The notes below the pieces were generated by a model, which was not told the DNA's origin, searched no databases, and worked only from the letters and a program-made list of their open reading frames with translations. Shown piece after piece: positions 1 through 64,000 of a stretch of 64,000 bases of DNA; position 1 is the first letter of the stretch; every line of letters begins with the position of its first letter. Source of the stretch: Sipunculus nudus (lineage: Eukaryota; Annelida; Sipuncula; Golfingiida; Sipunculidae); NCBI GenBank assembly GCA_026874595.1, contig CM049309.1:24555033-24619032 (forward strand), given 5' to 3'. The position numbers were made by a program, and so were the translations under genes.

Positions 1-545
1 ACTGACTAGGCCTTGATCACATGACCTCACCTGATATGACATGTCACACTATGACACAAGGCCCTGGCTGACTAGGGCCTGATCACATGACTTCATCTGA
101 CATGGCATATCACACTATGACACAAGGCCCTGGCTGACTAGGGCCTGATCACATGACCTCACCTGATATGGCATGTCACACTATGACACAAGGCCCTGGC
201 TGACATGGCCCTGATCACATGACGTCACCTGACATGGCATGTCAGACTATGGGGCAAGGCCCTAGCTGACCAGCCTGACCACATGACGTCACCTGACATG
301 GCCCTGGCTGACCAGGGCCTGATATCATGACCTCACCTGACATGGCATCACAGACTATGAAACAAGGCCCTGGCTGACCAGAGTCTGATATCATGACCTC
401 ATCTGAAATGGCATGTCAGACTAGATGACACAAGGACTTGGCTGACCAGTGCCTGATCACATGACCTCACCTGACATGGCATGTCACACTATGACACGAG
501 GCCCTGGCTGACTAGGCCCTGGTCTCATGACCTCACTTGACATGG
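1..545. repeat. 65-bp minisatellite, about 8 copies
   Basis: A head-to-tail array of a unit of about 65 bp runs from the window edge to about 545, so its left end is not seen. Units share the words AAGGCCCTGGCTGAC, TGATCACATGAC and TGACATGGCATGTCA and differ by point changes and small indels. It lies downstream of the CDO1 stop codon. Read on the minus strand, several units contain CAGGTGAGG, a splice-donor-like word. Confidence 0.9.
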
Positions 546-1076
546 GAGTTGTGCAAGGAAAGGGGAACATTCAAAACATTAATTTCTAAGAAAAATTAGT
601 TGAATTTGACCTTTAGCATTTGGAACTATTTGAACAGTGCATCATATACAGATTTTTGTTAACCATACCTGGAAGGATTTAAGCAGTAAGTTTTGTTACA
701 GTGCAATCTTGAAGAATTTTGACATATTTGTACTGCTGCTTGAAGTTCTAAATGAGTTCCAAGTGACCTAGTTTCAGTTATGGAAACAAGGTTTGCCCCT
801 GCCTTTCAGGTTTTTTTTAAGCAAATAGTGTGGTCCGAAGCTGTTAGGACTTGGATTTGTGCCCTGTTTTTAATGTGCAAAAGGAAAACCAAAAACTGGA
901 CAATGGATCATTAATACAGCATATGTGAGTTACTGTCATCTCAGCTAATGCCGTCACATTGTTCAAGCACAGTGAGGGAACTGTTAATTGTATGCGAACT
1001 TGCAGACCTAGCCTAAGCCACTGTGAATAAACTTGCTTATGGCAACATCTTGTAATAGCTTAGTGCCTTATAGTCA
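546..1076 (-). other. CDO1 3' flank, probable 3' UTR
   Basis: This is single-copy-looking AT-rich sequence directly after the CDO1 stop codon. It presumably holds 3' UTR, but I see no AATAAA on the minus strand, so the transcript end is unresolved. On the minus strand, a pyrimidine-rich stretch ending in AG at about 587 is acceptor-like; nothing coding follows it. Confidence 0.35.
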
Positions 1077-1273
1077 TCATTCTTCCTCTTTACTCACTAC
1101 TTTGAAAGGTGTCCTCTTTCCGAACTTGCTCCAGAATGTTACTTTGACTGTTTGACGATGACCTGTGCGTTGATCAAATGTGTGGCACATGTCAAAAGGT
1201 GGAGAATACAAGTGCAGGCTGACAGCACGGTCTGTGTGACTTTGGTTCTCCACACGATGAAGTCCAAGGTCAT
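1077..1273 (-). CDS. CDO1: CDO1 exon 3 (terminal coding exon)
   Basis: A 197-bp coding exon after a T-rich acceptor ending TTTTCAG at 1274. It encodes the third iron histidine in GLHRVEN, the crosslink tyrosine in LHLYSPPFD, the DQRTGH segment and a C-terminus ending KEEE. The stop is TGA at 1077-1079. It is too short for simple ORF calling, but its phase fits exon 2 exactly. Confidence 0.93.
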
Positions 1274-3825
1274 CTGAAAAAAAATAATTATAAAAATTAC
1301 AAATTAGTTAAAACCTGTTAAAGACAGAAGAATTAATGAGCACATATTATGCAGGCTGAGAATTTACATTATGATTATATATTTTCTAACATTTTAACAA
1401 AAGCTTACAGGCACAACTGATAATTTAATATAGTTAATGGCACAGTCACCTAATTACTACTGTGAACATCATTCCTGGGCAGTATTGAGTAAAAGCCAAT
1501 ATTACAATAATATAATGATAATGGTAATCATACTGGGCATTTTTGAAGAGTTACTTAAAAAATTATAGGTTTAAGGAATGATTCTCTAACATGATGAAAT
1601 GAAATAACTAGGGACCCATGGGTCTCGACGCTCAGCTGCATTTGTCTATAAGAATATATGTTTATGAGGTTTTCCAAAATATTGGTCCTGTGATCAGTTT
1701 GAAGCCAACCTGTCTACCCAAACTGGAGTTATCATCCATTAAACCCTTCTTACTAGAAATAACGAGAGACGTGTTGGTCCGTAATGACAGAACCTTTATT
1801 ACATAGCAAATGGGCCACGTAAAAGGCCCCATCTACATATGTGACACAATATATGTGAAAGGAATGTAAACATGCATCTCCTGAAGATACACAGACAAGC
1901 ACAAAATATAATCTAAGCAAAAAACAGTGCATCCACCTGATATAAACAGATGTCCAAAGGTGTAGGAGGGAGGGTTATTTCGGGAGTGCATCGTGCAAAT
2001 GGCGCTGGTGAAAGGTCCCTGTGTGCAATATTTAGTTCGCCTTACGTAATAGATATCACGGTCAGTGGCTCGAGAGGGGTGGTTTCACGTGTACATAATG
2101 AGTGTGCCGTTTTAACCGCTATTAACCTACAGTTAATTGCTACTTAAAACCTTCTTACTAGAAATAATGAGAGATGTGTTGGGCCGTAATGACAGAACCT
2201 TTATTACATAGCAATGGGCCATGTAAAAGGCCCAAGGCCATCACGATGACCAAGTGGCCCAATTATAATTTATAATACTTAAGAAAGGGTGTTCTGAATA
2301 CATTACCCTGAATTACTCCCCATTCGCGTGCAATGCGTTTGGCAAAATTAATTAGAACTGAGGTTGGTGCAAAGATATAACGCTGATAGGCATTGCTAGA
2401 CCAATGCCCCATCTATTAATCCATTAAGCCCGCGGACACACCGTCCGATGCACTGCCCCGTCTGTACGAGTGTCCGCTATAGTCGCCGGTCACACCAGCC
2501 AAGGCCAATAGCAGGTGTGTCTGCTTTGTGAATAACCGTTTGCTCAAAACACAACCATTCTCGAACACAAACAGTGGCTGATTTAGATCGGAATTGAACT
2601 TGTTAAAACGCCTTTCCAGAGCTGATTTCATGGCGCAATGGGCGCATACTTTGGTTTGAGAACAGCCAATATGTATATCTATACCGTGCCTACTCTTGTC
2701 AGTTTTCGAATCTTTTAAATGGAGGGTAATATATGGTGGCACATAAGCATGTTCAAATATAATACCTTCACTGTGAGGTGTACTTTCTCATCGAACTTGG
2801 TGGATACACAGAGTTCAGCCGCTCTCAAACAACCAAAGTATGCTAATGTCATTGCTGCCCACAACATATTATGGTTATACCTTTGGTTTACAACTTGTGA
2901 CATGAGCAAAAGAACCTCCATAGTAATAGGCAACTTTCGCCTAGGTGGTCCATCGTATAACCTAACCCCTTTTAATGCACGCTTTAATCTTTCAAAGTCA
3001 TTAAGGGGATTCTTATAGCCCTCTTCAATATGAAGGGAGCGAACGGCTGCTAGGTACACTGACATAGAAGAATGTTTCAAATAGCGACGATTCAAATGAG
3101 CAATATACATAAGCAGAGTCTCTTCCGATGCTGGAAAAGGCTCCCGCCCCACAAGCACGCAGGATGAGAGAAACTGTTCCTGTTATTTCGGCAGTGCATC
3201 GTGCGAATGGCTCTGGTGAAAGGTCCCTGTGTGCAATATTTAGTTCGCCTTGCGTAATCGATGTCACGGTTAGTGGCTCGACAGGGGTGGTTTCACATGT
3301 ACATAATGAGTGCGCCTTTTTAACTGCTATTAACCTACAGTTAATTGCTACTTAACTAATTTGTGAGTGGATGGGCCCTGTGACCTTAACCTCTGACCTA
3401 GTGACCCCAAAAACAAAAACAAACTTCCCCCACTGGCAGGTGCACTACATGTCGATGATGGAAGGATTGAGATGAAAAGTTTGGCTTAAAATGCATCCAC
3501 AATCTTTCTAAAGTCCTAAAGTCTAAAGTCCTGAGACCTTGACCTTTGATCTCATGACCCCAGAATCAACAATTCTTACTTTAGTGGTGGGCCATATATA
3601 AGTCAAGTTTAAAATCAATATTTCAAACCAAACTGGTGTTGTCATCTGGAAACTAATATGTTGATAGATGGCCCCCATGACCTTGACCATTGACCTCCTG
3701 ACCCCAAAATCATATATGTTAGAACTTGCTTTAGTGGGGGGCCTTACATAAGTCAAGTTTGAAATCCATGTGTCAATACAACCTCGAGTTATCATCTGGA
3801 AACAAATTTGTGTGGATGAACAGAT

Positions 3826-3859
<34 letters not shown>

Positions 3860-6800
3860 GGTGATTACTATATGGCATCAACTTGTAATCAATACACACA
3901 CCAGGTTTTGGGACACTAGATGTAATTACAGCTGAGAAACTGACATGATTGTTGTTTTTTTATAATAAAACTAGATGTGTCGGAACGACACGAATGCCCG
4001 CGCCTGGGGCAAATTAGAAACATTTGTTAAATTTTGTAAATTTTTTTAAGTTCAGGAAGTGTTGTATGGTCAATAGTAGGTCAACAAGGGCAAAATGCAA
4101 ACTCGATCAGGTCATTATCAAGCAACACACCAAAAATCAGGCCAGTATCTGCAGGCATTGTGAAAAAAAGTCCATATATGTGCATTTTTCATGAAAATTT
4201 TTGTCTTTCATGAAATTTTCTATGTTCAGGATCTGTCATATGGTGAAAAATAGGTTAACTGGGATGAAACCCGAACTTGATCTGTAAGTGGTCATTATGC
4301 GCCCACAGACCAAACATTAGGCCAGTATCTGTAAGCATTGCATTGCGAAACTAGAATATTAGCAAAAGTTGATAATCATTTATAAACTTAAATTGGAGAG
4401 GTATATACCATGTTTCATAACAATCCACCAATTGTTTCCTGAGAAATAAGCTCCTAAGTTTTTTTCTATACTAAGCTCTGTGACCTTGAAAAGTAGGTCA
4501 AGATCACCCATCTTTGAACTTGACCAAGATTTTGTAAATATAATGCAATAGCACTGTAGAAATGAAGTTCCTGTGTTGAATACCTTTGGAGATATCCTGC
4601 ACAAACGCAAAAATTGAAAAAATCCGATAAAATTTCATTAAAAAATCAGAAATTGCAGGTGGCGCCACCAAAATTGTGCAGCACATACAGACCATCAGTC
4701 CTAATGATCATAGTAAGTTTTGTGAAAATCCACACAATGGTTCCTGAGATATAAACTTCTGAGTGTTTTTCTATAATCAGCTCTAAAATGTAGAAAAATG
4801 GGTCAAGGTCACCCATCTTCGAACTTGACCGAGATTTTATCGATATACATCTTCTCTGATGAAATAAAATTCCAACGGTGAATCCTTTTAGAGATATCCC
4901 GCTCACAAGGTAAAAGTTAACAGACACGGAACGGACGGACGGACGGACGGACAGACACCAGACAGACAGATGGACAGACGGACAGCTTGGGTGACGACAA
5001 TAGCCTATGAGCTGAGAGCTAAAAACAGCTGTACATGTGTATTTGTCATGAAAATTTCTATTTTTCATGAATATTTCTAAGTTTAGGAGCCGTAAAACAG
5101 TCAAAAGTAGGTCAACCGGAAAAAAACGCGAACTCGATCTGTAACTGGTCATTATCTGCCCACACACCAAAAATCAGGCCAATATCTGCAGGCATTGCGA
5201 AAAAAAGTCTGTACATGTGTATTTGTCATGAAAATTTCTATTTTTCATGAAATTTTCTAAGTTTAGGAGCCATAAAACGATCTGTAACTGGTCATTATCT
5301 GCCCACACACCAAAAATCAGGCCAATATCTGCAGGCATTGCGAAAAAAAGTCCGTACATGTGTATTTGTCATGAAAATTTCTATTTTTCATGAAATTTTC
5401 TAAGTTTAGGAGCCGTAAAACGGTCAAAAGTAGGTCAACCCGGACGAAACGCGAATTCAATCTGTAACTGGTCATTATCTGCTCACACACCAAAAATCAG
5501 GCCAATATCTGCAGGCATTGCGAAAAAAAGTCCGTACATGTGTATTTGTCATGAAAATTTCTATTTTTCATGAAATTTTCTAAGTTTAGGAGCCGTAAAA
5601 CGGTCAAAAGTTGGTCAACCGGGAAGAAACGCGAACTTGATCTGTAACTGGTCATTATCTGGCCACACACCAAAAATCAGGTCAATATCTGCAGGCATTG
5701 CGAAAAAAAGTCCGTACAACTGTTTGATTTTGGAATGACTGAAATGACGGAATGAGGACATGGGTAAAACTATATGCCCCGGCCACTTTGTGGCGGGGGC
5801 ATAAAAAAGAAAAATATTTGTTAAAATAACAAAAAATACAGGTGGCGCCACCACTTTTCAGGAACTGACAAAACTAGTCATAGTCAATATTCTAGGCAAG
5901 ATTCATGACAATCCATGCATTAATTATCCAGATATTGGAGGTTTTGTACTATATTTTTTATTATTCTGGGGGGTACTTTCAAGCCCCATAGCTCGACAGA
6001 TATAGGTCAAAGTGACCTAATTTCAGGTTTCCTATGCACACAACCGCTCAAGAGACAAGGGACCCATGCGTCACAGTGCTGATTTTCATTCAGAAATGAG
6101 ACACATGCTGGTTTTGTATGGTATTATAAGCTGTATTATGAGTTGTTGGTTGTTTAACTCAATTTATGTAAGATTTTGATAGGATCCTTGGGATGGGAAG
6201 AGGATTGATGTCATTTAAATTATTTACGAGTGGGGTGCTATTGTCACACAGTTTTTGACTTGGCCATATAACTTTATCTACATTGCAATAGAAGTATTTA
6301 AAAAACAAGGGACCCAAGGGTCACGGGAAGCCTGCTAGTAGTGGCCCAGCTGATCCAAGGCAAGCTGCCTGGAGAGGGTTACCTAATACAAGTGAAGGTT
6401 GTACTACAAGATGGACTAAATGTAAACAACACTAACATGGTGTATGAAAACTTGAACAAAAGCTTGTCTTTTCAATCAATTTCTTTGAAATTTCAGATTT
6501 TAAAAGATTAAATCCTTATAAGCTATAGAAAATTAAATCAACAGTGCTTACAGGGAAAAAACGTGTTGTTGCCAAAGTTGGACAAAATTTAAGGTATTGA
6601 TTTTTTTATTCAAATAACTTGAAAAATTTGCAAAGTTCAGGTCTAATTTTGGGTTAACAATTGAAATTTGATTATATAAAGATACATCCCTGAAAAAAAT
6701 CTCCAGCTTTAGCAATTCTCACATTAAATGAGCAAATATATTTCCTGATTTTTTAAAAAATCGCATTATATTTGGGCCTTTAACTTCATAACAATATGCA

Positions 6801-9800
6801 ATACTGACCTGATTTTTGGTATATTCACAGAGAATGTATGGAAGAATATTGATGCTAAATATAATCAAAAACAGATCAGTGGTTTTGATATAAGGCAGCC
6901 TTGAAGTGTAACAATGGCCTTTTTTATGGAAACCAGAGGTTTTTCCTTAATATCTTGAAGGAACAAAGTCCAAATGACCCAATTTTCGGTATGGTAGGAG
7001 ATTATTGGGACATCTAACTGTATGTAAAATTTTGGATTTGTACGTCCAACAGTTTCAAAACATGCCCTATTAATGGACGGATGGACAGCTTGACGGACGG
7101 CCTGACAGATGGATGACTGACAAAGGCTACTGACTATGGCTCAGATGACTTATACTCAGCTGTGCTAATAAGTGCATGGATGTACCCCTTGTACCCAACC
7201 ACTCCAGAGATAAGTGCATGGATGTACCCAGTAACACTATCTTAGAAGTGTCACAGGTCACAGAAGTAGCCGAGAGGTGGCATTACCGACACTTAGTGAT
7301 ATACAGTGAGAGAACGTTTGATTTCTCTGAGGCAACAATTAAGAGAAATTTCATTGACTGGGCCAGTCTATGGTCTCACCTGCATCAACCTTTCTTTGGG
7401 GGGGGGGGGGGGGGGAGGTAGCCTCTGTAACCAAAATTTGGTGATGCTAGTTTACTTGGCCCAAAGCCTAAGTTCAATTTCTTGTAACATGGCCAAAAAT
7501 CACAGAACCAAAAATATTTAAACAAACTTGAGAGGGCTTATCTGTTTGATCATTTATGTGAAATATAAGACAATCTGGCTGAACGAATTTGGAGAACAAG
7601 TTTTCCCCCATAAAACAAAATTTGATCCAGGCAGTACTACAAAAATATCAAAATTTGGTGATGCTAGTTTACTTGGCCCAAAGCCTAAGTTCAATTTCTT
7701 GTAACATGGCCAAAAATCACAGAACCAAAAATATTTAAACAAACTTGAGAGGGCTTATCTGTTTGATCATTTATGTGAAATATAAGACAATCTGGCTGAA
7801 CGAATTTGGAGAACAAGTTTTCCCCCATAAAACAAAATTTGATCCAGGCAGTACTACAAAAATATCAATCCCACAACATTGATTTGTGACCAATATCTGA
7901 ATAAAATTTGGTGATGCTACCATCTGCTGTTCCTCAGATAGTACATGTTAATGTACGGTTGATGACAGGCCATCTCATAAGCAAACAGTTTTGCCAAAAA
8001 GTTCAGGTTTGAGCCACTTCCCTGACTTTTGTTGAGTATAACCAGAAAATATGACCATTTTGTATTTAAAAAATAAGGAAATAATATCAAGTCCTTCAAA
8101 CGTTATCACATTCACAACTTCACATGAAATCCAACATACAATCGCACTGAAAACAATACGTCTCTCCTGGAGTGCTTGACTTACCACAGATGTAGGTAGT
8201 CTCGTTCCTCTTGTAGACATTGCGGCCCTTTTCTTTCATGTCAGTTTCATCTGCATCTTCCTCAGGCCACTCAAACAGGGTCTCTAACAAATCCCCATCC
8301 ATCACTTTCATAAAACAGTGTGAATTGCTGTGAGCATGAATGCTGCTGCCGTGACCCTCACCCCAACACAACAGGATCAAGTTGAATTTGCCATTTCCAT
8401 CATCAACAAGGTTTCTTGTGTATCTAAAGAAAGAGGAAAAGCATTCACAAAATTATAATATATAATACCATCCTGTAACACACAGGAACATTCATGAATC
8501 TGATGTTTATGGTCTTATTTTACTGACATGTCTGTCCAAACCAACTTTGTCTTCCTGGTCTTTTGTAGCCGTGACAAACCGACTCAGTAGGCAATCAGAT
8601 AACTGCACTGGGAAGCCTACTCGAGTCGTGATACAAGTAACATCGAGGAATGTATCGCGGTGGTCTTGCATCAGGTTGCATTCATATTGTGGTAAACGGC
8701 CCATAATCTAAATACTATGCTAAGAATGATAAATTAACACAATAGTATACATGTGAGCTCACACCCAAACTTAAACACTGTCTCCGTGGACACGGGTCAT
8801 TTCCTGTATCGCCTGGAAGCTGCCTGCGTCCTGTAATCCTGATGAATCAAAAGGAGTGACAGTGCTTTCTTGCAGCATGTAAAACCGAGATCCTGGGAGA
8901 AGTCCAATTATCAAGATTATTTTTATACTATCGTTTAGAAGTAGAATTAGTTTTCCATGTTGTGTTGTGTAAAATCAGTCTATTAATCATTCTTATAAGA
9001 TATTTTACCATCACAGACCCTGATGGACCTCACAATCATGTGGACCAGCTCTGTGGGTGTCTGTACCAGGTCTGCCATGATTTGTGACCTTATTTAATAG
9101 ATATATACTGCTCTGTATCCTTGAAAATACTAATTTCATCACAGAGTTATATAATTGTTAGTAATATGTCAAGTAGGTGCTCATTCTTATCTCATCATGT
9201 ATTCAATGGGGTCCATTAACATGGAACAGCCCCAGAGGTCACCTTGAAGTCACTATGATACAATGTTCACGTTTATGAATGGATGATGCAGGGCTTGTCT
9301 TTCTGTACTGCATTCAAACAGAGCCCTCCCAGATGAAATCTGTGCTTTGAAAAAAAAACTTAAATCAGTGCATCCCTGTCTGAAAGTACAGCTGGCTTTG
9401 ATAAACTGGTTCCCCAGTTGAAGTTGGATCAAAGACAAATAGGGGTGGTGTATTAACAAAGGCTATTGAAAAACACCAACACACAGTAGCCCTGCCTGCT
9501 CTGATCCTGAAACACAATCTCAGAGACAATGACCATAGTGGTAACTTTGTATCTTATCCAACATTTGCCCGACATATTGGAGCCTTTGAGCATATATAGC
9601 TGCAGTAAGCACCATGCATAAGTGCCTATGATCACTGTAAAAAAAGGAGAAATATAAAACAATGAATGGTCAAATTGACCATAGACAAACTCTTTTCATC
9701 TACTGTATATGTGCATTACTTCAACCTTTTAATGTTCAGCAAGGCTGTGTAAATAGTGAAATGATAAGATGTGAAGTCCATGTGTTTGAGAGACAAACCC

Positions 9801-10992
9801 AAACACCTAGAAGTAAGACACTCACTGAATAGTGCCATGCCCTTGAATAACAATGGCCTTGGGAGATAAATAATCAGTCAAGGGAAGGCCAGAGACCTCC
9901 AATCAGATAATAGGTCAGTTTTGCACATCTAGGACTGATTGGGATTGGGATACAAACAGCACAAAATCCAGCATGTTCAGCTGCAGAAGCTCAAAGACTG
10001 GATCTTCTACCCTCAATTGTGCTTTCACTCCAGGAGAGCGTGGAAGCCCCAAATATGTTTCATTAGAATGAATCTAAATAAACTTGAATTTTTCTTACAG
10101 TGAAGTTACACAAGTTCATGTGTGATTTAGAAATCTGCATGCTAAGGAATGCAAGCCTCTCCGAAGTGTTTGCATTCACTTTAACTTATTCTGAATCACT
10201 GAATAATTTATATATATGCATTTATTTTGCATATATATATTTTTTAATATATTTTATTGATAACTTCGATAATTAACTGAGGAATACTGACAGTCAGTAC
10301 ATTAGATTTAAAATAAAGTTGAATTCAACTAAAAAACATCTTCTTAAATTATGAATCATTTGTCACAAAATATTTAATAAAACCGCCCATAACAAAAACA
10401 TCACTGCAAAAAAATACAGAGTAATCAATGAAAAAACCTGCAACTGTAGGGAGAAAAACCCAAGTCCCTTACACAGAAATTGCCTTGCCAGCAATATTGT
10501 TTATCAAAGCAACTGTCATGACCAAACACCAAACCACTTATTACATTAGATTTAAGCAATTGGCCGGTAAAAATCTGGTACAATAACCCAACAAATCATT
10601 TCGCAGTGAACGTTACGAAAAAGAAACAGACCTTTCAAACTCATTTGTACACTAAAGAAGAAGAAAATACAATATTCAACTACCTGGGAAATAATCCAAC
10701 GCTCTAACACAATGAAAGATACCAGGGATCAATTAGCAACCTCTGTATGGAGGAGACATACAGCATATTACATCACAAAAGCGACAAGTCAATATTATTT
10801 TGAAACAGGAGAAGCCAATTTGTTTCAAAATGCCGATACCAGGAACGACTAAACTGTGCAAAGAGAAAGTAACAGTAACAGCTGGGTCCCCCACGTCCAC
10901 GAGCCTTAATTATCTGATGATTGCCTGGGTGTCGATACCGGCAACGGAGTGAAATGGAGTAATAACACAATGCTCCAACATGCCAAACATTT

Positions 10993-11040
<48 letters not shown>

Positions 11041-11464
11041 TATCAGTACATACTGCAGACAATCTGACCATTGTTTTTTTTAGATTGTCCCTATAGCTGT
11101 CAAGCCCAGCCCCTTGCTGGACCTAAATATATGAGAAGACAACCTGTAAATATGAGGCATTAATATAAATTCTGGGAGACATTTAAAAAAGTTACAAATT
11201 CTGAAATCAGTCTAGCATTTCTGTATTTGCCCTGCTCATGCTGAAAAAGATACCACTTTCATTTATTACTGAACGTTACCTGTGAGTGTCGAATTTGGCG
11301 TATTTTCTCCAGTCTTTTGGGTCACTTTTGTATGAAGTCATTAATTCTTTTACATATTCTATACTGATGTCATCTTTACTGAAAACCTTGTGCAGTTCTT
11401 GTACAAGTTCGTCCAGTGACGCCGGCGGTTTTACCTGTCGAACGTCCGTGTATTCGTGATCCAT
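1077..11464 (-). CDS. CDO1: Cysteine dioxygenase type 1, complete, 3 exons
   Basis: Non-heme iron enzyme that oxidises L-cysteine with O2 to cysteine sulfinate, the cytosolic entry to taurine synthesis. Exons on the minus strand are 11280-11464, 8185-8423 and 1077-1273 (621 nt, 206 codons plus stop; mammalian CDO1 has 200). Phases agree: exon 1 ends with two codon bases, exon 2 with one. All introns are GT-AG. The ATG at 11464 has A at -3 and G at +4. Key residues by family knowledge: iron ligands H91, H93 (in SSIHAH) and H147 (GLHRVEN), the Cys98-Tyr164 crosslink pair (SHCF and LHLYSPPFD), and substrate-binding R65 (YTRN). Nothing is broken, so I expect a working gene. Intron 2 (6.9 kb) is full of transposons; intron 1 is 2.85 kb. 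Confidence 0.95.
1741..1829. repeat. Split direct repeat b, outer copy
   Basis: 89 bp nearly identical to 2146-2233, sharing CTTCTTACTAGAAATAA and AGAACCTTTATTACATAGCA. It forms the left border of the YR element; outside it lies H1 sequence. Confidence 0.85.
1974..2147. repeat. Split direct repeat a, inner copy
   Basis: 174 bp, the same length as and about 90% identical (by eye) to 3182-3355. Both copies end AATTGCTACTTAA. It abuts the inner b copy with no spacer, as in Ngaro-type B1-A2 junctions. Confidence 0.87.
2146..2233. repeat. Split direct repeat b, inner copy
   Basis: 88 bp matching 1741-1829 and directly joined to the inner a repeat. Only scattered transitions separate the two copies. 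Confidence 0.85.
2263..3182 (-). pseudogene. Tyrosine recombinase (YR), frameshifted, with two stops
   Basis: DNA recombinase of the integrase/XerD-like kind found in DIRS, Ngaro and Crypton elements. The N-terminal core-binding part has FPASEETLLMYIAHL and YLAAVRSLHIEEG. The catalytic part has the box I Arg in YFGCLRAAEL, LKDSKTDKSRHG (likely the Lys region), box II GHSYRRGSASDG (H-x-x-R), then GHWSSNAYQRYI with the Trp/His and Tyr positions at 2377-2406. The frame is broken by a one-base shift near 2765-2775 and by tandem stops TAA TAG at 2413-2418. It opens directly after the left repeat, so the N-terminus looks truncated. It is not active as read. Confidence 0.88.
3182..3355. repeat. Split direct repeat a, outer copy
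   Basis: 174-bp partner of 1974-2147. It forms the right border of the YR element; beyond 3355 the sequence continues as H1 (GTGAGTGGATGGGCCCTG), matching 54170-54200. Confidence 0.87.
4351..5022 (-). mobile_element. Nested Helitron-like family H2 copy
   Basis: Begins with CTAG at 4351-4354 and ends GAGAGCTAAAA near 5022. It interrupts an A-run of one H3 tandem unit: the intact unit reads GCGAAAAAAAGTC, the split one GCGAAA then the insert. No target-site duplication is seen. The same family is at 54911-55972. It contains GTGGCGCCAC and a GGAC-rich tract. Confidence 0.6.
5031..5713. repeat. 180-bp tandem repeat inside H3
   Basis: Unit starts (GTACATGTG) fall at 5031, 5211, 5354, 5534 and 5714, giving 180-bp spacing with one unit shortened to 143 bp. 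Older, diverged units lie at about 4010-4343, before the nested insertion. Confidence 0.9.
5806..6058 (+). repeat. Dispersed repeat with GGTGGCGCCACC core
   Basis: Homologous to 55978-56068 plus 56536-56690, where the same sequence is split by an insertion. Shared words include AACTGACAAAACTAGTCAT and TCAAGCCCCATAGCTCG. It serves as the intact reference for that insertion. Confidence 0.75.
6059..6310 (+). repeat. Diverged copy of family D
   Basis: Starts at a degenerate GGGACCCATGCGTCAC and matches 57003-57240 (TAAGCTGTATTATGAGTTG; GGAGTGCTATTGTCACACAG with one change). Family D has full-length partners at 57003-57620 and, inverted, at 37300-37895. Confidence 0.7.
6330..7170 (+). mobile_element. 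Family H4 copy (hairpin plus CTAA end)
   Basis: Parallel to 58650-59490: begins near AAGCCTGCTAGTAGTGGCC and runs through AT-rich sequence to a GACGGACGG tract and the terminal hairpin region 7137-7165, ending GTGCTAA. Other copies or parts: 17540-18240, 35296-36600 (reverse), 53230-53490, 56640-57000 and 59490-59890. Confidence 0.65.
7396..7416. repeat. Poly-G run
   Basis: A mononucleotide G tract of about 19 interrupted by one A, followed by a tandem duplication. Length is likely assembly-sensitive. Confidence 0.8.
7433..7866. repeat. 217-bp perfect-looking tandem duplication
   Basis: 7433-7649 and 7650-7866 read essentially identically, both starting AAAATTTGGTGATGCTAG. A third partial start (AAAATTTGGTGATGCTA) lies at 7902. 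The near-identity suggests a recent duplication. It lies in CDO1 intron 2 and has no coding signal. Confidence 0.93.
8185..8423 (-). CDS. CDO1: CDO1 exon 2
   Basis: A 239-bp exon with acceptor TTTCTTTAG/ATACAC and donor TGTG/GTAAGT. It encodes the cupin core: YTRNLVD, then CWGEGHGSSIHAHSNSHCF with two iron-binding histidines and the crosslinking cysteine, then the ETLFEWP strand. The reading frame is open throughout. Confidence 0.95.
8424..11279 (-). other. CDO1 intron 1
   Basis: GT-AG intron (2856 bp), mostly unique-looking AT-rich sequence with a (TA)n run near its 5' end. A 65-codon minus-strand frame at 8507-8704 has no splice context or recognisable domain and I do not call it a gene. 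Confidence 0.8.
10996..11039. repeat. (TA)n microsatellite
   Basis: About 22 uninterrupted TA units in CDO1 intron 1. Confidence 0.97.
11280..11464 (-). CDS. CDO1: CDO1 exon 1 (coding part)
   Basis: Encodes residues 1-61, starting MDHEYTDVRQV and ending KFDTH plus two bases of an Arg codon. The donor is CACAG/GTAACG. The acidic stretch and KYAKFD match the start of animal CDO1. Upstream (11465-11720) is 5' UTR or promoter; a reversed TATAAATA-like word lies at about 11563 but is not proven to be a promoter. Confidence 0.93.
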
Positions 11465-11908
11465 GTTTGTCTTGTGTTATGATGCTGGTAGAACCTGCAC
11501 TATATCAAGTACATGTGTTAAGCTCAGTGTCGAGGACGACGTTGTCACGTATTTCTGTATAACAGGTATAAATAACCTCACAGCATTGGGACAATTCGCA
11601 CCTTTTACCAACTCGTTCTAAAGATACGAACAAATCGTACCTTTTCCATACCGCAACAATTGAGTGGTGCACCCTTCCGCCAGATGCCGCTTTTAACTTT
11701 GCCTGTAGACTCAAACTAAGTGTTTGCAGAATGCAGGAGGTATCATAAAGAAGTGCTGTTTCTTAAGATTAGTGTTGAAAATGATACAGTTCACTTGTAT
11801 AATGTTAAGATTAACAAGAAAATGAAGTAAATGGTAAAGATTAAACATTGTATACGTTTTATCTGCCAATAGCCGTGGTCAGGATCGGATCAAGGATATT
11901 TCAACCGG

Positions 11909-11930
11909 GGGGGGGGGGGGGGGGGGGGGG
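11909..11930. repeat. Poly-G run
   Basis: About 22 consecutive G, preceded by the words GGATCGGATCAAGG; resembles the end of GGCGGATCCAGG-type MITEs (see 42059). Confidence 0.85.
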
Positions 11931-11997
11931 AGGAGAGAGAATAAGAAAATCGTTGTAAATTGATACAGAAAAGTGCAAATTATATATATATATATAT

Positions 11998-13076
11998 GGA
12001 GGTGCTTATTTCCACTTCCCCTAGGAGTTACCATGCAATCCCCATGTTAGATGGAACAGATAAGTGTTTGTTAGATTAAATATTCATTTACAGCAGCTCT
12101 ATAGGATAACGTTGATGAATACTAGTAATTATACAAAATAACAAATGAATGTTATTGGGCTTACCTTTGAGATGCATATCTATCCAATCAGTATAGTGAC
12201 AACAGTCTTAAAGTACACTATGTTGCATTTATAGTTTTAAATTTTCGTTTAATCAGAGTTCTAGTAATTTACCCTATTTTGAAACCACAGTAACATCACT
12301 GAAAATGTTTAAGATGAAATCAGTGGTTTGGTAAATTACTGAAACAACCTACCACTGCACAGGTGCCAGTCCAATTTAACTGTCTGGCCTTTACCTGGTA
12401 TTCTGAGCCAAGAGCTGATAGCACCAGTGTGAGCTTTTGGACACAAAACCAAAGCTCCCTAATTAGGTGCCAACAGCCTACTGATAAGGACTCGATCTTA
12501 GCGAGTTATTAAGTAATGTTGAAATCTTCCTCACCCTTCATGTGCTACTTTAAGTGAGTTCTCATGATCCACACATAACTTTTCAAAATGAATAAACAAC
12601 TAGACCAACAATATATATTTATTTGGCACTGCAGGAAAATATAAATGTATCATGTCTTTGAAATTGTTTGGCAAATATATATGTAATATAATTGTCAGGA
12701 GTTACTCTGCAAATCATTAATGTTTTAAACTTTGATGTTAAATGCATTAAAATGAAATGCATTTCAATATAAAAACTGAAAAACTTAATTGTTTAAATAA
12801 CTTATTTCTAGAAATGAGTAACTGTGTGTCCCTATTGTGTCTGTAGAAGTACTTGAGAGAGGATTTTGTAAAGAAAAGCAATTATTAAACTTCCTTTAAC
12901 ACTTAAAGAGTGAACACTCAAGTTTTGGTCACTTAAACTGCCAAAATACTCAAGAATTTACCAGCTTTTATCATAAGGGGGAGTGGAAATAAGCATCCCT
13001 TATTACCACTCCCCCTTGGGGAGTGGAAAAAAGCATTCCTTATGTCCACTCCCCGGGGGAGTGGAAATAAGGCCTG

Positions 13077-13078
<2 letters not shown>
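11998..13078. mobile_element. 1.08-kb element with inverted termini, flanked by (TA)n
   Basis: The left end (11998-12024) and the reverse complement of the right end (13053-13078) share CTTATTTCCACT followed by a C-rich tail. Both ends abut TA repeats, which would suit a TA-targeting (Tc1/mariner-like) DNA transposon. Inside there is AT-rich sequence without a transposase frame, so it would be non-autonomous. Two strong hairpins lie at the right end. Confidence 0.5.
12977..13054. repeat. Two consecutive long hairpins
   Basis: First arm GGGGGAGTGG (12977-12986) pairs with CCACTCCCCC (13006-13015), with ATAAG/CTTAT also pairing inside. Second arm GGGGAGTGG (13018-13026) pairs with CCACTCCCC (13046-13054). 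The arms are tandem copies of the element terminus. Confidence 0.85.

Positions 13079-13150
<72 letters not shown>
13079..13150. repeat. (TA)n microsatellite
   Basis: About 36 TA units directly after the right terminus of the 1.08-kb element. Confidence 0.97.
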
Positions 13151-13154
<4 letters not shown>

Positions 13155-16100
13155 AGAAGTGTAAAAACAAGGTTGGGACGAAACGTAGATGCAGACTCAA
13201 AAGTCAAATTTTCAATTAGGGCCTTGGACCTATGATAATTGGTAACTGTATTTGGGAATTTACATTTGTTTTCTTGTTTTCGGGGATACTCGGAGTTACT
13301 GCAAATCACCTAAATACCCTTCAGCAGGGAATATAATCATATCTGAAATGTTATTTTTTTATTTTAGTTTATATATAGACGCCATGGGATTTAATATAAC
13401 ATTTGTCAATGGACGAAGGCATTAATCCTTTCTAGCTTTCTTCTCTGGATGTGGGTAGGGTGTGGGAGTTAGAAATTGCAGGAACGTTTTTATTTCCCTG
13501 TAAAAATAACAACATTTGTGTTCTTTTTTTCTGAACGAGACATGAACTCTCGCCCAGTCGCCTTATGTTAATAAAGATACGACAGGAACGAGTTCACTCA
13601 GGTTTATTTAATAGTTTGAACGGTATATTTACCAGGCCCTCTTATAAAACACTTCCGCGTTATTTCTATATAGTTCTATATAACAACGTACCGGTACTTT
13701 TGATATCTAATCTTTGGTGATAATATACATTTGTAAAATATTAAACAGGATCTTCCTGTATTTTTTTCTTTCCATATTGACACATAAGTGAATGCATTCA
13801 ATAGGCCTATATTGACTTTTTCATTTGACAGTTGCTTTGAATCTTCCACTGATTATGTGGCATCACACGTCAAGTTCAGTGGATACTGCGTGGTAACCAG
13901 GATGAATGGGAATGAGGTTTGCGTGATTTTCACACATAATAAAAGTACAGATTGAAGAAACCCCAAATATTGTGGATGCCACCACCAGTTCTTTGTACAA
14001 GAAATTAGCTACCCAAGATGTATGTCGATACAACGAACCTCTCCTCATATTAATGCACGGATGTATGCTATACGCAAAAACGAGTGTAATGGCTTCCCTG
14101 GTCTGGTGTAGTGACGAAGCTATCCGAGTTCTTTGAACATGCAAAATATCATGCCAATACATCAAAACAGTCCTATCTGACATATGATATTGATATTTAC
14201 TAAAATTAGACACACGGGTGGACACAAAAAAAAGTTTGCAAGTGGCGCCCAAATGGGAGAGTAGTTCCATATACTCAGATTTTATTTTTTCGCATAGAAG
14301 CTGAATACACTCTTTCAAAGTAAGATTGGAGTCAACGTTCATAACCAAAAATTTAGTACTAGGGAACAAGATGTAATGTTATGTCATTTATAATGATTTT
14401 TAGATCAGAAGATCTCTTATTTTTGGTCAAATAAAATCAGGCTACCGTGGATTTCACAGGGTTTATACAAAGTCGGTGATCGTGGAAACACTTAAGAGCT
14501 ATGTCAATTAGATTCTGAGGGCGGTGAATAAGACAATATAAAACATCTTATACATATATAAATAACGCACAGTAGCTAAAGCTCTTTTATGAATTAACAC
14601 AATACAAATTTCATGCATGACAGTCCATCCAGCCGTTATATAGGTCTTCTTTAACGTTCCCTAAGAGGGCAAAACTTAAAAGGTTCAGGATGCTGGAATA
14701 TGTACGGTTACGATTTCTGCCCTGCCAATAGAAGGCTGTATGAAACAAGAATAAATATACATAATAATTTGTAAAAAGTAAGGTTATGTAAGTGGCATAA
14801 CCAGTCTTGTGCATGCAGTAACTGAAGTTCAAGAATTAAGTTCTGCATGACACAAACTCGATAAAAATCCATCGAGCCTTTCCTACCAAATATGGTCGTT
14901 TGTAGGCATTTTACTTTATTTCTGAGATGAACAAAAAAAACAAAACCCTGGCCTCATTTCAGGTTTCTACGGACATTTCAGGACCTCTGAGACTGCAAGG
15001 TTTCAGGATTCTAGCTTTTAAGGTTGTGTCCTGGCTGCTCATGGCTGGCCGGATGACTGGACGGACAAAGCTTGGTGATCACTATACCCGAGTAAACCTC
15101 CATGCAGTCAGCCTAGCTAAAAATCTCGGCCCCCCCCCAAAAAATGAGATACTAAAGCAAACCCAGTAAGCCTTTCCTCTCGATCGGAGGGGATGAGGGT
15201 AACAAGCACCCGTACAATAAATGGCCTAAAGGGACATAATCCGGAACAATATTATGCCTATTCTTTCACACTATCTGTTCAGTTTTGCTTTATACAAAAA
15301 AATTCAGGGCAAACCATCCCAGCACACTGTCTCAGTACCTCGCATACAGCTGTTTAACACCTTGTTTATAGCTCTGCATGTTGGTAAACACAGTCCACAT
15401 GTATCTTTACAATAACAAGGCCGCGTAACCGGAGATCGCATTGTGAGCCGCAACACGCGGTGTAACAGCAAGCGGGAACATGTATTACATTTATATTTTT
15501 GGGCCAAGTCAGTCAGGACATCTCCTGATTTATTTTATTTTTTTTTTATTTCCTAGACTATGTGCTACTGGATTTGATACCACTATTTTCACAAGTGGGT
15601 GTTTTTGGACTCTAGTGATTGCTTTTTATCTGTTGATCACATTCATTTTAAAATGAACGATTAAAGTTATAAACTATAAAATGATGTTCAGACACACTAA
15701 TAAGACAGTTAAACCAGCCTTCTAAATCTAACAAATATATAAAAAGTGATATTATTATCTTTAGGCTATATTTTATGCAAACTTCAAGATTTAAATATTC
15801 TAATAATTGTCATATATAATAATATACAGTTATAAAACAAGATTTTGCTCAATTTGACTTGTTTTAAATACAGCTTTAATATAACGGGATTGCCCTTTAT
15901 GCAATGCGCTGTATCTCTATTTGTAGTGCTTTATCGAAATATTTCTTAAATGAACGATTTCCTGTTCTCCTTTTGATCATAACAATTATAAAAGTTCTGC
16001 ATTGCCAATAGTAAGATTTTTAGAAACTCTAGAATAGGTATACCGATGCTTATTTTACATAACGACCATAAAACCTTCACATTTACATAAACTTAGTCAT

Positions 16101-16397
16101 TACTGTATTTCTATACATTTAGCTCATGCTCATTACTCTGTACTATAAATGGATACACTAGAATTAATATATTCATGATTTTAGGTTTCTACATTTCATG
16201 TATAATCGTCTTTACAAAATCATGGTAGCACACACCTGTATCAATAAGTACATTATCGTACCTTTTCTCACAATAGTAAGGTCTACTCCCGGGCCAGTCA
16301 TATAGCACAACACTTGTGCCATTCTTTGCCCGAAACACTTTCACATTACTTGACCCATGGTAAGCTCTTCATACTTTATATGTATAAATATATATTA

Positions 16398-16401
<4 letters not shown>
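13151..16401. other. Intergenic, diffuse repeat fragments
   Basis: No gene is supported. It holds diverged copies of the GTGGCGCCAC...CTTGTGTACAAGAAAGCTA family (about 13980-14060, 14240-14290, 14788-14815) and an H4-like fragment (about 14960-15120, with GACTGGACGGACAAAG). A 168-codon minus frame at 13863-14369 runs across two of those repeat copies and is judged fortuitous. Confidence 0.6.

Positions 16402-16460
<59 letters not shown>
16402..16460. repeat. (TA)n microsatellite
   Basis: About 29 TA units in intergenic DNA. Confidence 0.97.
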
Positions 16461-16469
<9 letters not shown>

Positions 16470-17228
16470 CCTATTTGGTCATCTCAGAACTGGTGCCACA
16501 TGTCATATGCAGCCTATGACACCCTTTATGACAAACAGTATACTGCCAGTCAGTGGATAGGTATTACGCTTTACTACAGATCTGACGTGTTGCAGACTAC
16601 TCAAATTCACGATGGGGATGGGGAATTACAACACCCTTGCATATACATACAGGATATGAAATTTAATTCAACAGTGCTTACGGGAAGTATATTCATAATT
16701 ATTAAATATTTAAATAATGAACAAATGTTTCCATTAGATCCTCATTTTTTTTATCACAGCAATTTTATTTCAAGTTTATAAATTTTACTATACATTTACA
16801 GAATAAGATATATATCTGAATATTTAAGTTGATTCACAATTCTAAATTGCATCAACATTTATAGCTAATAGAATATTTTTATTTATATATAATATGAAAA
16901 ATAAATATCTAAAAATTACACTTGATTCAGAATTAACAATTCTATATTGCATATTTATTTATTCGTGATTTGGCTCATATATTATCAAATTATGCCTACT
17001 GATGGGTTTAATTATATTTATTCTAATTACTTAATGTTAATTATATTTAAATATAATTCGCTTATATTTTTTAAAAGGATATTAATTTCTTTAAAATGCA
17101 TCATGACCGCAACATGGCATCCTCTGGATATTCCTTGAATTTCTCTTTCAAGAAACATTTCGTACATTGGAGTAGAAAAAGCTTCACAATTAATCAAATA
17201 CAGTTCAAACAATAACAATTATTGCAAT

Positions 17229-17481
17229 ACGCTTGGTGTGTGTTTGGTGTGTGCGTGTTGGGGGGTGGGGGGGTGACATGCGAATAACTGTACACCTGTA
17301 ACAGAAGGGGTGCTCGACCAGTGTTGCATCACTAATAAGGTTACCCATGCAGGGTACGCTTGGTGTGTGTTTGATGTGTGTGTGTGTGGGGGGGGGGGGG
17401 GGGGTGACATGCGAATAACTGTACACCTGTAACAGAAGGGGTGCTCGACCAGTGTTGCATCACTAATATGGTTACCCAGGC
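17229..17481. repeat. Tandem duplication of about 128 bp with G-runs
   Basis: Two copies share GACATGCGAATAACTGTAC and GTGCTCGACCAGTGTTGC. Each opens with a TG-rich tract and a poly-G run of different length. No coding signal. Confidence 0.9.
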
Positions 17482-17539
17482 AGGATTGTAGTGACCAGAA
17501 GTCGGCGGCCTGGAGCTTGACAATGCAAATGAATACAAC

Positions 17540-18245
17540 AGTGCCTCCTAAAAAACTTCAATAACTTGCCTAATTTTTTAGCTTTTATTTTTCAACATTT
17601 AACAGATTAAATGCTTATATGTAACTGCTGTGAAAATTAAATCAGATTTACTTACAGGAAAAAACGTGCCATGGTCAAAGTTGGGCAAAATTTAAATTAC
17701 TGATTTTATATTTATGCTGACTTAAATCAAAATTAATATTTAATGTTGGGTATACAATTGAATCTTGATTCAATAAAGTTATATCCCTAAAACAAAGTCT
17801 CTAGCTTCAACAGTTATCATGTAATATATTTAATATTTCTCCTGGTTTTTTTTTTTTTTTTTTTTACAAAGTGCATTATGTTTTGGCCCATACCTTTAAA
17901 TAATAACGTAATACTGACCTAATTTCTGATATGTACATTTTAACTATATAGGGGAATATTTATGGTAAATATGAAGTAAAACACATGAGTGGTTTTGAAA
18001 TAGGGTATTCCTGAAGTGTGATAACTGGTTTTTAATGGAAAATTGAGGTTTTTCCTAAATTTTTCGAAGGAACGAAGTCCCAGTGACCCAGTTTTCGATT
18101 TGGTAGGAGGTCATGGGGACATCTTACAGTATCCTAAATTTTGGATTCTAAGGTCTAACGATTTCAAAACGTACCAGTCTATAACGGACGGACGGACGAC
18201 GGACCACAAGTCCATAACTCAGCTGACTTATGAACTAGCGGCCAA
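17540..18245 (+). mobile_element. Family H4 copy
   Basis: Follows the same word order as 58790-59490: GTGCCATGGTCAAAGTTGG, CAAAAC-type middle, GAAGGAACGAAGTCC, then GGACGGACGGACGAC and CTCAGCTGACTTATGA. The terminal hairpin is degenerate. Confidence 0.6.
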
Positions 18246-21200
18246 CCTCCTAAAAAGAGGCTTAGAAATAGGTGTAACACCAACCGGAGGTAAAACAAAA
18301 CCCAACCTACATCTTAATAGAGGTTGTCATCTCCTCATTCCTAAAAATAGGACGTGGCTTCAGAAATGCGTTATTTGGCATATTTATTGACCCGTTTCAA
18401 TGGCAACCTCACAACTTTTAGGAAAAGTAATTAATTTCACTTTTCTGTTAATATCTTAATCAATATTAGCGAAAGGGACTTGCAGTTTTCACTATGATGT
18501 AGTATTTCATTTACAGATTTGGAAAACAGAAAAATAGTATAAAAATGTGAAATCTGCATATCGATTATGTTAATTAGATGCTAATTTTATTTAAAATTGG
18601 CTATATATGCACATTTATTTTCTGTAGTTTTGCAAAAAGGAGCACAAAATGTGATCAGATGAAAAGACCAGCTACTGAGGACTAAATTTATATCAAATAT
18701 GCCAGGGTTAATGGAGTATGTTGTTATAAAACAGCAAGGAATAGATTCGGTGGCCCAACAACCATTTTTGCATGGCTGCCATCTGTTCATCTGTCTAGGG
18801 TAAAAATCACTGATATCTCAGCAGTGGTATGACTTATCCACCTGAAATTTTGCATAGGTATACATCATGGATAGCTTTCTCTTCGAAATAACAGGTGGCG
18901 CCATCTACAATCATGTTTAAGCAGCAGACAACCATCCTAGTATGCAATACATCTCACTCTATTTCCCCTTACCACTAAATCCATGCCTCACTACACCCAT
19001 CCCACTCTGATTTCGGTGGATACACGTAGATACGACTACCAGTATTCTAGTTCATTTATGCTATTATGCATGAATTAGAATATGCCCCTTATTTGTGTAT
19101 CAAGTTAATTCATTTATAAAGTACATGTCAAATCTTGGCCTCGCACACCTTGGCATCAATAATAAATGGAAATATTATTTTTCATCTATAATCATAGTCG
19201 CTTAAATTGGTGCATCAAGCTTATTTATTTATAAAATACATAATAAATCTTGGCCTCTCAAATCTTGGCATCAAAAAGGAATGGATATATCATTTTGCAC
19301 TAAACACCCCAAAAATGATCATGATTTGACCAGCTGCTGCATGAGCAAATTAGTAAATTATTTATTAACTAGACAACTTAACTGGTAGCCGACAAACCAT
19401 TTAATCACACTGAATAAATGCTCTCAAATAACATAATTTCTTTTTAATTTTCCAATCAGTATCGCTTTATTAATATATGCAAACTAGTTAATAAATAACA
19501 AAAATATGTAAATTAGTTTTAAAATGAATCACAACACATATTTATGGCTGACAAGTGAAATAATAAGCAACGATTGAAATAGCCGTAAAGAGAAATAATT
19601 AGCAAATGTTTAAGTTCTTTGAAAAGACCACTAACTTTAATCTCATTTGGTCAATACATATGCAAATTAGCTAATTGTTTATTCACTGGTCAGCTAGAAG
19701 GAAAGACCAATTACCTAAGTAAGCAAATATATAATCCATTTAATATATGTTTCTATAAAGTACATTCAATTTAAAAACAATAGAATCAGTGTCGTTATTC
19801 CCATTGGAAACATGCAAGTGTTACTATATAAGAAACGAAGTTAATAAGTGACACAAATGTGCATGTTACCTTTAAAAGTGAAAACAATTATTACATTTTT
19901 TCAATCAATACTTGGACATATTACCGCTAAAAAAGTTAATTATTAAGCAACTATTTACCTTATGATGTTCTCATGAAAAGACCACTACCTTTAATCTCAA
20001 TAATTTTTCCAATTTGCATAATTTATCTGCATTTTATTAATTAAAAATATGATTTTATACAGAAATACGTTATATCTTATCATATTTGAATATTTTGTAC
20101 CCGAAATACTTTATTTTCTTCCATAAAAAGCCAAATATTTACTATATCGATATTTATTGTATAATTGATCCCATCAATTTATTCAAGTTTGCAAAATATC
20201 TAATTTAACAAGTAAAGTACAACAATTTTGATAGCAGAATTTGATTCTAAAGGAAAAATTACCAAGTTACAGTCAAGAAAAGTTTTCTATAAGGCTTATG
20301 AAATTGTACTTGCCTTACCCTGTCTAAAATGGCGGTTTCTGAGTGATATATAACCCTGGTTTTAATATGGCCGCCATTTTTCTAAGATGGCGGGAAAAAA
20401 TTCAAACATGGATTTTTATTTATAGTAACATTATGATCCCAAGTTATGAAAAAAGAATGTTTGCAAAAATCTATATGAAAATTCCAGAGAAAGGCACAAG
20501 CGTAAATATTACTCGACATGAGTGTGCAAATGATCATCATATGGATCATGCAAATGGAATCCGACAAAAGTGATGAGTGACACGGTGTTACATACGTTAA
20601 TCCCAGTAATCGCCTACTTAATAAGAACTTCATGTCCCCCATAAGTTTCAGGATATAAATAACATTATTTATCCAATATATTGCATATTATTTACGCATA
20701 AAATAGCTTTCCTGATCAAATATCACTTCAGCACTCAACCGTAACAGATACAGTTGCAGGTTATTTTTTAACTGTAAGAACAGTTCCAGTGATGGCTATA
20801 TATATGTACAAATTTAATATTATGGTAACTTTCATGCATAAACATTTGCAGGCTATATAACTGAACCAGAGTTATAAATTATGAAGAATTTTTTACCCTC
20901 TCCTAAAGGGAAAAAGTTAAGCAAAGAAGGAATTACATTTTTTTAACATTTTTTATTTGAGATGGCTAAAAATGCATTTTTTTTTAATTAAAAATTTAAA
21001 TATAATACCAAAAATTAAACAAATAAGGAATACAAAATATACAATATAAAAATCCCCATGTTATTTCCCGCATTTTGGTGCCAGTTGTATTTTTCTATGT
21101 ATAAAAACAGCAGAGTTAAGACGTTTTATTTAAAAATCATTATTATAAAGCTGCATGCAAGCTGCATGTAAATGTAGGACAAACCACTTTCTTGAGAACA

Positions 21201-21762
21201 CGACCTATTTATTCTGGAAGTATACGAGTTCATTACTAATGAAAAATAGGTTGTGTTTCGTTATACCTTCGGTTAGGGTCGACCCCATGAAACCGCTCTC
21301 TGTCGCAGGCCTATTATAAATAGTCAGCGGAGCTAAAAATGGGAACACCTATAATGTATGCGATTTGGGATATGGTACGATACGGCAAGTAATTTTCCAC
21401 TGAGAGGTATGAAATGGTCAAGATACGTTTTGGCGTGTTTGACGACGTTACAGTAAAACAGATGTACCGTATGATTAACCTAATAACACTCAACTTTCAC
21501 TCATAGCCCTCGTGATACGGTACTAAAGCACTCGGAATTAACGTGTGATCCGTTTTCACTTGCATCGGCCTTGTACTGTAGCGTCACCCTGTATATTAAC
21601 AAGGCACGAGCACAGTGAAGGTATCACCTCTGACGTCTACCGAAACGTATCTCAACCAGATGCTTCCTCATACGGCCACATGGTGGCGCTCCGGTGTGCG
21701 GCAAGAGATGTTATGCGATCACCCACAAGGTGGCACCATGCACAACACGGCGCAATAAACTG
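18246..21762. other. Intergenic AT-rich stretch
   Basis: No gene supported. Many short AT-rich words recur (TTAATTAGC-like, AAAAGACCACTA at about 19623 and 19977, TCTTGGCCTC at about 19134 and 19249), suggesting degraded repeats. An ACAGGTGGCGCCATC fragment lies at 18890. Confidence 0.6.
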
Positions 21763-21871
21763 TGGTTGCCTTTTTGTTCGCGAGGGTTTTAATTTCGCGA
21801 TATTCGCGATTGTGAAATAATCGCGAAAATGAAACCCTCGGGAATAATAGGCCAATTGAGTATGTCCTTCT

Positions 21872-21898
21872 TATATATATATATATATATATATATAC
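21872..21898. repeat. (TA)n microsatellite left of the Penelope-like element
   Basis: About 13 TA units immediately before the truncated coding region. Confidence 0.95.
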
Positions 21899-21912
21899 AC
21901 TATTCGTTCAAT

Positions 21913-22704
21913 AAACGTCTTTCCCAAATATCCTCAAACGCCGGATCATTCAACCAGGCAGCACCCATATACCAGGAAGCGCTTTAAAAAAGCGGATACA
22001 ACTACCAATTAAAATATACCTCAACATCGGAACCCGTAGCTTGCAACCGAAAGAGAAAACGACGTCGAGATACCATACGGTACAAGCCACCGTACAGCAA
22101 AAACGTAAACACTAACATTGGTAAAACTTTCCTGAAAATTGTGAATGAAGAATTCACCAAAGAACATAAATTACACAAAATATTCAACAGAAATACAATC
22201 AAATTGAGTTATAGTTGCATGCCTAATATGAAACAATATATTGATGGATTCAACAAGACAAAACTCTCAAGGAATGGAAATGCCTCAAATCCTACTTAAT
22301 GCAACTGCAGAATACCAACGGAATGCCCCATGTCCGGCCACTGCTTGAAAGAATCAATTGTATACCAAGCGACCGTAACAGCCGAAAGTGAGCCAAAGCA
22401 AAGCTACATAGGATTAACAGAAAATTCATTCAAGTCACGCTATGCAAATCACAAATCATCCTTCATGAACAAATCTATGAAATTTAACACAGAGCTTAGC
22501 AAATATATATGGCAGTTGAAAGACAAAGGTGTAGACTACAGTATCACATGGAAAATACTGAAACAGGCAAAGGCTTATAACAGCGCTACCAACAGATGTA
22601 ACCTATGCTTATGGGAAAAATACTATATCATTTGCAACCCCCATTTGGCCACCCTGAATAATAAAATGAACGAACTTGTCACCGCCTGTAGACATGCGAA
22701 CTAA
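21913..22704 (+). pseudogene. Penelope-like element: linker and GIY-YIG endonuclease, 5'-truncated
   Basis: C-terminal part of a Penelope-like retroelement protein (reverse transcriptase plus GIY-YIG nuclease). One frame runs 21913-22704 with two stops (TAA at 21985 and 22297). Post-RT linker: basic KRKRRR, then KPPYSKNVNTNIGKTF and FNRNTIKLSYSCMPNM. Then the cysteine cluster CNCRIPTECPMSGHC, the nuclease core with VYQATV and YIGLTE, Arg in FKSRYANH, Cys pair CNLCLWEK with the presumed catalytic Glu, and terminal CRH. The palm RT domain is missing, cut at the (TA)n run. It is inactive, but the motifs are clear. Confidence 0.9.
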
Positions 22705-23079
22705 TTCCTCCTTTAGAATTTCATAACATAGATTTCAGTTTATAGGATACCCCCATTTCTTTCTCTCTCTCCTTCTTTCTTTCACATCAGCCACAAGTAA
22801 ACACATGTAGAGCCCCATGTTTATACACATATAGCCGTCTTTAAGCACTGTCACTAACTGCTCTCAGCACAGCCCCCCTCACAGAGCGACCTTTGACCCC
22901 AGTCCTCCCGTATCCCGACTCTCATTATCTGATCCTGGTATATCTTTGCCCCAGGGCGCACACTTACACTCAACAGTCTTGGTTACAAGTGACACAGCAG
23001 GCCAGTAACATTATATACATTCAAGGTCGCATATCTATGTAACACATATATACCAGTATGATATAGTCCTTTTTAGTCA
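22705..23079 (+). other. Penelope-like element 3' region
   Basis: About 375 bp between the endonuclease stop and the hammerhead motif, pyrimidine-rich at first (TTTCTTTCTCTCTCT). Probably the element's 3' UTR or pseudo-LTR. Confidence 0.5.
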
Positions 23080-23140
23080 GACAGCATTACCTGACGAGTG
23101 CAACAACATCTAGCACGAAACTACGTAGTAGTAAAATGTC
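23080..23140 (+). ncRNA. Hammerhead ribozyme motif (type I) of the Penelope-like element
   Basis: The full conserved core is present: CTGACGA (23091-23097), stem II GTGC/GCAC with an 11-nt loop (23098-23116), GAAA (23117-23120), stem III palindrome CTACGTAG (23121-23128), then TA with predicted cleavage after 23130. Stem I pairs TAC/GTA and, across an internal loop, GACA/TGTC. The loopless palindromic stem III suggests action as a dimer. Hammerheads are known in Penelope-like elements. Confidence 0.85.
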
Positions 23141-23182
23141 TGAAATTACTTGACTCGTCTTCATTTTGTATGATTATATATA

Positions 23183-23185
<3 letters not shown>

Positions 23186-23252
<67 letters not shown>
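23186..23252. repeat. (TA)n microsatellite right of the Penelope-like element
   Basis: About 33 TA units beginning 46 bp after the hammerhead motif. Confidence 0.97.
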
Positions 23253-23256
<4 letters not shown>

Positions 23257-23944
23257 TAGCCAATACTTGTATGTGAATAGGTAAGAACAGTGAGAAATTT
23301 TATGATAAAATTCATCCATGGAGGTATAGGGAAAACGTTCCCTTAGATTTGATTTACTCTGTATGTGCTGTGTGTACGGGCCCATCGTTATATGAGAAGA
23401 ATATTACAAACTCATCACTTCTCTCATTTTATGATATACAAAGGTATTGCTTTGCCAAAGATTTGATATAGGTTCTGGTGAGATCGCGAAAATGAGACCC
23501 TCGCGAAACATTAAAAATGGAGAAATCGCGAAATTTCAGCCTCGCGAATATGAAGCCAACCATAGTATATCTTCTGTGGAAGATATATGTTTCATGTCAT
23601 CAGCCCTGATTCTATAAGAACAAAATTTCAATGAGAGTTAAAAATTTTTAGAAATATACTATTATGCACTTAGACGTGCTTTGCTTTTATAGGGGTGCTT
23701 AAAATAGCGAACTTTTTTAAATTTAAATTTTTATTAAAATAAAAGTGATAAAGTACGTGAATTTTCATCCTTTAGATACCTATAGCTAAAATTAGATTGA
23801 ACGCAATACCAAGATTGAATTATATGTAATTTACTGGGTCTGATATGAATTTAAAATTACCCTTGGACTGATTATTTAATGCGAGAGTCTTGCCAGGGAT
23901 GTTTCAGTAACACAGTCCACTTCCTCTCTCGCACATATTTTGTA

Positions 23945-24605
23945 CGCTCCCGGGGCAGTGGAAATCTTGCGCTTCTAAAGAAGCAACTGATTTTCACGCT
24001 GCCTGCTATGACCGTTTATGATACATTTAGACACCAGATGGCGGTTGGTTGTCCGCTGAAAAAAACGTGCGTATGATGTGACAAGCAGCCAACCAGATGC
24101 CAATAAACAAACACTCGACAGGCATCCTGGCTCCGCCCATAGCGCCGCTTGATGACAGTTTATGGTCGAATTTTAATTACTTCCCCTGCATTCTCGCATC
24201 ATCGACTGATTCGATTATGACATTATGAGTGTGTTAGCGTAGTAATGTATCTGTTGTCTGCAGAACTGAAACCAGCCAGCGAGGTGTGCACGCAGCCTTT
24301 GTTGTTACGTTTCGTTTGAATTACAGCTTATCGGCCGGGCATCCTATGTGCGCAAGGCCCTAAGCAAACCACGTCTGGGGCCATTCTCTCTGAGCTAGTC
24401 GCCTGTTCAGACGGTTACCGGGGCGATGAGCTGTCACTCAAAACGAAATGAACAACATTGGCTCCGTGTATTCCTCGCTTGGCTGTGTCTTCCAGCACAA
24501 GGTCTCATCTGATTAGACAAAAATACAGTGCTCCCCTCTGGTGTAGCAATTCAGGATACGAGGTCATAACAAACAGCGCTTACGATATAGGTAGTAGGCC
24601 TATAG
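23945..24605 (+). mobile_element. GC-richer dispersed element, long copy
   Basis: Matches 56069-56535 in order (CAACTGATTTTC-like start, ACAAACACTCGACAGGCATC, GGGGCCATTCTCTCT, GCGATGAGCTGTCACTCAAA, GTGCTCCCCTCTGGTGT). This copy carries about 180 bp extra (about 24130-24345). No frame or inverted termini are evident; the family is unknown to me. Confidence 0.7.
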
Positions 24606-27565
24606 GTAAAGCGCTTGATGAGTAGACCTATTTCGAAAACTAAGTTCTTAAATTAGGCATATGGATTTAATTTTTGTTAATTTATATATTATTATTATTA
24701 ATTAGCAATTTTTTTAAGCCTAGGTATGAAAATTATAAATATTTGCTTTTATTAAAGTAAATGACAAGTACATGCATGGGGAGGGTATATTTAGAAAATG
24801 TTTAAATATTTAATGGAAACAGGATATTTTGAGGCACTTTTCACAAAAAAATATTAGGATTTTCTGTTCCTCAGCTACTGTTCTCATAAATGTCTCAGCA
24901 TAGTGTATACAAACTTAAGTGGGGTTCAATATATCTCCAAATTAAGGAGAAAGAAAACCCTTTCAATTTTTGCAGCATGTTGATGTCAATGATGAAAATA
25001 CTATTCCATGTTTTTAACTTGCAAAATATCATCTTCCAAATGTAATGCTCGGGGTAAAATAACTGAGGTCTGTGCAGCGTACAGGACTCAGACACCAGAG
25101 CACACAGATCGTGCGTTCGATTACAGGTATCAGTAAACGAGCCACGGAATTGTCTGATCCGTTCCTCTGTGACGCAGGTCGATACGACACATGCAGTTCA
25201 AGCGCACCCACTGAGACATAGCCAACTCAAACGCGGTTCACTGCGAATACCCAGAGTGCCCTCAGAAATGTAGCCCAATACGACGCGGTTCAGTGCTTAT
25301 AGTTGGGTAAACGCACAAAGAGGCACTTAATTCAGGCGGGCTACATCCTGCTCATGATATACTCACATGCAAGAAATATGAAGTATGCTGTTTTTAGATA
25401 AGTCATATGGACACCCAAATTCAAATAGAATCAAAATTGACGCAAAACGTGTTTTTAAGGTGAAAAAAACGCAAATATATGAATACAAAAATAATATTAA
25501 ATCCATTGCCAGTATATATACTTTCATGCAGGATTCAACGTTCTGTGGAAAAAAGGTTATAAAACAGAACCAAAATACATAAGTTTAGAGCTATAGAACT
25601 TTTAATAGTTTAATAGTGCTTCGAAGACAATGGCCGATTTTTGTTTGTTGCTTGTCGGATTCAAAGATTTCAGCAAGTATTTTGACCAGTTCCGTATGTC
25701 TGTCGTTTTTTCCCCCTTGATTTGTCCGGTTGCATTATACAATACAAAGTTTAATCAAAACAACACAGGTAAGTTGGGTAACCACCTGAATACCCTGCAT
25801 GTTTCGAACAGCAGCCGAAATAAGATATGCCCATCTTGACTCTCCAGTATTTAATAACCAAATGCACATTCTTTCTTTTAAAGCCCTTTTTAGAAGTTTC
25901 TGTTTCCGGTATTTTCTCACCTACCCTGTGTTTGTGTGCGTGTCATGTTTTTCCAAAAGTAATTTTATCATCTGTCAGTTAGTGCGGTTATGCCATAATT
26001 TTCATTTAAGTATAACCATTCCAATATATTCATGACAAACATATGTACATGCATTCGCATAAACAAAACAAATAAAGAACCAACCGCAAACAGACAAATA
26101 ATGAAGTGTCGTACAAACAACCAAAACTCCAACAGAGCGAATCAAGCAAAGCATATGAAACTTATTATCATACAAATATACGATACCTCATAAGTCCTAT
26201 TTGAATATTTTCCTGAAAACAAATAAAAGTACATGTTCTCAACAGCCTTTAACAAACCATAGACATAAATAACCAAAACCCCTCACAAAAAATTAAAAGA
26301 AAAATTAGTTTATGAACCAAGTGCCCTACTCAAGACAAAAGAAAAAATATTAAATAAATTAATAATAAATAAATATACTTAAGCCCATCCCTGAAAACGT
26401 AAAGTGAACGAACTCAAAGATAAATAAAGAATATTACAAACAAAACCCACGCGCCCTCTGTCAGCACAAACAAAACCTCGGCTTACCTGACAAAAAGGGC
26501 ATTCGTCAGTTCCTGTACATATATATCTAAATATAACACACTTAACTTTTCCTAAACCCCTAAAAATGAAACCATATAATCAACCATACATAAGCAAAAT
26601 TATACCTAATTATACATATTTATTTTCAAACTCAAGCGCCATCTGGCGTTAAACAGGCATTCTAATCTAGATTATCTTGAACTCAACATCTCGATGCACC
26701 TAAGGCATTTTTGTATTTATACTACTGTGAACGGACATCTCGTATCTAGACAGACGGACTAACACGAAATTTATTTAATGGTAATTGTAAAGACGAAACG
26801 GACGAAATGTATAGAATATTGATTATAATAGTCGCTATATGTGAGACCAAATATATAAGACGAAATTCCGTCAAACTGACGCGGAATCCTAAATACATAT
26901 AATTTGTATGTGTATTTAAACAGAATGTACCCATGGACGGACCAATTTTCAAATGGAAATTAAATTAAAAATCTACTTAAAATATCGATTTTTAGCGTCA
27001 TCTAGCGGTAACCAAGTATACTATTCTGTGTTGGTCAAACCTTAAGAGTTTCAATAGGACTGAGACGTTTTGTATACCCTTTCGGACAACCACATCATAT
27101 ATAAGCAAATTCAGATTCAATGTATATAAATATATTTATATATATTCATATGACCTGCCTATAAATCTTCACATATACTCAATTACCATGGAAACAATTC
27201 TCTTCTCAAATAAATATCTAGTGTCAAATCCGTATTTAAACAAAGTAGACAGACTATCAGTTAAACCATAATAAAAACGGACGGAATCTCTGAAATATTA
27301 CTTTATAGATAAAAGTTAAAGGGTTAGACCAATCTTAAAATATTTAACATCGAGCTCTATAAAGTATTTACCAGTAATTTTTCTTCTTGAAGTACTTAAC
27401 CCAAACACTATCTAACTGAAAATAAACACACTATTTTTAGTTGACCTCACTCCGAAACTTTCGGGGTAATTCAAGCGTTTTACCTGTATATGCGTATTCC
27501 CATACATAAGTTAAATAATTTAAAAGGAATCAAAATAACTTCCTACATATATATGTCTCTCTCCC

Positions 27566-27568
<3 letters not shown>
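24606..27568. other. Intergenic, no recognisable gene
   Basis: AT-rich sequence. Short frames at 25385-25582, 25630-25839 and 25799-26035 have no domain, splice context or coding bias and are left uncalled. Confidence 0.6.

Positions 27569-27639
<71 letters not shown>
27569..27639. repeat. (TA)n microsatellite
   Basis: About 35 TA units. Confidence 0.97.
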
Positions 27640-27643
<4 letters not shown>

Positions 27644-27740
27644 CATACCTGTACGCGAAAGTGTGCAAATAGTTAAAAGGCAATCTATCAGAACACACGA
27701 AGAACCTTAAGTGGGCTATCTCGAACCCATGGAAATCAAA

Positions 27741-27829
27741 AAACGGTTCTAACTTGAACCATGGTTCCAGCTGGAACCATACAGGTTCTGCATGGACCCC
27801 CAAGAACCCTTTTTTCTTAGAGTGTACCT
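27741..27829. repeat. GGTTC/GAACC palindromic repeat
   Basis: A dense cluster of GGTTCT, GAACCATGGTTCC, GGAACC and AAGAACCC ending TTTTTTCTTAGAGTGTA. This looks like one end of a DNA transposon of a kind scattered in animal genomes; the other end was not found. Confidence 0.55.
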
Positions 27830-28149
27830 ATTAAAAGTGATACATACCTTGAATTAATATTTCATAATAGAACTTCATAAAGGTAGACTGGATGACTATT
27901 AACCTAAATCAAAATAGTCAATTTAAAGTTCTCATCGACGTTACATAATGCCTCGTTATGACATCATATACTTTTAAGCATATCTTTTTCTGTTTGACTT
28001 CTTATGCTATATGAAAAATGCTCTTCTTTTAAACGACTGATTATGAGATTCTTTAAGAAGGAAATTGGATTTAACGGACGAGACGAAATACTTCTATTTC
28101 TATTATTCCATAGAACATATTTACCTATATTTAAAACAAAATCAAGTAA

Positions 28150-30640
28150 TCAGATACCCCTATCGGACAAGACTTTCCATTTATGACTAAAATCAAAGCA
28201 AATCGTGTAAAGGTTTACTTTAATACTTCTTCTTGCAATTTTTATTAACAAATGATTAACCTCTCTCCAAAACTTAAATGCCACAATACAGTCGGAAAAA
28301 ACATGCAAATTAGTTTCTTTTTGACCACAAATATGACTCTCATCTGAAATGGTAAACTTGCATTTAAACAAAAAGTCGTTAGTAGGCAATACTAAGTGTA
28401 AAAATTTCCAATTTACATCTATTTGATATTTATCGTTTAATTTCCTATAGCAGTTTCTAAAAATATGTTTGACCTGTAGATCTTCTGTAAATATATTTCT
28501 CCACGAAGTCATACTGCTCGGTTCACATATCTGTATCAATAAATTATAAATGGCTCTAGTTGAAAATTTATCAGATCCTAGTGTTTTACCATGCTCAATA
28601 TCAAAAATATAGTTCAATTTGTACTCAAATTCTGACCCTTTCCGTAACAGCGATTTCCATTCAGATGGAAAACATGCAAGGAGACTCATACCTAGTTTTA
28701 AACCAATCTGTTTTTGGAATTTTATATTTGGAGGCAATCTCCTCAAACCTGTTGAAATAACCTATCCTTCAGTTCCATACGTCTCTAACCACAACGCAAC
28801 CATTAATAATAAATTCTTTCAGCATAAAAGGTCTCCCCTTTTCATCAATTATATTACTATTCAAAAACAAAGCTTCGATTAATATAACGCTCTTTTTTAT
28901 TTCATCACATTTAGGGACAATATTTAATTTCTGGCACACTTTTAGAGTTTCCCTATAGACTAATGGTTGATATATACAATTTTTCCTATTTACCTCATAA
29001 ATGCAATTCAAAATATTTTTTCCAAATGGAAAACCTTTATAGAACCCGATAAAAAATTCTGACAAAACTCGACATTTGTGATTCATGGTAAAAGGTCTAA
29101 ACAACCAGTTAATTCTCTGCGACCTTTGATGCTATTCTTACCAGACCATGTCCACCTTGATTTCTCCATAAAAAAATACATCTTTTTCAACTAAATGATT
29201 TCTTAAATCCCAGAAAAAATCTACAAGTAAAGCTTCCAATTTTTTAATAACCCAATAAGGAATATTTATCACACTTGTAAAATACCATAGACCGCTCGAA
29301 ATAATATAGTTTGCTACTACTGCTTTACCAGTGTATGTCAATTTTCTTTGTGCCCAGCAATATAATGTCTTTTGAAATTTCTTAATTTTAGGGTCCCAAT
29401 TCAATTTTGAAACATCAACTTAACCCAAATAGAACCCTAAGACTTTTACATATTTAGATGACCACTTAATTTCGCCCGGTGTGTCCCCCTGTCCCACATT
29501 GCAACCTAGCCATAAACCTTCTGTCTTTTGTTTATTCACCTTCGCTCGCGATGCATCCTGAAAAACAGTTAAACGTTAAGACATCTGTATATAGAGTTGA
29601 TATCAGCGACAAATAATGAGGTATCATCAGCATATTGAGCAATTTTAAGTTCACTGTTGTCTGGTAAAATTAAACCATTAATCTCTTTATCCTTTCGTAT
29701 AGCATTAGCTAAGGTTTCAGCAACTTATACATAAAGTATAAATGGCTTAAAGGACAGCCCTGTCTTGTACCTCTGTATAAATTAAAAAAGGAAGAGAGAT
29801 ACCCATTTATTTTTACAAAGCTTTTAACATTACTGTAACATAATTTGACCCATTTAATAAAATCTGATTTGAAACCAAAGTGACTTTAACATTTGAACAT
29901 AAAATTCCAACTTTAACGGTCAAAGGCCTTCTCTTGATCCATACATAACATGGCTCCTAATTATTTCTTAATTTTAATATATTCAATGACATCTCTTATT
30001 AAACTTGCGGTTTGAAAAATAGTGCGACCTTTAACTGAGCATGTTTGGTCCTGATGTATAATATTACCAAGTACTCCTCTCATTCGGTTTGTTAAACGAA
30101 TTGTAAGAATTTTATAATCTGTATTTAATAAAGTAATGTGTCTCCAGTTTTTTAATAATTGGCGGTCTCCTTTCTTAAAAATTAAAGAGATGACTCCGGA
30201 CCTAAAGTGGTCCAGAAATGTTTGTAAAACTCGACGGGTAAGCCGTCGATACCCGGGCTTTTAAAGGATTTAAATTCTTTGAGTGCACGCGTGGCCTCTT
30301 CAAACGTTATTTCACCTTCATATAATACGGCAGTATTAGCATTCAATTTTAAAGAAGGGTCAGATAAAAAGAAGTTTTCCGCTGAAAGTTCGGTCGGTTC
30401 AAATTCGTAAAGGTCCTTGGAAAAAAGAAACTCTCAGCCCCAGCACTGAATGAATGTCTAAAAAGACCCGCCCCTCATTATCCATCAAAGAGTTAATTGT
30501 ACCCCGCAGTCCCTTTGTCTTTCTAAACCTGAAAAGAATTTGCTCATTTGTTCGTCTTCTTTTCTGTATTGAACCTTGCACCTAATGACTGCTGCTTTTG
30601 TCTGTTGTTCATTTAAAAGTTTAAGCTGTGACTCTTAAGG
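28150..30640 (-). pseudogene. LINE ORF2 (L1/Tx1-type reverse transcriptase), degraded
   Basis: Non-LTR retrotransposon polyprotein in several frames on the minus strand. In order: pre-RT linker (about 30400-30580), SPGIDGLPVEFYK (30230-30270), a KKGDRQLLKNWR-like block then LLNTDYKIL (about 30100-30180), DQEKAFDR (motif A region, about 29930), GTRQGCPLS (about 29760), QYADDTSLFV with the catalytic YADD at 29623-29634, then the thumb (29138-29404) and C-terminal part ending at 28150 with a Cys-His cluster (CGQKETNLHVFSDC). The endonuclease domain is absent. Many frameshifts and stops; inactive. L1/Tx1 assignment rests on motif style. Confidence 0.85.
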
Positions 30641-30745
30641 CCCCTTTCCACAGGGCTGCCAGCTTTGTGCCACCTTTGAGCAACCAAAAAATGACCAGAA
30701 CGCTCAATGGTCGCCTAATCCCAGAAAATCCTGTTTCTGTGTAAA

Positions 30746-31056
30746 GCCGCGTGTCCACTTGTACGGATGCGGTGCGTGTGCGGTGCGGATACGTATGCGG
30801 ATATTTTGTGCGTGTGTGTCCATTAGATACGTTTTTCAGTGCGTTTTTAGTTCTTTCACTCTCTTTCACCGCTACAAAATGGCACTTTCCGCATGTGTTT
30901 CCGTACTCGCGGCTACATGGTCCGGTATTCGAAAAACGTATCCGTTTCCGCACGCCGCACGCACTCCGCACCGCATAAGTGGACACACTCCTTCTTTATT
31001 CCATACGCGCGATTTAAAACGCGTCCGCATCCGTACCGCATAAGTGGACACGCAGC
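30746..31056. mobile_element. 311-bp MITE with long inverted termini and TAAA duplication
   Basis: The left terminus starts GCCGCGTGTCCACTT; the right end read in reverse starts GCTGCGTGTCCACTTATGC. Both continue into CGGATGCGG. It is flanked by TAAA at 30742-30745 and 31057-31060. A third internal copy of the terminal word (CCGCATAAGTGGACAC) lies at about 30972. It sits between the two LINE pieces and is much richer in GC and CpG than its surroundings. Confidence 0.8.
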
Positions 31057-31119
31057 TAAATTGCTCCATAACCGTTTCAGCGATACATGTGTCTCCCTTG
31101 AACCTTCCAAAATACAGCA

Positions 31120-32260
31120 TAAGGGCATTTTCTTGCCTGCCTTCCCTCTGCTTCGTGGGTCGTCCAGTTCCATGGTCCGTGGGCTGAGCCTAGTGGTCAT
31201 CGCGGTTCCAGGTACGGTGAAGGTAACATCACTGGGCGGCGTTTCCGACAGATTCTCCGGATACATCGGCGTCGACGATAAACCCGGTTGGAGCGGCAGC
31301 AACGGCGACTACCCCAGAGGTGAAGGTAGGTCTATTACCGACGGTTTTGACGGTTTTTTGCCATGGTAAGTATGACCGATGGATCGGTCGGCGACGCCGG
31401 TAAGACCCGTTTTCTGACGGTGTTTCTGTACAATTTCTTCTTTTTCAGGTGTCTCCACAATCGACAACGGCGGGAAGGAGTCGTACTCGATATCAGCATC
31501 GGTAGGTATTCTAACATCTGTAACAGCGGTCTCGGTCTCTAACGGCGAAACAGCGGTATCGTCAGCGGCAGCTCGAATCTCGGCGATTTCCTGGGAAATG
31601 TTGTATACTTCCGATCGTCCTTGTCCTACATCCCTCACCTGGCTGTATTGGACTTGTTCCGGACAATCCCCCTGCAGATGTCCCTGTTGTTTGCATCTGA
31701 AACAGGTCTTAACCTTTCCGCGATGCCGGACTTATGCGACATACCGAATACCACCATGGTAGAACTGTAGTCGGTCTGGTAACTCGGTAGTGATAAACAT
31801 CAGAGCCTCACGATCGAACATGGGTAGACTTGTTTCAGGCCACAATTTGTTTCTACAGTCCTTGAGCATTTTACGGTAGTTCTTCAAGTCGGCTGTCACA
31901 TCTTCATTTGGGACATTTAGGGGCAACCCTCGTAGGGAGACCCACACAGGCTTTTTTGCGTTAGCTATTGATGTTTCCAAAGAGGTTCCCAGACACTCGT
32001 CACCATCCATGGCTACTATTTCTGCACCTGGTGGCTGGTAAGCACAAGCTGAAGTGTCGTTGCTGATAAACTGTGGGCCGCTCTCAGAGACTCCCCATAA
32101 AAGTTCACAAGTTCTTTTATTGCAGCGTTGACTTGGTCCTGGTTGAAAGTGTGCACACACACACACGACGTATGTGTATGATGAATAGAACTAGCCCTGG
32201 GTGGGGGACGGGATGTCCCCCCATCACACGGGTAAGTAGGTGGGGGCATCACAAGGATGA
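31120..32260 (-). pseudogene. LINE ORF1 (gag-like, RRM-like fold plus CCHC knuckle), frameshifted
   Basis: RNA-binding ORF1-type protein of a non-LTR retrotransposon, in at least three frames. N-terminal helix-like NAAIKELVNFYGESL (about 32090-32140), then VWVSLRGLPLNVPNEDV and MFITTELPDRLQFYHGG (31732-31960), then a frame change and the zinc knuckle CFRCKQQGHLQGDC (31663-31704, exact C-x2-C-x4-H-x4-C). An acidic, Thr/Pro-rich tail follows. It lies 5' of the LINE ORF2 piece on the same strand, as in an L1-type element, but the two are separated by the MITE and by missing endonuclease sequence, so same-copy origin is unproven. Confidence 0.75.
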
Positions 32261-32559
32261 ACAAAGCTCACTATGGCTGGCGGACTCACGAGTAACCGTG
32301 GGTTACAGTTACCGTAGTGTGTGATCTACTCATACACCAAACAGTGCCAGCTCACCCTTTTCCTTTTTTGCCTGCCGGAAAATCTTCGATTTCGGAAAGC
32401 ATGTTGGTCAGTCTGTTTGTGGGTGTGTTTGTCACGATATTTGTTGCTTGCCGGAATCAGAGATTTATCAACAATCATTTTATCGATCAATTTATCAACA
32501 ATAATTTTCCAACTGATATATTTTATGTTTGACAGCATAAGCTCGAAAACAAATTTTCA

Positions 32560-34560
32560 CTTTTGGTTTTTGACCTCCAGGGGGCGCTGAACTGACAACA
32601 CTGCTATAAATCACTATTGTGCCATATCTCCAAAGCTATAAATGATATTATAATTTTAATTATTGCGTCTCAAACTACAAAAGATAACCTTATTCCTGTG
32701 GAGATTTGGCCATATTCTGCCATAATCATGTTGACCTAATTTAGGGTAAAACTTATCGAACTTAGAAATGTTCGAATATTTCTGTGTCTTACACAGCCCC
32801 CAGTTTCACGCAATCACTCTGAAACTGATACCATTGGTAAATATCTATTACCATCAGACCTATTTTTTTTTTATTTTCGAAATTGGGTCAAAGGTCTAAT
32901 GACAAGGCCAAAAAACACGCCAAAATGTCGTATTTTCTTCCAACTTTTGTTCATAAATTGTCGAATCCAAATAAACAGTTTTTCCTTTGAGTCCTGTTCA
33001 TTCTTCATAAAAGAATGAAAGAATTGTTTGACCTTGGCCTATTTCATTTTCAATTTCCGGCAAGCGTTTGACCTATGGTCTCTAGTTTGTTTATTTGTCA
33101 GTACTCTCCTTGCCACAATTTTGATTGTCAGTACTCTCCTTGCCACAATTTTGTAGAAATCAATCTGAAACTTTCAGGGTTGATTGAAAGTCACATGTCC
33201 TGGAGGCCTTTTGATTTTGGTCGGCATAGGTCAAAGCTCAAGGTCAAGGTCATAGAAAAACCTCAACATTTTATTTTCATCATAACTTTGTCAATATTGG
33301 TCCTATCTTCACAAACTTAGGCTCATTTTCTTCCTCTGCATCTTCTTTATAACATGGCTTTGTCATCTTTTCTCAACTTTGTGTCACTTGTTCAGTATGT
33401 TTGTCTGTCTGTCAGGTTCCCTAAATTTCGTCTTCTTGCTGGTGCTTGTGTCTTACATACAACATTCTACAGACCACAGTTTTGCAGGAATCCTTTTGAA
33501 ACTGGTGAATCTAATGTCTTACACTAATATCTCAAAACTGATTTTTCATTTTTTGGATATAGCCCCTAGGGGGCGCTGCACTTTAACTTCCTCAACATAT
33601 CATTTTTTGATAATATCTTCGAAACTATAAACCTCCATTACATAAGCTGTAGCTTAACTTCTGCTTAATTTCTTCCTGTGAGTCTTCTCCATAACTTGGT
33701 CAAGTTATCTTGTCTCAGCTTTGTGTCACTTTGTCAGTATGTCTGTCTGTATGTCAGTTGTCCTCAATTTTTTCTTCTTGCTGGTTCCTGTGTCTTACAT
33801 ATAGCATTCTACAGGCCACAAAGCAGACAACAGCTTTACAGGAATCTTTTTGAAACTGATACATCTTATGTCATACACATATAAGTCGAAAGTGATTTTT
33901 CATTTTTGGAAAATAACCACTAGCGGGCGCTGCACTCCAAACAATACAACATATCATTTTGAGCCATGTCTTCGAAGCTATAAACCTAAATTACAATAAT
34001 TTTAGCTTATTTTCTTCCTCTAGGTGTTCTTCATAACTTGGTCAAGTCATCTGGTCTCAACTTTGTGCCGCTTTATCAGTATGTCCCTCACTTCAAAATG
34101 TTATTTTCCTCATAACTTTGGCAATTCTGGTCCAATATTCACAAATTTTGGCTCATTTTTCACCATCTTCTGCATAACTTTGTCTAGTCAAATGGTCTCA
34201 TTTTGTCCTAAATATTGCCTTCTTGCTGGTTCTTGTCTGTTATTATACCATTCTACTGGCCACAGTTTACCAGGAATCACTTTGCAAAGTTCACCTATCA
34301 TATATTGGAATGATAGCTTGAAGCTGTGTGTGCATTTTTAAATAGGTCAAAGTTCAAGGTGAAAGTCTTGAAAACACGTCAAATTATTATTTCAATCGTA
34401 ACTTTGTCAACATTGGTCTTTACAAACTATGGCTCATTTTCCTCCTCGCTGTCTTCTTTATGACATGTTCTGGTTATCTGTCTTCCAATCTGGGTCAGTG
34501 TTTCCGGCAAGCGCGTGACCTTTGGTCGTCTTGATTTTTGTTTCTATCGTTTTTGCTTTC
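32560..34560 (+). repeat. Diverged tandem repeat of about 345 bp
   Basis: Recurring landmarks: GTCAGTATGT-CTGTCTGT at 33388 and 33735, GGGGGCGCTG at 32580 and 33571 with GCGGGCGCTGCAC at 33923, CTTCTTGCTGGT at 33431, 33774 and 34221, and CATAACTTGGTCAAGT at 33690 and 34032. Roughly five old units. The 60-105-codon frames inside are by-products. Confidence 0.7.
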
Positions 34561-35290
34561 ATAATCTTTCTGGCCTTTCCTTCTTCCTTTCATTTATTCT
34601 TTCTCCCTCTCTCCCCTCTCTCTCCCTCTCTTAACCATAGATCTGCTCAATTAGAATAAGCAGCGGAGACATATGCAATACAGGTCATTGTTATTGCAGG
34701 ACTTATCTCACTGAATGCGTAACAAAAACTGTAGAGGGCTATTGATCCCTAGTAAATTAGAAATATAATGGTAATAAATTGGTAGAATAAGTCAGGTTTT
34801 AGAGTGTATATAAATTAAAATTTTCACGCATTTTTTACGTTATATATATTTTTTTTCAACTGAGGAAACACATCGACTTATATATGCATAAAAAACCCAG
34901 ATAATAACACATACGTGTAAAACTATAGAACATTTTAGTGTGTGATTTCCTAGCCTTTTACAGGTTTTGTTGGGCCATGGTCCAAGTACAAAGACCTGTT
35001 AACTCTATACACAATCAATCAAATAATCACACAACGTCTATCTTCACGAATATATATGTGAAACGTCGTCAAGCCGAGATGTCGTCAAACCCAAATCGTC
35101 CAGCTCGAATATAATCCTGTCATAATCAGGCAGTTTGACGAAACCAAGTGAGGTGACCTTTTGCCAGTTATATTGGGTTTGGAATTTTTGATGGGATCGA
35201 TTTATAAAACTTAAAATATCCCCCACCACCACCACCATACGAGAATACAGTTTGTTCGAAGCAGCACTACTATGATGCATGTCTATCATA
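34561..35290. other. Intergenic AT-rich stretch
   Basis: Pyrimidine-rich start (TCTCCCTCTCTCCCCTCTCT near 34600), then AT-rich sequence. No gene supported. Confidence 0.55.
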
Positions 35291-35295
35291 AGTTT

Positions 35296-36600
35296 TTTTA
35301 GCTCAGCTGACTATAAGTCATCTGAGCTATAGTCGTGGTCCATTGTCCGTCGTCCGTCCGTCTGTCCGTAGATGTGGCACGTTTTGAAACCGTAAGACCT
35401 AGGAATCCAAAATTCGGCATAATGTTAGATGTCCCCAAGATCTCCTACCAAGCTGAAAACTGGGTCTTTGCGACTTCGTTCCTTTGAGAAATTTAGGAAA
35501 AACCTCAATTTTTTATTAAAAACCTATTTCCACACTTCAGGACGGCCTCATATCAAAACCACTCACCTGTTTTTCCTCATATTTACCATAAACATTCCTC
35601 TATATATTTCCTATGTACATGCCAGAAATTATGTCTGTATTATATAATTTAAAAAAGTTATGGGCCCAAACATAATGCATTTTGTAAAAAATCAGGAAAG
35701 GTATTTGATCACTTAACACAAAACATGTTAAAGCTATAGACTTTTTTTCCAGTAATATAACTTTAATTAATCAAAATTAAATTGTATACCCAAACTTAGA
35801 TCAAAATTTTTTTAAATTTTTTAAAATATTAACAAAAATAAAAAATTGGTACCTTAAATTTTGCCCAACTTTGACCATGGCACGTTTTTTTCCTGAAAGT
35901 ACTGTGGATTTAATTTTCACAGCATGTTTTTGTTAGCATTTTGTCTGTTAACACCAACAATTTGAAACCAGTTGATCAAAAACTGTAGATTTTATTCAAG
36001 TTTTCAAGCACCATGTATTATATTGTTTACATCAATCTAGTGTTATGCAGTTTGCAAGAGCTCAGCTCCCCAGCTTCAGCTCTCAGTTCCTAAAATTTGG
36101 TATACAATTAGATGTTTCCAAAATCCCCTACCATGCCAAGAATTTGGTCACTATGACTTAATAACTTCGAGATATTAATGAAAAACTTCATTTTTCCATT
36201 AAAAACCCATTGTTACACTTCAAGACTGCCTAATATCAAAACCACTGATCTGACTTTAATCATATAAAATATACATATTTTTCTATACATTCTCTATGCA
36301 CATGCCAAAAATGATGTCAGTATTGCATAATTGTTTTAAGTTATGGGCCCAAACATAATGCACTTTGTGAAAAATCAAGAAATATATTTACTCCCTTAAC
36401 AAGCGATTGCTGAAGCTAGAGATTTTTTGTCAGGGATGTAACATTATTTAATCAAGATTCAATTGAATACCCAAAATTAGTTCTGAATTTTTGAAATTTT
36501 ATAAGTTATTAGTATAAATATAAAATTAGTACCTTAAATTTTGCCCAACTTTGACCATTGCATGTTTGTTTCCTGTGAGCACTGTTGATATAATTTTCAT
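35296..36600 (-). mobile_element. Family H4, inverted, apparently two tandem copies
   Basis: Starts with the 29-nt near-perfect hairpin at 35301-35329 (arms AGCTCAG/CTGAGCT and TGACT/AGTCA) and a GTCCGTCGTCCGTCC tract, then the H4 body in reverse. A second body start follows at about 36060 (AGCTCAGCTCCCCAGC) and ends near TTGCCCAACTTTGACCATTG at 36538. Two partial copies head-to-tail are the simplest reading. Confidence 0.7.
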
Positions 36601-37299
36601 ATCATGCACACATAAGGATTTCAGCTTTGTAGTTTAGAAAGCTGAAAGAAATTGGCCAAAAATTTTAGCTTTTATTAATGTTTTTATGATACCATGTCAG
36701 ACCTTGGCTCTCTCCAGCTCCTCTTGAGTCACCTGTATGTTGACCTTGTTGAACTCTCAGCAAATTATGCATGCTTGAGGCGAGACATACACTAGGGCAG
36801 CCAGGCAGCTTATGGACAGCCACAGTTGATCCAGGTGTCCAACCCAACTCATCTAGTAGTTTTGACCAACAAAATAACAATAAACAATAAATTAATAAAT
36901 TTATTGGTTTTTAATAACAAATTAAAGAAAAATAGAAAAGGAATTTGTTAGTTTATAATAACAGGAAATTAACTTGCAGTTACTGATGATATAAGAATCT
37001 TGTATTGATGGATAGAATGTCACATATTCCAAATAACACCATGCAGTCACCTATGGTATTTTTTCAGTTAAATTTTAATGATAAAAAAGTAAATCATATT
37101 ATTTATTACTAATCATTAGGGATCATATGAAGGAAATTAATGATAGACAAAGATGCAGTTGATAATATTAATCTAGATTCCTACTGTGTCTAGTGTGTAC
37201 ATTGATGTGAACTTAGTCCAAAATGAATTTATTACATTTATTTTTTTTAATATAAATAAAAGCCATAAAACCAGATACTTATGATCATTATTTTAATGT

Positions 37300-37895
37300 G
37301 TGAATTTTGTATATTCTGGATTCTCAACAACATTGTTTGGTGAAAACTGAATAAATACCAGACATGGTTTGAATACTTTGCAATTGTATTTAAATACAAA
37401 TATGAATATGTACTCCATTATAAATTTTTTTTGCATAAAGAATGGGAATTCAGGTAAAAATGAAAGTATATGAATACCAGTGCAAATACTTTCAAAATGT
37501 ATTCATGAATGCATTCATGAATATATTCTTTAATATTATTTTAATAATCTTTTCTGTTATATTAAATTTTTTTAAATCATATGATTCTCTTATTATTTTT
37601 AATAAAAATCATATTTGGGACAATATTTGTAATTTTTTTAATAAATAGTTAAACTCTTATATTATATGTTCTGCTGTGTGACAGTAGTACTCCATTTGTT
37701 AATAAAATAAATGAAATCAGTCCTCTTCCCTGTCTCCAAAGATACTATCAAAATCATACATAAGCTAAACACCACCAACTCATAATAAAGCTTATATTTA
37801 TTACCACACAAAACCAGCATGTGCCTCATTTTAAAATCATATTTTTTTATCATATATAACAGCTGAGCGCCGTGACCCATAGGTCCCTTGTTTTT
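37300..37895 (-). repeat. Family D copy, inverted relative to 57003-57620
   Basis: Reverse complement of 57003-57620 over about 600 bp. It ends GCGCCGTGACCCATAGGTC followed by CCTTG, the degenerate form of the GACCCATGGGTC terminus. Shared internal words include GTATTCATGAATGC and CTCCATTTGTTAA. No coding capacity; the short frames are shared only because the copies are homologous. Confidence 0.85.
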
Positions 37896-38054
37896 AAATA
37901 CTCTGGGAAAAATTATGGGTATTCAGTCAGTTTTCCTTTTTTCATGAGCATTTCATATATCTACAAACTGAAAAGACTATAAATTAGTTTTATAAACGTT
38001 TAAACAACTGAATTGAAGCTACAATTGTCGTCCTAATGGACATGTGATACATGT

Positions 38055-38245
38055 TTCGCATGGTTACGTCTCGCCGGAATACGTCTCATTGGGCACCGCT
38101 TGATTAACTGGGCGGCTCTCATAGAGCGGCGTCGCAGCGAGCAGTGAAATCAGCCGTAGGCCTACGTCCTATCGAGATGCGTCGTACTGGGTTGACACCG
38201 GATTTTTTTTCGGTCGATCCAAACCCAGGTCGTGCCTCATATCAG
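38055..38245. other. CpG-rich island in AT-rich DNA
   Basis: About 190 bp with many CG dinucleotides (GGCGTCGCAGCGAGCAG, GAGATGCGTCGTACTGGG), unlike its neighbourhood. It could be the unmethylated start of a transcript or a young element; no supporting gene is seen. Confidence 0.3.
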
Positions 38246-38613
38246 GTGTTATGGCCCAGCAGAGTGTAATAACGATAAGACTCCCTCTCTAATTATAAAA
38301 ACATTTGGATGTTGTCTTAATGGAGCAAATCACACTGCTGGTCATTAATATCCTTAACTTATGAATAAGAAAGTAAAAAACTTTAGAAAACTTAATAATC
38401 TTATTAAAATCAATAAACAGAAACATGAAAATTAATCACGAATAAATAGGAAAAGAAAAAGATAAAATCAGAGGAGCCTTTGGTAGTATCACCAGTAGCG
38501 TGAAGGATAAAGTATAGTAGAACCTCTTAATTAGGTATGACAATAAAGAGTGTTTGTAGCAAGGGCAATTGTGGACTCTTCAGCTGTAAATATTCATGTA
38601 GCAAACACTTGCA

Positions 38614-38970
38614 CTAGGTAGGTCTTTTTGATGCCTCGTCAGAGAACAAGTTAGCTAGGTAATTAAGGTTACTGTTACGTATCAGTTGTGTTGAAAGTGC
38701 GGCAGATATCCCATCAGCTGATTTTATCATATTTTCCTGGAACTGATGAAGGACGTGGACAGGTTCATGTTTCACTGATAAAGGACAGTCATATTTCCTG
38801 CGAGTTGGCGAACCACCCACGACCCACAGGTATATAGCAACGTAGGATCCATACCTGCCGAATAAACGAGGTGCCTGTAACACAATCGCACAAGTGAGGT
38901 ACCGCCACATTAATATAAATACATATAGAGGTGGAGGCTCACCTGAAAGGCCTCTCAGCGAAAGGAACAA
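38614..38970 (-). CDS. Unrecognised 118-codon open frame
   Basis: Open from 38970 to a TAG at 38614, unusually long for non-repetitive DNA this AT-rich. The product starts hydrophobic (YVFILMWRYLTC) and ends in a polar helix-like stretch (HEPVHVLHQFQENMIK, then LIRNSNLNYLANLF). A possible 68-bp intron (GTGAGC at 38942 to CAG at 38875) would place only the second part in a terminal exon. I recognise no family. It may be a species-specific exon, a degraded gene or chance. Confidence 0.3.
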   Translation of the reverse strand: MFLSLRGLSGEPPPLYVFILMWRYLTCAIVLQAPRLFGRYGSYVAIYLWVVGGSPTRRKYDCPLSVKHEPVHVLHQFQENMIKSADGISAALSTQLIRNSNLNYLANLFSDEASKRPT

Positions 38971-39704
38971 TTAGAGTGAGCAAAACCAGAAGAAAAATTA
39001 AATCAGAATAATAGACGAAATGTGTACCAACAACCTCGTTCTGGCATTCTATTTTGTTCAAGATTTTCAGTTCTCTAAACCTTTGTTAAATCTACAATAA
39101 GGTTGAAGTACATCCAGGTGATTTGAAAAAGACTGAGTTTACCAGACATGTGCATGGGATTGTTTGACGCGGCAAGGATGGTTTCAAAGGTTAACTGAAC
39201 CGCATTTTTCAAGGAGATATATACAAATGCGTGGTCATTTATTTTGATAACATTATTATACATAGTAAGATGATTGAAGAACAAAGTGAAAGAATTGATT
39301 TATTTGATTTGGTTTTTCAAACTTCCCAGAACACAACTTGCAGCTGAAAGCAGAACATGTAGATTATTCAGAGTACAAGTGAATTGTCAGGATCACGTTA
39401 TCACCAAGGGATGGATTAAAGATCAATCTCCAAAATTCTTTCAGAAATGTTATTAAAAAAAAAATCCGTAGCTTTACATTGTGCAATACGGTTGCAATAC
39501 AGTAACTACCAAAGATCTTCAGCCATACTGATTTTCATAAAAAATACATACATCCTTTCTTGAGAAATCCAATGTTTTCTCTGAAATAAAAAAAAAGTCA
39601 CGTATTTTCTTAAGGACAAAATAGTTTATAAAATTAAGAATAAAGCACGTGTGTACTTTGGCTTTTATGATTTTCTTGCACATTCTAAACAAGAATTTCT
39701 GCTG

Positions 39705-39707
<3 letters not shown>

Positions 39708-39741
<34 letters not shown>
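39708..39741. repeat. (GA)n microsatellite
   Basis: About 16 GA units, giving Arg-Glu and Ser-Leu repeats in the frames across it. Confidence 0.95.
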
Positions 39742-39745
<4 letters not shown>

Positions 39746-40260
39746 GATCCCTTGTCATCTCATTGTCAAAATTGCAATCAAATATGAAAGAGCTAACCCT
39801 GTTAGGTTGTTAATGGTTTGCTGGACAAATCATTTTCAATAGCATGAAGAACCTGTACACTTGCTGAAACTGCTGACCTGTTTACATTACTGTTTATTAT
39901 ATTTTTAATTTAAAACTTTTCAATGGTCAATCATTATGTAAAGTAACCATACATATTTCACTCCAATCATTATGTAAAGTAACCATACATATTTCACTCC
40001 AGTTTTCTAGTATTATCAAAGGATAGAATAACATTTTTGTTCGCAGTATCTTTAAAACAGACTTATTAATATGCGAAAACCCTAGTTCTTTTTAAAATCC
40101 AAATGAAAATTACATTAACATGAATGTCTCTCACGATCTATCACTGCATTAGTAATTATAAATTAGTTATATAACCCATCATTAGATATAACCCATTTAC
40201 CGCATCTCATTTCGGGAATGTGTAACCAGCGGGTCCTGCTGAAATATCTAAGAACAACAA

Positions 40261-40588
40261 GGGCGTCAATATAGGGGGCAGTGCAGGGGGTATATATCTA
40301 CCCTCTCCACTTTTGGCAAGGGGTGAGGAAGTCAATGTAATCACCCCCCCCCCCCCCGCGCCCACTAACCAGAAAATTATATTCATATATTGATAATGAA
40401 ATATATTACTAAATAGAATTATAGAATTTGATTTCATTTATGAGTTTTCAATGTAATATTCAATGAAACCTGAATAACTTACGCAGGAGACATAATACCT
40501 TATTTTCTAAAAACTTTTCATTAATTGTAATATATTCGAAAGGTGATTAAGTATAAATATATTTCTGAAATTTGTCATACAGAAGCCA

Positions 40589-40629
<41 letters not shown>

Positions 40630-40677
40630 TACATATACATATACACCCCCCCCCCCCCTTAAGAAAAATTGACGCCA
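40261..40677. mobile_element. Short element with GGCGTCAAT inverted termini
   Basis: Left end GGGCGTCAAT (40261) and right end AATTGACGCC (40667-40676) are inverted. Both are followed inward by G- or C-rich runs. About 0.4 kb with an internal (TA)n at 40594-40622; no frame. No clear target duplication. Confidence 0.5.
40594..40622. repeat. (TA)n microsatellite
   Basis: About 14 TA units inside the short GGCGTCAAT element, followed by a CATATA tract and a C-run. Confidence 0.95.
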
Positions 40678-40887
40678 CTGAAGAACAAGGGCAGGTGCTG
40701 CTTACATTGAGCCGGTCCGTGCGGTCATACCGATCACCACAATAAATTCTACTCAGAAGGCCTTGTATCCATGAAACAATGAAACAAGAAATACCAGCGA
40801 TTATTCCAGATGGCCATAAAGAAGAGTTCTTTCACGTGTCGATGCAACCAACAACGTGAACTACGACTTCATTGTGTTATATTCATG

Positions 40888-41103
40888 TACACTAATATAC
40901 AGACATGCAATGACCTTAAATAAAGTGGGTGCACTAATAAACAGACATGCAATGACCTAAAATAAAGTGGGTGCACTAATATACAGACATGCAATGACCT
41001 AAAATAAAGTGGGTGCCTGCACTAATATACAGACATGCAATGACCTAAAATAAAGTGGGTGCACTAATACGAAGACAATAATGACTTGAAATAAAGTAGG
41101 TGT
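40888..41103. repeat. Tandem repeat of about 42 bp, 5 copies
   Basis: Units share CACTAATATACAGACATGC and AATGACCTAAAATAAAGTGG. The last unit is diverged and ends at about 41103. Confidence 0.9.
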
Positions 41104-41273
41104 CCAAATGGACATGATAAAAAAATACAACAGACTGAATACTCCTATTAGGGGCAAAAGAAATTCCCTAGACTCTTCCTTATAATCGAGACATTTTTCT
41201 AAATTTCCTGACTCGAGAAACGAACCTTATTTTTCAAGATTTCCCCAGATTTCCAAGATGGCTCAGAATCTTG

Positions 41274-41726
41274 TTAAAGGGGCCCAATCACCTTCTGACT
41301 TTTATAAACTAAATGTAGTCCCTTGGAGATTTTATTAAAGATAGGCCAGAAAACGTGGCTATCACCGCACACAGTCGTTTATATCAATGTGTTTATAATA
41401 TGTGGGGGCCCGCCAAAATCAAACAAAATCAATAAGGGCATCTGGCAGCAAGTCAGAAAAGCCAGAGCTTTGCAAATGGGGTTTCGCAACAAATGACCTC
41501 TCTACCTCCACATATGTGCAACCTACCACCTTAGGTTACATGTTTTTCCCATCAATACTGCTGTGTTTACAAACATGTTGTTGGTAAACAAGTTGATACA
41601 TCCTTCACGAAGGCTTTATAAGAACTTTTCACAACAAAAATTACCCTAAGATGATTAATACATACACAGAGGAAGCCAGAAATCACATTAATTCTTTCTC
41701 AAAAGGTAGGTGAATTGGCACCTTAA
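41274..41726. mobile_element. TTAA-flanked short element with inverted termini
   Basis: Left TTAA (41274-41277) is followed by AGGGGCCCAATCACCT; right end GGTGAATTGGCACC is followed by TTAA (41723-41726). The termini are imperfect inverted repeats. A TTAA target duplication is typical of piggyBac-type transposons; at about 450 bp it would be a MITE. The class is inference. Confidence 0.5.
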
Positions 41727-42058
41727 AACATAAAATCTAATGGTACATATAAACCTTTGCGATTATCATTGATGTAATTTTTCTACTATGCTAGTCCATA
41801 TAATGGACGAAGAATACAGTTTGAAGGTACTCAAAGGTTAAAAGGTCCGGCAGGAAGGGGGGATTGTCAGCAGCAAATGAAGCCATTCTGGCTCGAGACA
41901 TATTTCAAGTTTCTCTACAGTTCGGAGGGTACTCTAAACTTTTATGTGCATAAATATAAATCAATATAAATAAAAAAAAATACTAGAACCGGTAGTTCAT
42001 TCAAGCATATGGTTGACCTCCGTTCGTTGTCTGACCACTAGTCCTTTAATATTTTCAA

Positions 42059-42242
42059 GGGCGGATCCAGGATTTAGGAAAAGGGGGGGTCCAACCCAGG
42101 AGGACTAATGAAAATCCTAAAAAAAAAGGTCATCACGTCTGGAAAAGGGGGGTTCCAGGCCGCAAAATTACGTATAAAACCCCTTAAAACAGGTTGCTTC
42201 CCCCAGGACCCCCTGGACCCCCTCCCCCTGGATCCACTTCTG
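42059..42242. mobile_element. GGCGGATCCAGG-type MITE
   Basis: Left GGGCGGATCCAGG (42059) and right CCTGGATCCACTTCT (42227-42241) are inverted, with G-run and C-run inner flanks (AAAAGGGGGGGTCC; GGACCCCCTGGACCCCC). About 184 bp. The half-site at 11890-11930 looks related. Confidence 0.65.
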
Positions 42243-43242
42243 ATTTTATCAGGTCACATTTTGTCACGCTTTAAAATACGAACCGAACCTTCAGTTTTCA
42301 AACATGCACTCCTTCTACTTCTCCTAAACTTAAGTGGGAAACCTCTTTTTCTCGAAAACTATTAGATCATCGGATACCATCTTAAACCAACTGACGTTGA
42401 ATCCTTCCACTTTGACATATAAGATTTTAAAAACAAAATAATTGTCAAAGGTGGTAATTTGTTTAATATTTCATATTTTATTGAAGTTATTAACAATAAT
42501 CTAATTGGCCCATTTTACCCAACTTTGGCAATGACACTTGTTCCTGTGTGCCCAATAGTCAGAAAATTCTGCATATATAGTGTAACTAAAGATATTATAT
42601 AATCCAAAATAATAGAATGTGATGATATTGACAATCATTGTTAATCATATACTGAAAGTTGATCAATGCTCCAGTATGAAATTTATTATCCAGGGAGGTG
42701 TAAACTGCTTTAAATTTTCTATGGGCGTTTGACTGAGTTTTCTTGATGGATATGATGGGCACAAACATTATAAACACATTCATTATCAAGTACAACCAAT
42801 CAGATACTTGAATTAGAATAAACATATCTAGCAGGTTTAGATTAGGAAAACAAACAACATTCTGCAGGGAAATTAAAAGACTAGAGTCAACAAGCATTAT
42901 CAGTTGTAGAGTATCCTGTTAATTACATCAAATAGCCATTACGCTTAGTTTGAAATATATGAATTAGTACAAAGAATCATGAAACAGTTTGAAAAGTCAA
43001 ACATGTATGCTCATAACAAAATATTATGCCAGGGCATCCATGGCTGGAACATTCACGGCTGATACATCCTGCATTCAATTTCATATATAAATATATATTC
43101 ATACATGTATACCAGTATATATACATAAATGAATGTTTACAAATATGTTCTTTTGAAATATATATTAATAGTACATAATTATTAATATACATGTATGAAT
43201 ATAAACAACATTGAAAGTGACCACCTGGTCAGCTTTGAGTCA
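42243..43242 (-). other. MPDU1 3' flank and probable 3' UTR
   Basis: Unique-looking AT-rich sequence after the MPDU1 stop. On the minus strand AATAAA words occur at 42682-42687 and about 42476, possible polyadenylation signals. No other gene. Confidence 0.4.
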
Positions 43243-43379
43243 TTAGCTTGTTTTGTGTTTGTCTGGCTTCCGGTAGTAGACGGTTGATATGAACAAACTG
43301 GTATTGAGCACAGATGCCATGAGGGACGTGATGAGCATAGGCACATCCCCTGTCTGAACCAGTATTGTAAAGCAGCGAG
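43243..43379 (-). CDS. MPDU1: MPDU1 last coding exon
   Basis: 137 bp, acceptor AATGTCTTTCCAG/CTCGC, stop TAA at 43243-43245. It encodes ARCFTILVQTGD followed by a membrane helix (MLITSLMASVLNTSLFIS) and the basic tail ending KHKTS. The RxFT-x-x-x-x-TGD block is the clearest match to MPDU1. Confidence 0.9.
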
Positions 43380-46300
43380 CTGGAAAGACATTAAACTTAC
43401 AACATTCACTAATGTGAAACAGGTATGAAACAAGGAACAGAGATGTCACTAGAGGTGGTGGATTTATAAGATCTTTTAAGATTACACACTGATACCTGGT
43501 TGAATTGTTAAATTGGAAGAAATGTTAAATCCTATTAAATCCTACATTCTTTATTACATAGCAAAATATCATAACTCTTTGGTTTAATTTTCTGTTTTGT
43601 CAGAATTATCATTTTTACATGTCAGAAGCATAATCTGTGTTGCACATTCTTTTTACTGTATTCTGAATAGTGGATTCCTGTCAAAGGATTAACCCTGACC
43701 AATGATGACACATTCACTGTAATCACATACCTGTAACAATCACTTGAATTATTAGTCCCAAATAAAGCCTTGTGGGATGTAGTTGTTCCAGATATCCCAG
43801 GCAAAGTAGTTACACAGCTGCACCTTTTACTTGATAGGTTGCCTAAACAGGTCACATAATCTGACTAACAACCGTTTTGTTTATCTACCCAAGACTTTTG
43901 AGAAAGTTATGGATGCTCCTGAGTCATTCATTCAGTGTTGAACAGTCAAGAACACTAAGCTTAATGTTTCTGAAAGCCCCAGGTTAATTAATTGTATATG
44001 AAGGAAGAGCTAACTGACCACAGCATCATTATAGCTGGCATACCTGTTGCTGTATATGAGGCCATTCCCCAAGATACACTGCTGACCTGACCGGGGTCCT
44101 GCTTACGGATTATCCCCGTCAGCTGTATAAGCTTGCTAGCGGCAGATATAGGAGTCACTGTAGTCTGCAAGACAGATTATACACAGCAAAAGGAAATCCT
44201 AATTTGTTATTAATACTATACATACACTTTTGACCTAATAATGTGACATATCTTTAATCCATTATAATACAGGATGGAGTGAGCACTGCCTTGTTCAGGG
44301 CAGATCTGATGTTACAAATCTGACAAGAAATCTCACACCTAGGCATGAAACCAGACTCACATGGGTGCTAGCACGTGGGACTAGCAGTGTCTTCCACATG
44401 CTATCCACTGGAAGAAGCATTGAACCACTGTGTGATTGTGTTGGAAACTAAACTGATTAATTCAGAAATTACCAAGAGCACTTTACAGAAACCATGAGCA
44501 ATTTTATTAACTTATAATTTTGACATAATTTGACTAAAATTTTCAATTACACCCAAAACATAGTTGCTGAAAGACATTGAGGGTTGCAATGATCATTCCC
44601 CTGTCTTCACTGATCTGGAGCCCTCTATTTAAAGCACCATTTCTCATTTGTCTGGGAAATATGTAAGCATCAGTCAAACATCAAACACATCCTAATAAAA
44701 ATGTCTTTAAGAATAAAGAAGTTATTTCAAAGAATAATTCTGGTTAACTATAATACTGTCAATTTAAATTAATTGTATCAAAACTGTGCTTTCACATGCT
44801 GTCTCATGAATGCCTGTATATCAATACCAGTCACTTCTCAGTCCTGCAACTTGCACAGTATGGCTAACAATACATGATATCATGTCACATGTATGAATGT
44901 GTCTTTTAACGAATGGCACACTGAAGATGAATATTCACTTCCACTGTTTCTAATCATTTTTAAAATCCCACCTGTTATGTCATATCCAAGGAGAGCTTAC
45001 CAGTACTCTCATATTCATAGATTAATGAGTTGTCAAGATAAGTAAGGGTGCAGAGTATAATAGCCAGCCATGATCAGCATTAAGTGGACAGCTTTGCAGC
45101 AATCTTTGATTTCTGAGTGCTCACTTCTTTTATTTTAGCTCAGTGTTTACACCAATAATTGAATGTGAAAGTGCTGAAATTATTCAGTGCACAGCCATGG
45201 GAATGAAAAATGCTAAAACTTTCAAAATGTGACAACTTTAAAAATATTTAAATGATTTTGATTACCACAGGTTTCAGAAACTGTGACAAATGGTGATGAC
45301 ACTTAGCCAAGGAACTGCCATCTCTGGCAGTGTGACCTAATATCTGCTGATAAATATGACCTGAATCAAAGTGCACAAACACTGACAATTATCAATTACA
45401 GTCAAAGTTCAGGTTAAAACCAGACTGAATGCGGTGTTAACCCTGTCGCTTCTGAACCTGCTGGTCTGAAGTCAGGTTATGCTGTCTAGCTGTACTGGCA
45501 GATTTCAAGGATAAGTTTTCATTTAAATCAGTCACAAAGTTCTTCCACATGTTATAGTAGCAAAGTTCTCAAGTTTAATCTGTTGTGTTAGGCATAAGCA
45601 TCATTTACAAATACTGTTAGTATTGAAGTGATAATGTATTCAGGGTTTTGCCTGCTGTACAGGATTACTGACAGCAGTTTGTTAATTTACATTTACCATG
45701 GATGTAAAAATAAGATTCTAAACTGTTTCTTTGAGACCAAATGTACATTGGCCAAATGGATAGAAGGCATTCCTGAAAAAAAGTAAATGTATAGATGTGG
45801 TGAAAATCTGACACCTGGGGGGGAGTGATGTTTTAACTTGACTCATCCCAGAAATATAATTATTACAAATCTTATCCTCCCCTGTTCGTAACAGTGGTAC
45901 AGACATCAGAATACACATCAAGGGGATAAATCATCAAAATAACACCACAAGGGATAAGTCATCATATAACACCACAAGGGATAAGTCATCACATAACACA
46001 ACAAGGGATAAGTCATCATATAACACCAAAAGAGATAAGTCATTACATAACACCACAAGGGATAAGTCATCACATAAAACCATAAGGGATAAGTCATCAC
46101 ATAACACAACAAGGGATAAGTCATCATATAACACAACAAGGGATAAGTCATCACATAACACAACAATGGATAAGTCATCACATAACACCCCAAGGGATAA
46201 GTCATCACATAAAACCATAAGGGAATGAATCATGAATAATTCATTAAAAACACCACAAGGGAATAAATCATCACAAAACACCACAAGAAATAAGTCATCA

Positions 46301-49300
46301 GATCACATCACAAGGGATCAGGCATCACATAACACCACAAGGGATAAGTCATCACATAACACAGCAAGGGATAAGTCATCATATAACACCACAAGGGATA
46401 AGTCATCACATAACACAACAAGGGATAAGTTATCATAAAACACCCCAAGGGATAAGTAATCACATAACACCAAAAGAGATAAGTCATTACATAACACCAC
46501 AAGGGATAAGTCATCACATAAAACCATAAGGGATAAGTCATCACATAACACAACAAGGGATAAGTCATCATATAACACCACAAGGGATAAGTCATCATAT
46601 AACACCACAAGGGATAAGTCATTACATAACACCACAAGGGATAAGTCATCACATAAAACCATAAGGGATAAGTTATCACATAACACAACAGAGATAAGTC
46701 ATCAAATAACACCACAAGGGATAAGTCATCATAAAACACCACAAGGGATAAGTCATCACATAACACCACAAGGGATAAGTCATCACATAACACCATAAGG
46801 GATAAGTCATCACATAACACAACAAGGGATAAGTCATCACATAACCCAACAAGGGATAAGTCATCACATAACACAACAAGGGATAAGTCATCATATAACA
46901 CCACAAGGGATAAGTCATCACATAACACCACAAGGGATAAGTCATCACATAACACCATAAGGGATAAGTCATCACATAACACAACAAGGGATAAGTCATC
47001 ATATAACACCACAAGGGATAAGTCATCACATAACACAACAAGGGATAAGTCATCATATGACACCACAAGGGATGTCATCACATAACACAACAAGGGATAT
47101 GTCATCATATAACACCAAAAGAGATAAGTCATTACATAACACCACAAGGGATAAGTCATCACATAAAACCATAAAGGATATGTCATCACATAACACCACA
47201 AGGGATAAGTCATCATATAACACCACAAGGGATAAGTCATCATATAACACCACAAGGGATAAGTCATCATATAACACAACAAGGGATAAGTCATCACATA
47301 ACACAACAAGGGATAAGTCATCATATAACACCACAAGGGATAAGTCATCATATAACACCACAAGGGATAAGTCATTACATAACACATCAAGGGATAAGTC
47401 ATCACATAAAACCATAAGGGATAAGTCATCACATAACACAACAAGGGATAATTAAGTCATCATATAACACCACAAGGGGTAAGTCATCATATAACACAAC
47501 AAGGGATAAGTCATCACATAACACCACAAGGGATAAGTCATCACAAAACACCATAAGGGATAAGTCATCACATAACACAACAAGGGATAATTCATCATAT
47601 AACACCAAAAGAGATAAGTCATTACATAACACCACAAGGGATAAGTCATCACATAAAACCATAAAGGATATGTCATCACATAACACCACAAGGGATAAGT
47701 CATCATATAACACCAAAAGAGATAAGTCATAACATAACACCACAAGGGATAAGTCATCACATAAAACCATAAAGGATATGTCATCACATAACACCACAAG
47801 GGATAAGTCATCATATAACACCACAAGGGATAAGTCATCATATAACACCACAAGGGATAAGTCATCACATAACACAACAAGGGATAAGTCATCATATAAC
47901 ACCACAAGGGATAAGTCATCATATAACACCACAAGGGATAAGTCATTACATAACACCTCAAGGGATAAATCATCACATAAAACCATAAGGGATAAGTCAT
48001 CACATAACACAACAAGGGATAATTAAGTCATCATATAACACCACAAGGGATAAGTCATCATATAACACAACAAGGGATAAGTCATCACATAACACCACAA
48101 GGGATAAGTCATCACATAACACCATAAGGGATAAGTCATCACATAACACAACAAGGGATAAGTTATCACATAACACCACGAGGGATAAGTCATCACATAA
48201 CACAACAAGGGATAAGTCATCATATAACACCACAAGGGATAAGTCATCATATAACACCACAAGGGATAAGTCATCACATAACACCACAAGGGATAAGTCA
48301 TCACATAACACCATAAGGGATAAGTCATCACATAACACAACAAGGGATAAGTCATCATATAACACCACGAGGGATAAGTCATCATATAACACCACAAGGG
48401 ATAAGTCATCATATAACACCACAAGGGATAAGTCATCACATAACACCACAAGGGATAAGTCATCACATAACACCACAAGAAATAAATCATCACATAACAC
48501 AACAAGGGATAAGTCATCATATAACACCACAAGGGATAAGTCATCACATAACACCACAAGGGATAAGTCATCATATAACACCACAAGGGATAATTCATCA
48601 CATAACACAAACAGGGGATAAGTCATCATATAACACCAAAAGAGATAAGTCATTACATAACACCACAAGGGATAAGTCATCACATAAAACCATAAGGGAT
48701 ATGTCATCACATAACACCACAAGTGATAAGTCATCATATAACACCACAAGGGATAAGTCATCATATAACACCACAAGGGATAAGTCATCACATAACACCA
48801 TAAGGGATAAGTCATCACATAACACAACAAGGGATAAGTCATCATATAACACCACAAGGGATAAGTCATCATATAACACCACAAGGGATAAGTCATTACA
48901 TAACACCTCAAGGGATAAGTCATCACATAAAACCATAAGGGATAAGTCATCACATAACACGACAAGGGATAAGTCATCATATAACACCACAAGGGATAAG
49001 TCATCATATAACACCACAAGGGATAAGTCATCACATAACACCACAAGGGATAAGTCATCATATAACACCACAAGGGATAAGTCATCACATAACACAACAA
49101 GGGATAAGTCATCATATAACACCACAAGGGATAATTCATCACATAACACAAACAGGGGATAAGTCATCATATAACACCAAAAGAGATAAGTCATTACATA
49201 ACACCACAAGGGATAAGTCATCACATAAAACCATAAGGGATATGTCATCACATAACACCACAAGTGATAAGTCATCATATAACACCACAAGGGATAAGTC

Positions 49301-52300
49301 ATCATATAACACCACAAGGGATAAGTCATCACATAACACCATAAGGGATAAGTCATCACATAACACAACAAGGGATAAGTCATCATATAACACCACAAGG
49401 GATAAGTCATCATATAACACCACAAGGGATAAGTCATTACATAACACCTCAAGGGATAAGTCATCACATAAAACCATAAGGGATAAGTCATCACATAACA
49501 CGACAAGGGATAAGTCATCATATAACACCACAAGGGATAAGTCATCATATAACACCACAAGGGATAAGTCATCACATAACACCACAAGGGATAAGTCATC
49601 ACATAACACCATAAGGGATAAGTCATCACATAACACAACAAGGGATAAGTTATCACATAACACCACGAGGGATAAGTCATCACATAACACCACAAGGGAT
49701 AAGTCATCATATAACACCACAAGGGATAAGTCATCACATAACACCACAAGGGATAAATCATCACATAACACCACAAGAAATAAGTCATCACATAACACAA
49801 CAAGGGATAAGTCATCATATAACACCACAAGGGATAAGTCATCACCTAACACCACAAGGGATAAGTTATCACAAAAGACTTACAATAAGGGAATAAGTCA
49901 TAAAACAAGGCCTATAGGCCTAATGAGAACCTGTGCAATGGGATATACATTAGGTATAATGCATCCATGTTCGACCATTACTTTTCAAGTACATGTGTGA
50001 CATGAATATGTACAATGCAAGTACTAAACATTTTGAACTCAAGACCAAGCACCAGTAACACAAACATCACTGCTGAAATACTGGCATGGATGCACACAAC
50101 ACAAAATGATTGTAGGTGGCACTACCAGTCTTGTGTACGAGAATGCCATCAGGCTGATATGTAAAATCACTCTTGAAAAAAAGCAGGGACATATACTGTG
50201 CAAAAATTAATGTAGGTGGTGCCACCAGTCTTGTATACGACAAAGCTATTTGAGATATATACATATGCCCAATTTTAGGCTGATTATCATATCCCTCCTG
50301 AGAAATATGCAGGGACATACACTGCAAAAATAATTGTAGTTGGTAACATGGGTTTTGTATACAAGAAAGCCATCAGAGAAGCATGGACAAGTTAAAATGT
50401 CAGGGCAATACATTAAACTTCTGTTGAGTCAGGTGCCAACTGCAGCTACTGCACTGAGTGAACTCTTGACCTGAACCTAGCTGCACTGAAAGAACTCTTG
50501 ATCTGTTGCCTAATCTGATACAGTTGGTAGTCTGCCAAAGCTATAAATAGATTCAGACTGATCTTTGGCCTGTTGCCAAATCTGAAATAGTTGGCAGTCC
50601 ACCATGCTATTTATAGATACAGACACAATCTTGGCCTGTTGGTAAATCTGTAACACATACTGAAAGACTTTGGCTATCATGCTTTCTTCAAGCTGACATA
50701 TCCATAAGATTGTTTTTTTTTTAAATGTGTAGAATAATAAAAGATGTAGTCCTTTCATTATTAAAGGTCCAATAATTCTTCAAACAATCATTTCATTACA
50801 CATATCAAATGAAAAGGGAATAAGTCATCACAATTACAAAAAATAAGGGAATACGTCATCACAAAACACTTACAATGAAGGAATAAATCATCACAAAACA
50901 CTTACAATGGTGAATTAATCATCACAATACACTTACCACAAGGAAATAAGTCATCCAGTTGGGTAAAGAATTAGTAGCAAGTGAAACCACCACAGCAAGG
51001 TATCTGAGTGGAGTTAAGGAACACACATGAAATATGACTGAATGCTGTAAAACATCCTGATAAAAGTCTCTACCCATTAAGAAATGGATTTGATGTTTTT
51101 ATGTCTAAAGTACAAAATAATTTCTGTAAACAAATATCAGGGCATGTCCATTTTGTTGGAAAAGTAAACGACCACAGGTTTTAACTCTATTATGTTATAA
51201 AACAACTTCCTACTCATCCCTCCATCCATATTATACAGGAACTATAAACTTTAAGTGTGCCATTTTCAAATTTATATAAAAAGGAACTTAAACCTTTTTC
51301 ACAGTAAAGAATCCCATATGGGGTATGAGTTTATATTTGGGCTTTTTATGTTTGAATTGTAAAGGAAGGTAAAATAAGAGATGCTGTTCAGTTAATATGG
51401 GTTTCAATGCTATGAATCATGCAAATATCTTAAATGTTATTAAAAAAGTTTTACATCTGGTGAGAGAAAATGTCTGAAGGTATCTGTACCTGTCAGACAA
51501 ATGAAAGACCTGTGATTCCTATGGCTGTAAAATGTTCCCGATATCAAGCCAGCCTGACAAATGATCAATACAGTTACTTAAAATATACAGTAAAGTACAA
51601 ATATGATTTATTTCCAGAGCTTCTGACTATTATCCATACTCAAACACACTCAGCATATACGTAAACATAGTATGATATTACCTGATAAAATGAATGGGAA
51701 AAATCAAAATACATAGGCAGTTGTATAAAATAGCATGTTGACCAGAAGTGGTTACAGCCATTTTAAGTTTTGAGAGAGCATGAATGACTATCAAACCCTG
51801 ATTTCTGCTGCTCTGTTGCTGTATCAACAGTTAGAAGTCGACCAAGTCAGGAGAAAGGATACAGGCCAAACCAGCAGAATGCAGGCAGGCCCAGCAGGCC
51901 TTTCTTCTTCAGCACAACAATCAACAAAATCAAATCTGAAAAACAAGTGACCTCTGGATTCTGTTATTCTGGATATTGTTTAAAATGACAAAACAAAAGA
52001 TAAACAGGACCAGGGATACAGGAGATAACTACAGATGGAATGTTTATTCTTGGAGATCAAACCTTTTTTTGCATTTCCTTCATATGACGTATAGTTAATT
52101 GAGAAATGTGTATTTGGCAAAGAATGTATACACGATTTATCCAGAAATCTTAGCTTATGAATATATTAAGCTTCCTGCACACTGGTGATCATTTGTGACT
52201 GGGGATCAGTGACCAGTTGCAGAGTCAAGATCAAGGAGTTTCCTGCAACTCACTGAGTCTATAAACTAAAAAAAAGATTATGTCTAAGACTTTCAAAGGC

Positions 52301-55300
52301 ATACCCCCATCATATATTTATGCCCCTGTGACCTCAAAATCAAAAGGATTCTTGATCTGTGAGTGGGTCAGCTACCAGTGAAGGTGAAAGGTTTTGGTCA
52401 AATGGTTGAACTTAAAATGAGTCTACAAGCCAATTTTAGACAGAAGGTAGCACAAACAAAGGTGTTACTATATTCCTTATATCAATGTTTTTTCCAAGCA
52501 TATCTCTCTCTGTCTGAATCAGGCCTCATCAATGGCTGATACCTTTTGAATGAAATGCTATGTCAGTCTATGGATTTGAAGTTTTTGTTTAACAACCAAT
52601 ATTTAAAGTACTCACTTCATAACAATACATTAAATATAATGAAGAGATAAAAAGTTGAAATGGAAATGCCATGAAATTCAAATGTAATTAAAATGATAAA
52701 CAAGTGACGCAGGGGTCATAACACTCAGCTGATCTGAGGGACTGAGAAATTCTATCAACTTCAATTGCTATCATTTTAGATTTTTTTTGCAATTTTGTCT
52801 GAGACAGTTGTGAAGAATTAACAGAATATATTTTCTTCAAATTTTCCATGGTGACAGAAACACATGTGTGTAAATCTACAATTTATTTTCTGGGCTCCTA
52901 CTGTGACATGTAGAGCCAGATTTCTAATTCTGAAAATGCTTTTGAAAATGTGTGAAAATAAAGAATATATGTAGGTGGTGCCAGCAGTTTTCCACAGTAG
53001 AAAGAGCTATCTATGATCAACTAACTTACCAAATGTGTCCATGCAATAATTACTGAGCTTTCTGATCTAAAAGTATAATTTCATACATCAACAGGCCAAA
53101 ATTAAAAAATTTCGCAATTATGCTTGTAACAGTCCCTGAAGCACTGGCTATGCTGATTTACTTCATGTTTACATGGTAACAATGTTATATGTGCAGATGA
53201 TGCACATTTATTTCAGTTTTAGGTTGAATATAAAATTTTTTGGTTTGTGGCTCGGAGCATAAATACAAGTCTAATGTTCCTAATCTAATGCTAAAACACA
53301 CAAAAACAAAGTGAACTCACAGAATATAGGTAACAGTGACCTAATTTTTGGTAAGCAAGAATTACAAATGACCTACAATGGCATCATGTGAGAAGTTTCT
53401 GGGTCAAACTTTTATAACTTGTGCCCTGGTCAGAAGGATGACCAGACAGACAGTGGACAATGGGTCATTGCAATAGGTCAGCTGAGCTAAAAACAAAATG
53501 AGATTAAGTGAAAAGGGAAGAGATCATATGGGGCCAGGGATCAAATACAAAGGACCCATGGGTCATGTTGCTCAGCTGAATATTGGAAAATTTTAGAGCA
53601 TGCAAAATATACTTATTTCTTTTGGCTTTTCATATATATTTTCAATTTAAAAGCTAAGAGGAAATGGATTTGCTAAAAAGAAACCCTGTTTATTATAGAA
53701 AATGGACATGCGCCAAAGTATGATAATAAACATTAATTTATTAACTGATATAAAATGCTAAAACTAGGGACCCATAGGTCTCAACACTTTTTCAGAATGA
53801 TAGTCCTGTGACCTTAACCCATTACCTTGTGACCAAAAAATCTCAGAACTTAATATCCTTGAACTTGCAGCATTTAGATTATTGTTACAATCTTTTAAAA
53901 AAGGACCTTGTTGGCCTCTGACCACCTAAAAAACTACAGATTTCCTCACTTTTGGCAATTAAGACATGTGTGAAAGATAGAAATTTTGGGATGAAAAGTT
54001 TGATTTACAGTGCATCCACACTCTTTTTGAAGATGTAGTTCCTGTGACAGTCAACTTTGATCTCTGGGCCCTGAAAATTCAAATGAATTTACTGAAGTTG
54101 TTGGTCATTAATAAATCAAATTTGAGGCAAATCTGTCTATCAAAGGCATAATTATAATCCATACACTAATTTGTGATAAGATGGGCCCTGTGACCATGAC
54201 CTTCCACCCTATGACCTGAAAATCAAATAGAATCTCCCCCTATTAGCAGGTTAGCAATATCTTGAAGATGGAAGGTTTGTTGTGAAAAGTTTGGCTTGAA
54301 ATGCATACACATTCTTTTTAAAGAAATGGGTCCTGTGACACTGACCTTTGATAATTGGACCCCAAAGACGACACAGTGTTTTCTTTGGTGGTGAGCCATG
54401 TATAAGTTAAGTTTGAAATCAATATGCCAAACAAAACTTGAGTTTTCATCTGGAAACTAATTTGAGAACAGATGGCCCCTTTGACCTTGACCTTTGACCT
54501 TGTGACCCCAAATTCAATTAAGCTCTCCCCATAATGTCAAGTTTGCTTAATATGCAGGATGGAAAGTTTGGGATGAAAAGCTTGGCTCAAAATGCAGCAA
54601 TAATCTTTTTACATAGGTGAGTCCTGTGACCTTGACCTTTGACCTTGCGACCCAAAAATGTTACAGAATCCTGCTTTTGTGGTGGATCATATGTAAGTCA
54701 AGTTTGAAATCCATGTGTCAATCAAACCTAGAGATAATTATCATCTGGAAACAAATTTGTGTGGATGGACTGATGGCCAGACAGAAAGACAAACAGACAG
54801 ATAGGGCAATTACTATAAGGCATCCACTTGTGATTAATAAACACACCAGGTTTTGGGACACCAGATGTAATCACTGCTGAGAAACTGACACGATTGTTGT
54901 CATAGTAAAACTAGAATATCAGCTGAAGCTGACAAAAGCCCTCAGCCAAAAGAAAAGTGTTTATAGGTGGTTACAGTAACAACTATGAAATTTTTGTTCT
55001 CACATGAATGTATATCTGTACATGTCTCAGTTATAAATTTAAACTGGAGAGGTATGTACCATGTTTCATAACAATCCATCAAGTGCTTCCTGAGAAATAA
55101 GCTCCAAAGTGTTTTTCTTTAATCAGCTCTAAAACGTAGAAAAATAGGTCAAGGTCACCCATCTTCAAACTTGACCAAGATTTTGTCTATATACATCTTC
55201 ACCGAAGAAATAAAATTTCTACAGTGAATCCTTTTAGAGATATCTTGCTTAAAAGGCAAAATTTGAAAAATCTGATACAAATTAATTAAAATTCAGAGAT

Positions 55301-58300
55301 TATAGGTGGTACCCCCAAATTTGTGCAGCAGGTACAGACCATAAGTCCTAATAATCAAAGTAAGTTTTGTAAAAATCCACCCAAAGGTTTCAGAGAAATA
55401 AGCTTCTAACTGTTTTTCTATAATCAGCTCTAAAACGTATGAAAATAGGTCAAGGTCACCCATTTTTGAACTGGACCAAGATTTTGTTTATCTACATCTT
55501 CATCAAAGAAATAAAATTCCTATGTTAAATCCTTTAAAAGATATCCTGCTCCCAATGCCAAAGATGAAAATCCGATAAAATTCATTTAAAATCAGAAATT
55601 GTAGGTGGCGCCTAAAATCGGAAATTGTAGGTGGCGCCCCCAAACTTGTGCAGCAGGTACAGACCATCTGTCTCAATGATAATAGTTAATTTGTGAAAAT
55701 CCAACCAATGGTTCCTGAGAAATTAGCTTCTTAGTATTTTTCTATAATCAGCTCTAAAACTTTGAAAATTAGGCCAAGGTCCCCCATCTTCGAACTTGAC
55801 TGAGATTTTGTCAATATACATCTTAACTGAAGAAATAAAATTCCTACGGTGAATCCTTTTAGAGATATCCCACTCACAAGTTAAAAGTAAACAGATGCCT
55901 GACGGACAACGGAAGGATGGATCGACGGACAGCTTGGGTGACGACAGTAGCCCATCAGCCTAAGGGCTGATGGCTAAAAATTAGAAAAATATTTGTCAAA
56001 ATAACAAGAAGTACAGTTGGCGCCACCATTTTTTGGGAACTGACAAAACTAGTCATGGTCAATATTCAAGGTACACTCCTGAGGCAGCGGGAATCTTGCA
56101 CTTCTTAAGAAGCTACTGATTTTCCAGCTGCCTGCTTTGACCGTTTATGTTGCACTGAAACACCAGGTGGTGTGCCTGTCTGCTGAAAGACTGCAGATAT
56201 GACCAGCAGCCAACCAAATGTCAGTCAACAAACACTCGACAGGCATCCGGCTCCTCCCAGAAACCACGTGTGGGGCCATTCTCTCTCAGCCTGTGGCCTG
56301 TTCAAACAGTTCCCGGGCGATGAGCTGTCACTCAAAACAAAATGAACAACATTAGCTCTGTGTATTCCTCTCTTGGCTGGTAAACCATTTTGTCTTCCAG
56401 CACAGGGTCTCAGATTGGACCAAAATAAAGTGCTCCCCTCTGGTGTGGAGATTCAGGATATGAGGTCAAAACAAACAGCGCTTATGATATAGGTAGTTGG
56501 CTGTTTAAAAAGATAAAGGGCTGTTTAAAAAGCTTATATTCATGGCAAGATTTATGACCATTGATGCATTAATTATCAAGATATTGGAGGTTTTGTATCA
56601 AATTTTTTATTATTCTTGGGGTATTTTCAAGCCCCATAGCTCGGAGGGTATAGGTTGCAGTGACCTAATTTCAGGTTTCCTAGGAGATATTTTATTGACC
56701 TCCCTGGATATTCACTTAGAAGTTTCTAGTACCATCAGTTACAATTTGTGCCCTGCTAACAGAGGGCCTGACGACTGGGGCTGGCTTGATGTAAACAGTA
56801 CTTGACATGGTGCTTGAAAACGAATTAAAGCTACAGTTTTTTTATCACTTGGTTTCAAATTTCAGATTATAAAACATTGAATCCTTATGTGTACAAGCTG
56901 TGAAGATTAAATCAACAGTGCTTACAGTATGAAAATGTGCCATGCTAAAATTTGGGCAAATTTTAGGTACTTATTTTTCATTTAAGCTGATAACTTAAAC
57001 AAGGGACCCATGGGTCACGGCGCTCAGCTGTTATATATGATAAAAAAATATGATTTAGAAATGAGGCACATGCTTGTTTTGTGTGGAAATAAATATAAGC
57101 TGTATTATGAGTTGTGGGTGTTTAGCTTATGTATGATTTTGATAGTATCTTTAGAGACAGGGAAGAGGATTGATTTCATTAATTTTATTAACAAATGGAG
57201 TGCTATTGTCACACAGATTTTGACCTGGCCATATAACTTATAAGCAGAAGATATAATAAAGGAGTTTAACTATTTATTAAAAATAATTACAAATTGTCCC
57301 AAATATAATTTTTATTAAAAATAATAACAGAATTGTATGATTTTTTAAAATAAAATACAACTGAAATGATTATTAAAACAATATCAAAGAATATATTCAT
57401 GAATGCATTCAAGAATACATTTTGAAAGTATTTGCACTGGTATTCAAATACTTTCATTTTTACCTGAATTCCCATTCTTATGCAATAAATTTTATAATGG
57501 AGTACATATTCATATTCATATTCATATACATTTGCAAAGTATTTGCACCATGTCTGGTATTTATTCAGTTTTAGCCAAACAATGATGTTGAGAATCCAGA
57601 ATATAAACAAAGGACCCATGGGTCATGACAAAAGTTTGAAATTTTTGCAAATGCAAAATATGAAAAATATTCTATTGTAATGTTTTATATTTATATAAGC
57701 ATATGAGAAGCTAAGAGGAAAGGGCCCTCCTACTTGGTTATAGTAAAGTTCTCAATATATGATTGCAAACTAATACTCTGACAAGACTGTCATGAAGAAA
57801 AACAGTAAAAGTTTTGAGATACTGTGATGCATATGAAAAATTTACAGATGGACAGGCAAGTGGAGAGAATGGACTAATACCTTCATTCACTTTCAAAGGA
57901 ATAATGCATTTAAGTTTATATATAAGCCTATTTTTTTAGCATATCCACTTTTTTCATTAATAGTTTTTATCTGATTCATTTTTTTTATTTACATGTGTTA
58001 TAAATTTGTAATATAAAAGTGAAAATATAAGTTAAAATATTAGAATTCTAAGTTGCAATCATTATATATCCAGATTGTAGCTCACATTGGGTCATATTAT
58101 GCATACACATATATTTTATTATTTTTAAATCAAATGTTTAAACTGAATGTAAAAGAAAATAATGCCACAATATGGCATCTACAAAATTATTCCTTGAATT
58201 CCTATTAAAAAGTTTTGCACATTGGAGTTTTCAGGACAAGCTTAATTTTATTCACCGAAATAAAATAAAAGATTCAGTAAATTTGATAAAATAAAAACAT

Positions 58301-61300
58301 CTTTTCAAATAAAGTATACACACTGTTGGTTGAATGAGGGACAAACAATATCATTATGCTAATTACAATCTAAGCTATAATTAATAACTGGAATTAATAG
58401 TCAATTTCACACCTGGTGAAGTTTTACTCTTCTGAAGTAAAGCATTACTTATCTGATGAACATCCATACTTTCATAGCAATACATCACTTTGTGGACACA
58501 ATTAAATGTGCACTTTAATCATTGTAACCCTGGTGGTACAATCCAAAATCTAAAATGTAGCATGTCCAAGAATAAAATAAAATACAGAAAATTATAACAT
58601 TCATCTAGTTTATGCACCAGCTGGGGGGGGGGGGGGGGTTGAGTGCAGGGCAGAGGAGAAGCCTGCTAGTAGTGGCCAAGCTGGGTCAAGGCAAGCTGCC
58701 TGGGGTGGGTTACATAATGCAAGTGAAGGCTGTACTACTAGGTGGGCCAGATATAAACAACACTTGACATGGTGTATGAAAACTTGAATAAAAGCTACTC
58801 TTTTCAAACAATTTCTTTGAAATTTCAGATTTGAAAAGATTAAATCCTTATGTATATATGCTGTGAAAATTAAATCAACAGTTCCCTTACAGGGAAAAAA
58901 TGTGCCACTGCCAAAGTTGGACAAAATTTAAGGTATTAATTTTTTATTTATGCTAATAACTTGAAAAATTTGCAAAATTCAGATCTAATTTTTGGCAAAC
59001 AATTGAATCTTGATTAAATAAAGTTATATTCCTGAAAAAAAGTCTTCAGCTTCAGCAATTCTCATGTTAAGTGAGCAAATATATTTCCTATTTTAAAAAA
59101 TTGCATTATATTTCGGCCTATAACTTCAAAATAATACCCAATACTGACTTAATTTTTGGTATGTGCACAGAAAATATATGGAAGAATATGAATACTAAAT
59201 ATGATCAAAAACAGATCAGTGGTTTTGATATTAGGCAGACCTGAAGTGTAACAATTGCTTTTTTATTGAAAACGGAGGTTTTTCCTTAATATCTCGAAGG
59301 AACGAAGTTCTAATGACCCAATTTTCGGTATGGTAGGAGATTTTGGGGACATCTAATGGTATGCAGAATTTTTGGATTCGTAGGTCCAACGGTTTTAAAA
59401 CGTGCCCTGTTAACGGACGGCCGGCCGGACGGACGACGGACAAAGGACCACGACTATAGCTCAGATGACTTACAGTCAGCTGAGCTAGAAATCATGTTAG
59501 GAGAGAAAATATATTCTCTGAGTTTTTATTAAGTGCAATATGTTTTGGCACTTAACTTCAAGAAATTACAAAATGCTAACCTAATTTCTATAATGTACAT
59601 AGGAAATATACAGAGGAACAATTATATTAAATTTGATCAATATTAGATCAGTGGTTTTGGTAGTATGCGGTCTTCAAGTATAACAATGAGTTTTTTTTAT
59701 TGAAAATTGAGGTTTTTTCCTTAATATCTTGTAGGAACAAAGTCATAGTGACCTAATTTTTGGTATGGTAGGAGATTTTTTGGACAAGAATGGTATTCTC
59801 AGGTCCAACAATGGATGGCCAGATGGCTGGTTGGACAAAGGACCATCACAATAGCTGAGATGACTTATAGTCAGCTGAGCTTAAAGTGGTAAGTTATGGG
59901 TTGACCAGACTGCCTGATTAAGTTACATGATGGTCTCCTTTAATAAGACAATATTCCACTTCAGAATCTTAAGAAACCAAAATTTGGTGCATATGCTGGT
60001 GCATACCAGTCTAATAACATTTTTAAAAAACATAAAAATGTATTTATATATATTATATTGATGGCTGCATATAAAAAAAACATGCCAGCAAAACATCACA
60101 GATTCCAAATTAAATGTAAGTTGGAACCTAGAAAAAGGTGCTTACCTTGGGTGACTAACAGGTAGAAAATGGTGCTTACCTTGGCTGACTAACAGGTAGA
60201 AAATGGTGCTCACCTTGGCTGACTAACAGGTAGAAAATGGTGCTCACCTTGGATGACTAACAGGTAGAAAATGGTGCTTACCTTGGCTGACTAACAGGTA
60301 GAAAATGGTGCTCACCTTGGCTGACTAACAGGTAGAAAATGGTGCTCACCTTGGATGACTAACAGGTAGAAAATGGTGCTCACCTTGGATGACTAACAGG
60401 TAGAAAATGGTGCTCACCTTGGATGACTAACAGATAGAAAATGGTGCATTCCTTGGATTACTTAGAACAAATAGAAAATGGTGCTTACCTTTGACAACTA
60501 ACTGGTAGAAAATGGTGCTTTCCTTGGTAGACTTAGAACAATTAGAAAATGGGGCTTACCTTGGAAATCTAACAGAAAGAAAATGGTCCTTACATTGGAA
60601 GACTTAGAACAATTACAAAATGGTGCTTTCATTGGAAGACTAACAGGTAGAAAATGGTGCTCACCTTGGAGGTCTAACAGGTAGAAAATGGTGATTACCT
60701 TGGATGAATAACAGGTAGAAAATGGTGCAAACCTTGGATGAATAACAGGTAGAAAATGGTGCTTTCCTTGGAGGACTTGCACAAGTAGAAAGTTGTGCTT
60801 ACCTTGTATGACTAACAGGTACAAAATGGTGCTCACCTTGGCTGACTAACAGGTAGAAAATGGTGCTCACCTTGGCTGACTAACAGGTAGAAAATGGTGC
60901 TCACCTTGGATGACTAACAGGTAGAAAATGGTGCTCACCTTGGATGACTAACAGGTAGAAAATGGTGCTCACCTTGGCTGACTAACAGGTAGAAAATGGT
61001 GCTCACCTTGGCTGACTAACAGGTAGAAAATGGTGCTCACCTTGGATGACTAACAGGTAGAAAATGGTGCTCACCTTGGATGACTAACAGGTAGAAAATG
61101 GTGCTTACCTTGGCTGACTAACAGGTAGAAAATGGTGCTCACCTTGGCTGACTAACAGGTAGAAAATGGTGCTCACCTTGGATGACTAACAGGTAGAAAA
61201 TGGTGCTCACCTTGGATGACTAACAGGTAGAAAATGGTGCTCACCTTGGATGACTAACAGATAGAAAATGGTGCATTCCTTGGATTACTTAGAACAAATA

Positions 61301-61780
61301 GAAAATGGTGCTTACCTTTGACAACTAACTGGTAGAAAATGGTGCTTTCCTTGGTAGACTTAGAACAATTAGAAAATGGGGCTTACCTTGGAAATCTAAC
61401 AGAAAGAAAATGGTCCTTACATTGGAAGACTTAGAACAATTACAAAATGGTGCTTTCATTGGAAGACTAACAGGTAGAAAATGGTGCTCACCTTGGAGGT
61501 CTAACAGGTAGAAAATGGTGATTACCTTGGATGAATAACAGGTAGAAAATGGTGCAAACCTTGGATGAATAACAGGTAGAAAATGGTGCTTTCCTTGGAG
61601 GACTTGCACAAGTAGAAAGTTGTGCTTACCTTGTATGACTAACAGGTACAAAATGGTGCTTTCCTTTGATGACTTACAGACAGAAAATGGTGCTCACCTT
61701 GGATGACTAACAGGTAGAACTCAAAGTATGTGGAGACCTGGTACCCTCGTGAGTAGGGGTAGGCCAGCAACAAGGAAAAG
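43243..61780 (-). CDS. MPDU1: Mannose-P-dolichol utilization defect 1 homologue, 3' five exons
   Basis: Multi-pass ER membrane protein of the PQ-loop family, needed for use of dolichol-phosphate-linked mannose and glucose in glycan and GPI-anchor assembly. Exons on the minus strand: 61698-61780, 51863-51935, 50937-51003, 44044-44164 and 43243-43379, with agreeing phases (1, 2, 0, 1). Translated parts include AYPYSRGYQVSTYFEF, LVIQDLILLIVVLKKKG, PISAASKLIQLTG and ARCFTILVQTGDVPML, which line up with the C-terminal half of animal MPDU1. The end KHKTS fits a K-x-K-x-x ER retrieval signal. The 5' exons lie right of the window. No stop or frameshift is seen in these exons. Two introns hold minisatellites made from their own donor junctions. 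Confidence 0.87.
44044..44164 (-). CDS. MPDU1: MPDU1 penultimate exon
   Basis: 121 bp, acceptor CTGTCTTGCAG/ACTACA, donor CAACAG/GTATGC. It encodes TPISAASKLIQLTGIIRKQ and PGQVSSVSWGMASYTAT, the second PQ-loop region (Q, G-x-x-S). Confidence 0.88.
44165..45921 (-). other. MPDU1 intron sequence, no gene
   Basis: 3' part of the 6.8-kb intron between exons 50937-51003 and 44044-44164. AT-rich and mostly unique-looking; no exon or repeat array recognised. Confidence 0.6.
45922..49893. repeat. 27-bp minisatellite, about 147 copies
   Basis: Plus-strand unit words: AAGGGATAAGTCATCACATA and ACACCAC. The period is a multiple of three, so all frames without stops stay open for hundreds of codons on both strands (9-residue periods such as DKSSHNTTR and the antisense MTYPLWCYM). 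Units differ mainly at a few sites (CACATA/CATATA, CCAC/ACAAC/CCATA). Copies at about 48590-49130 and 49131-49670 repeat as a block of about 541 bp. The array ends leftward near 45922 and rightward in a 32-bp-type unit at 49862-49905. It lies in an MPDU1 intron. Confidence 0.95.
49894..50810. other. Intron spacer with GTGGCGCCAC-family copies
   Basis: Separates the main 27-bp array from its long-unit relatives. It contains two copies of the AGGTGGTGCCACCAGTCTTG family (50112 and 50212) and a local duplication (TTGATCTGTTGCC / TTGGCCTGTTGCC, about 50500-50640). Confidence 0.65.
50811..50963. repeat. 30-32-bp ancestral units leading out of the MPDU1 donor
   Basis: About five units on the minus strand, each with GATGA-TTAT, a CCTT-like part, GTAAGT (or GTAATT) and TTGT. 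The first unit is exon tail plus donor of exon 50937-51003. The units are older and more diverged than the 27-bp array. Confidence 0.85.
50937..51003 (-). CDS. MPDU1: MPDU1 internal exon after the U12-type intron
   Basis: 67 bp, acceptor CCACTCAG/A, donor CTTGTG/GTAAGT. It encodes YLAVVVSLATNSLPNW then MTYFLV, matching the hydrophobic segment before the second PQ-loop. The last part of the exon and its donor are the ancestor of the 27-bp array. Confidence 0.8.
51004..51862 (-). other. U12-type (minor spliceosome) intron of MPDU1
   Basis: 859-bp GT-AG intron. The 5' splice site reads GTATCCTTT (51862-51854), the full U12 consensus. TTCCTTAAC, the U12 branch consensus, lies at 51021-51013, placing the branch A about 10 nt before the 3' AG. 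There is no strong polypyrimidine tract. These three signs together are diagnostic by established knowledge. Confidence 0.88.
51863..51935 (-). CDS. MPDU1: MPDU1 internal exon before the U12-type intron
   Basis: 73 bp, acceptor TTGTTTTTCAG/AT. It encodes LILLIVVLKKKGLLGLPAFC and on to WFGL, a membrane helix and loop. The donor GTATCCTTT is atypical for the major spliceosome but is the U12 consensus. Without splicing here the frame stops at TGA within four codons. Confidence 0.82.
51936..53229 (-). other. MPDU1 intron, left part
   Basis: Part of the 9.8-kb intron between exons 61698-61780 and 51863-51935. AT-rich with scattered repeat fragments (GTAGGTGGTGCCAGCAG at 52971). No exon recognised. 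Confidence 0.55.
53230..53492 (+). mobile_element. Family H4 tail fragment
   Basis: Ends with GACCAGACAGACAGTGGAC, then a degraded hairpin and GTCAGCTGAGCTAA at about 53480, the standard H4 terminus on the plus strand. Confidence 0.55.
53764..54910 (-). mobile_element. Helitron-like family H1, uninterrupted copy
   Basis: Starts CTAG at 53764 followed by GGACCCATAGGTCTC and runs to the CTAG of the next element at 54911. It provides the empty-site reference for the YR insertion (54100-54230 versus 1681-1743 joined to 3356-3400). Repeated CCTGTGACCTTGACC blocks suggest an internal repeat of about 300 bp. Confidence 0.6.
54911..55972 (-). mobile_element. Helitron-like family H2, longer copy
   Basis: CTAG at 54911, then the hairpin TCAGCT-GA-AGCTGA. 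The other end has the hairpin CATCAGCC/GGGCTGATG followed by GCTAAAAA at about 55972. The middle is an internal repeat of about 290 bp (AAACGTAGAAAAATAGGTC / AAACGTATGAAAATAGGTC). Same family as 4351-5022. It abuts H1 exactly where H3 abuts H1 at 3971. Confidence 0.6.
55978..56690 (+). repeat. GGTGGCGCCACC-family copy split by an insertion
   Basis: 55978-56068 and 56536-56690 are continuous in the relative at 5806-6058. The interruption is the 467-bp element described separately. Confidence 0.75.
56069..56535. mobile_element. 467-bp inserted element with 7-bp target duplication
   Basis: Flanked by ATATTCA at 56062-56068 and 56536-56542; the empty-site relative at 5898 has a single copy. Related to 23945-24605 without that copy's extra 180 bp. 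No frame and no obvious inverted termini. It could be a SINE-like or hAT-like non-autonomous element. Confidence 0.75.
56691..57002 (+). mobile_element. Family H4, 5' part, interrupted by family D
   Basis: Runs from CTTGACATGGTG-type words to CTGATAACTTAAAC, matching 58760-58970, and is cut off where family D begins with AAGGGACCC. Confidence 0.6.
57003..57640 (+). repeat. Family D, forward copy
   Basis: Starts GGGACCCATGGGTCACGGCG. About 600 bp matching 37300-37895 in reverse. A second GGACCCATGGGTCATG lies at 57610, so another family member may start at the end. Confidence 0.8.
57641..58649. other. MPDU1 intron, AT-rich stretch
   Basis: No gene or recognisable array. A poly-G run lies at 58623-58638. 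Confidence 0.55.
58650..59490 (+). mobile_element. Family H4, best forward copy
   Basis: Runs from AAGCCTGCTAGTAGTGGCC to a GGACGGCCGGCCGGACGG tract and the hairpin AGCTCAG...CTGAGCT (59458-59486), ending GCTAG. This is the most complete copy of H4 in the window. Confidence 0.7.
59491..59886 (+). mobile_element. Family H4, second partial copy in tandem
   Basis: Repeats the H4 3' half (TAATATCTTG-AGGAACAAAGTC, GGTATGGTAGGAGATTTT, GTTGGACAAAGGACCATC) and ends GTCAGCTGAGCTTAAA. Confidence 0.65.
60119..61720. repeat. 35-bp minisatellite made from an MPDU1 exon/donor junction, about 46 copies
   Basis: Plus-strand unit words: AACAGGTAGAAAATGGTGC and TCACCTTGGATGACT. Read on the minus strand each unit is TTCTACCTGTTAGTC + ATCCAAG (exon tail) followed by GTGAGCACCATT (intron start). 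The first unit is the real exon end (61698-61719). Two blocks (60426-60830 and 61253-61657) are near-identical copies 827 bp apart. Confidence 0.95.
61698..61780 (-). CDS. MPDU1: MPDU1 internal exon (first seen)
   Basis: 83 bp, acceptor TTTTTTTGACAG/C, donor CATCCAAG/GTGAGC. It encodes 27 residues ending EFYLLVIQ, with one base over. Its last 22 nt are the first unit of the 35-bp array that continues into the intron. Confidence 0.85.
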
Positions 61781-61904
61781 CTGTCAAAAAAATATTCTTG
61801 TCATATATCACTGCCATAAGTATGTTTAAGTATGATCCTTTAATGATGCATGAAAAAAGCAATAAGGGGTTAGCTTTTAAGATATCAGACTTGTTTATAA
61901 TCCT

Positions 61905-63052
61905 ATAACGACACTAAAGTGATACAAAGATATCAGTCTTATCCTCCTATTACCATACTGTGTGATACAAAGATATCAGTCTTATCCTCCTATTACCATA
62001 TTGTGTGATACAAAGATATCAGTCTTATCCTCCTATTACCATACTCTGTGATACAAAGATATCAGTCTTATCCTCCTATTGCCATACTGTGTGATACAAA
62101 GATATCAGTCTTATCCTCCTATTGCCATACTGTGTGATACAAAGATATCAGTCTTATCCTCCTATTGCCATACTGTGTGATACAAAGATATCAGTCTTAT
62201 CCTCCTATTGCCATACTGTGTGACACAAAGATATCAGTCTTATCCTCCTATTGCCATACTGTGTGACACAAAGATATCAGTCTTATCCTCCTATTGCCAT
62301 ACTGTGTGACACAAAGATATCAGTCTTATCCTCCTATTGCCATACTGTTTGACACAAAGATATCAGTCTTATCCTCCTATTACCATACTCTGTGATACAA
62401 AGATATCAGTCTTATCCTCCTATTGCCATACTGTGTGACACAAAGATATCAGTCTTATCCTCCTATTGCCATACTGTTTGACACAAAGATATCAGTCTTA
62501 TCCTCCTATTACCATACTCTGTGATACAAAGATATCAGTCTTATCCTCCTATTACCATACTGTGTGATACAAAGATATCAGTCTTATCCTCCTATTACCA
62601 TACTGTGTGATACAAAGATATCAGTCTTATCCTCCTATAACCATACTGTGTGATACAAAGATATCAGTCTTATCCTCCTATTACCATACTGTGTGATACA
62701 AAGATATCAGTCTTATCCTCCTATTACCATATTGTGTGATACAAAGATATCAGTCTTATCCTCCTATTGCCATACTGTGTGACACAAAGATATCAGTCTT
62801 ATCCTCCTATTGCCATACTGTTTGACACAAAGATATCAGTCTTATCCTCCTATTACCATACTCTGTGATACAAAGATATCAGTCTTATCCTCCTATTACC
62901 ATACTGTGTGATACAAAGATATCAGTCTTATCCTCCTATTACCATACTGTGTGATACAAAGATATCAGTCTTATCCTCCTATAACCATACTGTGTGATAC
63001 AAAGATATCAGTCTTATCCTGCTATAACCATACTGTCTGATACAAAGACAAT
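61905..63052. repeat. 43-bp minisatellite, about 26 copies
   Basis: Unit words: GATACAAAGATATCAGTC, TTATCCTCCTATTACC and ATACTGTGT. Highly homogeneous with a few alternating variants (TTGCC/TTACC, GACAC/GATAC), which themselves recur in order, suggesting block duplication. It lies in the MPDU1 intron upstream of the first exon seen. Confidence 0.95.
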
Positions 63053-64000
63053 GAAATTCTGGAGATGTTTGGGTTGCAGAAGAATAGTGACTGGTATTTT
63101 GACTTCCAGGTCCAAATTCTCTCATTTAAACAAGGGACCCATGGGTCAAGGTGCTCAGCTGAATTTGCCTGTGACATAAATTTATAAATTTTGTAAAATT
63201 GATTATATCAAATCCTGGCATAGAGAACATTTACAGTTTTTCTTTATATTGTTGCACCTGTCAATCCTAATGCTACACAGCCATTTAGAAAATATAATTA
63301 TCAAGTCCTACAGGTCTATTGCTCATGCCAGGTGGCACCTGACAGGTGTGCCAGGCAATAGGTCCTGCCACCTTGCACATGACTGTAATAAGCCATTAGA
63401 AAAATACACGTGTGTATGAACGGCTTCTTGTATTTTATACTATTACTACTGGTGACCCCAATCGCATATATTTGAAGTTTAAGTGTGCCAAGTGATAGGC
63501 TAGTGATGGAGAACAATGTGATGACTTTGGAGTTCACAAATTTAATGATGGACCTTAAAGCCATTACTGCTACAGAACACTGGAATGTGATGCTTGTCCT
63601 CAGAATTTTAAATATGAAAAGCTGAACTATGAATACTGCCTTGCAACATTCATATAGCTCAGACCATGGTAATTATATCAATGGATTTTGTACATGTCAG
63701 TCTAAATAATGCCCATTCTTTCACCCACATAGAAATCTGCAACAAATCCTGTCATGAAATATTTTCTGGAACAAATGACAACCGTTGTTCAATTCATAAT
63801 GGTTGTAATGATTCATTTAGTAATTAAGGCACTGTAACAGGGTTAGATGAATGTCTGAATAACTGCATGAAAGAACATAATTCAGGCCAATAAATCAAAC
63901 ATTTCCAGAGACAAGGACATGCAAGTACGCTACACAAATAATATGATAGGTTGCACCACCGGCCTTGTGTATAAGAAAGCTATCCAGGATGTATGAACAT
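63053..64000. other. MPDU1 intron or upstream region, repeat fragments
   Basis: Contains a GGGACCCATGGGTCAAGG terminus at 63136, an AGGTGGCACCTGACAGGTG palindromic segment at 63331 and a GTTGCACCACCGGCCTTGTG family copy at 63951. No MPDU1 exon recognised here. Confidence 0.55.

Follow-up and report, generated by a model that had tools for sequence, protein, structure and literature searches.

About 46 tandem copies of a splice-donor junction reaching into an intron of a putative SLC66A3 gene

The window (the whole stretch of 64,000 nucleotides analysed here) carries exons of a gene which, judged by similarity to human proteins, is SLC66A3/PQLC3, and which holds the tandem array that is the subject of this study (Table 1). 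Human SLC66A3 matches five minus-strand exons in collinear order. The joined exons align to SLC66A3 with 102 bits and to MPDU1 with 65 bits; the latter, which the original prediction had named as the host, is a relative and not the gene itself. Single exons are weak in tblastn, and only the stretch 44051-44155 reaches a good E-value (2.2e-5). Exon 2, which encodes the end of a codon for C, FSLLLAYPYSRGYQVSTYFEFYLLVIQ and then G at its border, is supported by the gapless alignment of exons 1 and 2 around their junction. The exon called 4 reads (A)YLAVVVSLATNSLPNWMTYFLV/GTAAGTG behind the acceptor CTCCACTCAG and is aligned by blastp, in register, to human YIAVLVSS..LQKWIIDLAMNLCTFISAASK; alone, it was not found by tblastn with the human sequence. 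Exon 3 was found neither by tblastn nor by phase-constrained enumeration between 60119 and 51003, and may be short or diverged. Exons 5 and 6 alone gave no PQ-loop match in Pfam.

Table 1. Exons of the putative SLC66A3 gene and tandem repeats at its splice junctions (window positions unless a contig is given).
Feature	Position	Strand	Basis
SLC66A3 exon 1	C4:24620272-24620423 (3.5 kb past exon 2, not in the window)	minus	tblastn; PQ-loop match
SLC66A3 exon 2, 83 nt, phase 2 in/phase 1 out	61698-61780	minus	collinear tblastn (alone E 0.27)
Authentic 5' splice site of exon 2, AAG/GTGAGC	61692-61697	minus	PWM score 11.0
34-bp x 46 donor-junction array	60129-61719	minus	first copy overlaps exon (61698-61719)
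605-nt block inside the array, recurring identical at 60220-60824	61047-61651	minus	offset 827 bp
SLC66A3 exon called 4, 67 nt	50937-51003	minus	blastp alignment in register
3-4 decayed copies (~32 bp each) of the exon-4 donor junction	50820-50936	minus	TRF 50848-50955; first two keep GTAAGTG
27-bp x ~146 array, derived from the exon-4 donor junction	45923-49905	minus	alignment to junction
SLC66A3 exon called 5 (TTVTPISAASKLIQL...MASYTATG)	44044-44164	minus	tblastn E 2.2e-5
SLC66A3 last coding exon, to TAA stop	43243-43379	minus	tblastn

Exon 2 ends, on the minus strand, in ...TTCTACCTGTTAGTCATCCAAG/GTGAGCACCATT, and 46 gapless tandem copies of a 34-nt stretch spanning this exon-intron border reach into the intron as far as position 60129. 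The observation that a splice-donor junction lies here in some 46 copies, beginning inside the exon itself, had been made in the original prediction and is confirmed: TRF run on the window reports a period of 34, 46.1 copies and 85% matches, and wraparound alignment yields 46 units and a 5-nt remnant. The unit comprises 22 exonic and 12 intronic nucleotides, one fewer than the 35 bp (22 + 13) proposed earlier; in 8 of the 46 units, 2-3 extra nucleotides are present. The first unit consists of the last 22 nt of the exon followed by GTGAGCACCATT, i.e., the array is contiguous with a real exon that is coding by homology. Since exon 2 is conserved coding sequence in the SLC66A3 register, the exon is the source of the array. 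Copies 2-13 are degenerate, and many more distant copies are almost identical to the exon. Part of the copy number stems from a recent internal block duplication: the two blocks at an offset of 827 bp are identical over 605 nt, differ at 5 positions across the 696 nt compared and carry their variant units in the same order.

Most copies retain a strong donor, as had been predicted. GT is kept at the donor position in 37 of the 46 units, GTRAG in 33 and AAGGTRAGC in 31 (the authentic site included), the latter with scores of 11.0-11.2 on a 5' splice site PWM that underlies all donor scores given here. By this measure 35 units score at least 7, and 31 of them match the strength of the authentic site. 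Translation running in frame past exon 2 meets its first stop at intron nucleotides 57-59, within the 20 codons or so foreseen. The accompanying claim that use of the next donor shifts the frame has to be amended: copy 2 lacks GT, so that the next strong in-register donor sits at +68 nt and hence beyond the stop, and among strong donors only the first precedes it. Five other GTs lie ahead of the stop, all of them weak and out of register with the repeat; the best (5.2) adds 20 nt and is out of frame. GTs that keep the frame occur at +24, +48 and +54 nt, with scores of -1.7, -2.0 and 2.8. Overall, the earlier interpretation thus stands for the junction, the gapless start, the donors and the stop, but has to be revised for the gene and the unit length.

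A second set of junction repeats follows exon 4 of the same gene, the end of which reads GATGACTTATTTCCTTGTG/GTAAGTGTATTGTGATGA. The decayed ~32-bp copies set in at once behind the exon and are followed by ~0.9 kb of other sequence and then by the 27-bp array. Aligned to the 27-bp unit, the exon-4 junction scores 38, compared to a maximum of 24 among 4998 random 56-mers drawn from the window; against the first copies of the array the score rises to 43, ungapped over 34 nt. The exon-4 donor junction seeded both the ~32-bp copies and the ~146-copy array. Its splice signals are kept in the outermost copies only: the 3983 bp of the 27-bp array contain a single GTAAGT, located in the first copy, and no GGTRAG. 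Donors have therefore met two fates within SLC66A3, being kept in the 34-bp array and lost in the larger 27-bp array.

Further tandem repeats surround these two. An array of 26 copies of 43 bp (61919-63048, 96% matches) adjoins the 34-bp array in SLC66A3 intron 1. A junction origin of this array is unsupported: its best local score, 23 against the region upstream of exon 2, reflects a 14-nt match to an apparent decayed copy of the flank, and the exon-1 region scores 11. A 66-bp tandem array (window positions 2-545 and C4:24554489-24554999) apparently crosses the left edge of the window. Altogether, 124 kb contain eight TRF rows with a period of 27-66 and at least 3.5 copies, six of which lie inside the window, and five of six flanking 10-kb pieces contain none.

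Arrays of this kind recur elsewhere in the genome. A three-copy AAGGTGAGC pattern identifies six arrays (49 matches), three of which start at an exon end: the SLC66A3 array, an array of 41 copies of 39 bp at a TRPC-like exon (PDB match 4.5e-8; Pfam Ion_trans), and one at an exon on C2 (L017) with an open frame, no Pfam match and no support from PDB (0.2). A PDB search with the exon at L050 returned nothing. At the AAGGTGAGC arrays on C9 and C17 no exon was recognised, and the array on C6 lies on the opposite strand and repeats the acceptor junction of a malic enzyme exon (4.4e-10). The three-copy AGGTAAGT pattern has 762 matches in the genome, and the matches listed contain at least 22 arrays. 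Among the 21 of these that were resolved, 13 begin, by reading, at an exon whose end coincides with the first donor. Homology backs four of the 13 exons, namely ABCC (1.3e-9), PRKAR1 (8.6e-25), HADH (8.2e-8) and Arv1 (Pfam 0.0013, at 19.5 bits just under the cut-off of 20); another has a weak PH match (0.03), and the remaining eight were judged by eye from an open frame and an acceptor. No exon could be recognised at L048, L058, L059, L061, L062, L063, L068 and L070. Flanking sequence was searched in Pfam for 16 of the 21 AGGTAAGT arrays and for two AAGGTGAGC arrays.

Two of the 13 arrays, at 73.79 and 73.83 Mb of C3, belong to one exon in a nearby duplicate: the loci C3:73793138-73794637 (L067) and C3:73830600-73832099 (L071) share this exon (..DDEENDAGSISDQDFDDYLG / ..DDEDSDAGSISDQDFDDYLG), and behind it each has a donor-junction array made of ~22-bp units. 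The array is either older than the duplication or arose twice. The array at C4:24479403, the one of the 22 outside the resolved set, was read over ~4 kb, with its 5' end lying beyond; this 45-bp array, some 75 kb from the window, fills ~4 kb (C4:24479346-24483345; L066, L069) with copies that contain AGGTAAGT. A 58-bp-period array at C1:1041372-1046191 (5' end at L112), with almost 80 listed copies of AGGTAAGT, falls outside the spacing of the pattern and has no obvious exon at its 5' end.

Acceptor junctions have been multiplied as well. For the three-copy TTTTGCAG pattern (150 matches), 25 arrays are listed; the 3' ends of 20 of them were taken, and 18 were resolved. In three of the 18, the unit runs into the start of an exon, belonging to USP39 (1.2e-15), to NPR1 (4.1e-6) and, at L084, to an open frame. 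A further two arrays stop at an exon or ~10 nt ahead of it: one exon is KChIP-like (1.3e-23 to calsenilin, 2.6e-23 to KChIP1), and the other resembles PSMD1. At the other 13 resolved TTTTGCAG arrays no exon was recognised.

Minisatellites that carry splice signals are known from other animals. In the human 6-16 gene (IFI6/G1P3), according to work attributed to Turri et al. in 1995, a minisatellite reportedly supplies multiple splice donors to the transcript. The SLC66A3 array is similar, but for IFI6 downstream units are reported to be used as donors (PMC4526556). The closest relatives are the "mirages" of amphioxus, described at the 5' and 3' borders of globin genes and of Adh3, with length variation and somatic instability; RT-PCR indicates that splicing is undisturbed there, and a role in intron gain has been proposed (PMC3087553). 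PGBD5 and troponin C were later added to the lancelet cases (PMC3902484). The mirages of Adh3, BflGb6/BflGb9, PGBD5 and troponin C share with the SLC66A3 array a minisatellite-like duplication across an exon-intron border, many copies of which keep splice signals. The unit measures 10-72 bp in the amphioxus Adh3 mirage and 34 and 27 bp in SLC66A3; copies number 3 and 6 in the two BflGb6 haplotypes reported, as opposed to 46 and ~146 here. In genes from human segmental duplications, internal tandem repeats at exon-intron boundaries can change splicing; these repeats form novel introns (PMC2812944), whereas the SLC66A3 array sits within an existing one. One published duplication of an intron-exon boundary likewise crosses the border, but is single and gives a new intron rather than an amplified array. 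The nearest mollusc case met is a 27-bp minisatellite in intron 3 of an abalone kinase gene, for which no relation to the splice site is stated (PMC6905558); a partial literature search met no report of mirages in molluscs, which says little about the printed record at large. The class is thus already published for lancelets, and the SLC66A3 array, known from the sequence of a single assembly, adds a case in another genome, of 1.43 Gb.

We consider it probable that the array belongs to the mirage type of splice-junction minisatellites and that it originated by duplication of the border, grew by slippage or unequal exchange and is tolerated through use of the 5'-most donor. A short tandem duplication across the border of exon 2 and intron 2 would have come first. 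Such a duplication would be invisible to the mRNA provided that splicing proceeds from the 5'-most donor, so that slippage or unequal exchange could lengthen the array on its intronic side; the block duplication at the 827-bp offset enlarged it more recently. Selection on the protein would hold the exon copy, which may be why the start of the array stays within the exon. The spliceosome would normally use the 5'-most donor and leave the mRNA unchanged, and the array may be tolerated for this reason, being a side effect of minisatellite turnover that is silent in splicing. However, silence cannot simply be assumed, since 31 of the 46 donors, the authentic one among them, score 11.0-11.2 and downstream donors are reported to be used in IFI6; the weak in-frame GT (2.8) 54 nt into the intron, ahead of the stop, also speaks against it.

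If the array donors were used, as the downstream donors of the human IFI6 minisatellite reportedly are, a ladder of mRNAs carrying premature stops would result and might lower SLC66A3 output by NMD or truncation, to a degree that depends on allele length. The number of high-scoring units would fit this idea, as would the two downstream repeat units reported as donors in IFI6 (PMC4526556). Yet lancelet mirages with intact splice signals left splicing undisturbed in the reported cases, and the nearest competitor in SLC66A3, copy 2, has no GT; we regard such a ladder as unlikely. A function for the donor copies themselves is conceivable, too: U1 "telescripting" is a known phenomenon, and many strong 5' splice site-like sequences within one intron could have been selected to form a field of U1 snRNP sites that shields a long intron from premature cleavage and polyadenylation. 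Against such selection, the sister array in SLC66A3 lost its donors while growing to ~146 copies, T+2 is lost in 5 of the 12 degenerate near-exon copies of the 34-bp array (unit positions 16 and 25 vary more), and arrays arise at acceptors as well, which makes a shielding field very improbable.

A different question is whether exon borders are special birthplaces of minisatellites, through transcription- or splicing-linked breakage or AGGT microhomology, beyond what random births would produce. We find this rather doubtful, and a birth bias towards splice sites is not shown. Besides the 13 exon-end arrays (by reading) among the 21 resolved, the triple matches per genomic site favour AGGTAAGT (762/45924) over its reversed word (610/67855). 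By contrast, AAGGTGAGC triples are rarer than those of the reversed word (49 vs 123), and TTTTGCAG triples compare as 150 to 115. Moreover, matches inside one array are non-independent, and the control matches listed fall in three arrays; for the control word TGAATGGA, total matches are usable and array counts unusable. A blind exon score, based on human codon usage, was set against a null of 442 AGGT sites in the window and against 19 control AGGTAAGT sites outside large arrays. The first version, with a strict polypyrimidine rule, missed clear exons, and the rule was relaxed after that result had been seen. In its relaxed form, 9 of 21 arrays exceed the 95th percentile of the null compared to 4 of 19 controls, but the stricter score gives 4 of 21 and 2 of 19; the 19 controls were all taken from within the first 2.3 Mb of C1, and a repeat contains two of the four controls that pass the relaxed score. 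Even the relaxed score misses supported exons: L060 reaches the 90th percentile, in another frame, and L064 and L067 failed, the latter owing to a mis-set first donor. The region is also rich in minisatellites, as the eight TRF rows indicate, so that random births may suffice.

Returning to the mirage-type origin, its interest lies partly in the intron itself, where dozens of equally strong donors in tandem amount to a natural test of 5' splice site choice, and partly in the recurrence at conserved genes (a PKA regulatory subunit, HADH, TRPC and ABCC at donors; malic enzyme, the splicing factor USP39 and NPR1 at acceptors), which suggests that mirages are more than a peculiarity of lancelets. 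These loci form a set in which to ask whether introns are gained through tandem duplication at exon borders, and they call for caution among gene annotators, who may meet false alternative donors. It seems rather unlikely that a non-lancelet animal genome makes splice-junction minisatellites above chance at both donors and acceptors, with the 5'-most of dozens of equal donors being picked; if this were true, each such gene would be a test of donor choice and a reservoir of new introns and exons. As a side observation on the assembly, the contigs C60-C89 (e.g., L113-L115), which reach the Mb scale, contain cytochrome oxidase I frames of 577-578 aa that are 43-48% identical to a metazoan query, and probably represent bacterial associates.
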